From NCBI GenBank assembly GCA_016183985.1, contig JACPDN010000010.1, positions 372,001-436,000 on the forward strand: DNA of 64,000 nucleotides, written 5' to 3'. The DNA is from Pseudomonadota bacterium (GTDB taxonomy: Bacteria > Pseudomonadota > Alphaproteobacteria > Dongiales > Dongiaceae). Numbering within the stretch: the first letter of the stretch is position 1; each line of letters starts with the position of its first letter. The translations under genes and the position numbers were made by a program. Under the pieces are notes generated by a model that was not told where the DNA came from, did no database searches, and saw only the letters and a list, made by a program, of their open reading frames with translations. Below are positions 1 through 64,000 of this stretch, piece by piece.

Positions 1-1739
1 GGACGGCCGAACTTGTCCCAATAGGCGAGGCGCGCTGCGGCCAAGTGCCAATTGGGAACGACGTAATAACGCCATTGCAGGATTCGGTCCAAGGCACGGC
101 AATAGACGATGAGTTCGGTGCGTGTCGGCGCTGCGATCAGTTTCTCCACCAACGCGTCGATGACCGGATCTTTGACGCCGATCTCATTGCGGCTCCCCGG
201 AGAGTCCGCGGCGGCTGAGCCCCAATAGTCCCGCTGTTCATTGCCCGGGGAAAGCGACTGTGCGTAGACAGTGGACACCATGTCGTAGTCGAAATCCTCA
301 TGACGCTTCTCGTACTGCGCCGCATCGACCACACGCAACGTCAGCTTGACGCCCAGGCGCTCGAGAGACTTTGCATAAGGCTGCACGATGCGCTCGAAGG
401 AGTCGCCGGCCTGCAGCAGAAACTCGATCTCGAACGGCTTGCCGTCCTTCATCCGCTTGCCGTTTTCGAGCTTCCAGCCGGTCTGGTCGAGGAGTTGTGC
501 AGCCTTCGCCAGATTTTCTGCGTCGGCACCACTACCATCGGTCGATGGCGGATTGTATTCGGTGGTGAAGACCTCATCCGGAATCTTGCCGCGCAAGGGT
601 TCCAGGATCTTCAACTCCTCTGGCGAGGGCAGGCCTTTGGCCTCCATCTCGGAATTCTGGAAATAGCTGCGCGTGCGCTTGTACTGGCCGAAGAACAGCG
701 TCTTATTCGACCATTCGAAATCCAACGCCAGGATCATCGCCTGACGCACCAACGGATCTTGGAAAATCGCTCGACGCAGGTTCATGGTGAATCCCTGCAT
801 CCCTTGCGGATTGTCTGTGGGGATAGTCTCCATCTTGAAGCGACCATCACGCAATGCCGGAGAGTCATAGCCAGTCGCCCAGAACTTTGCGGAATTTTCC
901 GACCGGGTGTCGAACGCACCTGACTTGAAGGCCTCCAGTATCACCGTAGGATCTCGGTAATAGTCTGTCCGCACGATATCAAAATTGTCGGTACCGATAT
1001 TGACCGGAAGATCCTTGCCCCAATAATCCTTCACCCGCTCCATCGTCACCGAGCGCCCGGCCTCGAAGCTCTTCAATTTGTAAGGCCCGCTGCCGAGCGG
1101 CTCGTCGAGCGAGGGTTCGCCGAACTTCTTTCCTTCCCAGAAATGCTTCGGCAGCACCGGCAGCTGACCCATAATGGTCGGTAACTCGCGATTATCCTTG
1201 GTGCTGAAGGTAAATTTTACGCGATGCTCGCCAAGCTTTTCCGCTTTGGCAACACTGCCGTAGTAGAATCGATAGAAAGGAGCGCCCTGCGACTTCAACG
1301 TGTCAAAGGAGAATACGACGTCATCAGCGGTGATGGGCTTAGCGTCATGCCACCGCGCCTCGGGGCGCAGATTGAAGATGATCCAGGAATTGTCCTTGGC
1401 CACCTCCATGCTTTCAGCAATGAGGCCGTATTCGCTTAGCGAATCGTCATCGACAGTGGTTGTGAGTTGCTCATAAAGACCACCAAGACCTGCCGGATCG
1501 CCGCCGACGATGAAGGGATTGAAGCTGTCGAAGCTGCCCAGGCCCGCATAGCGCACCGTGCCGCCTTTGGGCGCGTCCGGGTTCACATAATCGAGGTGCT
1601 TGAAGTCGGGACCGTATTTCGGCTTGTCGCCCAGCGTCAGGGCGTGGGTCTTGATGCTGTCTTGCGCCAGGGCCACACCAGGGACCGAACCGGCACCAAG
1701 GACCAGAACAATTGCGAGGGCAGCGACGCGATGGAGCAT
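1..1739 (-). CDS. ABC transporter substrate-binding protein, family 5 (peptide type), C-terminus outside window
   Basis: Periplasmic solute-binding protein of the DppA/OppA/YejA family, which delivers peptides or peptide-like compounds to an inner-membrane ABC permease. I translated this strand directly: a 25-residue signal peptide ends in ALA before QDS, then come typical motifs such as YVNPDAPKGGTVR, a FNPFIVGG stretch and ARWHDAKPITADDVVFSF, the family 5 signature region. About 579 residues are present, and the frame is still open at the window edge, so a few tens of C-terminal residues are missing. The ATG at 1739 follows GAAGG with 6 bases between. The APKGG form and overall length resemble YejA-like proteins more than DppA, but this subfamily call is an inference. 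It lies 101 bases after hisN on the same strand. Confidence 0.88.
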   Translation of the reverse strand, partial: MLHRVAALAIVLVLGAGSVPGVALAQDSIKTHALTLGDKPKYGPDFKHLDYVNPDAPKGGTVRYAGLGSFDSFNPFIVGGDPAGLGGLYEQLTTTVDDDSLSEYGLIAESMEVAKDNSWIIFNLRPEARWHDAKPITADDVVFSFDTLKSQGAPFYRFYYGSVAKAEKLGEHRVKFTFSTKDNRELPTIMGQLPVLPKHFWEGKKFGEPSLDEPLGSGPYKLKSFEAGRSVTMERVKDYWGKDLPVNIGTDNFDIVRTDYYRDPTVILEAFKSGAFDTRSENSAKFWATGYDSPALRDGRFKMETIPTDNPQGMQGFTMNLRRAIFQDPLVRQAMILALDFEWSNKTLFFGQYKRTRSYFQNSEMEAKGLPSPEELKILEPLRGKIPDEVFTTEYNPPSTDGSGADAENLAKAAQLLDQTGWKLENGKRMKDGKPFEIEFLLQAGDSFERIVQPYAKSLERLGVKLTLRVVDAAQYEKRHEDFDYDMVSTVYAQSLSPGNEQRDYWGSAAADSPGSRNEIGVKDPVIDALVEKLIAAPTRTELIVYCRALDRILQWRYYVVPNWHLAAARLAYWDKFGR

Positions 1740-1840
1740 GAAAAGCCTTCCCGGAATGCTTAGGCGACGTCTTTTGCCGCGAAGCATAGCGGAACCTTTG
1801 CGCGCTCGGAAAGCCTTTAAATTAAAGGTGTTACGCCGGA

Positions 1841-2626
1841 TCAGGCATTAATGAGGGCCAGCGCTGCGTCGAGCACGCGCCTGTCGCCCGCAGCGACAAC
1901 CGCATCGCCCGATTTGGTGTGAAGCGGCTTGCCCGCCCAATCGGTGATATGGGCGCCGGCGCCTTCGAGGACCGGCACCAGCGACAGATAGTCGTAGATA
2001 CCCAGGGTCTTTTCCACCACCAGGTCGATGAAGCCGGTCGCGACCATGCCGTATTGATAGCAATCGCCGCCATAGGTCGCGGATTTCACGGCGCCGGCGA
2101 TGCGGTCATGAGCGCCGCGCGCCTCGCCCTGGAACATCTGCGGCAGGGCGGCCGAGAAATAGGCATCCTTCAACGACGCACAGGCGCGGGCCGTCACGGC
2201 ATCGCCATTCAGCGTCGTGGGATGCCCCGTGGCGCCGATCCAGCAATCGGAGAGGATCGGCATGTCGATGACGCCCAGCACCGGCTTGCCGCCTTGGGTG
2301 AGGGCGATGAGCGTGCCGAAGGTGGGCCGTCCGGTGACGAAAGCGCGCGTCCCATCGAGGGGGTCAAGCACCCAGACGAACTCAGCCTCGGCATTCTCGG
2401 AGCCGAACTCCTCGCCGATGATGCCGTGGGCCGGAAATGCCTTGTTGATGGCCTGACGCAAGGCCGCCTCGCATTCGCGATCGGCCTTGGTCACCGGGCT
2501 CTCGTCACCCTTCGAGATGATGTCGAGCCGCGTCCTGTAGTAGCCGCGCAGGATCGGCCGACTGATATTGACGAGGCCTTTGGCCAGCGTCAGGAATTCG
2601 GCCGGGATCGCCGCGGCGGCTGCCAT
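1841..2626 (-). CDS. hisN: Histidinol-phosphatase, inositol monophosphatase family
   Basis: Probably hydrolyses histidinol phosphate to histidinol in histidine synthesis, in the cytoplasm. The 261-residue protein has the inositol-phosphatase fold markers: GEE at residues 71-73 and DPLDGT at 88-93 (metal ligands), and a later YD at 211-212 for the third metal site. The stretch TYGGDCYQYGMVATG is typical of the HisN branch rather than SuhB or CysQ. The ATG follows GGGAG with 8 bases between. It starts 15 bases after the stop of the cytochrome c gene, so the two are probably co-transcribed. Another phosphomonoester substrate of this superfamily cannot be excluded from sequence alone. Confidence 0.88.
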   Translation of the reverse strand: MAAAAAIPAEFLTLAKGLVNISRPILRGYYRTRLDIISKGDESPVTKADRECEAALRQAINKAFPAHGIIGEEFGSENAEAEFVWVLDPLDGTRAFVTGRPTFGTLIALTQGGKPVLGVIDMPILSDCWIGATGHPTTLNGDAVTARACASLKDAYFSAALPQMFQGEARGAHDRIAGAVKSATYGGDCYQYGMVATGFIDLVVEKTLGIYDYLSLVPVLEGAGAHITDWAGKPLHTKSGDAVVAAGDRRVLDAALALINA

Positions 2627-2641
2627 GTCGGAGCTCCCGAT

Positions 2642-3193
2642 TTACTGCGGGAGGGCGACCGGTGAATCGCCCTGATCACGCAGCCAGCGCAGCAACGCCG
2701 CGCGCTCTTCCGGCTTTTTGAGGCCGGCAAAGCTCATCTTCGTGCCCTTGGCATAGGCCTTCGGGTTGGTGATGAACTGGTCGAGGTGATCGAAATCCCA
2801 GGTGATCTTCAGATTCTTGATCACGTCGGAATAGGCGAAATCTTCCTTGTGGGCCGAATGGTTGCCAACGATGCCCCAGAGGTTCGGGCCGACCTTGTTC
2901 GGCCCGCCGCTCTCAAACGTGTGGCAGGTCTTGCACTTCGAGGCGACCTTTTCGCCCGCGGCCGGGTCGGCGGCAGCGATCATCGGCACCGAGGAAACCG
3001 GGGCGGCGTCCGGGGTCGCCGCGGCCGGGGCGGCGGCTTCGCCCGCACCCTCAGCAGCGCCACCTTCTGCGGCTTCTTCATGGGCGCTGCCTTCCGGCGC
3101 GCCGTAGATAATGTTGGAGACCAGACCGACCGAAAGGGTCAGCATGCCGCCGACCAGGACCGCAGCGGCGATCTTGTTGGCTTCCAAAGACAT
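2642..3193 (-). CDS. Membrane-anchored c-type cytochrome (CycM-like)
   Basis: A 183-residue class I cytochrome c for electron transfer at the periplasmic face of the inner membrane. Residues 7-30 form an uncleaved N-terminal membrane anchor. A flexible Ala/Glu/Pro-rich linker (about 32-78) follows, then a heme domain with the binding motif CKTCH at 87-91, the KVGPNLWGIVG segment, and Met153 in TKMSFAG as the axial ligand. This architecture matches CycM/cytochrome c552 of alphaproteobacteria, which passes electrons from the bc1 complex to cytochrome c oxidase. That role is known for the family and inferred here. It is the first gene of a minus-strand run leading into hisN. Confidence 0.9.
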   Translation of the reverse strand: MSLEANKIAAAVLVGGMLTLSVGLVSNIIYGAPEGSAHEEAAEGGAAEGAGEAAAPAAATPDAAPVSSVPMIAAADPAAGEKVASKCKTCHTFESGGPNKVGPNLWGIVGNHSAHKEDFAYSDVIKNLKITWDFDHLDQFITNPKAYAKGTKMSFAGLKKPEERAALLRWLRDQGDSPVALPQ

Positions 3194-3509
3194 TCGACTT
3201 CATCCCTCATGGCTTATGCGCGACGAAACAGCCGCTGGACCCCACCTTATTGGGAACAGCAACTTACCCCGACCCGCCGCGCGGTATATTGGCTAGTCAA
3301 AGGGGCCACAACTCGGCGCGGAATTTAACCGCTTCCATCGCCCCTGTCCAATACCGCGGGGGTGGCCAGTTGTGGCTTCGGACGATTTTCTTACCCGGGC
3401 GCCGCGGACTTTGATTTCGCGGGCTTAGCGGCATAATGTCGCGGCCCCGGCACCCTCGCCCCAGGGCAAGGTGCGGCCTTTCCCAGCCCTCCCCTTCAAG
3501 CAACGTGAC
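3194..3509. other. Intergenic region between cytochrome c and kdsB with interlocked inverted repeats
   Basis: This 316-base divergent region should hold the promoters of both flanking genes. No clear sigma-70 hexamers stand out. It contains two dyads arranged A-B-A'-B': CGCGGTATATTGG at 3280-3292 with CCAATACCGCG at 3348-3358, and GCCACAACT at 3305-3313 with AGTTGTGGC at 3368-3376. Such an order cannot form two simple nested hairpins. No convincing gene is seen. Confidence 0.4.
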
Positions 3510-4274
3510 ATGACCCGCCCCAGCCGCCCCGTCATCCTGATCCCCGCCCGCATGGCCTCGACGCGCCTGCCCGACAAGCCGCTTGCCGACATCCATGGCG
3601 CCCCCATGATCGTCCATGTCTGGCGCCGGGCCATGGAAGCCGGCATCGGCCCGGTCTTCGTTGCCTGCGCGGAAGAAGCCATCAAGGCGGCGGTCGAGGC
3701 GGCCGGTGGCCGGGCGGTCTTGACCGACCCCGACCACCCCTCCGGCTCCGACCGCATTTTCGAGGCGCTGACCAAGATCGATCCGGCGCGCGAGTTCGAC
3801 GCCGTCGTCAACGTCCAGGGCGATCTCCCAACCCTCGATCCCGCCCTCATCCGCCGCGCCCTCGACCCGCTCGCCGAGAGCAGCGTCGACATCGCAACAC
3901 TCGCCGTCGAGATCACGCGGGAGGAGGAGCGCACCAACCCCAATGTCGTGAAGGCGGTGGCTGCCTTCGCCCCCGGCGGCAACGGCATCGCGCGCGCGCT
4001 CTATTTCAGCCGTGCCACCGTTCCCGCCAATGCCGATGGCAAGACGGGGCCGCATTATCATCACATCGGCCTCTATGCCTATCGCCGCGCGGCGCTTGAG
4101 CGTTTCGTGAAACTCGCCCCCGGCATCCTCGAGCAACGCGAGAAGCTCGAGCAATTGCGGGCGCTGGAAAACAACATGCGCATTGACGTGGCGCTCGTTG
4201 ACACCCTGCCGCTCGGTGTCGATACTCCGGCCGAACTCGAGCGGGCGCGCACGGTTCTTGCGCCCCGCAAATGA
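3510..4274 (+). CDS. kdsB: 3-deoxy-manno-octulosonate cytidylyltransferase
   Basis: Activates Kdo with CTP to CMP-Kdo for lipopolysaccharide inner-core synthesis, in the cytoplasm. The N-terminus carries the signature [18 protein letters not shown] (residues 8-25), followed by [12 protein letters not shown], the nucleotide/metal site with its conserved Asp, and the [17 protein letters not shown] region. Starting at the ATG at 3510 gives 254 residues, the usual length. An in-frame ATG at 3471 would add 13 residues that do not look like the family and is rejected. The gene is followed 26 bases later by pheA on the same strand, so an operon is likely. Its presence shows a Gram-negative, Kdo-containing envelope. 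Confidence 0.95.
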
Positions 4275-4300
4275 TCATTTAAGCAAAGGTAGCAGCGGTC

Positions 4301-5152
4301 TTGAACGCAGCAGTCAACAACACCATCGCCTTCCAAGGGGTGCCCGGCGCCTATTCGAACCTGTCCTGCCGGGCGGCCTTTCCGGACATGACTGCTTTGC
4401 CCTGCCCCTCTTTCGAGGACATGTTCGCCGCCGTCCATGAGGGCCGCGCGCGCCTTGCCATGGTGCCGATCGAAAACTCGGTCGCCGGTCGTGTCGCCGA
4501 CATTCATCATCTGCTGCCGGATTCGGGCCTCCACATCGTCGGCGAGCATTTCCAGCGCGTGAACCATCAGCTGCTGGGTGTGAAGGGCGCCAAGCTTTCC
4601 GATATCAAGACAGCGTCCAGCCACATCCAGGCTTTGAGCCAATGCCGCAACAATCTGCGCGCCCTCGGCATCAGGCCGGTCGTCCATGCCGACACGGCGG
4701 GCGCCGCCGCCGATCTGGCACAGCGCGGCGACAAGACAGCCGCCGCTATCGCCTCATCCCTTGCCGCTGAGATCTACGATCTCGAGATTCTCAAGGCCGA
4801 TATGGAAGACGCCGCCCACAACACCACGCGTTTCGTGGTGATGGCGCAGGAACCGATCGATCCGGATGCCGCCAAGGGGCCGATCATCACCAGCTTCGTC
4901 TTCCGCGTGCGCTCGGTTCCGGCGGCGCTTTACAAGGCCCTGGGTGGCTTCGCGACTAACGGCGTCAATATCACGAAGCTTGAGAGCTATATGCTCGACG
5001 GCCATTTCTCCTCGACGCAATTCTACGCCGATATCGACGGCCATCCGGACCAGCGATTGGTGCGCCTCGCCCTCGAGGAACTCTCGTTCTTCTCGCGCGA
5101 GGTCCGCATCCTCGGCGTATACCCTGCCTCGAAATTCCGCGAGCAGGATTAG
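4301..5152 (+). CDS. pheA: Prephenate dehydratase
   Basis: Converts prephenate to phenylpyruvate in phenylalanine synthesis. The 283-residue protein is the stand-alone form without a chorismate mutase domain. Residues 6-182 form the dehydratase domain, with VPIENSVAGRV at 55-65 and the catalytic TTRF at 175-178. Residues about 196-275 form an ACT regulatory domain, with GGFA at 215-218 and ESY at 228-230 corresponding to the GALV and ESRP phenylalanine-binding motifs. Feedback inhibition by phenylalanine is therefore likely. Translation appears to start at a TTG at 4301, directly in front of the conserved NTIAFQGVPGAYS. It lies just after kdsB. Confidence 0.95.
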   Translation: MNAAVNNTIAFQGVPGAYSNLSCRAAFPDMTALPCPSFEDMFAAVHEGRARLAMVPIENSVAGRVADIHHLLPDSGLHIVGEHFQRVNHQLLGVKGAKLSDIKTASSHIQALSQCRNNLRALGIRPVVHADTAGAAADLAQRGDKTAAAIASSLAAEIYDLEILKADMEDAAHNTTRFVVMAQEPIDPDAAKGPIITSFVFRVRSVPAALYKALGGFATNGVNITKLESYMLDGHFSSTQFYADIDGHPDQRLVRLALEELSFFSREVRILGVYPASKFREQD

Positions 5153-5174
5153 GCCGGCTCAGTCAGACCTAACT

Positions 5175-5205
5175 CGTCATGCCCGGGCCTGGCCCAGGCA
5201 TGACG
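5175..5205. repeat. REP-like palindrome, copy 1
   Basis: A 31-base near-perfect palindrome beginning CGTCATGCCCGGGCC and ending GGCCCAGGCATGACG. It sits between the convergent ends of pheA and the rnk-like gene, where it could act as a bidirectional terminator. Close copies occur at 16727, 20835, 40141, 45478 and 56876. Confidence 0.85.
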
Positions 5206-5220
5206 AAAGAGGGAATGCCG

Positions 5221-5616
5221 TCAGTTCGGCTGCCGGATGACCTTCAGCACGGTGAGTCTCTTGATCTCGCCCGAGCGGGTCTCCCATTCGATCGACTGGC
5301 CGACCTTGAGGCCGATGAGAGCGGCACCCACCGGCGTCAACACCGAGATCTTCCAGGCCGAGATATCCTGATCGCCGGGATAGACGAGGGTCGCCACATG
5401 GGTCTCCCCGGTGCTGTCGTCGCGATACTGGATCTCGGCATACATGGTGACGATATCGGCAGCGATTTCAGCGCGCGGCAGTACATGGGCGCGCGCCAAT
5501 TCGCGCGCCAGGAAATCGCCGACGCCCGGCTGATGTTCGACGGCCAAGGCAAGATCGGTCAGCCGCGCATGATCCTGTTCGGAAAGCGTGATCGGCGGCG
5601 GGGCGTGATGGCGCAT
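5221..5616 (-). CDS. rnk: Rnk/GreA-GreB C-terminal domain protein (nucleoside diphosphate kinase regulator type)
   Basis: A 131-residue protein of the Rnk family, related to the C-terminal FKBP-like domain of transcription factors GreA/GreB. Rnk proteins bind RNA polymerase but lack the long coiled coil needed for transcript cleavage. Visible are a short N-terminal helical part (residues about 10-45) and the Gre-type domain, with VATLVYPGDQD at about 79-89, ISVLTPVGAALIGLKVGQSIEW, and the ending ITVLKV-type strand. The characteristic TPVGAALIGL segment supports the assignment. The gene is monocistronic, converging with pheA across a palindrome. The physiological target is not evident. Confidence 0.82.
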   Translation of the reverse strand: MRHHAPPPITLSEQDHARLTDLALAVEHQPGVGDFLARELARAHVLPRAEIAADIVTMYAEIQYRDDSTGETHVATLVYPGDQDISAWKISVLTPVGAALIGLKVGQSIEWETRSGEIKRLTVLKVIRQPN

Positions 5617-5883
5617 TTGCGGAACCTCCCTGGAAAGCGATGTGCGAGCGGCAGGGTGCGCGCCATCGCGTGTGCCTCAACTCGCCATCGAGATGATGAA
5701 AGAAAAAACGGCGTCAGGCCCGGAATTCGAGCGGCCGTGAAAGGATCAGGCCCGGCGCCGGATTCCGGGCAAGGTGCCCGTTTGCAGCCTGCCCGCACGA
5801 AGTTGGGCGGCGAAGATGTGCCGTTGTTTCGACATGATCGGATTTAGATAGGTGCTTGCGCCATGAAGTCAAGGCGGCGGTTT

Positions 5884-6789
5884 TTAAATCCGCTCGACGA
5901 TGAAGCCCTGTGCCTTCAGTAGGTTCTGCACAGAATCGGTGCCGGTCAAATGCGCCGCCCCGACGGCGATGAAATGCGTACCGCCTTCCTGTCTGAGGCT
6001 GGTCAAGCGCGCGGCCCAGGCGGCGTTGCGATCGGAGAGCAGGATCTTGCGCAGGCGCTTGTCGCTCACCGCCATGTCCTCATCCCTGAGAAGCGCGTTG
6101 AGCTTGTCGACATCGCCGGCAAGCCAGGCGCCGGCAATCTGGTCGAGTTGAGCGGGCGCCTCTTTCATATGCTCGATGGTCTGGCTGAGCAGCGCCAGTT
6201 CCATTTCAGGCGGCAGATCGGCAAAGAAGCGCATCTGTTGCTCGATTGTCTCGAACCCGACGACCTTCTTCTGCGCCGCCTGGGCGGCACCCAGCAATTG
6301 ATTGTCGACACCCATTTCCGCGTTGTAGCCGGCCTGTTGCAGTGGCGCCTTGCCGAGAGTGAACGCGGCAAGCCAGGGCCGCAGCGATTCGAATGTCACC
6401 GGTGGAATGCCAACCAGATTGGCCGCCTCGCGCAGTTTCTGCCGTTCCTCTTGCGAAAGCTTGCCGGAGAGCGGATGCGCCGGGTCCTTGCCGTATTTCC
6501 ACAGAAACTTGTCGTCGATAGCGCCCTTGGCACCTTCGGCCAGTTCCAGCCACAATGTGCTGCTGCTGTCGAAGGCCGCCTGGATCTTCGGGGCACGCCA
6601 ATCGGAATCCGGCTTCAGAAGATGCACCGTGCCGAAAAGATAGATCGTGGCATCGCCGCTCCTGGCCACCCACAAGGCCGGCTCCGCAGCAGCCGGGCCG
6701 ATGAAAGGCAGGAAGGTCAGCAGGCCCAGGAACGCCTGGCGCAGGCAATGTCCGATATATCCGCTCACACGCCGCACGGCCGACCCCAT
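5884..6789 (-). CDS. TraB/GumN (TIKI-fold) family exported protein
   Basis: A 301-residue protein with an N-terminal hydrophobic signal or anchor (about residues 11-33, ending near AAAEP), so it probably acts in the periplasm. Family markers are FGTVHLLKPD near the start of the mature part and GAAHLTG near the C-terminus. These give the two GxxH-type histidines that form the metal-dependent protease-like site in TraB/GumN/TIKI proteins. The ATG at 6789 directly precedes the signal sequence; upstream in-frame starts add about 90 unlikely residues and overlap the ATPase gene. It lies 70 bases after the HerA-like gene on the same strand and may be co-transcribed. The substrate is unknown. Confidence 0.82.
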   Translation of the reverse strand: MGSAVRRVSGYIGHCLRQAFLGLLTFLPFIGPAAAEPALWVARSGDATIYLFGTVHLLKPDSDWRAPKIQAAFDSSSTLWLELAEGAKGAIDDKFLWKYGKDPAHPLSGKLSQEERQKLREAANLVGIPPVTFESLRPWLAAFTLGKAPLQQAGYNAEMGVDNQLLGAAQAAQKKVVGFETIEQQMRFFADLPPEMELALLSQTIEHMKEAPAQLDQIAGAWLAGDVDKLNALLRDEDMAVSDKRLRKILLSDRNAAWAARLTSLRQEGGTHFIAVGAAHLTGTDSVQNLLKAQGFIVERI

Positions 6790-6859
6790 CCTTGCGCAGA
6801 AGGAGCGGATTATATGGTGGGGACGCCGTCCTTTGCCAAGGCCACCCTGGCCGAAGGCC

Positions 6860-8500
6860 TCAATCCAGATGCCGCCAGCGCTTGACCACGTCGATAAGAT
6901 CTTCGGCTTGCATCTGGTCTTGCTGCCAGGCGGTGGCGAAGGGTGCTGTCGTGGAACGCGGCCGATGCTCCTCGGCAAGCCGGTCGAAATCGATGCGGGT
7001 CGGCAGCGGCACGCCTTCGCCGACGGCAATGGCCTGGCCGTTGCGCAAGGAAGCAAGCTCCCCCATCAACCCCTGGCTCGATTCCGGCAAGGCCGCCGCC
7101 AGGAATTCCTGATCCTTCTGGCTGGTCATGCGCAGGGCAAAAATGGTGCTGCATTGAGAGAGCACCGTGGTCGCCAGTTCCGAGGGCCGCTGGCTGATGA
7201 GGCACAGCGATACGCCGTATTTGCGCCCTTCCTTGGCGATGCGTGAGAGCGCGCGCTTGGTGGGCTCGAACCCGGCATGAATATCGGCCGGCGCGTAACG
7301 ATGCGCCTCCTCGCAGACCAGCAGCACGGGCGCCCGCTGTTCCGACCACAAGGCGAAATCGAAGCTCATGCGGGAAAGAAGCGAGACGACGACGTTGAGG
7401 ATTTCTGACGGCACACCCGACGTATCCAGCACTGTGATCGGCTTGCCGCCGACCGGCACACGGAAGAGGCGGGACAGAATCTTCGCCATGTTGTCGCGCG
7501 TGACCAGCCCCTGGAGGGCGCCTGAATTGCCGGCACCGGGGAACATGAAGGCAAGGCGGCGATCCGCCTGCATATGCTGGAAGCGTTCCTTGATGCGATG
7601 ATAGGCAGCAGCATCGGCCGGCCGGTCGAGCTTGCCCAGCACGCCGTCGATGATCTTGCCGATATCGGAGAGGCGATAGGGTACCGGTGTATCGATGGTG
7701 ATCTGCGCCGCGACTTCCGGGCTCTGCGCCAGATTGCGTTTGGCCTGCGTCACAACCTGATTGAGCAGCACCGCATCGGCATCCGGCTGGGGCGAGCCTG
7801 TACCGATGACCATCTCGCGGAGCTCTTCGAAATTCAACAGCCAATAAGGCAGTTCGAGATCTTCAGGCGTGACGACTTCGGCTTGATCCTTGAAGGCGGT
7901 CGCGTATTCGTTATGCGGATCCAGCATGATGATGTGGGCGTGGCGATGCTGGCTCAAGATCGCGCGCAGAATCGTGACCAGCGCGCAGGACTTCCCTGCA
8001 CCCGTCGTGCCCAGCACCGCGAAATGCTTGCCGAGCAATTCGCTCGGCATGATCTCGGCCGGAATATCCTGGTCCTGATGCAACGAGCCGATGCGGGCGC
8101 TGCGCTGATGCGCTGCCGTGTGACGCGTGAAGACCCGGCGCAGGTCGTCCGAGGTCGCCCTCGCCAGCATGTCGTCGAGGGCGGGATAGGTGGTGACGCC
8201 GCGCTGGAACGGTGCATCGTCGCCAGCACCGTGATTGATCTCGCCGACCATTTCGATTTCCGCCTTGCGCAGCTCATTGGTCTGCCCCGGATGCTCGATC
8301 CCGATCGCCGTCACGAAGCCGAAGACGGTCGTGTGTTCGGTGACGATCTTGACCAATTCGCCGATATAGGGACCGCGACCACCATTTTCCGGCAGCAGCA
8401 GGCCGGTCACCTTGGCGCCGGCAACGGCCATCACTTGGCCCAGTGCGTTGCTCGCGGCAGTTGACCTTGTATCGACCGTGGTCGCGGAAAGAGCGGTCAT
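6860..8500 (-). CDS. HerA-like hexameric ATPase (DUF87 domain)
   Basis: A 546-residue protein of the HerA/FtsK superfamily of ring-forming DNA translocases. Residues about 15-135 form the N-terminal HAS-barrel-like region. The RecA-like core has Walker A GTTGAGKS at 164-171, LDPHNEY at 193-199, Walker B LLVCEEAH at 393-400, and the ISQRPSEL sensor segment at 435-442. HerA in archaea partners with the NurA nuclease in DNA end resection, and bacterial relatives serve DNA processing or defence. No nuclease gene is adjacent here. The next gene downstream encodes a TraB/GumN protein, and a pentapeptide-repeat gene is divergent. The function in this organism is unassigned. Confidence 0.85.
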   Translation of the reverse strand: MTALSATTVDTRSTAASNALGQVMAVAGAKVTGLLLPENGGRGPYIGELVKIVTEHTTVFGFVTAIGIEHPGQTNELRKAEIEMVGEINHGAGDDAPFQRGVTTYPALDDMLARATSDDLRRVFTRHTAAHQRSARIGSLHQDQDIPAEIMPSELLGKHFAVLGTTGAGKSCALVTILRAILSQHRHAHIIMLDPHNEYATAFKDQAEVVTPEDLELPYWLLNFEELREMVIGTGSPQPDADAVLLNQVVTQAKRNLAQSPEVAAQITIDTPVPYRLSDIGKIIDGVLGKLDRPADAAAYHRIKERFQHMQADRRLAFMFPGAGNSGALQGLVTRDNMAKILSRLFRVPVGGKPITVLDTSGVPSEILNVVVSLLSRMSFDFALWSEQRAPVLLVCEEAHRYAPADIHAGFEPTKRALSRIAKEGRKYGVSLCLISQRPSELATTVLSQCSTIFALRMTSQKDQEFLAAALPESSQGLMGELASLRNGQAIAVGEGVPLPTRIDFDRLAEEHRPRSTTAPFATAWQQDQMQAEDLIDVVKRWRHLD

Positions 8501-8636
8501 GGCGTCCTCTGCTTCGTCGCCCGAAATTTTGCCGGGCTGAGTGTCTAGGAAACGTCTTACCAGCTGGTTTATTCGCTCTTTACCAGGACTTAAGGCTGAC
8601 GGGCAAGCCCAGGTATTTAAGTTCTATTTGTCGAAA

Positions 8637-8665
8637 ACACATAATATTGTGTCACTCTGGGTGAC
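8637..8665. promoter_or_regulatory. Paired small dyads in the divergent region before the pentapeptide gene
   Basis: The 243-base region between the HerA-like gene and the pentapeptide gene is AT-richer than its surroundings. It holds two overlapping inverted repeats, ACACA-N6-TGTGT (8637-8652) and GTCAC-N5-GTGAC (8651-8665). They could be a regulator site for one or both divergent genes. No known consensus was matched. Confidence 0.3.
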
Positions 8666-8743
8666 GTGATAGAGAGCTGCCGTTCGCAACGAGAAGGATA
8701 TTTTACCTAAAATGCGTCATATTAGAGTAACGTTTTAGAAACC

Positions 8744-9802
8744 ATGGCACTGCAACCGCAAGACTCACGCGTTATCAAGGGCAAGCGTATCAATCGCGAC
8801 GTTTTGCAACGCCTTGCAAAGCTCCATGTCGATTGGGTCGTGGGGCGACCCAGCGGCAAGCGTGCGATGTTCGAGGATTGCGATTTCAGCGGCCTCGATT
8901 TCAGCCATATGAATTTCAGCGACGGCGTCTTCCTTTATTGCCGCTTCGAGGGCTGCGAAGGCCGCGGCGTCAAATTCGCCGGCGCCATTCTTCGCTCGTC
9001 CTGCTTCGACCGTGCCGATCTCACCAATGCCGACTTTCAGCGCGCCGATCTCAGAAGCGCCACCTTCGACGAAGCCAATATGGAAGGTGCGACGCTGGAC
9101 CGTTCCGACATGCGCCGCGATGCGACCAGCGACGAGGCGTCGTCTTTCAAAGGTGCCATCCTGACGCGGGCGAATTTCGCCGATAGCAAAATGAAGGGTG
9201 CGGATCTCTCCGGTGCGGTGCTGGAGAAGACCAATCTCAGCAATGCCGATCTGCGCGGTGCTTCGTTCCGCCAAGCCGAGATCAACGGCGCGGTGCTGGC
9301 CGGCGCCACCATCGTCGACAGCGATTTCTCCGGCGCCGTTGTCGACAAGAACATGGCAGGCAAGATCGATCTCACCTGTGCTGCTGGCCCCGCGCGCAAG
9401 AAGCTCGATCATGATCGCCTTCAATCCCTACTCGACGACCATGACCGCTGGGTCTTGAGCATGGGCATCGAAGGCAAGCGTGCCAACCTTGCCGGGCTTG
9501 ATCTTTCCGGCGCCGATTTTTCGGGGCGCAATCTCGCCGCCGCCAATTTCAATGGCGCCACTTTGGCTGAAACGCGCTTCGAAGGTGCCTGGCTGATGGC
9601 GGCGGATTTTCGCTCGGCCAATTTGCTGCGCGCCAAGCTGGGCGGCGCCGATCTCAGAGGCGCCGATTTCACCCAATCGCATCAGCGCGATGCCGACACG
9701 GCCGAAGCGCGCGTCGGTGAACTGCCCGGCTGCCGATTGGAAACGCGCGGCTTGGCGACGCGCAATCCGGCAATTGGCGCGCGGCAACGCGCCAAGTCAT
9801 AG
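8744..9802 (+). CDS. Pentapeptide-repeat protein with an internal duplication
   Basis: A 352-residue protein built mostly of A(D/N)LXX-type five-residue repeats, for example DLTNADFQRADLRSATFDEA, which fold as a right-handed quadrilateral beta helix. There are two repeat blocks, at residues about 45-210 and 245-320. Each is preceded by a similar helical lead with an L..H..WV...GKRA pattern (about 28-44 and 229-250), which indicates an internal duplication. There is no signal peptide or obvious catalytic residue. Some family members mimic DNA and protect gyrase, but most have no known role and nothing here decides. The last 35 residues are basic and lack repeats. Confidence 0.85.
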   Translation: MALQPQDSRVIKGKRINRDVLQRLAKLHVDWVVGRPSGKRAMFEDCDFSGLDFSHMNFSDGVFLYCRFEGCEGRGVKFAGAILRSSCFDRADLTNADFQRADLRSATFDEANMEGATLDRSDMRRDATSDEASSFKGAILTRANFADSKMKGADLSGAVLEKTNLSNADLRGASFRQAEINGAVLAGATIVDSDFSGAVVDKNMAGKIDLTCAAGPARKKLDHDRLQSLLDDHDRWVLSMGIEGKRANLAGLDLSGADFSGRNLAAANFNGATLAETRFEGAWLMAADFRSANLLRAKLGGADLRGADFTQSHQRDADTAEARVGELPGCRLETRGLATRNPAIGARQRAKS

Positions 9803-9951
9803 AATATTTCAAACGGCTCGCCTTGCTCCGTCATCTCCTGCCATCGCCGTCGCATCGGGCCGGGTCCAACTCAGGCTTGCGTCTATGGCTGCCTCAGGCA
9901 GTACAATAGCTGGATCGCAAGGCCTAGAACGGATGGCGATCGGATACTTCC

Positions 9952-10185
9952 ATGTCTGAAGCAGCTGTGATCCTGAGCTCGACCATCACCTGCCCGGTCT
10001 GCGGCTCCAAAGCGACCGAGACGATGCCGACCAACGCCTGCCAGTATTTTTACGAATGCAAGAGCTGCGGGACCGTCTTGCGGCCGAAGGCAGGTGATTG
10101 CTGTGTATTCTGCTCGTTCGGCAGCGTCCCTTGCCCGCCAATCCAGGCCGAGGCCAGTGGACGCGGAGAGGGCCGTTGCTGCTGA
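9952..10185 (+). CDS. Small cysteine-rich protein of the GDCCVFCS type
   Basis: A 77-residue protein with CPVCGS near residue 14, CKSCG near 36, and then GDCCVFCSFGSVPCPPIQ. The first two CxxC pairs look like a zinc ribbon, and the CC-x2-C-x6-C cluster is a recognisable signature of a widespread small conserved family. I do not know an established function. Metal or Fe-S binding is an inference from the cysteine spacing. The ATG at 9952 is preceded by no strong Shine-Dalgarno sequence. It lies between the pentapeptide gene and the convergent nudC. Confidence 0.75.
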   Translation: MSEAAVILSSTITCPVCGSKATETMPTNACQYFYECKSCGTVLRPKAGDCCVFCSFGSVPCPPIQAEASGRGEGRCC

Positions 10186-10204
10186 GCAGGGCCGTCCTTG
10201 CGCG

Positions 10205-11104
10205 CTAGAGCCTGACCCAGTCCTCGATGAGCCGACGCGAAATGGAATCGGCACGCGGCAGGCGGAAAGTTTCATTCTCCGGCGAATTGAGGAGATCCAT
10301 GCGCGTCATCCATTGCGCCGATTCGATTTCGCCGTCATGGAGGTCGAAAGCCTCGCTATCGGATTCCGCCGTGAAGCCCAGCATCAGGGACGCAGGAAAG
10401 GGCCAGGGCTGCGATCCGAAATAGCGGATGCTGTGGACCCGCAAACCCACTTCCTCGAACACTTCACGGGCCACGGCATCTTCCAGGCTCTCGCCGGGCT
10501 CGACGAAGCCGGCCAGTACCGAATGCATGCCAGGATTCCACATCCCTTGCCGCGCCATCAGAATGCGATTGCCGCAGGTGACGCGCATGATAACGGCTGG
10601 ATCGGTGCGCGGAAACTGCACGGTCGCACAGTCGCGGTTCATGCATTGGCGTTGATGCCCGGCGGCTTTCACTTCGGTCGGCGATCCGCAGACGCCGCAG
10701 AAGCGGTGCCGCTGGTGCCAATAGGCAAGCCCCCGCGCATAGGCCATCAAGGCGCCATCGCGTTGCGGCAGCAACGGACCAATGCCGCGCAATTCCTGAA
10801 AATCGCCCAGCGCCGTCGCGGCATTTTCATCGAGCACTGACAGATCGACGGCAAAATGCGCGACCTCACCCTCAACACCCAGCAAAATAACCGTTTCCGC
10901 CCGGGCGATGAGATCGGCTTGTGCGACAGGATCGAGATGCCGCAAATGGGGATTGGTCGGGGCATCCACCAGATGGCGCAGGCGCCAGACGGGATAGAAC
11001 CGGCTGTTGGGGTCGATAAGCCGGGCTTTCAGCCAGATCTGATCCTCGCGCCGTTGCGCACTGCGGTCGAAATCGCCATTGGCGTAGAAGTAATTCTGCA
11101 TCAT
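10205..11104 (-). CDS. nudC: NAD(+) diphosphatase / NAD-capped RNA decapping enzyme
   Basis: Hydrolyses NADH and NAD, and in E. coli removes NAD caps from RNA. The 299-residue protein shows the full NudC set: a zinc ribbon with Cys136, Cys139, Cys154 and Cys159; the Nudix box from Gly199 to about residue 221 (GFVEPGESLEDAVAREV then FEEVGL); and the diagnostic SQPWPFP at 231-237. The N-terminal domain (1-125) is the variable NudC region. The start at 11104 is MMQ; the second Met is equally possible. It converges with the small Cys-rich gene and is divergent from the DUF6134-like gene. Confidence 0.95.
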   Translation of the reverse strand: MMQNYFYANGDFDRSAQRREDQIWLKARLIDPNSRFYPVWRLRHLVDAPTNPHLRHLDPVAQADLIARAETVILLGVEGEVAHFAVDLSVLDENAATALGDFQELRGIGPLLPQRDGALMAYARGLAYWHQRHRFCGVCGSPTEVKAAGHQRQCMNRDCATVQFPRTDPAVIMRVTCGNRILMARQGMWNPGMHSVLAGFVEPGESLEDAVAREVFEEVGLRVHSIRYFGSQPWPFPASLMLGFTAESDSEAFDLHDGEIESAQWMTRMDLLNSPENETFRLPRADSISRRLIEDWVRL

Positions 11105-11310
11105 CTGAATTCGTTAATTCGGCCCAATGGTTTTCCGGATAATCCGCCCAAAGGCGGCCCCGATTGTGCCCCAATGTGATTGCCCACACTTGACCTATTT
11201 TGTCATCCGACACATTTACCTTAACGGTCAATATACCGGGTTTGACCTTTGCCATGGTTCGGAAGATCATGCGGCAAAGATCCCAAAACAACAGGGTTGC
11301 TATACTTGAC

Positions 11311-12048
11311 ATGAGTGTCTCACGTCGACAATTGCTCTCGACCATTCTGTCCCATGCGTTGGCTGCAACCGCCTGCGCCGCTCTGCTCATGCCGACATTT
11401 CCGGCGCTTGCCGATTCGACCATCAACATGCAATCGGCCTCGGCCGAGGCTGGCTTCCCTTTCACGCCGCCGCGTGGCCGCTTCATCTACACCATCACCC
11501 GCGACGGCGATCCCATCGGCACGCAGAAACTCGATTTCGTTTCTGACGCGACCAATCAGCTCATCGTCATCACCGATGTCGAGATCGATGTGCGCATGCT
11601 GGGCTTGAGCTTCTACAAATTCACCCAGCATACCGAGGAGCATTGGGAGAACGGCGCGTTGCAATCGCTGACGTCGAACACGGTCGATGACGGCGAACAA
11701 CGCGTGGTCGATCTCAGCCGGAAGGGCGACCGCCTCACCGGCAAGTACAATGAGAAGAAGCGCGACGTGCCGGCGGATCTCATCCCCTCGACGCTGTGGC
11801 ATCCCGATGCCATCAAGCAGAAGACCGTCCTTGATACAGTCCGCGCTCGCCAGCATCAGGTGAATGTTGCCGATAAGGGCCAGGTTGCGGTGGTGCTGCC
11901 CTTCGGCCAGGTCGAAGCGCGGCATTACGCCTTTACCGGCGAACTCAACCGCGACGTCTGGTATGACGCTGGCGGCATCATCGTCCAGGCGGAAATGAAG
12001 GCCAAGGACGGCTCGATCATCCGCCAGCAATTGCTCGATCGCCCTTGA
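11311..12048 (+). CDS. Exported protein, DUF6134-like
   Basis: A 245-residue protein with a signal peptide starting MSVSRRQLLSTILSHAL and ending near PALA-DST, so it is probably periplasmic. The mature part is mainly beta-strand in character, with segments such as GRFIYTITRDGDPIGTQKLDF and LIPSTLWHPDAIKQKTVLDT that I associate with the DUF6134 family. This resembles the lipid-binding or outer-membrane-associated beta folds of DUF3108-type proteins, but no function is established. The ATG at 11311 was chosen because it begins the signal peptide; earlier in-frame starts add unrelated residues. It is followed by the SRP RNA gene. Confidence 0.65.
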   Translation: MSVSRRQLLSTILSHALAATACAALLMPTFPALADSTINMQSASAEAGFPFTPPRGRFIYTITRDGDPIGTQKLDFVSDATNQLIVITDVEIDVRMLGLSFYKFTQHTEEHWENGALQSLTSNTVDDGEQRVVDLSRKGDRLTGKYNEKKRDVPADLIPSTLWHPDAIKQKTVLDTVRARQHQVNVADKGQVAVVLPFGQVEARHYAFTGELNRDVWYDAGGIIVQAEMKAKDGSIIRQQLLDRP

Positions 12049-12113
12049 TAGTCAGCCAATTACCTGAATCACTTGGATAATCCCCAGGCATACGCCTGCG
12101 GCGATTCTGGGGG

Positions 12114-12143
12114 TTGCACAGGGTGGGGCAGTATTTGCTATAA
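12114..12143 (+). promoter_or_regulatory. Candidate promoter of the SRP RNA gene
   Basis: TTGCAC at 12114-12119 and CTATAA at 12138-12143 are separated by 18 bases and end about 8 bases before the start of the predicted SRP RNA. This fits a vegetative (sigma-70 type) promoter. Confidence 0.55.
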
Positions 12144-12150
12144 GCTCGCC

Positions 12151-12248
12151 CGGGAGGTTGGTGGCGGACGTTTGTCTCGCCAACCCGGTCAGGTCCGGAA
12201 GGAAGCAGCCGTAACGAGTTCTCAGGCGGGTCGTTTGCCAGCCTCCCA
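12151..12248 (+). ncRNA. ffs: Small signal recognition particle RNA (4.5S RNA)
   Basis: The apical loop signature GGTCAGGTCCGGAAGGAAGC at 12187-12206, followed by AGCCGTAAC, is the invariant Ffh-binding region of bacterial SRP RNA. The flanks pair into one long hairpin: GGGAGGTTGG at 12152-12161 with CCAGCCTCCC at 12238-12247. The length of about 97 bases matches the short bacterial form lacking the Alu domain. The RNA binds Ffh and directs membrane proteins to FtsY. It lies just before dnaX, the usual place in alphaproteobacteria. Confidence 0.96.
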
Positions 12249-12342
12249 CCCTCCACTGTCTCCCCTGCACAATCTCCCCTGGCATTAAGATTGCTGGAAT
12301 CCGGCCCGGATATTTTGTACGACCTCAGGGAGCATTTTTCCT

Positions 12343-14229
12343 GTGGGCGATGATCGGCGCATGAGCGAAGAGAGCAGCCAAAATTCAGGTACAGGCGGCG
12401 AGCATTATCGGGTTCTCGCTCGCAAATATCGCCCCAGCGATTTTTCCGGCCTCGTCGGCCAGGACGCCCTTGTCCGCACCCTCACCAATGCGATCGCCGC
12501 CGGGCGTCTCGCCCACGCCTTCATGCTGACCGGCGTGCGCGGCGTCGGCAAGACGACGACCGCGCGCATCCTGGCCCGCGCCTTCAACTGCGTCGGCCCC
12601 GACGGCAAGGGCGGAGCTACCGCCACCCCTTGCGGCCAGTGCGAGCATTGCGTGGCGATCGCCGAAGACCGTCATGTCGATGTCATCGAAATGGATGCCG
12701 CCAGCCGCACCGGCGTCGGCGACATGCGCGAGCTCATCGAGGGCGTGCGCTATCGCCCGGTCAGCGCCCGCTACAAAGTCTATATCATCGACGAAGTGCA
12801 CATGCTCTCCAACAGCGCCTTCAATGCGCTGCTCAAAACGCTGGAAGAGCCGCCGGGACATGTGAAGTTCGTGTTCGCGACGACTGAGATCCGGAAGGTT
12901 CCGGTGACGGTGCTCTCGCGCTGCCAGCGTTTCGATCTCAGACGCATCGAGGCGGATGTACTGGCAGCCCATTTCGCGCGCATCGTCGCTGCCGAGAATG
13001 TCGCTGTCGAACCGAATGCCCTGGCACTCGTCGCCCGCGCCGCCGATGGCTCGGCACGAGACGGCCTCTCGCTGCTCGACCAGGCGATCGCCATGGCGGA
13101 GGGCACCGTCACGGAAATCCAGGTCCGCGAGATGCTGGGTCTTTCGGACCGCACGCAGCTCTTCGATCTTTATGACGCCGTCATGGGCGGCGAAGCGCCC
13201 AAGGCACTTGATCTCCTCGGCACCATGTACCGCGCCGGTGCCGATCCCATCGTCGTCGTGCAGGATCTCCTCGACCTCACGCATCTGGTGACCCGCGCCA
13301 AGATTTCGCCCGATGCGCTCGCCGCACCCACCATGCCGGAAGCGGAAAAAAAGCGAGGGAACGCGCTTGCGGCGAAACTCTCGATGCCGATCCTCGCACG
13401 CACTTGGCAGATGCTGCTGAAGGGCCTCGGCGAAGCGCAATCGGCACCCCAATCCCTGGCCGCCGTCGAAATGGCGCTCATCCGCCTGATGCATGTCGCC
13501 GATCTGCCGACGCCAGGCGAGCTGGTGAAGAAGCTCAGCTCCGGTCAACTGCCGGCAGGCACACCCGGCGCTCCGGCGCGTAACGGCAACGGAGCCGGTA
13601 ACGGGACCAGCGCCGTCGCCTCGAATTATGTTTCCGGTGGCCCCAGCAGCGGCCCGACGGCATTTGCCCAACGCGGCAGTGCCGCGCGCCTCGAAATAGT
13701 GCCCCAGTCGACACCAATGGCGGCACCCATGGTCGCCACGGCGGCAGCGCCCCAGGGTCTGGCCGATCCTCGCACCTTTGATGAACTGGTCGCTCTCTTC
13801 CGCCAGAAGAAGGAAGCGATCCTGATGACGCATCTGTTGAGCGATGTGCATCTGGTGCATTTTGAGTCCGGGCGGCTTGAATTCCGTCCCTCGGAGCGCG
13901 CACCGTCGAATCTGGCACCGCGCCTCGCGCAATGCCTGCTGGAATGGACCGGCAAGCGCTGGCTGGTCTCGCTCTCGAATGCCGCGGGTGAAGCTACGCT
14001 GAAACAGCAGGAAGCGGCAATCGTTGCCGAGCGGAAGCGCCAGGCCGCCGAGCACCCGATCGTGCAGGCGATCCTCAAGACCTTTCCCGGCGCCACGATC
14101 GACGAGGTCCGTGATCTCGGCGCCCCCGAACCCGCAGCGCCCGCGTCGGCTGCTGCGACTGAAACCAGCGATGCCGCATCGGAAGATGACGGGATCGATA
14201 TCGACACGATCTTTGGAGACGACGAATAA
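12343..14229 (+). CDS. dnaX: DNA polymerase III subunit gamma/tau
   Basis: Clamp-loader ATPase of the replicative polymerase. The 628-residue protein has Walker A GVRGVGKTT at 64-72, zinc ligands Cys83, Cys97, Cys100 and Cys103, the DEVH Walker B at 150-153 and the SRC sensor at 192-194. A low-complexity Gly/Ala/Pro linker (about 400-470) follows, then a C-terminal tau-like domain that would contact the polymerase alpha subunit. The GTG at 12343 is preferred because AGGGAG lies 10 bases upstream; an ATG at 12361 is the alternative. The stop overlaps the ybaB start in TAATG. I saw no obvious slippery A-run for gamma production. Confidence 0.97.
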   Translation: MGDDRRMSEESSQNSGTGGEHYRVLARKYRPSDFSGLVGQDALVRTLTNAIAAGRLAHAFMLTGVRGVGKTTTARILARAFNCVGPDGKGGATATPCGQCEHCVAIAEDRHVDVIEMDAASRTGVGDMRELIEGVRYRPVSARYKVYIIDEVHMLSNSAFNALLKTLEEPPGHVKFVFATTEIRKVPVTVLSRCQRFDLRRIEADVLAAHFARIVAAENVAVEPNALALVARAADGSARDGLSLLDQAIAMAEGTVTEIQVREMLGLSDRTQLFDLYDAVMGGEAPKALDLLGTMYRAGADPIVVVQDLLDLTHLVTRAKISPDALAAPTMPEAEKKRGNALAAKLSMPILARTWQMLLKGLGEAQSAPQSLAAVEMALIRLMHVADLPTPGELVKKLSSGQLPAGTPGAPARNGNGAGNGTSAVASNYVSGGPSSGPTAFAQRGSAARLEIVPQSTPMAAPMVATAAAPQGLADPRTFDELVALFRQKKEAILMTHLLSDVHLVHFESGRLEFRPSERAPSNLAPRLAQCLLEWTGKRWLVSLSNAAGEATLKQQEAAIVAERKRQAAEHPIVQAILKTFPGATIDEVRDLGAPEPAAPASAAATETSDAASEDDGIDIDTIFGDDE

Positions 14230-14552
14230 TGAAGAACCTTGGGCAGATGATGAAGCAGGCCCAGCAGATGCAGTCGAAGATGGCTGAAATGCAGGCCGCG
14301 CTCGAACAAGCCGAAGTCACCGGCCAGGCGGCGGGCGGCATGGTCACCATCACCATGACCGCGAAGGGCGAACCCAAGCGCGTGAAGATCGACCCCAGCC
14401 TCGTGAATGCGACCGAAGTCGAAGTACTGGAAGACCTCATCAGCGCCGCCCTGCGCGATGCGCGTGCCAAGGCGGACAAGCACATCGCCGACGAGATGGG
14501 CAAGGTCACCGGCGGCCTACCGTTGCCGCCAGGCTTCAAGCTGCCGTTTTGA
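14229..14552 (+). CDS. ybaB: YbaB/EbfC family nucleoid-associated protein
   Basis: A 107-residue DNA-binding protein that forms a dimer and coats the nucleoid. The N-terminal helix is rich in Met, Gln and Lys (MKNLGQMMKQAQQMQSKMAE), followed by the beta segment GGMVTITMTAKGEPKRVKID and the C-terminal GLPLPPGFKLPF, all typical. The start codon overlaps the dnaX stop by one base, indicating translational coupling. It is part of the conserved dnaX-ybaB-recR unit. Confidence 0.95.
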   Translation: MKNLGQMMKQAQQMQSKMAEMQAALEQAEVTGQAAGGMVTITMTAKGEPKRVKIDPSLVNATEVEVLEDLISAALRDARAKADKHIADEMGKVTGGLPLPPGFKLPF

Positions 14553-14579
14553 GTTGATCTTCGAGAGCGAGCAGTTGCT

Positions 14580-14686
14580 CCCCCTCTCCCCGACCCTCCC
14601 CCACGTTGGGGGGAGGGAGTAGTCCGCCAAAACGACCTCGCTCAGATCCCCTCTCCCCTACGTGGGAGAGGGTTAGGGAGAGGGGG
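14580..14686. repeat. Dispersed inverted repeat of the CCCTCTCCC type, copy 1
   Basis: A pyrimidine-rich arm (CCCCTCTCCCCGACCCTCCC at 14581-14600, leading to an inner ACGTTGGGGGGAGGG) is matched about 35 bases later by an opposite copy ending GGGTTAGGGAGAGGGGG. The outer arms pair, and each half also folds on itself. It fills the ybaB-recR gap. A second copy lies at 18358-18481. Confidence 0.8.
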
Positions 14687-14714
14687 TCTATCAGGATAAA
14701 ATACGCCCCATCCC

Positions 14715-15302
14715 ATGAACGACATCGACCGCCTCATCCAGATCATGGGCCGACTGCCGGGCCTCGGTCCGCGCTCGGCGCGGCGGGCGGTGTTGCATCT
14801 CCTCAAGAAGCGCGAAGCCTTGCTGCATCCGCTCATCGATGCGCTGGGCGAGGTCGCGGCCCATGTGAAGACCTGCTCGGTCTGCGGTAATCTCGATGCC
14901 GCCGATCCGTGCAGCATCTGCCGTGACACCTCCCGCGATGCGACGCAAATCTGCGTCGTCGCCGATGTCGGCGATCTTTGGGCGCTGGAGCGCATTGCTA
15001 CGTTCAAGGGTCGCTATCACGTGCTGGGTGGCGTGCTCTCGGCCCTCGACGGCGTGGGGCCGGAACAGCTTTCCATCGCCCCGTTACTGCGCCGGCTGGA
15101 AGGGGGCGAGGTCAAGGAGGTGATCCTGGCCTTAGGAGCCACGGTCGACGGGCAGACCACGGCCCATTACCTCTCCGACCGGCTGCAGCCGCTGAATGTC
15201 ACGATCTCACGCCTCGCCCATGGTGTGCCCGTGGGGGGCGAACTCGATTATCTTGACGACGGCACCCTCATTCAGGCCCTGAAGGCACGGCAAAAGCTCT
15301 GA
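14715..15302 (+). CDS. recR: Recombination mediator protein RecR
   Basis: Works with RecO and RecF to load RecA on gapped DNA. The 195-residue protein has an N-terminal helix-hairpin-helix ([17 protein letters not shown], about residues 10-26), a four-cysteine zinc finger at Cys54, Cys57, Cys66 and Cys69, and a Toprim domain from about residue 79 ([10 protein letters not shown]) through the [18 protein letters not shown] region. The length is normal. It is separated from ybaB by the inverted-repeat element and is followed 73 bases later by the MotB-like pair. Confidence 0.97.
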
Positions 15303-15375
15303 ATCTGGTCTGGAATCTGGCCTGGGCCTTGCATCTCCGGTAGGATAGAGACGGAAAAAGCCAAGGAATCCCGCA

Positions 15376-16068
15376 TTGTCGGAGCTCGAACCACCCCTCC
15401 CGCGCAAGGAAAGGCGTGCCCGTCAGCGGACTTTGCCGCTGCCGGAGGTGAAATTCGTGCCGGCCGGCAACCCGTCTTTGCCCACTTTCGTCAGCCTGAT
15501 GCTGATGATCACCACTTTCATGATCGTGCTTACCAGCATCTCGCTGCATGAGAACAGCCGCATGCATGAGCTGCTCTCCGGCGTCAAACAGACCTTCGCC
15601 TTGGGCCAGGCGGCGACCCCCACCAAATCCGTGGGCGAGATATTGGGCTCCGCCGCCACAGGCTTCCAGGCCTCGCTGCCAATGGTCAAGGTTGCCGGCG
15701 CCAGCGGCGGCGAATCCCTGCGCCTGATAATCCCCATCGGCGTCGCACTCGACACCACGCAGAAACAGGCAACGCCCGAGATGGAAAAGGCCCTCGCCAC
15801 GCTCGTCACCGGCTTGAGCGAACTACCCAAGGATACCGGCTATGAGATCGAGCTGCGCTTTGCCGATGAGTCCATGAGCGCCGACTATGCCGGCATCCTC
15901 GCCCAGGCTGCGATGAACCGTGGCCTTGCCCCTGCCCGCACGATCATCGGCAATGGCACCCCCAACGACAGGGCTGGCAAGCCCGACGAACTGGCGCTGC
16001 TGGTGCGCCTGACCTTGCCTGCAACCGATTTCGTGCAGAAGCTTCCTGACCAGACGGAGGCGCCGTGA
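15376..16068 (+). CDS. MotB-like membrane protein A (no TM aspartate)
   Basis: A 230-residue protein with a basic cytoplasmic N-terminus, one membrane helix at about 37-57 (PTFVSLMLMITTFMIVLTSI), and a periplasmic part whose order of strands and helices resembles a degenerate OmpA/MotB C-terminal domain (about 125-222). The helix lies where MotB has its plug-proximal TM segment, but the proton-binding Asp is absent. The start is a TTG at 15376 with AAGGAA 7 bases upstream. The stop overlaps the next start in TGATG, so the two proteins are probably made in fixed ratio. The family assignment is an inference from architecture and motif; the function is unknown. Confidence 0.6.
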   Translation: MSELEPPLPRKERRARQRTLPLPEVKFVPAGNPSLPTFVSLMLMITTFMIVLTSISLHENSRMHELLSGVKQTFALGQAATPTKSVGEILGSAATGFQASLPMVKVAGASGGESLRLIIPIGVALDTTQKQATPEMEKALATLVTGLSELPKDTGYEIELRFADESMSADYAGILAQAAMNRGLAPARTIIGNGTPNDRAGKPDELALLVRLTLPATDFVQKLPDQTEAP

Positions 16069-16712
16069 TGTCGGGAGAAAGTTTCATCCGCGTCGGCGAG
16101 GTCAAGCATCAGGAGATCAAGCAGCCGGTCTGGCTGATGAGCTTTGCCGATTTTGCCGGCTGCCTGCTGGCCAGCTTCGTGCTGCTCTATTCCCTGGCGC
16201 AGACCGATCGCGAGAAGATGCAGAACGCCTTCGGCATCGCGCCTGCCGACACTGAGATCGTGGCCGAAGACGGCGCCGCGAAGGAATCCATGGCAGCCAA
16301 AGACGCGCAAGAGGGCCGCGACACGGATTATCTTGCCAATTTGCTCGCCACCAAGATCGAGGGTATCACCGCGTTCGAAGGCGTGAAGATTGAACCGCAA
16401 CTCGACAGCGTCGTCCTCGATCTGCCCATGGCGCGCCTGACCGCTACGGGCGGCACGGATGAGCGTGACAAGGATCTCATCTTCGCCCTGGCCGGCATGC
16501 TCGCCAACATCCCCAATGAGGCGGCCCTTAGCGCCGATCTTCCGCAGGACGGCACCGGGGCCAATTGGACCACGGGCATGACGCTTGCAAACCGCCTCGC
16601 CCAACGCCTCAAGGATGGCGGCGCCCCGGACACATTGCTCGCCCGCACAGCCATCAGCGGCGACGGCGCCCCGCATGTGCGCCTGGTCTTCACGCGCGAG
16701 GCGGGGGAGTAA
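16068..16712 (+). CDS. MotB-like membrane protein B (retains TM aspartate)
   Basis: A 214-residue protein with a single membrane helix at about 22-44. The segment QPVWLMSFADFAGCLLASFV closely resembles the MotB N-terminal pattern PxxSFADFMTLLLxFFV, including Asp28 at the position of the stator proton-binding Asp. The periplasmic part ends in a divergent OmpA-like domain, with ANWTTGMTLANRLAQRLKDG in place of the NxxLSxxRAxxV stretch. The ATG at 16068 has GGAGG 7 bases upstream and overlaps the stop of protein A. No MotA/TolQ/ExbB partner is encoded in this window. Energy-coupled stator-like activity is possible but unproven. Confidence 0.62.
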   Translation: MSGESFIRVGEVKHQEIKQPVWLMSFADFAGCLLASFVLLYSLAQTDREKMQNAFGIAPADTEIVAEDGAAKESMAAKDAQEGRDTDYLANLLATKIEGITAFEGVKIEPQLDSVVLDLPMARLTATGGTDERDKDLIFALAGMLANIPNEAALSADLPQDGTGANWTTGMTLANRLAQRLKDGGAPDTLLARTAISGDGAPHVRLVFTREAGE

Positions 16713-16726
16713 TCCTCTTTTTTCTT

Positions 16727-16756
16727 CGTCATGGTCTGCGCAGGCGAACCATGACG
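16727..16756. repeat. REP-like palindrome, variant copy
   Basis: Arms CGTCATGGT (16727-16735) and ACCATGACG (16748-16756) around an 11-12 base loop. It shares the CGTCATG/CATGACG ends with the copies at 5175, 20835 and 45478. It lies in the 213-base gap before the DUF4139 gene, just after the MotB-like pair, where it may terminate transcription. Confidence 0.7.
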
Positions 16757-16925
16757 GCCGGGAGCGCACGCAAAAGTGATCCATGTCGCTTGAGCCGTAC
16801 CACCCGCCCGTCATAGTCTTGCCGCATTCCGCAACCAAATATGTCTCGTCACAGAGGGGATCATCGCGCATCGGCGATGCTGCACCTCGCCCTGCCAGAT
16901 CACCTATCCGATAAAGGATCTCCCC

Positions 16926-18350
16926 ATGCGTTCGCTTCTTGTTGCCGGTACCGCCCTCGCGCTGACCCTGACCTCTCTTGCCGGCGCCTTCGCCGATGAA
17001 ACGCAGGTGACGACCGACAACCAGACCGGTATTGCCGTCACGATTTATAACCAGGATCTGGCGCTGATCCGCGACAGCCGCAAGATCAACCTTGCCGCGG
17101 GCGAGAATGATATCGCCTTCATCGATGTCTCGGCGGCAATGCGGCCGGAAACGGCGCTGCTGAATGCACCGGGCGGGGCGGTCGACGTGCTGGAGCAGAA
17201 TTTCGATTTCGATCTGCTGACGCCGGAAAAGCTGCTGGAGAAATCGGTCGGCCAGAAGATCCGCGTCTTCCGCACCAATCCCGAGACCGGCGAGGATAGC
17301 AGCGAAGAAGCCGAAGTGCTCTCGGTGGCTGGCGGCCAGGCGGTCTTGAAGATCGGCGACCGCATCGAGACCGCGATCCCCGGCCGCTTCGTCTATTCCG
17401 GTGTGCCGGCCAATTTGCGCGCAAGACCCACGCTGGTGATCAAGGCCGTGGCCGACAAGGCCGGCGAGGTGCCGGTCGATCTTTCATACTTGAGCCGCGG
17501 CCTTTCCTGGTCGGCTGATTATGTCGTCGATCTCGGCGCGGATGAAAAGAGCGTCAACATCAACGGCCTCGTGACGCTCACCAATCAGAGCGGCATTACC
17601 TACAAGGACGCCAAGCTCCAGCTCGTCGCCGGCAATGTCAACCAGGTGCAGCCGATGCTAGAACGCGCCGGCGGCATGGTGGCGATGGACGCGATGCCGT
17701 CGGCCGCACCGAAGATGGTCGAGCAGGCGGCATTCGAATACCACCTCTATAGCCTCGAGCGCCCGACCACGATCAAAGAGAACCAGACCAAGCAGGTGGC
17801 GATGCTCTCAGCCGCCGAAGTGCCGGTCGAGAAGCAATACCTCATCACCAATGCCGCGAATGTCTGGGGCAATTACGGCTATAATTTCGGCGAGGGCCCG
17901 CGCCAGAACGCAGCGGTAAAGCTGAAATTCGAGAACGACGAGAAATCCCATATGGGCATGCCGCTGCCGGCCGGCATCGTGCGCGTCTATAAGAAGGATG
18001 CGCAGGGCAACACCCTCTTCGTCGGCGAAGATCATATCGACCACACGCCAAAGAATGAGCGCGTCGACCTGACCCTGGGCGAAGCGTTCGACATCACCGC
18101 CCGCGCCAAGCAGACCAACTACACCAAACTCGCCGACGATCTCTACGAGAACGCCTACGAAGTCGAGATCAAGAACGCGAAAAAGGAAAAGGTCACCGTC
18201 GACCTCCGCGAAGCCTTCCCCGGCGAATGGAAAATGCTCGACGAAACCCAGAAGCACGAAAAACTCGATTCCAACACCGCGCAATGGTTGGTCGACGTTC
18301 CCGCGGAGGGTTCGACAGTTCTGACGTATTCCGTGCGGATTAAGCTGTAA
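16926..18350 (+). CDS. DUF4139 domain exported protein
   Basis: A 474-residue protein with a cleavable signal peptide (residues 1-23, ending GAFA-DET). The mature part begins with the ITIYNQDLALI-like strand and contains LSYLSRGLSWSADYVVDL, YKDAKLQLVAGNVNQ and a C-terminal KVTVDLREAFPGEW-type region, the hallmarks of DUF4139. Eukaryotic and bacterial relatives include the mucoidy-inhibitor-like proteins; no biochemical role is firmly known. It is probably periplasmic. The gene is monocistronic, bounded by a REP-like palindrome upstream and a large inverted repeat downstream. Confidence 0.82.
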   Translation: MRSLLVAGTALALTLTSLAGAFADETQVTTDNQTGIAVTIYNQDLALIRDSRKINLAAGENDIAFIDVSAAMRPETALLNAPGGAVDVLEQNFDFDLLTPEKLLEKSVGQKIRVFRTNPETGEDSSEEAEVLSVAGGQAVLKIGDRIETAIPGRFVYSGVPANLRARPTLVIKAVADKAGEVPVDLSYLSRGLSWSADYVVDLGADEKSVNINGLVTLTNQSGITYKDAKLQLVAGNVNQVQPMLERAGGMVAMDAMPSAAPKMVEQAAFEYHLYSLERPTTIKENQTKQVAMLSAAEVPVEKQYLITNAANVWGNYGYNFGEGPRQNAAVKLKFENDEKSHMGMPLPAGIVRVYKKDAQGNTLFVGEDHIDHTPKNERVDLTLGEAFDITARAKQTNYTKLADDLYENAYEVEIKNAKKEKVTVDLREAFPGEWKMLDETQKHEKLDSNTAQWLVDVPAEGSTVLTYSVRIKL

Positions 18351-18357
18351 CAAGTAG

Positions 18358-18481
18358 CCCCCTCTCCCCCACCCTCCCCCACGTTGGGGGGAGGGAGTAC
18401 GAGCGAGGGTATACTCGATAGCCGGCCTTGGTCGGCTCTAGTCCCCTCCCCCCAATGTGGGGGAGGGTTAGGGAGAGGGGG
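18358..18481. repeat. Dispersed inverted repeat of the CCCTCTCCC type, copy 2
   Basis: Arms of about 40 bases: one begins CCCCCTCTCCCCCACCCTCC and the other ends GGGTTAGGGAGAGGGGGC, with about 40 bases between. The same unit occurs at 14580-14686. It lies between the convergent DUF4139 gene and the exported protein gene, so it may also terminate both transcripts. Confidence 0.85.
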
Positions 18482-18507
18482 CGGTTCGACCGGGTCCGTT
18501 CTCCCCC

Positions 18508-19509
18508 TCACTCCCCATTCGTAAACTTCACGCCCGGGTCGAGTTCGTCTTTCAGATTCCACGGCTCCCAGATCCAGGTTTCCTGCATCTGCTTGACGAA
18601 ATCGCGCCAGAAGACGCGCTTGCCTTTGACATCTTTGGGCCAGGATTCGTCGAACAGCTTCGCCGCCAGATCGCTATGGCCGCTATAGATGAGGTCGAGG
18701 AGGTTGGCCCAGATGATGGGATCAAGCTCGCCTTTAGTTTGCGGCCGATCGCCGGTGTGATCGATCGCGGTATAGGGTCCGCCGAAGGCCATAAGCGCAT
18801 CGCCGATATCCTTCTTCATTTGTGCCAGCGCCTTCTCATCTGGCGCGTCGCCTTTCATCTGCTCGGAGATGCGATACCCATCCTCCGACCAATCTAGGCT
18901 GACACCGCCGCCCGGCGAACCGGCATAAGACGAGTTCCAATAGGCGAAGCGATCATCCCCGAAGCTAAGATGCGGCGCGCCGCCGGCCCAATCCTGCGAC
19001 AGCTCCGCCTCCGCATTGCCGAGGCTAAGCTCCTGCAACTTCAGCTCCTTCCCCGGATAGAGCGCGTAAAGCGAGGTGCAGCAATGCGCCCCGCCGGAGA
19101 AGGTCGAGAGAATCGCAAGCGGCGCCGGCTCGGCATAGTTCCCCAGGATGCGCGGCCGCGCCCAGACGATGAAGACCAGCGCGTCGGCGATGGCATGCAG
19201 GCATTTGCCGTCGCGCTCGATGGTCAGGTACTCCATCGGCGGGCTGCCATCGGCCTGGTCCTCAAGGCTCTCATCGCCGAACTTCGAGGGATAGGCGGTC
19301 AGCGTCACATCGTCGATGACGAGGCGCGAATAAGTCTCGGGCGCCATGGCGCGGCGCTTCTCAAAGAGGCTCGGCTCCTCGACCGCGCAGGCATTGCCGG
19401 TCTCGATCTCGCCCACGACGCCGGGTGCCTTGGCGGGCGCATCCGCTTCTTGCGCCATGGCCGTGACAATGGACAGCAGCATCAAACCGGCACTCAGAAA
19501 CGCACGCAT
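18508..19509 (-). CDS. Exported protein of unknown function
   Basis: A 333-residue protein with a signal peptide (MRAFLSAGLMLLSIVTAMAQ). I do not recognise the family. Visible features are a Cys pair in the mature N-terminus and centre (GNACAVEE, GKCLHAI), a HCCTSLY motif in GGAHCCTSLYALYPG, and a C-terminal helical part rich in Trp. The GGAHCCTS stretch occurs in several uncharacterised periplasmic proteins. The ATG at 19509 begins the signal peptide. The gene starts 31 bases downstream of the nth stop on the same strand, so co-transcription with nth is possible. Confidence 0.7.
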   Translation of the reverse strand: MRAFLSAGLMLLSIVTAMAQEADAPAKAPGVVGEIETGNACAVEEPSLFEKRRAMAPETYSRLVIDDVTLTAYPSKFGDESLEDQADGSPPMEYLTIERDGKCLHAIADALVFIVWARPRILGNYAEPAPLAILSTFSGGAHCCTSLYALYPGKELKLQELSLGNAEAELSQDWAGGAPHLSFGDDRFAYWNSSYAGSPGGGVSLDWSEDGYRISEQMKGDAPDEKALAQMKKDIGDALMAFGGPYTAIDHTGDRPQTKGELDPIIWANLLDLIYSGHSDLAAKLFDESWPKDVKGKRVFWRDFVKQMQETWIWEPWNLKDELDPGVKFTNGE

Positions 19510-19540
19510 CACGATCTCGGTTCTCCTGAAATCACGCCCA

Positions 19541-20179
19541 TTATAACACTGTCTTGCCCTTGAACTGGCACACATCGCTCACCACGCAAGCGGGGCAATC
19601 CGGCTTCCTGGCCTTGCAGACATAGCGCCCGTGCAGGATCAGCCAGTGATGGCAATGCTGCTTGAATTTCTCCGGCACCTTTTTCTCCAAAGCCCGCTCC
19701 ACCGCCAGCACATCCTTCCCCGGTGCCAGGCCCGTCCGGTTCGAGACACGGAAGATATGTGTGTCGACGGCAATGGTTGGTTCACCGAAAGCGATGTTGA
19801 GGACCACATTGGCGGTCTTGCGCCCGACGCCCGGCAGCGTTTCCAGGATTGCGCGGTCGCGCGGCACCATGCTTTTGTGCTCGGCGATCAGCATTTCCGA
19901 CAGCTTGATGACGTTCTTTGCCTTGGTATTGAAAAGCCCGATCGTCTTGATGTGATCCTTGAGGCGCGCCTCGCCGAGCTTCACCATCTTCTCCGGTGTG
20001 TCGACCTGCTGGAACAGCTTTTCCGTAGCCTTGTTGACACCCACATCGGTCGCTTGAGCGGAGAGGACCACCGCCACCAGCAGGGTATAGGGATTGATAT
20101 AGTTGAGCTCGCCCTTTGGATGCGGGTTCTGCTTTTGCAGACGCGCGAAGAAGGTCTCTATCTGGTCTTTTTTGAGCAT
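19541..20179 (-). CDS. nth: Endonuclease III
   Basis: DNA glycosylase/AP lyase for oxidised pyrimidines in base excision repair. The 212-residue protein has the helix-hairpin-helix LPGVGRKTANVVLN with the catalytic Lys, the catalytic Asp in VDTHIFRVSNR, and the C-terminal iron-sulphur cluster motif C-x6-C-x2-C-x5-C (CKARKPDCPACVVSDVC). The length is normal. The start MLKKDQIETFF is a standard family beginning. Confidence 0.96.
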   Translation of the reverse strand: MLKKDQIETFFARLQKQNPHPKGELNYINPYTLLVAVVLSAQATDVGVNKATEKLFQQVDTPEKMVKLGEARLKDHIKTIGLFNTKAKNVIKLSEMLIAEHKSMVPRDRAILETLPGVGRKTANVVLNIAFGEPTIAVDTHIFRVSNRTGLAPGKDVLAVERALEKKVPEKFKQHCHHWLILHGRYVCKARKPDCPACVVSDVCQFKGKTVL

Positions 20180-20262
20180 GGCTAGCCAAAAATGCGAAAA
20201 GGGTGGCGGGCGGGATACGGGTCCGGTTGTAGAAGCGAACGGTGAGACTATACTCAGGCCCC

Positions 20263-20799
20263 ATGTCAGGGAAAGAGAACGACGTCACAACGGGGCATGG
20301 GCGCGAAGCAGCCGAGATGGCCGTCTTTGAGGCCATTCTTTACCCGCACCGCTCATTGGGGCGGCGCGGCTATCTCATCTTGGGGCTCGGCACGGCGCTC
20401 ATCATGGGCGCCTATGCCTTTACCTTCCTGCTCATCGGCGCGTGGCCGATCTTCGGCTTCATCGGCGCCGAATGGCTACTCTTTTGGTACCTGTTTTCGC
20501 GCCATTTCCGCGGCGACCGCCGGGCCGAACGCCTGCGCCTCTTCCATGACCGGCTGATCGTCGAGCGCATCGACGCCAAGGGCCGCTTTTCCGCATTCTC
20601 CCTGCAGCCTTATTGGCTCCAAGTGGTGCTGACGCGTGCGGCCGATGTCGACAACGCGCTCTTCTTGCGCAGCCACGGCAAGCAGATCGAAATCGGCGCC
20701 TTCCTCTCCGAGAATGAGCGCCGCGACTTTGCCGGCGAGCTCACCCGCGTGCTGGACCGGCATCGTGCTGGCGAACACCACAACACTCAACCCGCTTGA
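20263..20799 (+). CDS. DUF2244 family membrane protein
   Basis: A 178-residue integral membrane protein of the DUF2244 family, common in alphaproteobacteria. The conserved FEAILYPHRSLGRRGY precedes two membrane helices (about residues 38-82), and a cytoplasmic C-terminal domain follows with LFHDRLIVERIDAKG and WLQVVLTRA. The function is unknown. The ATG at 20263 is chosen; a GTG at 20242 would add 7 residues. It is divergent from nth. Confidence 0.82.
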   Translation: MSGKENDVTTGHGREAAEMAVFEAILYPHRSLGRRGYLILGLGTALIMGAYAFTFLLIGAWPIFGFIGAEWLLFWYLFSRHFRGDRRAERLRLFHDRLIVERIDAKGRFSAFSLQPYWLQVVLTRAADVDNALFLRSHGKQIEIGAFLSENERRDFAGELTRVLDRHRAGEHHNTQPA

Positions 20800-20834
20800 C
20801 GCAGTTGAAATGCGCGGCGCCTGCATACCGATCT

Positions 20835-20865
20835 CGTCATGCCCGGGCCCGGCCCGGGCATGACG
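20835..20865. repeat. REP-like palindrome, copy 2
   Basis: A 31-base, nearly perfect palindrome (CGTCATGCCCGGGCC with GGCCCGGGCATGACG), the cleanest copy in the window. It lies between the DUF2244 gene and the DMT transporter gene, both on the plus strand. Confidence 0.9.
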
Positions 20866-20920
20866 GCAAAAAAGAGTATTTGTCATTGCCAAACACCGGC
20901 CGCTCAAGAGCACACACATC

Positions 20921-21862
20921 ATGACCGCCACTCACGCAGCGCCTGCCCTGCGCCATCCGGGCCTTGCCGAATTTGGCATGCTGATCCTCCTGGCCTTGGT
21001 CTGGGGCTCATCCTTTCTCTTCATCAAGATCGCGGTCAGCAATGGAGTGCCGCCGCTGACGCTTGCCACCTTGCGCATCGGCATCGGCGCCGTGGTGCTC
21101 CTCACGGTGGCGAAGCTGCGCGGCCAGGCATTTCCGGCGCGAACTGCACATGAGGGCCGGCCGGGCGGCCCCGCCCTTTGGGCCAGGCTCATCTTTCTCG
21201 GCATCATCGGCAATTCGCTGCCCTTCTTCCTCATCGGCTGGGGCGAACAATTCACCCCGTCGCAACTTGCCGCCATTCTGATGGCGATCATTCCGCTGCT
21301 GGTCCTCATCCTTGCGCATTGGATGACGCATGACGAAAAGCTCACCGCGCCCAAGATCATCGGTGTGCTCAGCGGCTTCGCCGGTGTCGTGGTGCTGGTG
21401 GGGGTCGATGCGCTCAATGGCTTGGGCGCACAGGTGATCGGCCAGGTAGCGATCCTCGGCGGTTGCCTGTCCTATACCTGCTACGGCGTCAATGCGCGGC
21501 GCCTGCCGCAAATGGGATCGGAGATGACGGTCGGCATCATCTTGGGCCTCGGATTTCTCACCATGGCACCGCTCTGGCTCATTCTCGACCGCCCGTGGGA
21601 ACTGGCGCCAAGCGGCAATGCGATCTTCGCGGTCCTGTGGCTGGGCCTGCTTTCCACCGCCTTCGGCAATTGGCTGTTCTTCACCCTGATGCGCCGCTCG
21701 GGCGCTGCCTTCGCCTCAACCAACAACTTCCTGGTGCCGGTGATGGGCCTGGGTTGGGGCTATTTCGGCTATGGCGAAATCCCCGGCGTGAATGCCGTGG
21801 TGGCACTGGCCCTCATCCTGCTGGGCCTTGCCTTGCCGCGCCTGCAGCCGCGCCGGATTTAG
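20921..21862 (+). CDS. EamA-family (drug/metabolite) transporter
   Basis: A 313-residue inner-membrane protein with ten hydrophobic segments in two EamA repeats. The first repeat includes ALVWGSSFLFIKIAV and PLTLATLRIGIGAVVL; the second begins near GGCLSYTCYGVNARRL. The final repeat contains SGAAFASTNNFLVPVMG and the C-terminal helix ends near LPRLQPRR. DMT proteins export metabolites such as amino acids, but the substrate cannot be read from sequence. The downstream tautomerase gene begins 20 bases later. Confidence 0.88.
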   Translation: MTATHAAPALRHPGLAEFGMLILLALVWGSSFLFIKIAVSNGVPPLTLATLRIGIGAVVLLTVAKLRGQAFPARTAHEGRPGGPALWARLIFLGIIGNSLPFFLIGWGEQFTPSQLAAILMAIIPLLVLILAHWMTHDEKLTAPKIIGVLSGFAGVVVLVGVDALNGLGAQVIGQVAILGGCLSYTCYGVNARRLPQMGSEMTVGIILGLGFLTMAPLWLILDRPWELAPSGNAIFAVLWLGLLSTAFGNWLFFTLMRRSGAAFASTNNFLVPVMGLGWGYFGYGEIPGVNAVVALALILLGLALPRLQPRRI

Positions 21863-21882
21863 AACCCAAGACGGAGCCGCAA

Positions 21883-22086
21883 ATGCCTTATGTGAATGTG
21901 CAGATCACCCGCGGCGCCACCCGCGCTCAGAAGGCCGAGCTGGTGGCCGATATCACCGGTGCGCTGGTGCGCATCCTCGGCAAGAAGCCCGAGCATACGC
22001 ATATCGTGATCCAGGAGATCGACGAAGCCGATTGGGGTTATGCCGGCATGCTGACCGACGACTGGAAGGCCCAAGGCGGCGACTGA
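21883..22086 (+). CDS. 4-oxalocrotonate tautomerase family protein
   Basis: A 67-residue protein translated from the ATG at 21883 (MPYVNVQITRGATRAQKAEL). Pro2 after Met removal is the catalytic base of the tautomerase superfamily. The central ILGKKPEHTHIVIQEI fits the 4-OT fold, and length and spacing are typical. The usual second-site Arg is represented by nearby basic residues, so activity on a particular keto-enol substrate is not assured. The gene is 20 bases after the DMT transporter and converges with dapB, with 5 bases between the stops. Confidence 0.85.
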   Translation: MPYVNVQITRGATRAQKAELVADITGALVRILGKKPEHTHIVIQEIDEADWGYAGMLTDDWKAQGGD

Positions 22087-22091
22087 CGCCT

Positions 22092-23222
22092 TTAATGCCC
22101 GTTCGTCGGTGCCGACGGGCCGACATTGAAGCCCAGCACATCCTTCATCGTGTAAAGCCCCGGCGCCTTGCCGGCCGCCCAGAGCACCGCTTTCACGGCA
22201 CCGCGCGCAAAGATCTCGCGGCTGGACGCCTTGTGCGCCACCTCGACCCGCTCACCATCGACGGCGAAGATCACCGTGTGATCGCCCACGACATCGCCGC
22301 CGCGCAAGGCGGCAAACCCGATCTCGCCCTTGGCACGGGGGCCCGTCTGGCCATCGCGGCCACGCTTGGCCACACGGCGCAAGGTCGTGCCGCGCCCGCG
22401 CGCCGCCGCTTCACCCAGGATGAGGGCGGTGCCGGAGGGTGCGTCGACCTTGTGGCGGTGATGCATTTCGACGATCTCGATATCCCAATCGGAATCGAGG
22501 ATGCGCGCCATCTGCTCGATCACCTGTTCAAGGAGATTGACGCCCAGCGACATATTGGCGGCCATGACAATGGGTGCCTTCTGCGCGGCGCGGGCGACCG
22601 CCGCCTGCTGGTCGGAATCGAGCCCCGTGGTGCCGATGACATGGGCGGTGCCACCCCGCGCGGCAAAGCCCGCATGCGTGGCGGTGGCGGAGGGGTTGGT
22701 GAAGTCGATGACCACGTCGGCCGATTCGAAGAGGCCGGCGGGATCGTCATTAACCGTGATGCCGAAAGGATCGGTGCCGGCGAGGGCGCCGAGATCCATG
22801 CCGAGGGCCGGCGAACCTTTCCGCTCGGTGCCGCCCACGACCAGGACGCCCGGCGCCTGGGAAAGCATCTTTAGGAGCATCTGCCCCATGCGCCCGGCGC
22901 AGCCGGCGATGCCGACCTTGATGGCGCCATTGAGCTGCCGCTTGGGCTTAGGACCGGATGCCGCTGCCGGAGTCGGCTTCTGAGCCGCAGGTTTGACCGG
23001 GGCAGGTTTGACCGGGACAGGTTTGATCGGGGCCGGCTTGGCCGGCGGGACGGCCTTTGCGGGCACGACTTTTGCGGTTTTTTCCTTCTCAATCAGGGTC
23101 TTGGCCTTGACAGGCGGCACCTTTGCCGCGGTCTGCTTGGCCGCCGTATTGGGTGTGGTCTTGGTGGCAGCCTTGGTCCCAGGCTTCAACCCTGGCTGCT
23201 TCGCCTGTGTCTTCCCCGCCAT
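22092..23222 (-). CDS. dapB: 4-hydroxy-tetrahydrodipicolinate reductase with a 100-residue basic N-terminal tail
   Basis: Second dedicated step of lysine/diaminopimelate synthesis. The catalytic core is complete: the NAD(P) loop GIAGCAGRMG at 104-113, DVVIDFTNPSAT, the GTTGL region, and the active-site MHHRHKVDAPSGT. Ahead of it are about 100 residues composed almost only of Lys, Pro, Ala, Thr and Val, with about 20 Lys and two acidic residues. Normal DapB proteins start directly at the VGIAG strand. There is no Met between residue 1 and the core, so the tail is probably translated, although an internal GTG start near residue 35 is possible. No signal peptide is seen. Confidence 0.93.
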   Translation of the reverse strand: MAGKTQAKQPGLKPGTKAATKTTPNTAAKQTAAKVPPVKAKTLIEKEKTAKVVPAKAVPPAKPAPIKPVPVKPAPVKPAAQKPTPAAASGPKPKRQLNGAIKVGIAGCAGRMGQMLLKMLSQAPGVLVVGGTERKGSPALGMDLGALAGTDPFGITVNDDPAGLFESADVVIDFTNPSATATHAGFAARGGTAHVIGTTGLDSDQQAAVARAAQKAPIVMAANMSLGVNLLEQVIEQMARILDSDWDIEIVEMHHRHKVDAPSGTALILGEAAARGRGTTLRRVAKRGRDGQTGPRAKGEIGFAALRGGDVVGDHTVIFAVDGERVEVAHKASSREIFARGAVKAVLWAAGKAPGLYTMKDVLGFNVGPSAPTNGH

Positions 23223-23371
23223 GTATCCCCCTGAACCAATGTTGCGTGAAATCTAAACGAGGTTCACTGGGCGGAGCAATATGCCTTGGTAAACGGGAGG
23301 TTAGGCAATCTGGCGCCGCTGTCGGCCGGCTGGGGCGCCCCGTGCCGCAAGGTTCTTGGGGGGCAGGGGCG

Positions 23372-24931
23372 TTATTGGGCAGCGGCGGGGAAGATCGCGG
23401 CGATGTCGGTGCCGTGATGCGGGCGCGAGGTGACGAGGAGCGCCCCGCCATGAAGCTCGACCAGGTTCTTCACCAGCGCAAGGCCAAGGCCGGTGCCCCG
23501 ATGCTGATGGGCAATGGTGCTATCGATCTGGCTGAAGGGGTCGAGGGCGCGGGCGATCTCTTCCTCGCTCATGCCGATGCCGGTATCTGAGACGATGACC
23601 GCACTCCCCTCCGGCCGGTCCTCGATGGCGAGCTTCACCTTGCCGCCCGACGGCGTGAACTTCACGGCGTTGGAGAGGAGGTTGATGATGACCTGCTTGA
23701 TGGCGCGGGCATCGCCATAGACCGGCCTCAACGCCGGGCCAATATCGGTAAGCAGCGTTACCGAATTCTCGCGCGCCATGCCGGAGATGAGGCGCGTGCT
23801 GGTCTCGGCGAGTTCGTGCGGATCGATTTCGATCGGGCGCAGATCCATCTTGCCAGCCTCGATCTTGGAAATATCGAGGATGTCGTTGATGAGATCCAGG
23901 AGCAGGCGGCCGCTTTCATGAATGAGCTCGGCGTAATCGCCATAGCGCACCGGCTGCACCGCGCCGAAGGTGCCGCGCCGCGTTACGTCGGAAAACCCGA
24001 TGATGGCATTCAAGGGCGTCCTGAGCTCGTGACTCATATGGGCGAGGAATTGCGACTTGGCACGGTTGGCGCTTTCGGCGGCGTGATGCAGTTCGCGCAG
24101 TTCCCGCGCCTGCGTCTCGAGCTTGGTGCGCGTGGCTTCGAGTTCCGCCTGATATTCAACGCTTTCCGTGACATCGAGTTCGGAGACGAGCCAGGCAGGG
24201 GCGCCCGTCGCCGCATCCTGACAGGTGCGCGCCGTGATCTCGTGCCAGCGCGGACCGCCGTCCGTACGCACACGCGCCACCAGCCGTGCCTCACCCGATC
24301 GCGCAAGATCGGCGGCGAGGCGCCGATGATCGGCATGATCCATCAGCCGTTCGATGAGCGGCGCCGCGCTGCCGGGTGCCAAAGGGAGTGCTGCCGAGCG
24401 CGCCGCTGGATTGGAATAGAGAATATGACCGTCGAGATCGTAGAGCGTGATCATCACGGTGGAATGGAGGAGCGCGTCGGTCGAGCGCAGCGCCTCAGGC
24501 GTGTCGTTGTAATCGGCAAGACCCTCGCACAACATGGCCATGCGGTTGTCGGCGAGGCGCAAGCCGCTGAAACGGCAGCGCAAGGCGCGGGGCTTGCCCT
24601 GCGGATAGAGCGTCCAGACTTCCGAGAAAACCGCGTCGCTGGCGATGAAATCTTCCTGGTACTGCTTGAGGCGCGCGCCCACCCCCGGCGACATGTCGAC
24701 GGCCAGGTCGCGCGCATAGAGCGCTTCGAGCGAGTCCGCGCGCCACACATCGAGGGCCGCCGGATTGGCCCAGATGACGCGCGCATTGTCGATGTCGAAG
24801 ACCCAAAGGGCGGTGCGCAGGCGCTGGGCGAGGGCGGCACCGAAGCCGGCCGGTAACGACGGCATCGGCGGCAAAGCGCTGCCACCGCCCATCATATGGC
24901 CACCCTCGTGGCCCTGGCCGTCATCGCCCAT
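23372..24931 (-). CDS. Soluble PAS-domain sensor histidine kinase
   Basis: A 519-residue kinase without membrane helices, so probably cytoplasmic. The order is: an N-terminal Gly/His-rich stretch, a PAS-like domain (about 30-140), a second PAS domain (about 150-260), a coiled linker, HisKA with the phosphoacceptor in HMSHELRTPLNAIIGFSD (His301), then HATPase_c with an NLLSNAVKF N-box, DTGIGM G1 box and GTGLGLALVKNL G2 box. The ATG at 24931 has GGGGAAG just upstream; a TTG at 24946 is the alternative. No response regulator lies nearby, so it is an orphan kinase with an unknown signal. Confidence 0.9.
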   Translation of the reverse strand: MGDDGQGHEGGHMMGGGSALPPMPSLPAGFGAALAQRLRTALWVFDIDNARVIWANPAALDVWRADSLEALYARDLAVDMSPGVGARLKQYQEDFIASDAVFSEVWTLYPQGKPRALRCRFSGLRLADNRMAMLCEGLADYNDTPEALRSTDALLHSTVMITLYDLDGHILYSNPAARSAALPLAPGSAAPLIERLMDHADHRRLAADLARSGEARLVARVRTDGGPRWHEITARTCQDAATGAPAWLVSELDVTESVEYQAELEATRTKLETQARELRELHHAAESANRAKSQFLAHMSHELRTPLNAIIGFSDVTRRGTFGAVQPVRYGDYAELIHESGRLLLDLINDILDISKIEAGKMDLRPIEIDPHELAETSTRLISGMARENSVTLLTDIGPALRPVYGDARAIKQVIINLLSNAVKFTPSGGKVKLAIEDRPEGSAVIVSDTGIGMSEEEIARALDPFSQIDSTIAHQHRGTGLGLALVKNLVELHGGALLVTSRPHHGTDIAAIFPAAAQ

Positions 24932-25183
24932 GAACTGCTTCCCCAAGCAAAGCGCGACCGGATCTTACCCCCTTATCGCTGGGGCCGCTGTCCCGGTCCG
25001 GGGCAGAGAAAAGGCCAGCCGCACGCAACCGTCAAGAGATGATCATGAGAGGCAGAAACTTTTCACGAAGCGCCTGAGAATCAAGGCGTTAGAACCGACG
25101 ATTCGCCGGTGGCAAGGCATGAAGCAGGCTTGGCATGCTCATCAAGCCAGCGCATGGCGACGTTTCCATGGACCCGAAACCGG

Positions 25184-26104
25184 TCACCTTCCGGTCTGCT
25201 TCGGCTTTCTGACAGATGACTTTGCCGGCGATTTCACTGGCCCCTTCCCGGCCGGCCTTGCGGCGAAAGTGGCGGCGAGATGGTCGAGGACGGCGCGAAT
25301 GGCGGGGCTGCGTCGCAGATCTTCATGGACGACGAGCCAGATATCGCGCGTGAGCGGTGGGTGGGCGGCTTTGACGGCGACGAGGTCGGTGCGACCGCGC
25401 GCCAGGAAATCGGGCAGGGCCGCGATGCCGATACCCGCCTGCGCCGCTGCCATTTGTGCATCGGCATCGGCGGTGCGCAGCACAATGGGGCGATCGCCAG
25501 CAATCTCGCCCAGCCATTTCTGCTGCGGCGATGCAGTCATCTCGCCATCATGGGCGATGAAGCCGAAATCGGCCGGCTTCACGATGGTGAGATAAGCGGG
25601 TGCGGCATAGAGACCGAAGGTGATAGTGCCGACCCGACGCGCGACGAGCCCCGGCTCCTCTGGCCGGCCAAGACGCACGGCGATATCGGCTTCACGCCTG
25701 GAGAGCGAAGCAAAACGCTTTTCGCCGATAAGATCGATGACGATGCCGGGATGACGATGCCGCAAAGCGACCAAGGACGGCACGATCACGGCGCGCAGCA
25801 GTGCCGGCGGCGCGGACAGGGCAATCTCGCCTGCGAGATCCCGCTGCCCCGCCCGAGCCAGGCGCAAAACGGCATCGGCAGCATCTTCCATGCGCGAGGT
25901 GAGTGCCGCGACGCGCTGTCCTTCCGCAGTCAATTCATAGCTGCGCGGCCGCCGGTCGACGAGCTTGAGGTGCAGGTCCGCCTCCAGCGATGCCACCCGC
26001 CGGGCGATAGTCGCGTGATCGACCCGAAGCGCACGCGCGGCCGCCGAGAGCGAACCTTCACGCGCCAGAACGCCGAAGTAATGCAGGTCTTCCCAATCGA
26101 ACAT
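25184..26104 (-). CDS. LysR-family transcriptional regulator
   Basis: A 306-residue regulator. The N-terminal winged helix-turn-helix reads DLHYFGVLAREGSLSAAARA and continues into LRVDHATIARRVASLEADL, the single-gene-tree type in which the second helix contains DHATIARR. The C-terminal effector domain spans about 90-290. A C-terminal Lys/Ala-rich tail (KGPVKSPAKSSVRKPKQ) is unusual. It is divergently transcribed from the quinone oxidoreductase gene with 130 bases between, so it probably controls that gene. The effector is unknown. The ATG at 26104 was selected as it starts the family-typical MFDWEDLHYF. Confidence 0.9.
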   Translation of the reverse strand: MFDWEDLHYFGVLAREGSLSAAARALRVDHATIARRVASLEADLHLKLVDRRPRSYELTAEGQRVAALTSRMEDAADAVLRLARAGQRDLAGEIALSAPPALLRAVIVPSLVALRHRHPGIVIDLIGEKRFASLSRREADIAVRLGRPEEPGLVARRVGTITFGLYAAPAYLTIVKPADFGFIAHDGEMTASPQQKWLGEIAGDRPIVLRTADADAQMAAAQAGIGIAALPDFLARGRTDLVAVKAAHPPLTRDIWLVVHEDLRRSPAIRAVLDHLAATFAARPAGKGPVKSPAKSSVRKPKQTGR

Positions 26105-26234
26105 GCTGCATTTTAGCACAGACATGGTGCGATTTTGGGCAATTCTGCACGATCAGTTCAGCGCGCATCCTAAGGGTGAGCCACGGCAGGAACGGCCGAT
26201 GGCCAACAATCGCAGGACAAAGAGGAGATGGGCA

Positions 26235-27206
26235 ATGGAACATGTCGTCAGGATCGCGGAGCCCGGCGGGATCGACCGGCTGGATTATGCGGGTATTGCC
26301 CTGCCCCCACCCGGTCCTGGCGAAGTCCGCGTGCGACAGGGGGCGATCGGGGTCAATTTCCTCGACACCTATCACCGGAAGGGCCTCTACCCATTGCCGC
26401 TGCCGGCTGTGCTCGGTGCGGAAGCTTCCGGCACAGTCGAACGCGTCGGACCGGAGGTCACCCAATTTCGCGTCGGCGAGCGGGTCGCCTATGCTGGTCC
26501 GCCAATTGGCGCCTATGCCAGCGCCCGCAACCTGCCGGCAGGCCGTGCGGTCGCCATGCCCGTGGGTATCGACGGCGTGCTGGCGGCGGGCGCGCTGCTT
26601 AAGGGCCTTACCGCCCACATGCTGCTCACCCATGTGGTCCACGTGAATGCCGGCCATACGCTGCTGGTGCAGGGAGCGGCCGGCGGCTTGGGCAGCCTGC
26701 TCACGCAATGGGCCAAACGTCTTGGCGCCCGCGTGATCGGCACTGTGGGATCACCCGCGAAGGCCGGTATCGCCCGCATGAACGGCGCCGATGAAGTGAT
26801 CGTCGGACGTAACGCGGATCTCGCCAAGGAAGTGCGACGCCTTACCGACGGACGCGGTGTCGACGTCGCTTATGACGGAATCGGCGGGCCGGGCCTTCTC
26901 CATGTGCTGGATTGCGTGCGCCCGTTCGGCACGGTCGCCAGCATCGGGCAGGCGGCGGGCCCCATCGCGCCCATTGCCGTCGAAGAATTGGGGCCGCGCC
27001 GATCGCTCAATTTCGCCAGACCCAGCGTCATGGCCTATGCCTCGGATGCAAAAATCTATCCGGCCGCCGCCGCTGCAGTCTTTGAGGTGATGGCGGCCGG
27101 CCTGGTGCCGCAGCAGGTGCAGCGCTTCGCCTTGCGCGACGCCGCCAAGGCGCATGCTGCGCTGGAAGGCGGTACCAGTACGGGGAGCATCGTTCTGGTG
27201 CCGTGA
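26235..27206 (+). CDS. Zinc-free quinone oxidoreductase (MDR superfamily)
   Basis: A 323-residue NADPH-dependent enzyme of the QOR type. It has the GroES-like start with GEVRVRQGAIGVNFLDTYHR, the conserved ARNLPAGRAVAMPVGI region, and the nucleotide fold VQGAAGGLGSLLTQWAK. The structural and catalytic zinc ligands of alcohol dehydrogenases are absent. Its probable role is reduction of quinones or other electrophiles. AGGAG lies 7 bases upstream of the ATG at 26235. It is divergent from a LysR gene that probably regulates it. Confidence 0.92.
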   Translation: MEHVVRIAEPGGIDRLDYAGIALPPPGPGEVRVRQGAIGVNFLDTYHRKGLYPLPLPAVLGAEASGTVERVGPEVTQFRVGERVAYAGPPIGAYASARNLPAGRAVAMPVGIDGVLAAGALLKGLTAHMLLTHVVHVNAGHTLLVQGAAGGLGSLLTQWAKRLGARVIGTVGSPAKAGIARMNGADEVIVGRNADLAKEVRRLTDGRGVDVAYDGIGGPGLLHVLDCVRPFGTVASIGQAAGPIAPIAVEELGPRRSLNFARPSVMAYASDAKIYPAAAAAVFEVMAAGLVPQQVQRFALRDAAKAHAALEGGTSTGSIVLVP

Positions 27207-27236
27207 AGGCGGCAGACGCGTGTCGGCGTCAATCGA

Positions 27237-28403
27237 TCAGCTGGCTGACAGCGTCAGCCAGCCCTGGATGCCGACATAGAGGCCGACCAGGGCGATAAGC
27301 AAGCTGCTGACATAGGGGGCGCGACGGACGATATTGCCGAAGCCCTGCCAGTGTTTTGTGGCGTGGTGCACGCTGAGGGCAGCCACTGCACCAACGGCCA
27401 CCAGGGTGACGGCGAGGCCGATGCTGAAGCAGAGGACCAGGGCGGCGCCCAGCGGAATCTCCTTCAGCTGCAAGCAGAGCAGCAGCACCGTGATCGCCGC
27501 CGGACACGGAATGAGGCCGCCGGTCAGGCCGAAAAGAACGATCTGCCCATTGGTGACGTTGCGATCGGCGAAGCGGCGCCGGATGTCGTTGGCATGGGCC
27601 AGCTCATGCGCGTCACGATAGCCGCCGGTCGAGACATCGAGGCCGCGCAGCTCCTCATGCATATGGTCGTGCCCCTGGTCCTGCTCGATGAAGGCCAGGT
27701 CATAGTCATGGCTGTGGTGGCCATGCGACAGCTTGAGGCGCGCCATGAATTCGTGCGGCTCGGCAATTTCCTCAACGGATTCGAGATAGCCGCCGCGATC
27801 GGTAAAACTAAAACCTTCGATGCGACCATCGGGCCGTTCGATCTCAAGCGAAACATCTGCCGCGGACCAGCCATGACCCTTGAGCGCCATGACGCGCCAG
27901 CGCGGCGGCACGCCTGTTTCAAAGATCTCGACACCCAGCAGGCCGTGACCGGTATCGATCATGCGCTGATCGCTGTCGTGATGATGGTGATGCCCATGGT
28001 CGTGACGCCCATGACCATGCTGATGATCGTGATGGTGATCGACCAGCCGCGCGCGCTGATGATCGCGCCAGGTGCGCACGAACATCCAGGCGGAAACGCC
28101 CAGGATAATCAGGGCGGAGACGAGCTGAAGATAAGGTTCCAGCGTTGCCGCATCGATTCCGCGCCACAGATACATGCCACCGAGTGCAATGACCCAGACG
28201 ATAAAGGTGTGCGAGACGGTCGCCATCAAGCCGAGCAGTACCGCCTGGCCGACGGTACCGCGAATGGCGACGATGAAGGCCGCCATCATGGTCTTGCTGT
28301 GGCCCGGCTCCAAGCCATGGAGCGCGCCGAGCAAAATGGCGCTGGGAATGAACAGCCAGGCATGGGCGGCACCCTGGCTCAGTAGTTCAGCAAATGGTGT
28401 CAT
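27237..28403 (-). CDS. rcnA: Nickel/cobalt efflux protein, RcnA type
   Basis: A 388-residue inner-membrane exporter. The signature HGLEPGHSKT at 29-38 and the second metal motif in the C-terminal half (GLIPCPAAITVLLL) identify the RcnA/NicO family. Residues 123-142 form a His-rich loop, and a large soluble insertion (about 145-270) with further HGHHSHD and HDHMHEE clusters separates the two membrane halves, as in long RcnA proteins. It is 10 bases after the repressor gene on the same strand. The ATG at 28403 starts the family-typical first helix; upstream in-frame codons lie inside the repressor gene. Confidence 0.92.
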   Translation of the reverse strand: MTPFAELLSQGAAHAWLFIPSAILLGALHGLEPGHSKTMMAAFIVAIRGTVGQAVLLGLMATVSHTFIVWVIALGGMYLWRGIDAATLEPYLQLVSALIILGVSAWMFVRTWRDHQRARLVDHHHDHQHGHGRHDHGHHHHHDSDQRMIDTGHGLLGVEIFETGVPPRWRVMALKGHGWSAADVSLEIERPDGRIEGFSFTDRGGYLESVEEIAEPHEFMARLKLSHGHHSHDYDLAFIEQDQGHDHMHEELRGLDVSTGGYRDAHELAHANDIRRRFADRNVTNGQIVLFGLTGGLIPCPAAITVLLLCLQLKEIPLGAALVLCFSIGLAVTLVAVGAVAALSVHHATKHWQGFGNIVRRAPYVSSLLIALVGLYVGIQGWLTLSAS

Positions 28404-28413
28404 GATGTATGGC

Positions 28414-28692
28414 TTACAGATATTTCGATATTTCCTTGAACTCCTTGATCGGTGCCCGGGCGTCCCCACCCTTGGCACCGGTCGCGTGTTCCAGGCAATG
28501 ATCGATGTGATCCTGAATGAGCGCGCGCTTGGCTTGCGCGATCGCCTTTTCGACGGCGTGGAGCTGCTGGGCAACGTCGACGCAAGAGCGACCGCCCTCG
28601 ATCATCTCCACCACGCGGCGCAGATGCCCGTCGGCCCGCTTCAACCGCTTGACGATTTCCGGGTGGCTTTCGTGGATGTGCGGTTTGGCCAT
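28414..28692 (-). CDS. rcnR: Metal-responsive repressor, CsoR/RcnR family
   Basis: A 92-residue all-helical DNA-binding repressor of the DUF156 family. It has the conserved RLKRADGHLRRVVEMIEGG, a cysteine in the SCVDVAQQL segment (Cys37), and DHIDHC containing His62 and Cys66. With His5 this gives a His/Cys/His/Cys set spaced 32, 25 and 4 residues apart, as in the nickel sensor InrS. E. coli RcnR has His at the last place instead of Cys. It probably represses the rcnR-rcnA operon and releases DNA when metal rises. A palindromic operator lies 23-41 bases upstream of the start. Confidence 0.9.
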   Translation of the reverse strand: MAKPHIHESHPEIVKRLKRADGHLRRVVEMIEGGRSCVDVAQQLHAVEKAIAQAKRALIQDHIDHCLEHATGAKGGDARAPIKEFKEISKYL

Positions 28693-28714
28693 GGCTGCCC
28701 GAGTTGGTCTATCC

Positions 28715-28733
28715 TATCCCCTAGGTAGGGATA
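28715..28733. promoter_or_regulatory. Probable repressor operator upstream of rcnR-rcnA
   Basis: A 19-base inverted repeat, TATCCC-CTAGGTA-GGGATA. AT ends flank G/C tracts, the arrangement expected for CsoR/RcnR-family operators. It is 23-41 bases upstream of the repressor start codon, where binding would cover the promoter. Confidence 0.72.
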
Positions 28734-28949
28734 TGAGCATTTGCGATGCGCATTGTCCAGATGGGGGCTGCCGTCGACGAGACGCTCGTCATCAATGAGA
28801 CAGCTTGCTTACACTTTGCTGACAGATGCTTCTGAAAGCGATCCTATGTCAGGTCGCTGTCATCTTGGCGGCGGATAGTCGGCCTTTCTTTCGATCAAGA
28901 CCGTGCTGCCGAGCGTGCCGTGCGGGCTTCCATAAGGTGGCCGCCGGCA

Positions 28950-30776
28950 ATGCCGCGATTCGTTTCCAGACAGTATGGGCTGTTGCTGTTCTCGTGCGCG
29001 ACGGCGTTTCTGGCGTTTCTTCTGCTGCTGTCGCCGCTGCGATCGAACGATTTCGTCATCGACCCCCTGAACGCGCTGGTCGCCGCCGTCATGGCGCTTA
29101 CCATCTACCGGCGGCTGCAATTGGGTACGCCGAGTTTCGTGCTGCGCGCCACATGGATGACATGGCTGGCCGTGCTGATCGTGACCCTGGCGCTGGAATG
29201 GCTGCCGATCCATCGCGAGATTCTGCTCAATATCTTGAGCCTGAAGGAATCGGCCGAGGTCTTCCTGTGGCTGTTGGCGCCGATCGGCCTCTTCGTCGTT
29301 TCACGGTTCGAGCGCGTGCCGGCGCTGGTCAAACATCTGCTGATCTGCGGCTTTGTCGCACAGACCTTTGTGGTGGGGCTGGGGTTCATCGAGGACACGC
29401 CGAGCATCGGTCTGTCACCGGACGAGGCGGAGACGATCTCCGATTTCTGTCAGTTCATATTCCTGCAATTCTACCTCATCTCCTTTGGCCTGCTGCTGCT
29501 TTACGCCGGCTGGTCGCCCATCGCCCGGCATGCCGAATCGGACGTCCATAGCGGACCGCTCGGCAACCGGGCGCGGCACATCTTCGATGCCTACCATCTT
29601 TTTGCCAAAGGCCGTTTCCCCAAGCAGCGCGTGGCGCATTGGCCGGGCGTCCTGCCCATCATCGATTTCGGGCGCATCATCGTCTGGACCTGCGAACTGG
29701 GATCTGAGGTCGCAACGCGTTTCCGCACGCCGATCCTGCGCCAGATCATCGATATCCTGCTGCTGATGATGCATTGCGGGTTGGATGCCCAGGCCTATTA
29801 CATGCTGGAGCTTTATCGGCGCGACCGGCAGCGCAAGGCCGGCCAATATCTGACGCGTTACGAAACCAAGAACGGGCTCTTCACGGCACTCAATCATTTG
29901 GTGCCAAAACGAGGGCATCGCAGCGATCTTTCCAACAAATATCATTTCGACCGTGTAGCGACGGCGGCCGGCTTGCCGGTACCGATGCTCATCGCGATCG
30001 CCCAGGAAGGGCGCATCAAATGGCTGAACCGTGAGCACCTGGCCAGCGTTCCCGGCCTCTTCTTCAAGCCCGCGATCTCAAAGGGTGCCAAGGGTGTCGA
30101 GATCTATCGCATCCTGCGAGACCGCGTCGCGATCACCGGACAGCTTTACGTCGCGGAAGATGGTGTGCTGCTGGATGAGAGCGATCTGGTGGCGCGACTG
30201 GATGAAAGGTCGATGCAGGAAGCGATGCTGGTGCAGGAGAGGCTGGAGAACGCCGCCTCGGTCGCCGGCTTTGCACAAGCCTCGCTGGTGGTCGTCCGCG
30301 TGATTACCTGCCTTGATGCGACCGGACAGCCACAGGCCACGCATGGCATGCTGCGCGTATTATCGAAGCTGGAGCCCAGTTGGCCGAGCCAGGCCGAATA
30401 TGGCGCACCGGTCGACATGATGACCGGCGAGCTCGGGATGCTTGCCAGTGACAAGCGCGAAGACGCGCTCGACTTCTTCGATCATCATCCTGTGACGGGC
30501 GCTCGGATTAACGGGGTGATGCTGCCCGAATGGCCGGAGGTAAAGGCGCTGGCCATACGCGCCCACACCGTCTTCAGTGACCGCTTCATCATTGGCTGGG
30601 ATATCGCCGTGACGCCCGAAGGCCCGGTACTGATCGAAGGCAACGCTTATCCGGATTTCGCCTTCCTGCAACGCGTGCACCGGCAACCCGCCGGCGAAAG
30701 CCCGATCGGCCCGTTACTGCAGAGCGGGCTGGATCGGTTGGTTGAGGTCAGGGTGAGGGGGCACGACGCGTTTTAA
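28950..30776 (+). CDS. Membrane protein with sugar-transfer-associated ATP-grasp domain
   Basis: A 608-residue protein in two parts. Residues about 1-190 contain roughly six membrane helices of no recognised family. After a linker (190-300), residues about 310-600 carry an ATP-grasp fold like the sugar-transfer-associated ATP-grasp family. Markers are NKYHFDRVATAAGLPVP, LFFKPAISKGAKGVEIYRI (nucleotide-binding Lys), IGWDIAVTPEGPVLIEGNAY and NAYPDF, with the metal-binding Glu-x-Asn. Relatives are found in polysaccharide and glycan gene clusters. Which acid and amine it joins is unknown. AAGGTGG lies 10 bases before the ATG at 28950. It is divergent from rcnR. Confidence 0.72.
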   Translation: MPRFVSRQYGLLLFSCATAFLAFLLLLSPLRSNDFVIDPLNALVAAVMALTIYRRLQLGTPSFVLRATWMTWLAVLIVTLALEWLPIHREILLNILSLKESAEVFLWLLAPIGLFVVSRFERVPALVKHLLICGFVAQTFVVGLGFIEDTPSIGLSPDEAETISDFCQFIFLQFYLISFGLLLLYAGWSPIARHAESDVHSGPLGNRARHIFDAYHLFAKGRFPKQRVAHWPGVLPIIDFGRIIVWTCELGSEVATRFRTPILRQIIDILLLMMHCGLDAQAYYMLELYRRDRQRKAGQYLTRYETKNGLFTALNHLVPKRGHRSDLSNKYHFDRVATAAGLPVPMLIAIAQEGRIKWLNREHLASVPGLFFKPAISKGAKGVEIYRILRDRVAITGQLYVAEDGVLLDESDLVARLDERSMQEAMLVQERLENAASVAGFAQASLVVVRVITCLDATGQPQATHGMLRVLSKLEPSWPSQAEYGAPVDMMTGELGMLASDKREDALDFFDHHPVTGARINGVMLPEWPEVKALAIRAHTVFSDRFIIGWDIAVTPEGPVLIEGNAYPDFAFLQRVHRQPAGESPIGPLLQSGLDRLVEVRVRGHDAF

Positions 30777-30794
30777 TGGGGAGGGACGAGCCCC

Positions 30795-31937
30795 TCAATC
30801 CTTCGCGCTGTCGAAGAATTCCTTCACGCGGGCGAAGAAGCCTTCGCTTTGCGGCGAGTGGCTGCCGTGCTTCTGGCCTTCGGCTTCGAATTGGTTCAGG
30901 AGCTCTTTCTGCTTCTTGCTCAAATTCACCGGCGTCTCGACGCTGAGCTCGACATACATGTCGCCGCGCGACTGGCTCCTCAGCACCGACATGCCTTTGC
31001 CTTTAAGGCGGAATTGCTGACCGGTCTGGGCGCCATGGGGCACGGTTACCTTGGCACGGCCGCCATCGACGGTGGGAATTTCGATATGGCCGCCGAGAGC
31101 CGCCGTGGTCATGGCGATCGGCACGCGGCAGTGGATGTTGGCACCATCGCGCTCGAACAGGCGATGCGGCTTCAGGCTGAGGAAAATGTAGAGATCGCCT
31201 GAGGGTGCCCCCATCATGCCGGCCTCGCCTTCACCGGCCAAGCGGATGCGGGTGCCTTCTTCGACGCCCGCAGGCACATTCACCTGCAGCGTCTTTTCCT
31301 TGGCCGTGCGGCCGGAGCCGTGGCAGGTCTTGCAGGCCTTCTCGATCACCTTGCCGGCGCCACCGCAATGCTGGCAGCTGCGCTCGATGGTGAAGAATCC
31401 CTGGGTCGCGCGCACCTTGCCATGACCGTGACAGGCGGGACAGGTGATGGGCTGTGCCCCCTTCTCGCCGCCCGTGCCATGGCAATCGTCGCATTGGATG
31501 GAGCTCGGCACGCGGATGGTGCTCTGCTTGCCGTGGAAGGCTTCCTCGAGCGTGATTTCCATGTTGAAGCGGAGATCCGAGCCGCGGCCGCGACCCTGGC
31601 CGCCTTGCCCACGCCGGCCCATGAAGTCGCCGAACATCTCGTCGAAGATATCGGCAAAGCCGCCGGCATCGAACCCGCCGCCACCACCGCGGAAACCACC
31701 GCCGCCATGGCCGTTCTCGAAAGCGGCATGGCCGAAGCGGTCGTAAGCTGCGCGCTTCTGCTCGTCTTTGAGGACGTCGTAGGCCTCGTTCAATTCCTTG
31801 AACTTGGCTTCCGCCTCGGCATTGCCGGGATTGCGGTCGGGATGATGTTCCATCGCCTTCTTACGAAAGGCTTTCTTGAGGGAATCGGCATCCGCGCCCT
31901 TTTCGACCCCCAGCGTTTCGTAATAATCGCGCTTCAT
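30795..31937 (-). CDS. dnaJ: Chaperone DnaJ (Hsp40)
   Basis: Co-chaperone that delivers substrates to DnaK and stimulates its ATPase. The 380-residue protein has the J domain with HPD at 32-34, a Gly/Phe-rich region (about 75-125), four CxxCxGxG zinc motifs ([32 protein letters not shown]), and the C-terminal substrate domain. It follows dnaK on the same strand after 102 bases that contain a perfect 10-base-arm hairpin, so its expression may be set below that of dnaK. Confidence 0.97.
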
Positions 31938-31975
31938 GGTGCAATCGTCTGCAGTGAGTTGGTTTTAGATAAAGC

Positions 31976-32010
31976 GAGAGGTCGGAACCTGTTACTGGGA
32001 CCGACCTCTC
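31976..32010 (-). terminator. Intercistronic hairpin between dnaK and dnaJ
   Basis: Perfect arms GAGAGGTCGG (31976-31985) and CCGACCTCTC (32001-32010) around a 15-base loop. In the transcribed direction the hairpin is followed by GCTTTATCT, too poor in U for a strong intrinsic terminator. It may be a partial terminator or an RNA processing/stability element that lowers dnaJ relative to dnaK. Confidence 0.5.
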
Positions 32011-32039
32011 ATTGCGTTGCGCCTCGCGTCAAAAAGGGC

Positions 32040-33974
<1,935 letters not shown>

Positions 33975-34145
33975 GGGCGTTCATCCTTTCTTGCGGCAAA
34001 TCCCGCTCTTCGGGCCTTCTCAAGTGAAGCACCCTTTTCGGGGATCCCCGACTTTTGCGACGACTGAGTGATCAGCCATGCCAACGGACCAGGATCGCTT
34101 TTAGGCTTTCGGCGATCGGACCTTAGGCATTGGTTTCGAGGGGAT

Positions 34146-34173
34146 ATATAGGCGGTTCGCTGAGTGACGCAAG
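34146..34173 (-). promoter_or_regulatory. Heat-shock (RpoH/sigma-32) promoter of dnaK
   Basis: Read on the minus strand: CTTG at 34173-34170, a 17-base spacer, then CCTATAT at 34152-34146. This matches the alphaproteobacterial RpoH pattern CTTG-N17-CYTATNT. It lies about 170 bases before the dnaK start. The leader between promoter and gene is long and has no recognised ROSE-type element. The rest of the 33975-34317 gap (343 bases) holds no gene I can support. Confidence 0.78.
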
Positions 34174-34317
34174 ATCGTCTTCACAGGAATCTTAACGATT
34201 ATGGCAGCATGTCGCGGGGCTATTGGCCGGGCTTGCCCCTTTCTTGAGCCAAATAGTCGGATAAGGGGCGAAAAGGGGTACTCTGACAGGCTATCGCGAA
34301 TCAGCTAGCATGTGGTC

Positions 34318-34581
34318 ATGGGAAACTCGGAAAAGACTGTGGAATCAGGGGCAAGCCAACCGGCGCCGACGGGCCATGAGCGCGGCGACAGGCCGCGCAG
34401 ACGGGGCAACAGCACCGCCGTTATGGTCCTTTTGGGAATGGATGTGCTGATGGGTGCCGGAATCGGCGTCGCCGGCCATGTCGGACTCGAAAGCGATGCC
34501 ATTACCCTGGCCGGCGCAGCCCTGGCCACGATCGGCCTCATCCTGATGCTGGCCTACCAGCTGGTCGGGCGGGAAAAGTAG
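34318..34581 (+). CDS. Small membrane protein of unknown function
   Basis: An 87-residue protein with a polar, Arg-rich N-terminus (residues 1-32) and two membrane helices (about 35-55 and 63-83) separated by a short loop. No family is recognised. The ATG at 34318 is preferred to a GTG six bases earlier. It is divergent from dnaK across the promoter region and converges with the ELM1-like gene, with 9 bases between the stops. Confidence 0.6.
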   Translation: MGNSEKTVESGASQPAPTGHERGDRPRRRGNSTAVMVLLGMDVLMGAGIGVAGHVGLESDAITLAGAALATIGLILMLAYQLVGREK

Positions 34582-34590
34582 AAAGCCCCC

Positions 34591-35910
34591 TCACCCCAGC
34601 GCTTCGCCGAATTGGGGCAGGCCCAAGGCGGCATGGATGTCGGCGCGCGGACTGAGCGACCTGGCGGCAAGGCCGCCACCCAGCGCCAGGCGCGATTTCA
34701 AGACAGACGCCCGGCGTTCGGCCAGCAATGCCATGACCCGGGCCGAGACCATGTCGAGCTCGCCCACCACCAATTCGGCGAGATCCGTGCGCGGCGGCAC
34801 CGGATCGCTCATCAGCACAACATGCCGCTCGCGCAGGAACTGCGCCATGATGATGGGCACGTAGCGCGTCGGCAGGGCCCGACCCGCCCGAACTTCGCTT
34901 TCGAACCAGCGATCGAGGAAATCGGCCGGCTTGCCACGCATCAGGCGTTGGTTGCGCCGACGGCCAACCCAATTGGCCGGCGGCCAGGCCGGGTGCCAGA
35001 GCGGGCGTGGCCGTGCGACGGGCAAATCGAAGACCCGCACCTCGCGCCCGGTCAGCGCTGCGTCCGCCACCATCGACACGCTGTCATTGGTGACGATGAA
35101 ACTGTCACAGCGCGCCAAGAGCGCCGGATAGGGATTGCGCGCACCCAATCCCGGCTGGAACGGGAACAGCTGGTGCGGCGGCTGCAGGGCCGATTTGAGG
35201 TGCTCGACCACTTCCGGCGGCGTCCGCGGCGAGGTGGCGACCAGCAGGCGGGCGCCTTTGCTGTCGGCAAAGGCCAGCACCTCGCGCGTCAGCTTCTCGC
35301 CATCCCTGGCGCTGAACTTGATCGGGTTCGACGCGCCGCCGACCAGCACGCCGATCGCAGGCTGCGCCACACCGTCGAAGAGTGGCGCAAAGGCCTTGGC
35401 GGCGTCGGCGAGCGTATCCGTCCGGCGCGCCGTCATGGGCAGGCTGAGATGCAGCACATTGGCGGCACCGGGCAGGCCGTATTGCGCCGTCGTCACCAGG
35501 AGATCGACGGTGGTGAAGGGATCCTGGAAACGGCCGACCTGCACATGGATACAGAAGGGCGCGTTCTGGGTCTTGATCCAGCGGGCGACAGGTGCTGCGC
35601 GCCGGCCGACGGCAATGACGATGTCGGGCCAGGGATCGCTCGGCGTCGCTTGGACGGAATCGCTTTCCGCGGCCTTCAGGTGGCGCAGGCCCTCGGCCGG
35701 ATCGCTGCCCGGAACGGGGCCGCGCTCGAATTTCAATTGCTTCACCACCGTGCGCCAGCCAAAGCGCGCTTCAAGGGCGGCACCCAGCGCCAGCACCTGC
35801 ATGTTGTCGCCAAGCCGTGCGCCTTGCAGCAACCAGACAACGGCACCCTCCCGCGGCGTGGCGCTGCCGAGAGCGGGCAACAGGGTTGCTGGCGAAAAGG
35901 TCTTGGACAT
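34591..35910 (-). CDS. ELM1/GtrOC1-like putative nucleoside-diphosphate-sugar transferase
   Basis: A 439-residue protein of the family called mitochondrial fission ELM1-like in bacteria, with a GT-B type layout. Visible are the early GDNMQVLALGAALEARFGW, the central VLVGGASNPIKFSARDGEKL (which resembles the donor-side Rossmann start), LLVATSPRTPPEVVEHL, and FIVTNDSVSMVADAALTGREV, the conserved sugar-nucleotide-side motif. Bacterial homologues are thought to act in envelope glycan or lipid-linked sugar metabolism; this is inferred. No membrane helix is seen. The ATG at 35910 is used; a GTG nine bases earlier is possible. Confidence 0.78.
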   Translation of the reverse strand: MSKTFSPATLLPALGSATPREGAVVWLLQGARLGDNMQVLALGAALEARFGWRTVVKQLKFERGPVPGSDPAEGLRHLKAAESDSVQATPSDPWPDIVIAVGRRAAPVARWIKTQNAPFCIHVQVGRFQDPFTTVDLLVTTAQYGLPGAANVLHLSLPMTARRTDTLADAAKAFAPLFDGVAQPAIGVLVGGASNPIKFSARDGEKLTREVLAFADSKGARLLVATSPRTPPEVVEHLKSALQPPHQLFPFQPGLGARNPYPALLARCDSFIVTNDSVSMVADAALTGREVRVFDLPVARPRPLWHPAWPPANWVGRRRNQRLMRGKPADFLDRWFESEVRAGRALPTRYVPIIMAQFLRERHVVLMSDPVPPRTDLAELVVGELDMVSARVMALLAERRASVLKSRLALGGGLAARSLSPRADIHAALGLPQFGEALG

Positions 35911-36053
35911 CGGGCGCACTCGGGAATCAGGCGTTGGTAACTGATAACCGGAAGTTAACGGAGGGTCGATGACAAGTTGCTGACGGCCCAGTGTCGCGTT
36001 TGTGAACGGAGATTTTGAGAAAGCGGCGCCGCCAAACGACCGTTTTCCAGAAA

Positions 36054-36836
36054 CTACTCTGCCTTCAGATCCAGTTTTTCGAGCTGCAATTGTGCGGCTG
36101 CCGCGACGTCGGTTTTGGGGGCCACGGTGAGGACGCGCATGAAATCCTTGCGCGCCTCCTCCTTTTCACCGTTCAGGGCACGGAGGCGGCCGCGTTCGAG
36201 CAGGGCTTGCGGGAAGTCCGGCGCAATGGTCAGGGCCTGGTCGAGATTGTCGCCGGCAATGTCGAGCTGGCTGAGCGAAATATAGGCCGAGGCGCGATAG
36301 GCGTAGATGTCCGGGCGCTTGGGCGCCAGATCGGCGGCGGTATTGAGATCGTCGAGCGCTTCGAAATACATGCCGCTCTCGCCATAGAGGCGGGCACGAT
36401 CGATCAGCAATTCGACATTCTTAGGGCTCAAGGTGAGGCCCTGATTGAGGTCGTGCAAGGCGCGCTCGATCTTGCCGCCCAGCATCCAGGCATAGGCCGC
36501 CTGGCCAAAAACCTCGGAGGCGATCGGCGCCTTCACCTGGGGCATGGTCTCGGCGATGCGTTCCAGCAGCACGCCAGCATCTTCATATTGCTTGAGGCCG
36601 ATCATGGCCAAGGCCTGGCAATGTTCGGCCGCATCGCCACCACCCTGCTTTTCCCATTGCACGGCGCTTTCCAGCGCCTGGGTCGGGTTCTGGTCGACCA
36701 GGGCCATGCAGGCGGCATATTGCTGCTCGTTCTCGGCCGAGGTGAGCTTTTCTTGCGCATAGGCCGGCGTCGCCAGCCGGCCTGCCGCCAGTACCGCTGC
36801 CAAAATCACCCCGGTAAAAAGCACTTTTGGCCGCAT
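36054..36836 (-). CDS. Exported tetratricopeptide-repeat protein
   Basis: A 260-residue protein with a signal peptide (residues 1-27, ending AYA-QEK) and about five TPR-like helical pairs from residue 36 to the end. Clear 34-residue units include AYAWMLGGKIERALHDLNQG, LYGESGMYFEALDDLNTAAD and AYISLSQLDIAGDNLDQALT. It is probably a periplasmic scaffold; no partner can be inferred. It is divergent from the epimerase gene with 98 bases between. Confidence 0.82.
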   Translation of the reverse strand: MRPKVLFTGVILAAVLAAGRLATPAYAQEKLTSAENEQQYAACMALVDQNPTQALESAVQWEKQGGGDAAEHCQALAMIGLKQYEDAGVLLERIAETMPQVKAPIASEVFGQAAYAWMLGGKIERALHDLNQGLTLSPKNVELLIDRARLYGESGMYFEALDDLNTAADLAPKRPDIYAYRASAYISLSQLDIAGDNLDQALTIAPDFPQALLERGRLRALNGEKEEARKDFMRVLTVAPKTDVAAAAQLQLEKLDLKAE

Positions 36837-36934
36837 GGTTGATGTTTCCGCCGCCGGTTGTTAGGACCGGATTGATGGAATCCCGGGCGACAATTTGCAA
36901 GCTCGAACCGGAGCCCAATCAAGGACAAGTGAAA

Positions 36935-37828
36935 ATGCCAAAAATGAGGCCGCGGCAACGATCGCTCGAAAGTGGGCATCTTTTCTGTTTCGGGCTGGGA
37001 TTTTCGGCGCTGACCCTCGCCGAGCGGTTGCTGGCGCAAGGCTGGCGTGTTTCCGGAACCTGCCGGAGTGCTGAAAAGCAGCGGGCGTTGCAGGCGCGGG
37101 GGATCGAAGCGCATCTTTTCGACCGCGACCGGCCGGTGACGGCGCTCGGCGCCAAGCTCATTGGTGTGACCGATCTTCTTGCCTCGGTACCGCCCGACGA
37201 CCGGGGCGATCCGGTGATTGACGCCCATGGCGGGGAGATTGCGAAGGCGTCTCATCTCGCCTGGATCGGCTATCTCTCCACCACCGGCGTCTATGGCGAT
37301 TGCGACGGCGCCTGGGTGGATGAAACGAGCCCGATGCGCCCCAGTGGCGCGCGGGGCCTGAAACGCCTGAAGGCCGAGCAGGCTTGGCTTGCCCTGCCTA
37401 AGCCCGCGCATCTTTTTCGTCTTGCCGGCATTTACGGACCCGGCTCATCGGCGCTCGATTCGGTGCGCGACGGCCGCGCGCGGCGTGTGGTGAAGGCGGG
37501 GCAGGTTTTCAGCCGCATTCATGTGGCCGATATCGCCTCGGTCCTCGCGGCGTCCATGGCGCGGCCCAATGCAGGCACCGCCTACAATGTCTGTGATGAC
37601 GACCCGGCGCCTCCGGCCGATGTCGTCACCTATGCCTGCGAACTACTGGGTGTCGCGCCGCCGCCGGTGGTTGATTACGAGCATGCCGACTTAAGTCCCA
37701 TGGCCCGCAGCTTCTACGACGACAACAAGCGCGTGCGAAACGATCGCATCAAGGACGAGCTCGGCTTCTCCCTCGCTTTCCCCGATTATCGCGTGGGATT
37801 GAAATCACTGTTTGATGCCGGGTTTTGA
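36935..37828 (+). CDS. SDR-family NAD(P)-dependent epimerase (YeeZ-like)
   Basis: A 297-residue extended short-chain dehydrogenase-like protein. The dinucleotide loop is CFGLGFSALTLAERL near the N-terminus, and GYLSTTGVYGDCDGAWVDE holds the Ser/Thr and Tyr region of the YeeZ group. RLAGIYGPG follows. A shortened catalytic region makes the substrate uncertain; YeeZ proteins have no established activity. AAGGACAAG lies just upstream of the ATG at 36935; the earlier in-frame ATG at 36827 adds 36 unrelated residues inside the divergent gene. Confidence 0.85.
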   Translation: MPKMRPRQRSLESGHLFCFGLGFSALTLAERLLAQGWRVSGTCRSAEKQRALQARGIEAHLFDRDRPVTALGAKLIGVTDLLASVPPDDRGDPVIDAHGGEIAKASHLAWIGYLSTTGVYGDCDGAWVDETSPMRPSGARGLKRLKAEQAWLALPKPAHLFRLAGIYGPGSSALDSVRDGRARRVVKAGQVFSRIHVADIASVLAASMARPNAGTAYNVCDDDPAPPADVVTYACELLGVAPPPVVDYEHADLSPMARSFYDDNKRVRNDRIKDELGFSLAFPDYRVGLKSLFDAGF

Positions 37829-37849
37829 CGGAAGCCCGCAGGCATTCGT

Positions 37850-37880
37850 CGTCATCCCCGCACGCAGGTCACGGGCATCC
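37850..37880. repeat. Degenerate REP-like palindrome
   Basis: CGTCATCCCCGCACGC followed by GGTCACGGGCATCC keeps the ends and spacing of the REP-like family but has several mismatches. It lies between the convergent epimerase and hydrolase genes. Confidence 0.4.
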
Positions 37881-37930
37881 GCAAGTCTCTTCGATGGCAG
37901 GCAAACTCATAGAGAGGAAACCGCCACGCC

Positions 37931-38878
37931 TTACGACACCTCCTCGATCGCCAGCATCAGGCGTTCGATATCCTGCTGGCGTGACAGGCGGTGATCGCCG
38001 TCCTTGACCAAACTGACGACGACATCGCGTGAAACGAGACGGTCGGCGAGGCGCAGCGAGACACTGAAGGGCACGTCTTCATCCGACTGGCCATGAATGA
38101 GGCGGACCGGGCGGTCGATGTGAAGGGCGTTTCGGAGCAACAAATGCTTGCGGCCGTCTTCGATGAGACCGCGTGTGATGACGTAGGGTTCGTCGCTATA
38201 GGCGCTGGGTTCTTCGATGCGGCCGTCCTGCATCAGGCGCTGCTGCATGGCGGCGTCCATGGTCTGCCACATCAATTCCTCGGTGAAGTCGGGCGCTGCC
38301 GCGAGGCCGACCAGCGCATGAATGCGATCGGGGCGCGCCAAGCTTGCCAGCAGCATCAGCCACCCGCCCATGGAGGAGCCGACCAGGATCTGCGGGCCTT
38401 CGGTCAGGCGGTCGATGACGGCCAAGACATCGTCGCGCCACGCACCAATGGTGCCGTCGGTAAACTTGCCCGAGGATTGACCATGGCCACGATAATCGAA
38501 TCGCACGAAGGCACGACCTGTTGCGGCGCAATAGGCATCGAGCGCCATCGCCTTGGTCCCGGTCATGTCGGAGGCGAACCCGCCAAGGAAAATAATGCCG
38601 GGCGGAACGGCGCGCGTATTTATTCCATCGGCCTCACGGTCGTTCGCGGCGAGATTGCGGCGGTGGTAAGCGAGATATTCGCCTTGCCCGAGCGGTAATT
38701 TCTGTGCCTCGGCATTTATTGGCACCATCACGCGATCGTGGTTGGCCCGGCTGCCGGCCGGCGGCGGCGACGCTTGCAATCCGGCGCCGCTGCCTGATAA
38801 TGGTTGCCGCTCAAGTGAACTGTGGCTCGACCTGGCCGTTGAACTATTTGGCACCTGAAGGTTCTTAATGGACTGCAT
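37931..38878 (-). CDS. Alpha/beta hydrolase (ABHD10-like)
   Basis: A 315-residue serine hydrolase. The nucleophile elbow GSSMGGW places Ser169; the oxyanion strand is IIFLGGFASDMTG, followed by FDYRGHGQS. The acid residue lies in GQSDEDVPFS and the His in GDHRLS. The order and spacing resemble ABHD10 thioesterase/esterases. The first 50 residues are Ser/Pro/Gln-rich and not part of the fold. The ATG at 38878 is preferred because GGGGAGAG precedes it; an ATG at 38917 would overlap the divergent glycosyltransferase start. The substrate is unknown. Confidence 0.85.
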   Translation of the reverse strand: MQSIKNLQVPNSSTARSSHSSLERQPLSGSGAGLQASPPPAGSRANHDRVMVPINAEAQKLPLGQGEYLAYHRRNLAANDREADGINTRAVPPGIIFLGGFASDMTGTKAMALDAYCAATGRAFVRFDYRGHGQSSGKFTDGTIGAWRDDVLAVIDRLTEGPQILVGSSMGGWLMLLASLARPDRIHALVGLAAAPDFTEELMWQTMDAAMQQRLMQDGRIEEPSAYSDEPYVITRGLIEDGRKHLLLRNALHIDRPVRLIHGQSDEDVPFSVSLRLADRLVSRDVVVSLVKDGDHRLSRQQDIERLMLAIEEVS

Positions 38879-38903
38879 CGGCGAAGCTCTCCCCGGATAA
38901 GAG

Positions 38904-40106
38904 ATGTCAATCGACACCGTTTCCGAGCCCCCTATCTACACCAGCCCTGCTGCGGATCGAAAGGCACCTGCTGTTTTGCAGCTGGTACCGTATTTCGATG
39001 CGGGCGGCGCCTCGCGCCTGGCGCTCGAGATCGCCGGTGCCGTCACGGCTGCCGGCGGGCTGGCATATCTGGGTTTCGAGCAGGCGCTGGTTTCGGCGCA
39101 TGAATTGCCGCGCTATGGCGTGAAGCCGGTCGAGATGAAACTGGCCAGCCGCAATCCCGTGACGACCTTCAACGTGACACGCCGCGTGGCGCGAATCGTC
39201 ACTGAGAACAATATCGAGATCATTCACGCGCAGAGCGCGAGTCTTGCCGTCATCGGTCATGGTGCTGCAAAAAAATCCGGCGCGCGCCTCGTCACCACTT
39301 TTCATGACGGTCCGTCGAGCGTGCAGGCTTTGTCGAAGAAGAGCCTTGCCGCCTTTGCCGAATCCGATCTGGTCATCACACTGTCGCATGCGACGGCGGA
39401 AGAGATCGCGCGCGCGATCCCGAGCCTCGGGAGCCGTTTGAGCGTGGTGCCCTACGGCATCGATCTTTCCCGCTTCGATCCGGCACAAGTGACGGCGCCG
39501 CGCGTGGTGCAGCTTGCCAATCAATGGCGCGTGCCGGACGATCTGCCGGTGATCATGGCACCGGCCGCGTTCCAGCGCGGCAAGGGGCAATCGCTACTCT
39601 TGGAAGCGCTGGCGCTCATCCGCGATCTCGATCTCAGATGTATCCTGGTCGGGCAGGAAAACGATGGCGGTGCCTATCGCGCGCAGCTGGAAAAAGAAAT
39701 CGCGCTGCATCAGCTGCAGGACCGCGTGCTCATCGCCGAAGAGGTGAAGGACATGGCGGCAGCGCTGATGCTGGCCGACCTCATCGTCGCCCCCTATCTC
39801 GAACCCGCCACCTATAACCGCGTCATCATCGAGGCTCAGGCCCTGGGCCGCCCGGTGGTGGCGAGCGATTTTGCCAATGCGCGGGAGGTGCTGGATGGCT
39901 CCTCCATGGCCTGGCTCACCCCACCGGGCGACGCCATGGCGCTGGGCTGGGCGATTCGCGACGCCCTCTCGCTGCCGCTCGACGAACGCGAGGCGCGGAC
40001 GGGCCAAGTCATCGACAATGTCCGCCACCGCGCCGACCGGCTGGTCATGAATGACAGCATGCTGTCACTTTATGGTCATTTGACCAGCGCCGACCAGGCG
40101 GCTTGA
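38904..40106 (+). CDS. Glycosyltransferase family 4
   Basis: A 400-residue GT-B fold enzyme. The N-terminal half begins VLQLVPYFDAGGASRLALEI, typical of GT4. The donor half holds VVPYGIDLSRFDP and the nucleotide-sugar motif EAQALGRPVVASDFANAREVL with the conserved Glu pair region. It is cytoplasmic and probably acts in LPS or exopolysaccharide assembly. It is divergent from the hydrolase gene, with only 25 bases between start codons. Donor and acceptor cannot be read from sequence. Confidence 0.9.
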   Translation: MSIDTVSEPPIYTSPAADRKAPAVLQLVPYFDAGGASRLALEIAGAVTAAGGLAYLGFEQALVSAHELPRYGVKPVEMKLASRNPVTTFNVTRRVARIVTENNIEIIHAQSASLAVIGHGAAKKSGARLVTTFHDGPSSVQALSKKSLAAFAESDLVITLSHATAEEIARAIPSLGSRLSVVPYGIDLSRFDPAQVTAPRVVQLANQWRVPDDLPVIMAPAAFQRGKGQSLLLEALALIRDLDLRCILVGQENDGGAYRAQLEKEIALHQLQDRVLIAEEVKDMAAALMLADLIVAPYLEPATYNRVIIEAQALGRPVVASDFANAREVLDGSSMAWLTPPGDAMALGWAIRDALSLPLDEREARTGQVIDNVRHRADRLVMNDSMLSLYGHLTSADQAA

Positions 40107-40140
40107 GCAGCCAACAGCTTGCTTTCGCTCACAATTGACT

Positions 40141-40171
40141 CGTCACGTCCGGACTTGATCCGGGCATGGCG
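40141..40171. repeat. REP-like palindrome, diverged copy
   Basis: CGTCACGTCCGGA followed by TCCGGGCATGGCG: same size and ends as the family, with a few changes. It lies between the convergent glycosyltransferase and GST genes. Confidence 0.6.
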
Positions 40172-40192
40172 GTCAAAGAGGAGACCATAGTC

Positions 40193-40861
40193 TCAAAAAT
40201 CGAGATCGGCGTAATGCAATGGCGGCTGGGTGCCGGGCCAGGTATCGGCCAGGATCTGGCGGAAGCTGGGGCGCGATTTGACGCGGGCATACCATTCGGC
40301 GGCATCGCGGTGCTGGTCCCAGGCGACATCGCCTAAGTAATCGATCGCCGAAATCTGTGCCGCGGCGGCGATATCGGCCAGGCTGAAATCATCGCCTGCC
40401 AGCCAGTTGCGCCGGTCGCTCAGCCAGGAAATGTAATCGAGATGGATGCGGATATTGGCCTTCCCCGCCCGGATGGCGCCGGAATCCGGTCCGCCTTGGC
40501 CAAGCAGGCGCTTCACCATCTTTTCGAAGAACAGGTTCTGCGTCACCTCACGTTCGAACTTGCCGTCGAACCAGGAGACGAGGCGGCGCACCTCGGCGCG
40601 CTGCACGGATGAGCGGCCGAGCAGCGGGCCTTCCACATAGGCTTCCTCGAGATACTCGCCGATGGCATAGGCGCCGGCGATGACGGCGCCGCTCTCCTCG
40701 ACCAGGATCGGTGTCTCGCCGGCCGGATTAAGTGTCAGCAAGCCCTCGCGCCGCTCCCAGGGCTTTTCCGCGATGGGATCGAAATCGAGCTTCTTTTCAC
40801 GCAACTGGATGCGCACCCGGCGCGATTGCGGCTGAAGCGAGAAGTGGTGCAGAGAACGCAT
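40193..40861 (-). CDS. Glutathione S-transferase family protein
   Basis: A 222-residue protein with the N-terminal thioredoxin-like domain (residues 1-77) including NPAGETPILVEESG, which has the cis-Pro and glutathione-binding Glu-Ser pair, and an all-helical C-terminal domain with FSLADIAAAAQISAIDYL. The helical domain is typical of bacterial GSTs related to FzlA-type proteins, but no specific motif for that subgroup was verified. The substrate is unknown. The gene is monocistronic. Confidence 0.85.
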   Translation of the reverse strand: MRSLHHFSLQPQSRRVRIQLREKKLDFDPIAEKPWERREGLLTLNPAGETPILVEESGAVIAGAYAIGEYLEEAYVEGPLLGRSSVQRAEVRRLVSWFDGKFEREVTQNLFFEKMVKRLLGQGGPDSGAIRAGKANIRIHLDYISWLSDRRNWLAGDDFSLADIAAAAQISAIDYLGDVAWDQHRDAAEWYARVKSRPSFRQILADTWPGTQPPLHYADLDF

Positions 40862-40935
40862 TTGGGCTCCGAATCGGAGCGGGACACTATCACTAGGGCC
40901 AGCCCTCGGCTAGGCTCGGCACGAGAAATTGCCCC

Positions 40936-40995
40936 GAGATTTCCTGGGACATTTCCCAGGGGATTTCCTAGGGGATTTCCTGGGATATTTCAGTG
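40936..40995. repeat. Short tandem repeat, 12-base unit, four to five copies
   Basis: Units GAGATTTCCTGG, GACATTTCCCAG, GGGATTTCCTAG, GGGATTTCCTGG and a decayed GATATTTCAGTG follow one another without spacers. They lie directly before the oxidoreductase gene, in its probable promoter/leader region. Confidence 0.8.
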
Positions 40996-41020
40996 ATCCC
41001 CCTGCCGTGGAATGAGGAAA

Positions 41021-42004
41021 ATGCGCGCTGCATTCTATGAAAAACCGGGCCCCGCCCGTGACGTGTTGCAGGTGACCGAGATGCCGGATCCGACACCCCA
41101 GGCAGGTGAAGTGCGGGTCAAGATCGCCACCTCCGGCGTCAATCCGTCGGACGTGAAGATGCGCATGGGGACAGGCAGTGCCGTCAGTCAATATGCGCGC
41201 ACCATTCCGCATAGTGATGGGGCGGGCGTTATCGATGCGGTGGGTGAGGGCGTGCCGGCCGCGCGCATCGGCGAGCGCGTCTGGGTCTGGAATGCGCGCT
41301 GGAACCGCGCCTTCGGCACGGCGGCGGAATTTGTGACCCTGCCCGCAGAGCAGGCCGTGAAGCTGCCGCAGGGTACAGATTTTGGAGCAGCGGCATGTTT
41401 CGGCATTCCGGCGCTCACAGCCTGGCAGGCGGTCGAAACCGATGGCGGCGTCGAGAAAGACCAGTGGGTGCTGGTCAATGGCGGTGCCGGCGCGGTCGGC
41501 CATTACGCAGTGCAGATGGCGGCCCTCAAAGGGGCGCGCGTCATCACCACGGTGAGCTCACCCGCCAAGGCCGCCCATGCCAAGGCTGCCGGTGCTGAAG
41601 TCATCATCGACCGCAAACAGGAAGACGTGGCGGCGCGCATCAAGGACGTGACCGGTGGCAAGGGTGTCGCCCGCGCGATCGAGGTGGATTTTTCCGGCAA
41701 TATCGCCTGGCTGCCCAGCGTCATGGCCGATTACGGACTCATCGCCATCTATGGTTCGAGCGAGCGGGAAGCGCCCGTGCAGTTCGGTCCGTCGATCCTC
41801 GGCAATATCGGCTATCGCTTTTTCATCGTCTATAATCAGCCCAAGGCATTCCGCCAGCGCGCCATCGCGGGTCTTACCGACCTCCTGGCGGCAAACCGGC
41901 TGCAGCACAGCATCGCCGCGACCTTCTCCCTGGCCGAGATTGCCGCCGCACATGAGGCAGTGGAGCGTGGCGCGACCATCGGCAATGTTGTGATCGAACT
42001 TTAA
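41021..42004 (+). CDS. Zinc-free NADPH:quinone reductase-like oxidoreductase (MDR)
   Basis: A 327-residue enzyme of the medium-chain dehydrogenase/reductase family. It begins MRAAFYEKPGPARDVLQV, with VKIATSGVNPSDVKMRMG, the nucleotide fold VNGGAGAVGHYAVQMAALKG, and a C-terminal TFSLAEIAAAHEAVERG. It lacks the zinc cysteines. The ATG at 41021 matches the family start; an ATG at 41012 would add three residues. It is preceded by the 12-base tandem repeats and followed 12 bases later by the PPK2 gene, so the two form a probable operon. Confidence 0.9.
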   Translation: MRAAFYEKPGPARDVLQVTEMPDPTPQAGEVRVKIATSGVNPSDVKMRMGTGSAVSQYARTIPHSDGAGVIDAVGEGVPAARIGERVWVWNARWNRAFGTAAEFVTLPAEQAVKLPQGTDFGAAACFGIPALTAWQAVETDGGVEKDQWVLVNGGAGAVGHYAVQMAALKGARVITTVSSPAKAAHAKAAGAEVIIDRKQEDVAARIKDVTGGKGVARAIEVDFSGNIAWLPSVMADYGLIAIYGSSEREAPVQFGPSILGNIGYRFFIVYNQPKAFRQRAIAGLTDLLAANRLQHSIAATFSLAEIAAAHEAVERGATIGNVVIEL

Positions 42005-42016
42005 GGGGAGCCGGTC

Positions 42017-42961
42017 ATGGGGGATGCGAAGAATAACTTGCACAAGGCGCTCACCGATCTCATCGCACCTTACCGCGTCACCAGCGGCAAAGGCTTTCGC
42101 TTGAAGGATTACGCTACCGCACCCACGGGTCGCGCCGCCGATAAGGAACGGAATGAAGAGCTGCTGAAGACCTGCAGCAAGCATCTTTCCAGCCAGCAGG
42201 AACGCCTGCATGCGGAAGGGCGTTGGTCGCTGTTGCTGATCCTCCAAGGCATGGATGCCTCGGGCAAAGACGGCGCCATCAAGAATGTGATGTCCGGAGT
42301 CGATCCGCAAGGCGTCGACGTGACCTCGTTCAAGGCGCCGGCTGGTGCCGAGATGGAACATGATTACCTGTGGCGCTGTTCGCTGGCTCTGCCGCGGCGC
42401 GGCCGCATCGGCATCTTCAACCGCTCCTATTACGAAGAAGTCGTGGCGGTGCGCGTCTATCCGCGATTCCTGGAAGGCCAGCGCCTGCCGAAGAAGCTGA
42501 TCGGAAAAGGCATCTGGGACGACCGTCTTTCCGACATCGCGCAATACGAGGGCTATCTGGCACGCAACGGTACCGTGTTGCGGAAGATCTTTCTCAATAT
42601 CTCGCCGGACGAACAGAAGAGGCGATTGCTCGCCCGGATCGAGGATCCCGACAAGATGTGGAAGTTCTCACCCGACGATTTGCGCGACCGTCAGCGCTGG
42701 CCGGATTTCATGTCGGCCTATGAAGAAGCAATCAAGGCGACGGCCAGCAAATCGGCGCCCTGGTATGTGGTGCCGGCGGACGACAAACCTTTTGCCCGCC
42801 TGGTCGTGGCGCATATCGCGGTGGAAGCCCTGGAAGAATTGAATCTCGCCTTTCCCACCGTCGGACCGGAAAACGTCGCTGCAGCCAAGGAAGCCGCAGC
42901 CAAACTGGCGGCGGAGGGTGAATTGGCAAGGAATGGCGCAAAAAGGCGTGGCCAATCTTGA
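42017..42961 (+). CDS. Polyphosphate kinase 2 family protein
   Basis: A 314-residue PPK2-fold phosphotransferase that moves phosphate between polyphosphate and nucleotides. It has Walker A GMDASGKDG at 78-86, the lid region with arginines, and Walker B IGIFNRSYYEEV at about 131-142. The C-terminal part includes RWPDFMSAYEEAIKATAS. The class (ADP, GDP or AMP as acceptor) cannot be assigned safely from sequence. The ATG at 42017 follows AAGGGGAG. It is 12 bases after the MDR oxidoreductase, probably in one operon. Confidence 0.92.
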   Translation: MGDAKNNLHKALTDLIAPYRVTSGKGFRLKDYATAPTGRAADKERNEELLKTCSKHLSSQQERLHAEGRWSLLLILQGMDASGKDGAIKNVMSGVDPQGVDVTSFKAPAGAEMEHDYLWRCSLALPRRGRIGIFNRSYYEEVVAVRVYPRFLEGQRLPKKLIGKGIWDDRLSDIAQYEGYLARNGTVLRKIFLNISPDEQKRRLLARIEDPDKMWKFSPDDLRDRQRWPDFMSAYEEAIKATASKSAPWYVVPADDKPFARLVVAHIAVEALEELNLAFPTVGPENVAAAKEAAAKLAAEGELARNGAKRRGQS

Positions 42962-43037
42962 TCCCGCGGTGATCCGGTGCCGATAATGCGTCGTAAAGTT
43001 CCCATGGCTTAGACGGAGCGACCGGGTCACGGCCAAG

Positions 43038-44840
43038 ATGAGCGGCGTCAAAGAGAAAAGCTGGACCTGGTCCTTCAAGAGTCCGCCACAGGTGATCTGG
43101 CCGCTGCTGGCCGACACCGCGCGGCTCAACGAAGCGGCGAAGCTGCCCCGCCACACCATTACCGAGATTCCGCAGGCCGATGGCAGCGTGGCCTATTTTG
43201 GCGATGCCAAGATGGGCCCGTTCGCGCTGAAATGGCGGGAACGCCCGGTCAATTGGGTGAGCGAGCAGTTCTTCGAACATATCCGCGATTTCTCGCAAGG
43301 CCCCGTCGGCCTCCTGGGCGCGCACTTGACCTTGCAGCCGGACCCAGCGACCGGCGGGTCGATCGCCACCTATACCTTAAGCGCCAGTGCCCGCAACTGG
43401 ATCGGGCGCGTGATCGTTGGTCCCCGGTTCTTCAAGGCATCCGGCGACAGTTTCGCTCGGCTGGTGGCGGAAGCCGACCGCTTTGCCCAAGGCGAGACGG
43501 CAGCAATCTTCACCAGCTATGCAGCACCCGATAGCGATGCCGACACGCTCGCCAAGGTCGCGCGCATGGTGGCGGAGATCGAAGCGACACCCAATGGTCA
43601 TGGGCTGGCGCAACGCCTCGCCGATCATCTTTTGAAAGGCCAGGAAGTCGATCTGTGGCATGTCCGCCCGATCGGTCTGGCGCGCCAATGGCATGTGCCG
43701 GAGCGCCATGCGATCGAGCTTTGCCTGCAAGCGGTGAAAGCGGGCCTCCTTGAATTGCGCTGGGATCTTCTATGCCCGCGCTGCCGTGTCGCCAAGGCCT
43801 GGGCGGGTGGTCTCGACCGCTTGCCCACCGGCGCCCATTGCGCGTCCTGCAATATCGATTACGACCGCGATTTCTCGAAGAATGTGGAAGCGAGCTTCCG
43901 GCCGGCGGCGGCCATTCGGCCGCTGGAATCGGGCGAATATTGCATGTGGGGGCCAATGTCGGTGCCGCATGTGAAGGCGCAGATTCACCTGGCACCGGGT
44001 GAGACGCGCGACCTGCCAGGCAACCTGCCGCCGGGCCCTTATCGCCTGCGGACGCTGGAGCCTGGCCCCGCTGTCGATATCGACCATGACGGCCTGCATT
44101 TCCCAATGCTGGTCATCGCTGAGACCGAGATTCGTGCCGGTGAGACGCAAGCTGCCGGCCATTTGCGCTTTGCCAATCAGTCGACGCTTGTGCGCAACGC
44201 CATCGTCGAGAGCCGGCATTGGGTGGCCGATTGCCTGACCGCCGACCGCGTCACGGCATTGCAGACCTTCCGCGATCTCTTTTCCGATGACGTGCTGCGC
44301 CCCGGGGATGAGGTGTCGGTGGGCCGCGTCGCCCTCCTCTTCTCCGACTTGAAGGCCTCGACCGCGCTCTATCAGCAGATCGGTGATGCCGCGGCTTATC
44401 ATCTGGTGCGTGATCACTTCGCCTTCATGGCGGAGATTATCCGCGAGCATGAGGGTGCCGTCGTGAAGACCATCGGCGATGCGGTGATGGCGGCCTTTGC
44501 GCGACCGCGCGATGCCTTTGAGGCAGCACTCACCATCCAGCGCCGCATCGGCGGCACCGAGGCCAAGGCCGGCAGGCCGATCGTCATCAAGCTGGGCGTG
44601 CATCAAGGCCCCAGCATCGCCGTTACCTTGAACGACCGGCTCGATTATTTCGGTTCGACCGTCAACATGGCAGCAAGACTACAGGGCCAGGCGCGCGGCG
44701 GCGACATCGTCCTCTCCGACGAGATGGCCCGCGATCCCAGCGTCAAGCCGGCACTCGAAGGGCTGACGCTGCAAGCAGAGCAGGCAACACTCAAAGGTTT
44801 TGCAACACCCCTCACCTTCTATCGCATCACGCCGAACTGA
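43038..44840 (+). CDS. Class III adenylate cyclase with SRPBCC and zinc-ribbon sensor region
   Basis: A 600-residue soluble protein. Residues about 5-150 look like an SRPBCC/START ligand-binding fold. The middle (about 170-410) is a DUF5939-like region with a CPRC...CASC zinc ribbon near residues 246-270. Residues about 425-600 form the cyclase domain: VALLFSDLKAST with the first metal Asp, KTIGDAVMAAF with the second metal Asp and the adenine-selecting Lys near 476, and DYFGSTVNMAARL with Asp near 533 and the Asn/Arg pair. The Lys/Asp pair predicts cAMP rather than cGMP. A lipid or hydrophobic ligand may be sensed, which is inference. Confidence 0.88.
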   Translation: MSGVKEKSWTWSFKSPPQVIWPLLADTARLNEAAKLPRHTITEIPQADGSVAYFGDAKMGPFALKWRERPVNWVSEQFFEHIRDFSQGPVGLLGAHLTLQPDPATGGSIATYTLSASARNWIGRVIVGPRFFKASGDSFARLVAEADRFAQGETAAIFTSYAAPDSDADTLAKVARMVAEIEATPNGHGLAQRLADHLLKGQEVDLWHVRPIGLARQWHVPERHAIELCLQAVKAGLLELRWDLLCPRCRVAKAWAGGLDRLPTGAHCASCNIDYDRDFSKNVEASFRPAAAIRPLESGEYCMWGPMSVPHVKAQIHLAPGETRDLPGNLPPGPYRLRTLEPGPAVDIDHDGLHFPMLVIAETEIRAGETQAAGHLRFANQSTLVRNAIVESRHWVADCLTADRVTALQTFRDLFSDDVLRPGDEVSVGRVALLFSDLKASTALYQQIGDAAAYHLVRDHFAFMAEIIREHEGAVVKTIGDAVMAAFARPRDAFEAALTIQRRIGGTEAKAGRPIVIKLGVHQGPSIAVTLNDRLDYFGSTVNMAARLQGQARGGDIVLSDEMARDPSVKPALEGLTLQAEQATLKGFATPLTFYRITPN

Positions 44841-44919
44841 ACGGTATTTTAACCATATCCAGATGGTCTTCCGACGCCATCCGCTTGACTTTGCAGGTGT
44901 CTTTGGCCCATCAGGAATC

Positions 44920-45432
44920 ATGACTGCGACTCCATCCCAGCCGGATTTCGAGGCCGACCGGCGCTACCGCGAATTCTCCGCGCGCGCCGCGGGGTCGAAC
45001 GTCAATGAGATATCGCTGCTCGCCACCGACTATCTCAACCACATCAACGAAGTGATCATGCTGCTCGAGATCGTGCCGGATGCCCCGGAGTGCCTCGAGG
45101 ATTGCAAGGCCTGGCAGCCGCTGGAATATACCGAGCACTTCGAGAATTCCGGCATTGCCGACAAGGAACTGGCGATCGAGGCCTATCCTTTCTCACCCCC
45201 TAAATTCAAAGTGCCGTTCGACCGATTGGTGCGCGAGATGAACCGGCTTGTCGAAATTTCGATCAAGCGGCTCGAGCTGGTTCTCGCCGAAGGCAATGAG
45301 GACCAGGCCCGCCACGTCGCCGCCCGCGCCTCGCAGAATCTGCAAGACCTCATCGGCCAAGCGTCGGCCGTGATCCATGGCGACAATCATGTCATCGACC
45401 AGGCCCAGATCGACGCATTGATGGATCTTTAG
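44920..45432 (+). CDS. Conserved hypothetical soluble protein
   Basis: A 170-residue, mostly helical protein. It starts MTATPSQPDFEADRRYREFS and contains NVNEISLLATDYLNHINEVIM, a central EYTEHFENSGIADKELAIEAY, and a long C-terminal pair of helices from about 95 to 165. There is no signal peptide or known motif. It may be a small regulatory or scaffold protein, but nothing in the sequence identifies it. It follows the cyclase gene by 79 bases. The ATG at 44920 gives the compact folded part; earlier starts run into the cyclase gene. Confidence 0.7.
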   Translation: MTATPSQPDFEADRRYREFSARAAGSNVNEISLLATDYLNHINEVIMLLEIVPDAPECLEDCKAWQPLEYTEHFENSGIADKELAIEAYPFSPPKFKVPFDRLVREMNRLVEISIKRLELVLAEGNEDQARHVAARASQNLQDLIGQASAVIHGDNHVIDQAQIDALMDL

Positions 45433-45477
45433 GCACCGCGCGCGGGTTGAAGCGGCCTCGATAATGCCCAAGTAAAT

Positions 45478-45508
45478 CGTCATGCCCGGGTCCGCGCCCG
45501 GCATGACG
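45478..45508. repeat. REP-like palindrome, copy 3
   Basis: CGTCATGCCCGGG, a short loop, then GCGCCCGGCATGACG, 31 bases in all. It lies between the hypothetical gene and the GSDH-type gene. Confidence 0.8.
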
Positions 45509-45532
45509 GAGATTTAGTTGGAAAGGTCTTTC

Positions 45533-46591
45533 ATGCACCGCCTGCTCCTGGCCACGGCCTTTCTCGCCCTGACCTTCACCACCGCAGCACATGCTCAGTC
45601 AACGCCCTTCAAAGTCACGATCCTCACCGACGGGCTGGAGCATCCGTGGTCGATCGCGCTGATGCCGGATGGCGATTTGCTGGTGAGTGAGCGGCCCGGG
45701 CGGTTGCAGATCATCGATGCAAAGTCGGGGAAGAAACGCGCCGTGGCTGGACTGCCCAAAATGCGTGTCGAAGGTGAAGCCGGCGCCATGGGCCTGGCGC
45801 TCGATCCCGACTTTGCCACAAATGGCCGGTTCTATCTTTGCTATTCGGCAAGGGTGTCGGGCAGTCCGGCCAACCGGCTCTCCGCTTTCACGCTGAAGGA
45901 TAATCGCGTCAGCGGCGAAAGGGCCCTGCTGGACGGGTTGCCCGGCGCCAAATGGCATAATGGCTGCCGCGTGGCGGTCTCGCCCGAGGGGTTTCTCTTT
46001 GCCAGCATGGGCGACGCCACGAATGCGCAGGACGCTCAGGATGGCAAGGTGCTGGGCGGCAAGATCTTTCGCCTCAACCGCGATGGTAGCGTGCCAGCCG
46101 ACAATCCTTTCGCGACATCGCCGGTCTGGAGCTATGGCCATCGCAACCCGCAGGGCCTCGCCTTCCGACCCATCGATGGCGCGCTGTGGTCGACGGAGCA
46201 CGGGCCGGATACGCAGGATGAAGTGAACCTCATCGTCAAGGGCGGCAATTACGGCTGGCCGCTTTGCCGCGGCACCGATCCTTGTGCGGAGCTCGGCGAT
46301 TATCGCCCCGCCATGGCCGAGTTCGACCACACCGACACCATCGCCATCTCCGACCTCATCTTCTATCGCGGCGACGCCTTCCCCGATTGGCAAGGCGATA
46401 TCCTGTTCGTGTCGTTGAAGACCGGCCGGCTTTATCACCTCGACATGGACGGTGATCTGGTCCGCAAATCCGAGATCTTGATCGACGGCGATTTCGGACG
46501 GCTGCGCACGCTGAAGGAAGCGCCGGACGGCAGCCTCTATCTCGTGACGGACAATGGTGAGGACCAGATTCTCCATCTGACGCCGCGCTAG
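45533..46591 (+). CDS. Periplasmic PQQ-dependent sugar dehydrogenase-like protein (GSDH family)
   Basis: A 352-residue protein with a signal peptide (1-20, ending AHA-QS) and a six-bladed beta-propeller of the soluble aldose sugar dehydrogenase family. Motifs are HPWSIALMPDGDLLVSERPG, EGEAGAMGLALDP, WSYGHRNPQGLAF and EHGPDTQDEVNLI, typical of the PQQ and calcium site region. It probably oxidises sugars in the periplasm; the substrate is unknown. GAAAGG is 6 bases before the ATG at 45533. A REP-like palindrome lies just upstream. Confidence 0.9.
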   Translation: MHRLLLATAFLALTFTTAAHAQSTPFKVTILTDGLEHPWSIALMPDGDLLVSERPGRLQIIDAKSGKKRAVAGLPKMRVEGEAGAMGLALDPDFATNGRFYLCYSARVSGSPANRLSAFTLKDNRVSGERALLDGLPGAKWHNGCRVAVSPEGFLFASMGDATNAQDAQDGKVLGGKIFRLNRDGSVPADNPFATSPVWSYGHRNPQGLAFRPIDGALWSTEHGPDTQDEVNLIVKGGNYGWPLCRGTDPCAELGDYRPAMAEFDHTDTIAISDLIFYRGDAFPDWQGDILFVSLKTGRLYHLDMDGDLVRKSEILIDGDFGRLRTLKEAPDGSLYLVTDNGEDQILHLTPR

Positions 46592-46710
46592 CGCGGGGTT
46601 TGTGAACGAGTCTCGCCGCCTTCAGGTTGCATTCCGAACAGCCCGGGTTCATCGTTGGGAGCATAACCTGCGAGGGGACGCGCGGGATCACGATAACACC
46701 GGGGAGAATC

Positions 46711-47841
46711 ATGGGTCGTTTGCGCGAAACATTGCGGGCGGATCTGCAATCGGAAAAGCAGGATCGGGCCTTGGGCACCGGTTGGATCAGCGGCGTGCTG
46801 GCGCTGTTCTTAGGCCTTGCCAGCCTCTTCGGCGTTCTTTGCCTGCGCTGGCCGGCACTTCTCACCACGCCGATGCTGCGTGAGCATTACGACGTGCCGC
46901 TGGTGCGCCTCGCCATCCTCGGCGGGCTGCTGCTGGGTTTCGCGCTGGCCGTTCTCAATCTGGCACTCAGGCGGCAGAAGATCATGGGCTTCACCGCCAT
47001 CACGGCGATCCTCGTCGCCACCTTGCTTGGCGGATCGATGGCGGAGACCGATCACGCGCTGACCAGCGGCGCCTATCTGGGGCTCGACTGGTTCGTGCTC
47101 AATCTGTCGTTCCTGTGCATCGTCTTCATTCCACTGGAGCGCTTTTTTGCGCGGCTTAGGGAACAATCGATCTTCCGCCAGGATTGGCGGGCGGATCTCT
47201 TCTATTTCCTGGTCAACAGCCTGCTGGTGCAGTCCCTCACCTATCTCTCGATGAAGCCGGCCCTCACCATCGTCGCCTTCACCGATTGGGCGAATTTGCG
47301 CGCAGCGATGGCGAGCCAGCCGGTCTGGCTGCAATTCATCGAGATCATGTTCCTGACCGACATGGTGCAATATTGGCTGCACCGCGCCTTCCACCAGGTG
47401 CCGTTCCTGTGGCGCTTCCATGCCGTGCATCATTCGGCCGAGACGATGGACTGGCTGGCCGGCTCGCGCATGCATGTGATGGAGATCGTGGCGTTGCGCG
47501 GTGTCACCATCATCCCGATGTATGCGCTGGGTTTCTCGGATCCCGCCTTGAAGGCCTATATCCTCTATGTCTTCCTGCATTCCACCTTCATCCATGCCAA
47601 TGTCCGCTTCGAGTTCGGCTGGCTGAAGAAGGTGATCGCGACGCCGCAATTCCACCATTGGCATCACGGCATCGAGAAGGAAGCGATCGACGTCAATTTC
47701 GCCGTGCACTTTCCGATCCTCGACAAGGTCTTCGGCACGCTTTACCTGCCAGAGAAATGGCCGGCAGGGTATGGCGTGGGCGGCCACCCGGTGCCAAGGG
47801 GGTACCTGAAGCAGCTGGCTTATCCGTTCAGTGGTGATTGA
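46711..47841 (+). CDS. Sterol desaturase/fatty-acid hydroxylase family protein
   Basis: A 376-residue integral membrane di-iron enzyme. It has four or more membrane helices and the three His boxes: HRAFHQ, HAVHHSAETMDW and HFHHWHHG (residues clustered in the C-terminal half), which bind the iron pair. The ATG at 46711 is chosen, since the upstream part has no membrane character. Members hydroxylate or desaturate sterols, hopanoids, carotenoids or fatty acids. Without sterol genes nearby, the lipid substrate is unknown. Confidence 0.88.
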   Translation: MGRLRETLRADLQSEKQDRALGTGWISGVLALFLGLASLFGVLCLRWPALLTTPMLREHYDVPLVRLAILGGLLLGFALAVLNLALRRQKIMGFTAITAILVATLLGGSMAETDHALTSGAYLGLDWFVLNLSFLCIVFIPLERFFARLREQSIFRQDWRADLFYFLVNSLLVQSLTYLSMKPALTIVAFTDWANLRAAMASQPVWLQFIEIMFLTDMVQYWLHRAFHQVPFLWRFHAVHHSAETMDWLAGSRMHVMEIVALRGVTIIPMYALGFSDPALKAYILYVFLHSTFIHANVRFEFGWLKKVIATPQFHHWHHGIEKEAIDVNFAVHFPILDKVFGTLYLPEKWPAGYGVGGHPVPRGYLKQLAYPFSGD

Positions 47842-47951
47842 CCGGGCCGGGCTGCTGGACTCCGCCTCTTTCCCTCTGCTAACGTGGCGAAAATGCTGCA
47901 CTGCAAAAGGTTCGCAGCGCCCTCGTTCGGGCTCGGGTGGAGGAGAGAGAA

Positions 47952-50105
<2,154 letters not shown>

Positions 50106-50237
50106 AGCCGCTATCTAACCCCTTGAAATCACGAATCAACGGAACGTGATTGGAGCCTTTCGCAGGTTTCACCATTTCATCCCGTGAGACTTTGTGTCGG
50201 TGCCAGCATCGGCATCTGAAACGGAATGAGGACGGTC

Positions 50238-50603
50238 ATGTCGGTTCGTAAATTCTTCACTGTCGCAGCGCTTGCGCTAGCCGCTTTCGGTCTGTTCGCC
50301 GCCGCGCCGGCCGAGGCCAAGCAGCCAAAGAAAGTGAAGGCGCCTTTTGCGCTCGAGCAGATCGACCGCAATGGCGATCGCGATATTTCCTCCAAGGAAT
50401 GGAACTGGGCCGAGAAGCACGGCTATGACCGCGTCACCAGGAATGGCGGCAGCGTCAGCCGGAAGACCTATCAGGCCTATGTGAACCGCTATTACAGCTA
50501 TGTCGATTGGCGTTACGACCGCTATGACGATCATGATGGGCGTGGCTGGTATGGCCAGAATCCGGGTGCCGTGAATGCGCCCTGGGAACTCGGCCACCGC
50601 TAA
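50238..50603 (+). CDS. Small exported protein with one EF-hand-like loop
   Basis: A 121-residue protein with a signal peptide (1-28, ending AEA-KQP). Residues about 42-55 (DRNGDRDISSKEW) match the EF-hand calcium loop DxNxDxxIxxxE. Only one complete loop is visible; the second half lacks the pattern and is rich in Tyr, Arg and Asp (YYSYVDWRYDRYDDHD). Calcium binding is an inference. GAGG lies 6 bases before the ATG at 50238. A strong terminator follows. The function is unknown. Confidence 0.72.
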   Translation: MSVRKFFTVAALALAAFGLFAAAPAEAKQPKKVKAPFALEQIDRNGDRDISSKEWNWAEKHGYDRVTRNGGSVSRKTYQAYVNRYYSYVDWRYDRYDDHDGRGWYGQNPGAVNAPWELGHR

Positions 50604-50632
50604 TAATCCGCAGATTGCAGACGCAGCGATGG

Positions 50633-50665
50633 ACGGCCCTGCCCCAGGCAGGGCCGTTCTTCATT
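50633..50665 (+). terminator. Intrinsic terminator after the EF-hand-like gene
   Basis: Perfect 11-base arms ACGGCCCTGCC (50633-50643) and GGCAGGGCCGT (50647-50657) with a 3-base loop, followed by TCTTCATT. The tail is only moderately T-rich, but the stem is very stable. It lies 30 bases after the stop codon. Confidence 0.8.
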
Positions 50666-50868
50666 GGGCATGGCGATCTAACGACCTTGTCACGCCGGCG
50701 CCAATTGCACCTTTTTTGCCAATGGCTTAGAGTTCCGGCTTCATTTTCTGCCTGAACCACAGGTTGGGGCTGATGTCGGTACGCCCGCCTAGATACAGCG
50801 TGGCAACGCGACCGACCCGACCCGACCTGCGTCAATAAGGCAGGACCGCGTATCAGGGGCTAAAGAGC

Positions 50869-53800
50869 ATGGGCAAAGGGGATCAGGATTCCGGAACGGC
50901 GCGTGGCCTGTTGAAGGCCGCTGCGGGCAATGATCCGGGTACCAGGCACCATCACCGCGCCGTCCTTCTAGGCAGCCTGCTGACGGTCGCTTGGTTCGCC
51001 GCCTATGGCTGGCACGTCGCCGATGCGGTGGGGATCGAGAACCTGCAGGATCTGATGCCGGCGGAACTGGCGCAGATCATCATCGCCCTCTTCTCGCCCG
51101 CGGTCTTCGTCTGGGTCGTCATCGGCTATGTCTCGCGCGGGCGCGACCTCGAGCGCCAGACGGCGCTCCTCGCCCAGCAGCTCAACATGCTGACCTATCC
51201 CAACCCCCAGGCCGAACAGCGCGTGGCGACGGTGGCCGATGCGATCCGCCGCCAGACCATCGAATTGAAGGCTGCGACCGAGGATGCGGCCGCCGCACTC
51301 GCCCAGATCGAGAACCGCTTCCAGCACCAGCGCGGCGATCTCGACAATGCCGCCAAGGCCGTGCGCGTCGAGACCGATGGGGTCGAAGCGCAGCTTGGCA
51401 AGCAGCGCCAGCTCCTCGCCGACATGCAGGGAATCCTTTCCGAGCAGAAGGCGGCGCTCAAGAAAGCCGGCGAATTGGAAACGGAGGCGCTGGAAAGCGT
51501 CGCCGCCGATTCCGCCGAGCGGGTCGTCGCGGCTTTCGAGGCCAAGCGTCAGGACATCAGCGCCATTCTCGACCGCGTGATCGATCACGGTTCATCCGTC
51601 CGCGATGCGGTGGAGCGGCAGGCGGAGATTCTGGCCGATAGCGCCGAGAAGGCGACGCAGGGCATGCGCAATGAGCTGACTGCGCTCACGCGCCGGCTCG
51701 ACGAGGCCGGCGAAGCGGCGCGGCGCGAAGGCCGGGCGCTTTCGGAAGCCGGCGACCAGCAGCTTGCCTCGATCAACGAGATCGTCGGCAAGGCAGCGCG
51801 CGAGTTCAACCAGCAGCTCGATGCCCTGGGCCGCAGCACGGTCGAGGCGATCGAGCAGGGCAAGCGTAATTCGGCCGAAGCCGAAGGCGCCTTGCGCCAA
51901 GTCGTGTCGGAGATAACGGCCCAAGCCGGGCGCCATGCCAATGAAGTGGCGCAGGCCCTGGCGCTGCAGTTGCAGGGCATCAATGCGGCGAAGGCCCAGG
52001 CGATCGATGCCGGCGAGGAATTGCAGGCGGGCCTCACGGCGCAGGCAGCGCGCTTGGCGGAACGCACCACCGATGCCTTCGCCTTGATGCGCGGCGAGAT
52101 CGCGCAGGAGATCGCGACACTCAAGGAAAGCGAAGACAAGGCAGCCGCCCGCTACCGCGAGCTTGATCGCAACATGGCCGTGCATCTCGGCGCCCTCGAC
52201 AAGGCTTTCGAGACGGCCGGCAGCGCGCTGGAAACACGTTCTGCAACCGAGCAGGCCAACATCACCGCCGCCACGGAGGCGACCGAGACGCGCATCAACG
52301 CGGTCCTCGCCGCGATCGAGCGCCAGAGCCGCGATATGCACGACCAGGCGGAAGCAAGCGCCGAGCGCTTTGCCAACACGCTGCGCCGCCATCACGAACT
52401 GGTATCGGCCACCGCCACGGCAACGGTCGGCGAGGTGATGCGCAAGACCGCCGAGATCCAGCGCCAGATGCGCGAAGAGGGTGACCTTTCCGTGGCCGCT
52501 GCGAAATCCTTGGCCGAGGATTTCACCAATTCGCTGGCCCGCATCGGCGAGATCGTCACCGAAAGCGCCACCCGCGCCAGACATGACAACACGCTGCTTG
52601 AAGAAACCACGCGCCATCAATCCGAACGCCTGACGAGTGCAGCCCTCGCCGCCGCCGAGCAGTTCCGCACCTCGCTCGACCGCATGTCGGGCGATACGGC
52701 GGCGATGATCCGCGCCCTCATGGACAAGATCAGCGAGCAGAACCAGGCGGTGAAATCGGCACTCCGCACCGAAGCGACCGATTTCCAGGAATCGACCGGC
52801 CGGGTCAGCGAGCAGATCGGCCAGCGTTTTGCCGAGATGCTGAAATCGATCGAGGCGGTCGCCGCCACTGCCGGCACCGAGACCGAAGGCCTGGTTGCCA
52901 AGGTCGATGCGCAAGGATCGCGGCTCAACATCGCCGCCGATGCGGCAGCACAACGCCTGCGCCAACACATAGATGCCGAGACGGCGAAGCTCGCCGAGCT
53001 TGGCGAGGCTGCCGATACGCGACATGCCGATCTGGTGAAAGCGATCGACAATGCCCATACCGCCCTGAGCGGTGCGGCGGACTCGCATGCCGAGCGTTTC
53101 GGCACGTTGCTAAAGCGGCAGGAAGAGCGCCTGAGCGTCCTCAGCGATGCGCAGGAGGCGACCAGCCGGCGCCTTGGCCAGACCGTGGAATCGCAAGGGC
53201 ACCTCCTCGAACAGGCGGCGGACCGTGCCGCCGAGCGGCTGGCGCAGCGCCTGCGCGAGAATGAAACGGCACTTGGCGCCGGCATCGCGGCACTCGTCGC
53301 CGAAACCAAATCGCTCGACGCCACTGTGGCGACGCAGCGCGAGAAGCTGGCCGAAGCCGGCGCCGAGGCCAGCATCAAGATCCGCGCCGAGCTCGACACA
53401 CATGCCGTTTCCCTCAACCAGATGGCCGCGGAGCTTGCCGCCAAGGTGGGCCTGCTGAGCCAGGCCGTGGATGCCGAGGGTGTCGCGCTGACACGGACCT
53501 TGCAGGCCAGCACCGAGAAGACGATGGCGGATCTGCGCGCCGAAACGGAGCGCCAGCAAATCGCCATGGCGACCCATGCCGAGACCTTGTCGGCGCGCCT
53601 GCGTGCCAATGAAACGGCGATGACGGCCAATGTGAACGAGGTGATGGAACGCGCCGCTTCGCTCGATACCGCGATCGCCGATCAACGCCAGCGCCTCAGC
53701 GATGCCGGCACCGCGGCGACGGGCCAGATCCGAACCGAACTTGACGCCCATGCCGTGGCCTTGAATGCCATGGCAGCGGGCCTTGCGGGATCAATACAGC

Positions 53801-56800
53801 TGCTGAGCCGCGCGGTGGAGGCCGAACAGACGGCGCTCACGCGCCATTTCCAGGAAACGGGCGAGAATGCGCTTGGCGAGCTCAAGCTCGAAAGCGAACG
53901 CCAGCGCCAATCCATGAGCGCCCATGCCGAAGCGCTGGTGGCGCATCTGCGCGGCAACGGCGTGACGCTCGAAGATCACATGAAGAACGTGCTGGACCGG
54001 GCCGCAGCACTCGATGACACCATCGGCCAGCAGCGCGACCGCCTGCGGGACGCAGGCGAAGCGGCGAGCAGCCTGATGCGCGGCGAACTCGATGCCCATG
54101 CGGCACGGCTTGAAACCATGGCGGCCGGCATCGGTGAGAAGGTGGCTGGCCTTTCCGCCACCATCGGTACCGAGAGCGGGCGGCTGGACGAGAGTTTCCG
54201 CAACACGGCCGATCAAACCGTGGCACGGCTCAAGGACACTTTCACGGCACAGGAAAGCGAGATCGAGCGCATTGCCACCTCGCTTGGCCTTAAAGTGGCC
54301 GGCCTGGGCGAAACGGTGAAAGCCGAGAGCCAAACCCTCGCCGATGCGATCCAGGGCGCCGGCGACGGTGCCGTGGCACGGTTGAAGGGCGAGATCGAGC
54401 GGCAGATTTCCGGCATGGAAGGCCTCACCGCGACACTCATCACCCGCACGACCGCGCTTGACGGCACGATTCTGAGCCAACGCGACCATCTGGTCGAAGC
54501 GGCAGCCGCGGCAGCGGAAGGCTTCCGCGACATCCTGCGGCGCCAGGCCGATGAATTTGTCTCAGCCGCGGAAGCTGTCGCCAGCCGTTCGGCAGCGCTT
54601 GAGGGCGTCACCCACGCCCAGCGCGATGAGCTGATTGCCGCCTCGAAACATGCGGCGGAACATTTTGCGAGCGCCTTGCGCCTGCAGGCGCAGGAGATCG
54701 CCGCCGCGACGGCCGCCGCCGTCCAGCAGACCGAAGGGCTGGGTGCCGCCGCCCGCGTCCAGGCCGAGAACCTTGCCGCCATGATGGCGGAAAGCACGCG
54801 GCGCTTCGAGGCCGTCACGGCCGAACACAGCGCGAGCCTGGCCGATGCCGGCGAAAAGGCCGGCAGCGCCGTGCGCGAAAAGCTCGCTGCGCAGTATGCC
54901 GATATCGACCGGCGCTTTGCCGATATCGTGACGCAGGGCGACAGGCTGCATGTCAGCGCCGACGAACAGGCCGTGACCCTCGGCAAGGCCGCCGAGCAGG
55001 CGGCGCAGGTTGCCATCGCCATGCGCGATGCGCTGGCCGACCAGGCCCGCCAAGTCGGCATTGTGGGTCTGGAGATCAACGAGAAGGCGCTGGAGGCCGG
55101 CCGTGTCATGCAGCGCCAGGCTGGCGATCTCGCCGAGGCGCTGGGGGCCATCGTGCAGAAGAATGCCGCAACGCTGAAGGCGGCCACGGAACAGGCGGGC
55201 GTTCAGGCGATCGAATTGGGGCAGTCGCTGATGCGGCAGAATGACGAGCTCGGTGCAGCTCTCAGCCGCACGCAAGCCGCCACCACCGAAATCCGCGACG
55301 CCTTGAAGACGCAAATCGAGGAATTGTCGGCCGTGACGCAGAAGGTCGAGGTGGAAGCGCGCGTCATCGGCACCGTGTTCCGCACCGAGGCCGACACCCT
55401 GCGCGAGGCGGCGGAGAAAGCCTCCGGCACCGCCGGCGATCTGCAGCAGCGCATGCGCGACGGCCTTGCCGCCCTCGACGGCGTTGCAACCACAGCACTC
55501 GCCAAGGCCGCCGAACTGCATCATGACGTGGCGCGCCAGAGCGAATTGGTGAAGCAGGCGACCGAAGAAGGCGGCAAGCGCACGGCGGAACTGGCCGGCC
55601 TCTACGAAGGCCATGCGCGGCAATTGTCGCAGGCCTCAGAAATGGCGCGCGACAAGCTGGAGCAGATGGGTAAGTCCCTGGCCGCCCAGGCCGAGATTCT
55701 CTCCACCATCACCGACCAGGCGGTGGGGCGGCAACAGCAGCTTAACGTGACACTCGGCCAGCGGGTCGAACAGTTGGCGGCGGTCGGCAAGGAAGGCCAG
55801 CAGCAGCTCTCGACACTCAATATTTCAGCGCAGAATCTCGCTGAATTCCTGCGCGGCACGACATCGGAAAGCACGCGCCAGGCCAAGGAGACGATCCAGC
55901 TGTTCCGCGACGGTGCCGAGGCGCTGTCGCAAGTCACCAAGAAGGCAGCGCAGCAGGTGAGCGGCGTCAAGGCATCGGTGGCCGAACAGATCACCGAACT
56001 GACCGATCTCTCCGTCAAGGTGCATGACATGGCGGAGCAGGTGCGCGGACAGCTGCGCGCCCAGGCCAAGGAGTTCTCCGATGCGGCCACGGCCGCCAAG
56101 GCCCCGGCCGAGGGGGCCAGGGGCGACGCGCAGCAGGCATCCGAGATCCTCAACCGCCAGGTGGAATCGCTCGCTCAAGCAGCGGCGCGCATGAACCAGC
56201 ATCTTTCCGGCCTCGGCACCGATATCGACAAGCGCATCGAGGCGATGAGCCGCGCCGCCGAGAACGCCGCCGGACGGGTGGGCGCCATCGGGCAGAGCTT
56301 CGAGCGCCAGGCCGAAGGCTTCGGCCGCGCCCTCGATCTGGCGCAGGCGAAGGCAGCCGAACTGGGCGAGGCCTTCCGCACCCAGAGCCTGGACCTCGCC
56401 AAGACTTCGCAGATCGCCTTGGAGCGGATCGACAAGCTCAGGGAAACGCAGACCAATTCGACCCGCGACAGCTTCCTGCGCGCGGCCTCGGTGATGATCG
56501 AGGAACTCAACAGCCTGGCGCTCGACATTCACGGCCTCCTCGACAACGAGGTGCCGGAGGATATCTGGAAGCGTTACCGCGAAGGCGATCGGTCGATCTT
56601 CGCCAGGCGCCTGTTCCGCAACAAGGACTCATACGTCATCCCGGCGATCGAGCAACGCTATAGCCGCGACGAGCGCTTCCACGACATCGTCGACCGCTAC
56701 ATGAAGAAATTCGAGGATCTGCTGGCTCAGTCTGCGAAAGCAGACCCTGAGGCTGTACTGAATGCCGCCATCATCACCGCCGATGTCGGCAAGCTCTATC

Positions 56801-56841
56801 TGGTGATGGCCAAGAGCCTGGGCCGCAGTCTGGAGAATTGA
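50869..56841 (+). CDS. Giant membrane-anchored coiled-coil protein, GPR/TipN-like
   Basis: A 1990-residue protein. Two membrane helices (31-49 and 67-88) leave both ends in the cytoplasm. A huge coiled-coil/apolipoprotein-like region (about 90-1870), rich in Ala, Glu, Gln and Arg and very low in proline, follows, and a C-terminal globular domain (about 1875-1990) contains SLALDIHGLLDNEVPEDIWK and GDRSIFARRLFRNKDSYVIP. This layout and the C-terminal motif recall GPR of Agrobacterium (about 2100 residues, growth-pole ring) and TipN of Caulobacter, both polar organisers. Three tandem 116-residue repeats lie at 795-1142. The polar role is inferred. Confidence 0.72.
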   Translation: MGKGDQDSGTARGLLKAAAGNDPGTRHHHRAVLLGSLLTVAWFAAYGWHVADAVGIENLQDLMPAELAQIIIALFSPAVFVWVVIGYVSRGRDLERQTALLAQQLNMLTYPNPQAEQRVATVADAIRRQTIELKAATEDAAAALAQIENRFQHQRGDLDNAAKAVRVETDGVEAQLGKQRQLLADMQGILSEQKAALKKAGELETEALESVAADSAERVVAAFEAKRQDISAILDRVIDHGSSVRDAVERQAEILADSAEKATQGMRNELTALTRRLDEAGEAARREGRALSEAGDQQLASINEIVGKAAREFNQQLDALGRSTVEAIEQGKRNSAEAEGALRQVVSEITAQAGRHANEVAQALALQLQGINAAKAQAIDAGEELQAGLTAQAARLAERTTDAFALMRGEIAQEIATLKESEDKAAARYRELDRNMAVHLGALDKAFETAGSALETRSATEQANITAATEATETRINAVLAAIERQSRDMHDQAEASAERFANTLRRHHELVSATATATVGEVMRKTAEIQRQMREEGDLSVAAAKSLAEDFTNSLARIGEIVTESATRARHDNTLLEETTRHQSERLTSAALAAAEQFRTSLDRMSGDTAAMIRALMDKISEQNQAVKSALRTEATDFQESTGRVSEQIGQRFAEMLKSIEAVAATAGTETEGLVAKVDAQGSRLNIAADAAAQRLRQHIDAETAKLAELGEAADTRHADLVKAIDNAHTALSGAADSHAERFGTLLKRQEERLSVLSDAQEATSRRLGQTVESQGHLLEQAADRAAERLAQRLRENETALGAGIAALVAETKSLDATVATQREKLAEAGAEASIKIRAELDTHAVSLNQMAAELAAKVGLLSQAVDAEGVALTRTLQASTEKTMADLRAETERQQIAMATHAETLSARLRANETAMTANVNEVMERAASLDTAIADQRQRLSDAGTAATGQIRTELDAHAVALNAMAAGLAGSIQLLSRAVEAEQTALTRHFQETGENALGELKLESERQRQSMSAHAEALVAHLRGNGVTLEDHMKNVLDRAAALDDTIGQQRDRLRDAGEAASSLMRGELDAHAARLETMAAGIGEKVAGLSATIGTESGRLDESFRNTADQTVARLKDTFTAQESEIERIATSLGLKVAGLGETVKAESQTLADAIQGAGDGAVARLKGEIERQISGMEGLTATLITRTTALDGTILSQRDHLVEAAAAAAEGFRDILRRQADEFVSAAEAVASRSAALEGVTHAQRDELIAASKHAAEHFASALRLQAQEIAAATAAAVQQTEGLGAAARVQAENLAAMMAESTRRFEAVTAEHSASLADAGEKAGSAVREKLAAQYADIDRRFADIVTQGDRLHVSADEQAVTLGKAAEQAAQVAIAMRDALADQARQVGIVGLEINEKALEAGRVMQRQAGDLAEALGAIVQKNAATLKAATEQAGVQAIELGQSLMRQNDELGAALSRTQAATTEIRDALKTQIEELSAVTQKVEVEARVIGTVFRTEADTLREAAEKASGTAGDLQQRMRDGLAALDGVATTALAKAAELHHDVARQSELVKQATEEGGKRTAELAGLYEGHARQLSQASEMARDKLEQMGKSLAAQAEILSTITDQAVGRQQQLNVTLGQRVEQLAAVGKEGQQQLSTLNISAQNLAEFLRGTTSESTRQAKETIQLFRDGAEALSQVTKKAAQQVSGVKASVAEQITELTDLSVKVHDMAEQVRGQLRAQAKEFSDAATAAKAPAEGARGDAQQASEILNRQVESLAQAAARMNQHLSGLGTDIDKRIEAMSRAAENAAGRVGAIGQSFERQAEGFGRALDLAQAKAAELGEAFRTQSLDLAKTSQIALERIDKLRETQTNSTRDSFLRAASVMIEELNSLALDIHGLLDNEVPEDIWKRYREGDRSIFARRLFRNKDSYVIPAIEQRYSRDERFHDIVDRYMKKFEDLLAQSAKADPEAVLNAAIITADVGKLYLVMAKSLGRSLEN
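53251..54294 (+). repeat. Three tandem 348-base repeats within the giant gene
   Basis: Units begin at 53251, 53599 and 53947, each exactly 348 bases (116 residues) long with no gaps. Each starts with LR(E/A/G)N and contains SLD(A/T)xxxxQR, an AELD(T/A)HAVxLNxMAA-like core and an (E/T)xxRQ segment. Protein similarity is high between units 1 and 2 and lower for unit 3, so the duplication is old enough to have diverged. Confidence 0.85.
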
Positions 56842-56875
56842 GAGGGCGGATATTCGGCTGTCTGCCCCTTTAACA

Positions 56876-56954
56876 CGTCATCCCCGGGCTTGACCCGGGG
56901 ATCCAGTATTGCCGATTAGAGTGGATGCCCGGGTCAAGCCCGGGCATAACGGCG
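56876..56954. repeat. Paired REP-like palindromes in inverted arrangement
   Basis: A left copy (CGTCATCCCCGGGCTTG with ACCCGGGGATCC) and a right copy (GGATGCCCGGGTCAAG with CCCGGGCATAACGGC) face each other across a 20-base AT-richer spacer. A run of five T follows at 56955-56959. It lies after the giant gene, where it may terminate transcription. Confidence 0.75.
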
Positions 56955-56992
56955 TTTTTGTTGTGGCGTCAGGCGCCGAGGGAGGCCAGTTC

Positions 56993-57490
56993 TCACCCCC
57001 TCACATCCACCTCGGCATAGGTGGCGACCATGTTGACGATGTCGTCGTCGTCGGAGAGGGGCAGCAGCAGGCTTTCCTGGCTGCGCAGGAAGCCGGATTG
57101 GCTGACATAGTCCGACCAGTCGAAAAGCGGGGTCCGCCCGCTGATGACGGCGTCGTAATTGCACAAGGTCTCGGCAAGGCTGCGGCCGATGCCGCATTCC
57201 TCGACGGTGCGGCCGGTCGGGTTATAGCCACGGAAATTGACGTCGAGTTCGCCCACCAGCCGGTAGACCAGCCGGCGAGGGTTATGGTGGACATCGACAA
57301 GCTGCATGCCGGTGAGCCAGCGGCGCATGTCGACCGGGTCGATATCGCGCCGCGACGGCATACGCCGGCCGGCCAGTTTCGATTCCCAATACCGGTAAAA
57401 GCCCAAAGTGGCCGCGCGGCAGCGCGCGGCCATGAATGCCATATCGGTGCTACGGGGATAGTCCGGCTGCAGCGTCATGGCCCCTGTCAT
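56993..57490 (-). CDS. PAS-domain protein of the alphaproteobacterial PAS_5 type
   Basis: A 165-residue single-domain protein. [21 protein letters not shown] precedes the PAS_5 signature region [20 protein letters not shown], then [23 protein letters not shown] and a final beta-sheet with [19 protein letters not shown]_5 proteins are numerous in alphaproteobacteria and bind small ligands or partners, but most have no known signal. The ATG at 57490 is chosen; another at 57478 is possible, and earlier starts add unrelated residues. It converges with the giant gene and is divergent from kbl. Confidence 0.8.
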
Positions 57491-57646
57491 AGACCGGCCG
57501 CGGGGCGCGATCAATCCGCGCGAAGGAAACCAGGGATGCATTCCAATGGCATCAGAAGGGGCGCCAGATGCCATCTTCGCAAAAGTCATTTGCTTAAGCG
57601 CGCCCAAACGCGATCATGGCGGGATCGAACACGGAGCGGGATCCCC

Positions 57647-58846
57647 ATGGCGAAAGACTTTGCGACCCATATCGGCGACACACTGGCCGGCATTCGCGCG
57701 GACGGCTTCTGGAAGGCGGAGCGCGTCATTGCCACGGCGCAAGGCGCCGACATCGCGCTTGCCGACGGCAAGACCGTCCTCAATTTCTGCGCCAACAACT
57801 ATCTGGGCCTTGCCGACGACGCGCGGCTGATCGATGCCGCCAAGGTGGCGCTCGATGCCCACGGCTTCGGCATGGCCTCGGTGCGCTTCATCTGCGGAAC
57901 CCAGGATATCCACAAGCAGCTCGAGGCCGATATCGCCACGTTTCTGGGCACCGAGGATGCCATCCTCTATTCCTCCTGCTTCGACGCCAATGGCGGCCTG
58001 TTCGAAACCCTGCTGGGCGAGGAGGACGCCATCATTTCCGATGCGCTCAACCATGCCTCGATCATCGACGGCATCCGGCTCTCCAAGGCCAGGCGCTTCC
58101 GCTATGCCAATAACGACCTCAACGACCTCGAGGCGCAATTGAAGGAGGCCGACGCCGCCGGCGCGCGTTTCAAACTCATCGCGACGGACGGCGTCTTTTC
58201 GATGGACGGCATCATCGCCGATCTTAAGGGCGTCACCGATCTCGCGGCACGCTACAACGCGCAAGTCATGGTCGATGACAGCCATGCCGTGGGCTTTGTC
58301 GGCGACGGTGGGCGCGGCTCTGCCGAATATCGCGGCGTGCAGGGGAAGATCGATCTCTTCACCGGCACATTCGGCAAGGCGCTGGGCGGTGCTTCCGGCG
58401 GCTATATCGCCGGTAAAAAGGGACCGATCGATCTGTTGCGCCAACGCTCTCGCCCCTATCTCTTTTCCAATTCGCTGATGCCGGCGATCGTGGGCGCGAC
58501 CAGTGCCTGCCTCGACCTCGTCGCCTCGGAAGAGGGCCGGGCATTGCGCACGCGCCTCAGCGAGAACGGACGCCGGTTCCGCCAGGCGATGAACGCCTTG
58601 GGCTTCAAGCTGGTGCCCGGCGAGCACCCGATCATCCCAGTGATGCTGGGCGACGCGAAGCTCGCCACCGCCATGGCCGACGCGCTTCTCCAGGAAGGCA
58701 TCTATGTGATCGGCTTCTCTTACCCCGTGGTACCGAAGGGCCAGGCGCGCATCCGCACGCAGATGTCGGCCGCCCATTCACCCGAAGACATCGACCGCGC
58801 TGTTGCCGCCTTTGCCAAGGTTGGCAAGGCCCTGGGCGCGATTTGA
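57647..58846 (+). CDS. kbl: Glycine C-acetyltransferase (2-amino-3-ketobutyrate CoA ligase)
   Basis: PLP enzyme that splits 2-amino-3-ketobutyrate with CoA into glycine and acetyl-CoA. The 399-residue protein shows [20 protein letters not shown], the aspartate in [18 protein letters not shown], and the PLP lysine in [16 protein letters not shown] (about residue 244). It starts [13 protein letters not shown] at the ATG at 57647, after GGAGCGGG; the frame is open much further upstream but those residues do not fit the family. It is followed 13 bases later by tdh, forming the threonine catabolism operon. Confidence 0.97.
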
Positions 58847-58859
58847 AGGAAGACATGCC

Positions 58860-59885
<1,026 letters not shown>

Positions 59886-59904
59886 ACACGCCCATGTCAC
59901 ACAC

Positions 59905-59933
59905 AAAAAAGAACCCGCCTCGAAAGGGCGGGT
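59905..59933 (-). terminator. Intrinsic terminator for the minus-strand gene 60006-60353
   Basis: Arms ACCCGCC (59913-59919) and GGCGGGT (59927-59933) with a 7-base loop; on the minus strand the stem is followed by six T (AAAAAA at 59905-59910 on the plus strand). The stem may also stop kbl-tdh transcripts, but there is no T-run on that side. Confidence 0.75.
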
Positions 59934-59935
59934 CA

Positions 59936-59965
59936 GGGCTAGGTTGAACAGGGCTAGGTTGAATA
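59936..59965. repeat. 15-base tandem duplication
   Basis: GGGCTAGGTTGAACA is followed directly by GGGCTAGGTTGAATA, then a further GGGC. It lies between tdh and the convergent small gene. Its role, if any, is unknown. Confidence 0.8.
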
Positions 59966-60005
59966 GGGCAACGTAGGGAGCGCTCAGGAAGCGAGCCACG
60001 GATCA

Positions 60006-60353
60006 TCAATGCGTGGTCTTGGTCTTTGGTTCCGCGGTTTCTTCCGGTGGGATGGCGACGCCAGCAACCTTGCCGCTTGCCGCCACTGCATGGGGATCAT
60101 CCGGATCGACCTCGACGCCCAAAAGCTTGATGGCGTCGCGCACCGTGCGCATGCGCTCGGCCGTTACCGACGAACCGGGGCCTGTCATGTTTTCTTCCGC
60201 CGCCACCAGCAGCAACCCCAAATCATAGTCCCATTGCTGCAGGAGCTTCAGCTTCTGCGGACGGGTAAGTTCGTCATCGGCGATGAGATCGGCAGGACTG
60301 CCATAGGCCTTGGCGACATCCTGCATGGCTGTCTCAAATTGCTTTTGCTGCAT
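60006..60353 (-). CDS. Conserved hypothetical protein
   Basis: A 115-residue soluble protein starting MQQKQFETAMQDVAKAYGSP. It has helical segments with DELTRPQKLKLLQQWDYDL and LLLVAAEENMTGPG, and a Pro/Thr/Lys-rich C-terminal tail. I do not recognise a named domain. The RPQKLKLLQQWDYDL stretch is conserved-looking and could be a protein contact surface. The ATG at 60353 is preferred; one at 60404 would add 17 residues. A T-rich terminator follows. It lies 66 bases downstream of the 24-residue membrane peptide gene and is probably co-transcribed. Confidence 0.7.
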   Translation of the reverse strand: MQQKQFETAMQDVAKAYGSPADLIADDELTRPQKLKLLQQWDYDLGLLLVAAEENMTGPGSSVTAERMRTVRDAIKLLGVEVDPDDPHAVAASGKVAGVAIPPEETAEPKTKTTH

Positions 60354-60419
60354 GGCATTTCCTCCGCGCATTGCTGCTTCGGTTGAGGAATCAACGGGGC
60401 ACAACAGCGTGGGTTCCCA

Positions 60420-60494
60420 TCAGCGGAACAGGAACCAAATGACGATCAGCAGCGGAATCGGCACACCCAGGAGCCAAAGAAGCGCATAGCGCAT
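60420..60494 (-). CDS. 24-residue membrane peptide
   Basis: A short gene translated as MRYALLWLLGVPIPLLIVIW followed by FLFR and TGA. GGAG lies 7 bases upstream of the ATG. The peptide is one hydrophobic helix with a short basic end. It resembles small single-helix membrane peptides common in alphaproteobacteria, but no function is known for this type. It sits just ahead of the hypothetical gene at 60006-60353. Confidence 0.72.
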   Translation of the reverse strand: MRYALLWLLGVPIPLLIVIWFLFR

Positions 60495-60638
60495 GAGGAA
60501 TCTCCGTCTTTCGAGGAGTCATAGTGTCGCCTTCGCCGCACAGCGTGAGCGCGGTGTCATCGACAGAACGACCATGTCGACAGTTCGGAAAGTAAACTGG
60601 AAAGCCCCACCCCGGTTCCCGAGGCAGGGTATCGTCCA

Positions 60639-62066
60639 TCAGCCGGCCTTGAGGATGCGGGCCGCGAAGAAGCCGTCGAGGCCGCCTTGATCGGCCAGAT
60701 GGCTGGGCAATGAGCGGAAGTCACCGGCGGGGGAGATGAGCTCGAAGAGGCCACCCACTTCTTCGGTGTGCAGCCGGTCGCGCTTCAGATTGCCATGGCG
60801 CGTCAGCAATGCCTCGACACGGTCGGGGCCTTCCTCGGGCTGCAGCGAGCAGGTGCAGAAAATGAGCGTGCCACCTGGCGCCAGCAATGAGACCGCCTTG
60901 TCGAGCAGCCGGTCCTGCGTGGCGGTGAGTTTGCCAAGATCGCGCGGGTCTTTCAGCCAGGCGACATCGGGGTGGCGGCGGATGGTCCCGGTCGCCGAGC
61001 AGGGCGCATCGAGCAATACGGCATCGAAATCGCGCCCGCGATCCCAGAGCGCGGCATCGGCTGCTTCGAGTTCGGCATGGAGGCGCAGACGCTCGAGATT
61101 CTCCTTCACGCGCGCCAGCCGTGGACGGGACCGGTCGAGCGCCGTCACTTGCGCCCCCGCCGCCGCGAGCTGCGCGGTCTTGCCGCCGGGGGCTGCGCAA
61201 AGATCGATGACGCGCTTCCCTGCCACATTGCCGAGAAGCCGTGCGGGGATCTGTGCCGCCAGATCCTGCACCCACCAGGCGCCCTCGGCGTAGCCCGGCA
61301 GGTCTTCGACGCGCTGATGCAGGCGCTCGCCACCTTCAGACGCCACCGGCCGGCGCAATGTCCCGGCAAGCGGCATGACGCGGGCATGAAGCTGTGCCGC
61401 CCAATATTCGGCTTCCGCCGGGCGGCGGCAGCAGAAATCGAGCGGCGGCTCGTAAAGATGGGCAGTGGCGATCTGCGTGGCCTTGGCGACACCGTAAGCC
61501 TTCACCCAGCTTTGCCACAGCCAGTCGGGAAGGCTCACGGCACCAGCCGGGGCCGAGGCCAGAAACGCCTGCGGATCGCGAGCAATGCGCCGCAAGACCG
61601 CATTGATGAGGCCCTTGAAGCCGGTTTCGCCTCGATCGCCGGCCAGTGTCACCATGGTGTCGACGGCGGCGTGGGGGGCCGTCGCCAGGAACATGATCTG
61701 GGCGGCACCCAGGCGCAGAATATTGCGCACGATGAGCGCCCGCGCCGGGAGCGGCTTTTCCAGGCATTGCCCCAGCGCATGGTCGATCTGGCCCATATGC
61801 CGCAGGGTGGTGGCGACCAGGGCGCGCACGAACTGGCGGTCACGGGTGGCGAGCTTTTCGAGCTCGGCATGCTCGGAGAGGGCCTCGTCGAGGGGTTTCC
61901 GGCGCCGGAAGACGGCGTCCATCAGATCGAGCGCGATCGAGCGGGCGGAAAGGATGGGTGAATCGCTGCTGCCGCCCGTCTCGGGCAGGGCATCGCGGGC
62001 GTCCCGCGCCAAGGGGTCACGCGCGTGGGCGTCACGGGGGGGAGACGAAGGTTCTTTGGCCGACAT
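60639..62066 (-). CDS. rsmB: RsmB-type rRNA (cytosine-C5) methyltransferase
   Basis: SAM-dependent RNA m5C methyltransferase; the E. coli enzyme modifies C967 of 16S rRNA. The 475-residue protein has a NusB-like N-terminal domain (about 45-170, LDEALSEHAELEKLATRDRQ), then the SAM domain with the nucleophile and helper cysteines in DAPCSATGTIRRHPDV and IFCTCSLQPEEG, and VIDLCAAPGGKTAQLAAAGA as the SAM-binding motif. Cytosolic. An alternative is another RsmB/Nop2 RNA target, which sequence cannot settle. The ATG at 62066 gives a Ser/Pro-rich start. Confidence 0.9.
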   Translation of the reverse strand: MSAKEPSSPPRDAHARDPLARDARDALPETGGSSDSPILSARSIALDLMDAVFRRRKPLDEALSEHAELEKLATRDRQFVRALVATTLRHMGQIDHALGQCLEKPLPARALIVRNILRLGAAQIMFLATAPHAAVDTMVTLAGDRGETGFKGLINAVLRRIARDPQAFLASAPAGAVSLPDWLWQSWVKAYGVAKATQIATAHLYEPPLDFCCRRPAEAEYWAAQLHARVMPLAGTLRRPVASEGGERLHQRVEDLPGYAEGAWWVQDLAAQIPARLLGNVAGKRVIDLCAAPGGKTAQLAAAGAQVTALDRSRPRLARVKENLERLRLHAELEAADAALWDRGRDFDAVLLDAPCSATGTIRRHPDVAWLKDPRDLGKLTATQDRLLDKAVSLLAPGGTLIFCTCSLQPEEGPDRVEALLTRHGNLKRDRLHTEEVGGLFELISPAGDFRSLPSHLADQGGLDGFFAARILKAG

Positions 62067-62172
62067 GGCCGCCCTGATAGCGGATTGGCGGGCGCTTGTC
62101 TAACCGCCTGGGGGCTGAGAGGGGATGGGTGCGGCAATTTTCAGCCGATTTTGCCCCAGAACGTGCGGTAGA

Positions 62173-63894
62173 TCACGCCTCGATGATGCGTATCTTTGGC
62201 AGCCACAGGGTGACGCGGGTGCCGATCCCGAGCCGCGAGTGGAGATCAAGCTTCCCGCCTTGCGCCTCGGCAAGGGCCCGGGCGATGGGGAGGCCGAGGC
62301 CCGCCCCTTCATGGCCGCGCACAAAAGCATCCTGAACCTGGCCGAAAGCGGAAAAGACCAGCGGGATATCCTCGGTGGCGATGCCGATGCCGGTATCGGA
62401 AACGGCAAGCGCCAGGCCATCTCCCGCTTCGCCATGATTGACACGGGCCGCATCCACCCGGATCTCGCCGCCCGGCAAGGTGAACTTCACCGCATTGTTG
62501 ACGAGGTTGAGCAGGATCTGGGTCAGCGCCCGCGCATCGGCCTGAATCATCGGCAGGTCGATCGGCACGGCATTGACCAGCTTCAGGCTCTTGGCATGGG
62601 CCGCATTGGCGACAAGATTGAGGGCACCCTTGGTAAGATCGCCGAGATCACAGGGAACGTCGCTGAGTTCCATACGCCCGGCCTCGATCTTCGAAAGATC
62701 GAGAATGTCGTTGATGATGTTGAGCAGCAGCCGGCCACTCTGGTGAATGTCGCCGGCATAAGCTTGCATTTTCTCCGGCGCCAGGGGGCCGATGGCATTG
62801 CGGGCGAGGATTTCCGAGAAGCCGAGAATGGCATTCAAAGGCGTGCGCAGTTCATGGCTCATATTGGCAAGGAATTGCGATTTTGCCTGATTGGCCGCCT
62901 CGGCATGTTCCTTGGCGTCGATCAGTTCTTCCTGTGCCAGCCTCGCTTGCGTGATCTCGACACCGATACCACCGATGGCGACGGTGGTGCCGCCTTCATC
63001 GGGGATCGGGAATTTAATGTCGCGGTACCAGCGCTTGCCGCCATCGCGCTCATAGCAGACTTCGCGCATCATCGAGGTGCCGGCCCTGAGCATGTCGGCC
63101 TCAAGGGTCGTGATGGCACCGGCGCCCGATGATTTTTCGATATCGCCGATCCGCTGGCCGAGGATTTCGGCGGCATTCCTGCCATAGAAGCGTTCACTGG
63201 CGCGATTGACCATCAGGTAATGGCCGGAAAGGTCCTTCACCGACATGGTGATCGGCGCATGCTGCATGAAAGCGGAAAGTCGCGCCTCGGTCGAACGCAG
63301 GGCCTGGGTGCGGTTGGCAATCTCGCGCTCCTGGTCGCGCAGCAGCGTCTGAAGCGCGATCTGGCTGCCGCATTGATTGGCAAGGCGCGTGAGCGCATTG
63401 CGCTGCGCCTCGGTCAAATCGCGCGGGCGGCGGTCGATGACCGCAAGCGTTCCAAGGATTGCCCCACTGCAGGATCTGATGAGTGCCGAGGCGTAGAAGC
63501 GGAAGCCCCATTCCGTGACCAGCATATGCTCGGCAAAGCGTGGGTCGAGCGTCAGATCGTCCACTTCGAAGACGCCCTCTTGGCGGATGGCTTCATCGCA
63601 GAAGGAATGGGCGCGGGGGAATTCCTTGAGGTCAGCACCGAAGCAGGATTTGAACCACAGCCTTTCGGCATCGACGAAGGAAACAAGGGCCAGCGGCGTT
63701 TCGCAGATCTGGGCGGCGAGGGCGGTGAGGTCGTCGAAATTCTGCTCGGCCCCGGTGTCGAGGATGCCACTCTGGCGCAAGGCAGCGAGGCGCCGTTCCT
63801 CCCAGGCCGGGACATCCGCCGGATCCCCCGGATAGGGATCGGCCGCCACGCGACCATCGTCATGGTCCGGCAAGTCTTTGGCCCTGGGCTGCAA
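62173..63894 (-). CDS. Soluble GAF-PAS sensor histidine kinase
   Basis: A 573-residue kinase without membrane helices. The order is GAF (about 45-185, with RLWFKSCFGADLKEFPRAHS), PAS (about 200-320, with HYLMVNRASERFYGRNAAEI), then HisKA with FLANMSHELRTPLNAILGFS (phosphoacceptor His347) and a HATPase_c domain with NLVNNAVKF, DTGIGIATED and GAGLGLPIARAL. The start is a TTG at 63894 with GGGAG about 8 bases upstream; no in-frame ATG is available. It is an orphan kinase with no regulator gene nearby. The 106 bases to the window edge hold no gene I can support. Confidence 0.88.
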   Translation of the reverse strand: MQPRAKDLPDHDDGRVAADPYPGDPADVPAWEERRLAALRQSGILDTGAEQNFDDLTALAAQICETPLALVSFVDAERLWFKSCFGADLKEFPRAHSFCDEAIRQEGVFEVDDLTLDPRFAEHMLVTEWGFRFYASALIRSCSGAILGTLAVIDRRPRDLTEAQRNALTRLANQCGSQIALQTLLRDQEREIANRTQALRSTEARLSAFMQHAPITMSVKDLSGHYLMVNRASERFYGRNAAEILGQRIGDIEKSSGAGAITTLEADMLRAGTSMMREVCYERDGGKRWYRDIKFPIPDEGGTTVAIGGIGVEITQARLAQEELIDAKEHAEAANQAKSQFLANMSHELRTPLNAILGFSEILARNAIGPLAPEKMQAYAGDIHQSGRLLLNIINDILDLSKIEAGRMELSDVPCDLGDLTKGALNLVANAAHAKSLKLVNAVPIDLPMIQADARALTQILLNLVNNAVKFTLPGGEIRVDAARVNHGEAGDGLALAVSDTGIGIATEDIPLVFSAFGQVQDAFVRGHEGAGLGLPIARALAEAQGGKLDLHSRLGIGTRVTLWLPKIRIIEA

Positions 63895-64000
63895 GCGTCT
63901 CTCTCCCGTCCCCCGCTCTCTCGTCCCCCGCTCTGGCGCCCACCATCAAAAATAATATGGCCCGCGTTAACGATTTTCGCGGAAAAGAGCGAAACTCTAC

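Follow-up and report, generated by a model that had tools for sequence, protein, structure and literature searches.

In the stretch of DNA analysed here (64 kb, hereafter the window), two overlapping genes encode a pair of MotB homologues, of which the second (ORF2) contains the ion-binding Asp of MotB and the first (ORF1) does not. The two proteins probably serve together as the B subunits of one flagellar stator, which would be completed by a PomA-type MotA encoded near fliG on another contig. Membership of the pair in a flagellar stator is well supported, and we infer that ORF1 and ORF2 form a heterodimer within a MotA5 ring, which would leave it a single ion-binding carboxylate in place of the usual pair and result in half-site operation. 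More tentatively, and with rather less than even confidence, we propose that this constitutes a natural and widespread flagellar motor, in which a MotA5 ring round an ORF1-ORF2 heterodimer would consume five ions per turn in steps of 72 degrees.

Upstream of the pair and on the same (+) strand, the gene order is dnaX, an adjoining short ORF and recR (14715–15302), which is recognized by its Pfam RecR domains, lies directly before the pair and is given as context only. ORF1 (15376–16068, + strand, 230 amino acids) begins at a TTG codon that is conserved in the three nearest orthologues and is preceded by a Shine-Dalgarno-like AAGGA (15363–15367). The best start of ORF2 (16068–16712, + strand, 214 amino acids) is the ATG at 16068, situated inside the stop codon of ORF1 in the overlap TGATG (16066–16070) and preceded by a Shine-Dalgarno-like GGAGG (16056–16060). 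An earlier note on this DNA had described two genes overlapping in this manner directly after recR, and the ORFs bear out that description. A DUF4139/MuiA-like protein, also a neighbour in the closest relatives (L009, L011), is encoded directly downstream at 16926–18350. Further along the window, a 1990-residue ORF (50869–56841) has no Pfam match at E 1e-5.

ORF2 matches the Pfam family MotB_plug (PF13677; E 7.3e-10, 38.7 bits, cut-off 24), which is matched by all 38 of the 38 ORF2-family members. Its transmembrane helix region, defined by the Pfam match and the AlphaFold2 model, consists of residues 22 through 43 (16131–16196, + strand) and includes Asp28 (codon GAT, 16149–16151), the equivalent of the ion-binding Asp of MotB that the earlier note had picked out. 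Residues 82 through 211 (16311–16700, + strand) are predicted to form a periplasmic MotB/OmpA-like fold, as judged by VIA-align, and the alignment shows the signature GHTD...NWxLSxxRA to be lost in the window's protein. The AlphaFold2 model (mean pLDDT 77.5) superposes in VIA-align on MotS (Z 13.9, rmsd 2.7, 124 aligned) and on MotB (Z 12.1, rmsd 3.8, 130 aligned).

ORF1 by itself matches no Pfam family and falls below the MotB_plug threshold. Its assignment derives from its family, 34 of whose 38 members match MotB_plug, from an hhalign alignment of the ORF1-family profile with that of the ORF2 family (prob 99.3, E 1.5e-20), and from profile matches in the PDB, which are to PomB/MotB. The AlphaFold2 model contains a helix of residues 34 through 75, and this and the alignment place the transmembrane region at residues 35 through 56 (15478–15543, + strand), the core of which lacks any charged residue. 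Ser40 (15493–15495, + strand) aligns with the Asp of MotB, so that the helix Asp characteristic of stator B subunits is absent; the helix was earlier read as similar to that of ORF2 but without the Asp, and the alignments agree. Because 97 of 102 orthologues likewise lack the Asp, we refer to ORF1 as a MotB paralogue and not as a MotB. Residues 86 through 214 (15631–16017, + strand) form a periplasmic MotB/OmpA-like domain, modelled mostly at pLDDT >90, in which the peptidoglycan-binding signature is lost. In VIA-align, the ORF1 model (mean pLDDT 82.3) superposes on YiaD (Z 12.3, rmsd 3.9, 129 aligned) and on PomB (Z 10.3, rmsd 3.0, 122 aligned), and Foldseek matches the periplasmic parts of both models to MotB, PomB, MotS and YiaD. 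Structure prediction of the single chains, a check proposed in the earlier note, thus yields a MotB/PomB-like periplasmic fold for each protein, in keeping with its view that these parts are decayed OmpA domains, since the fold is preserved and the peptidoglycan-binding residues are missing. The possibility that ORF1 is an unrelated small membrane protein is ruled out by the profile alignment and the fold.

ORF1 and ORF2 are MotB homologues derived from an old duplication. In two trees, each forms one clade, with SH-aLRT values of 97 and 99 in the first and 97 and 96 in the second. ORF2 is present in 16 of the 17 genomes of the same order; in a survey of named genomes the nearest is a Dongia, and the pair also occurs in Azospirillum, Nitrospirillum, Aestuariispira and Curvivirga. 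ORF1 adjoins ORF2 in 136 of 137 related loci. At three loci (L021, L022 and L034), the open frame of ORF2 extends far upstream and ORF1 is nonetheless present, and at L167 (G148:C2:195000-199000) ORF2 occurs without a detectable ORF1, the upstream gene reading as aminoacyl-tRNA synthetase-like. Within the order, the pair is located directly behind cheZ in 8 of 16 loci and behind recR in the closest relatives of the window; across the class, a cheZ motif directly precedes it in at least 50 of 102 distinct loci, a lower bound owing to short flanks and a strict motif. In plasmid records, ORF1 has no relative and ORF2 just one distant MotB.

Among 102 distinct pairs, the aligned helix position is Asp in every ORF2, while the ORF1s have Ser (60), Gly (26), Ala (10), Asp (5) or Thr (1). 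Other positions of the ORF1 helix are MotB-like, with Phe at +8 in 100 and at +9 in 97 of the 102. A shifted acidic residue was sought elsewhere in the same 102 helices and found only in L023, as Glu at +2. The five Asp-bearing ORF1s (L021, L022, L142, L157 and L159) retain the complete MotB Trp-Asp motif, the upstream Trp of which is missing from the other ORF1s, and they are natural comparators for the Asp-less majority. Their existence indicates that loss of the Asp is dispensable for the pair. They are mostly found on the deepest branches, three of them being deepest in both trees, whereas the Dongia-family member branches deep in one tree but lies nested in the other, and the two trees disagree on whether the G013/G014 ORF1 inherited its Asp or regained it. 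The Asp was likely ancestral in ORF1 and lost later, as far as the branching of these sequences suggests. The peptidoglycan-binding signature, scored by regular expression, is found in none of the ORF1s and not in the window's ORF2, and is complete in 49 of the 102 ORF2s; a normal wall-binding domain was therefore probably present at the origin of the family and was lost in the lineage of the window. Covariation between ORF1 and ORF2 over the 102 pairs gave weak signals, at an effective depth of 93.

The earlier note reported no MotA partner for the pair. This holds within the 64-kb window, where no MotA/TolQ-type gene is present, but not for the genome, which encodes five, all on other contigs: TolQ and an ExbB-like protein, each in its own operon, a conventional MotA beside a MotB, a distant MotA beside an OmpA-like protein, and a PomA-type MotA. 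The last of these (contig C13, 333951–334799, 283 amino acids) belongs to a fliG-fliH-motA cluster, 1.2 kb from the single fliG, and has no MotB beside it. It matches PomA with an E-value of 4e-50 and contains the GTL and LLTT pore motifs of PomA. The earlier note had recommended a survey of recR neighbourhoods in relatives for a MotA/TolQ gene elsewhere; in related genomes, the distribution of this MotA type follows that of the pair. Among 385 genomes of the class, 91 have both the pair (or ORF2) and the PomA-type MotA, 6 have ORF2 only, 10 have the MotA only and 278 have neither, the MotA type being defined by E below about 1e-52 and the counts being uncorrected for phylogeny and hence confounded by ancestry. 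The two occur together in 91 of the 107 genomes with either, and these 91 are spread over 49 families. The PomA-type MotA is situated at most 6 kb from FliG in 70 of 80 genomes, and FliG was detected in 92 of 97 pair-bearing genomes, the assemblies of the remaining five being fragmented.

The window's genome also contains a conventional MotA/MotB set, of another type and with its genes side by side (G000:C1:22461-23169; L004, L006). The pair is therefore not its sole candidate stator: the one fliG points to one flagellum, for which there are two candidates. This conventional alphaproteobacterial set resembles the system proposed here in having a protein with MotB_plug and an OmpA-like domain beside a MotA, and differs in its distant MotA and single B gene. 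In 24 genomes of the class, several of them nearly complete, strong MotB_plug proteins are present and FliG was not detected; the conventional type may serve a non-flagellar role in some species. On another contig of the window's genome (G000:C9; L005:964-3089), a gene for a 368-residue MotA-like protein adjoins one for a 320-residue protein with an OmpA-like end, possibly a further envelope motor.

Four genomes (G098, G220, G309 and G304), each with one fliG, offer no such second candidate. Searches up to E 1 revealed no MotB_plug protein in them besides ORF1 and ORF2, and of MotA/TolQ-type genes they have the PomA-type MotA and one that is TolQ-like, with one additional weak match in G098; no other plausible flagellar MotA was found in the four. 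Assembly completeness is at least 95% for three of them and 91% for G309. If the flagella of these organisms turn, ORF1, ORF2 and the PomA-type MotA must drive them.

Stators consist of a MotA5 ring round two B helices, in which the Asp of each B subunit takes an ion in turn, and 10 ions and 36-degree steps are predicted for each turn of the ring (PMC9389320). In the proposed stator, the central dimer of the MotA5 ring would be composed of one ORF1 and one ORF2, the one Asp, that of ORF2, would take up the ions, and the ORF1 helix would act as a passive half-axle. With one Asp available in this axle, a full turn of the ring would be expected to require 5 ions in 72-degree steps, a stoichiometry that, according to a review, would require an entirely new model (PMC9389320). 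Such half-site operation may sacrifice torque in order to save ions or gain speed. Binding to peptidoglycan has been lost via ORF1 throughout and via ORF2 in the window's lineage, and it is thus probably a scaffold and not direct wall contact that holds the unit there; stators held by a scaffold without peptidoglycan contact have been described in Campylobacter (PMC11870540). The sequences taken alone would fit equally well with half-site operation, with loose coupling or with ORF1 as an accessory.

The last of these is the alternative that survives best, although we regard it as unlikely. The MotA ring would then enclose a homodimer of ORF2, as in ordinary MotB-type stators, and ORF1 would be a MotB-derived accessory protein or chaperone that positions, stabilizes or plugs the stator from outside the ring. 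Stator accessory proteins are known, for example MotK and MotE of Cereibacter (PMC10954123), one genome has ORF2 without ORF1, and the Asp, the Trp next to it and the peptidoglycan signature are all lost from ORF1, while nearly half of the ORF2s retain the full signature. However, the MotB helix pattern is retained in ORF1, including the near-invariant Phe at +8 and the Phe at +9, five ORF1s have the full Trp-Asp motif, and the near-universal adjacency of the genes fits a fixed stoichiometry, all of which speaks against an accessory role.

Far less probable is that ORF1 serves as a dummy B subunit, competing with ORF2 and inactivating or weakening some stators such that torque is set by dosage. 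A dominant-negative effect would be expected of a B subunit without the Asp if its homodimers were inactive or if it poisoned heterodimers, and translational coupling would fix its dose; one-to-one pairing at all but one locus over many families is nevertheless unexpected for a mere inhibitor, which would moreover occur even in genomes with this as the only stator. Least probable of all is that the pair is part of an envelope motor or anchor other than the flagellum (Tol, Exb, Agl or Zorya-like). The position of the window's pair behind recR, away from motility genes, and the existence in the class of MotB-type proteins without FliG might speak for this reading; against it stand the tracking of the pair with FliG and flagellar MotA, its location behind cheZ in many relatives and its status as the sole MotB-type pair in the four genomes with one fliG. 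The profile searches suggested earlier matched the MotB family and not ExbD/TolR (PF02472), for which the window proteins gave no match and only 2/38 and 1/38 relatives did, with E above 0.02; no PADLOC family, the Zorya models included, matched the window proteins at E up to 1. On these grounds, motors of the Zorya or Tol/Exb type were dropped. The earlier note had envisaged either a heterodimeric stator or an anchor unrelated to motility. The former is the better of the two readings and is well supported as regards stator membership, and the association with FliG, with MotA of the flagellar cluster and often with cheZ argues against the anchor.

The stator proposed for the pair shares with the 5:2 rotary motors PomA/PomB and MotA/MotB the B-subunit fold, the membrane motif, a PomA-type A subunit and the link to fliG and cheZ. 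In those stators, however, the two B subunits are identical and Asp-bearing, whereas the B subunits of the present pair are paralogues, of which one lacks the Asp, and the A subunit is encoded far from both. The gliding motor AglR-AglQ-AglS of Myxococcus xanthus similarly combines one MotA/TolQ-type with two MotB/TolR-type proteins. AglQ and AglS are both predicted to bear the Asp, and whether they form hetero- or homodimers is not known (PMC9389320); ORF1, by contrast, is without the Asp, and AglRQS powers gliding and not a flagellum. A literature search in which subscription journals were thinly covered found neither an Asp-less MotB paralogue nor a heterodimeric flagellar stator described. 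A study of stator evolution inferred B genes by proximity to A, stating that in most genomes B consistently follows A immediately (PMC12505986), a method that would miss a pair with a distant MotA. A review of a marine magnetotactic genome notes, in addition to complete sets, one pomA and one motB that stand singly (PMC7175107).

A B pair with one Asp in 49 families, and as the only possible stator in some genomes, raises the question of whether a 5:2 motor needs two ion sites. In structures, the unequal pair would also serve as a built-in marker of how the B dimer is oriented. Many Alphaproteobacteria, including Azospirillum, may have a flagellar stator that is not solely the conventional MotA/MotB set.

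Unequal B pairs are not confined to this class. In a different class of the same phylum, a single operon comprises motA, a gene for a MotB-like protein with Glu (Gln in L243) at the Asp position, and a gene for a MotB with the Asp (L232, L233, L235, L236, L238, L239 and L242-L246). A FliL-like gene comes next in the loci read and a FliM-like gene follows it in one, both names being readings of the sequence without a domain search. These loci resemble the window's in their unequal B pair and differ in that the first B protein has Glu or Gln in place of Ser or Gly and retains an OmpA signature. Two further families of Pseudomonadota (L240, L241) contain motA-motB-motB arrangements, in which two motB genes, adjacent to each other as in the window, lie next to a PomA-type MotA; unlike the window's pair, both MotB copies retain the Asp. 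The Glu/Gln and Asp/Asp tandems appear to be duplications separate from that of ORF1 and ORF2, from which it follows that unequal B pairs probably arose more than once. Asymmetric pairs appear to have originated at least twice, with Ser, Gly or Ala at the Asp position in Alphaproteobacteria and with Glu or Gln in the other class.
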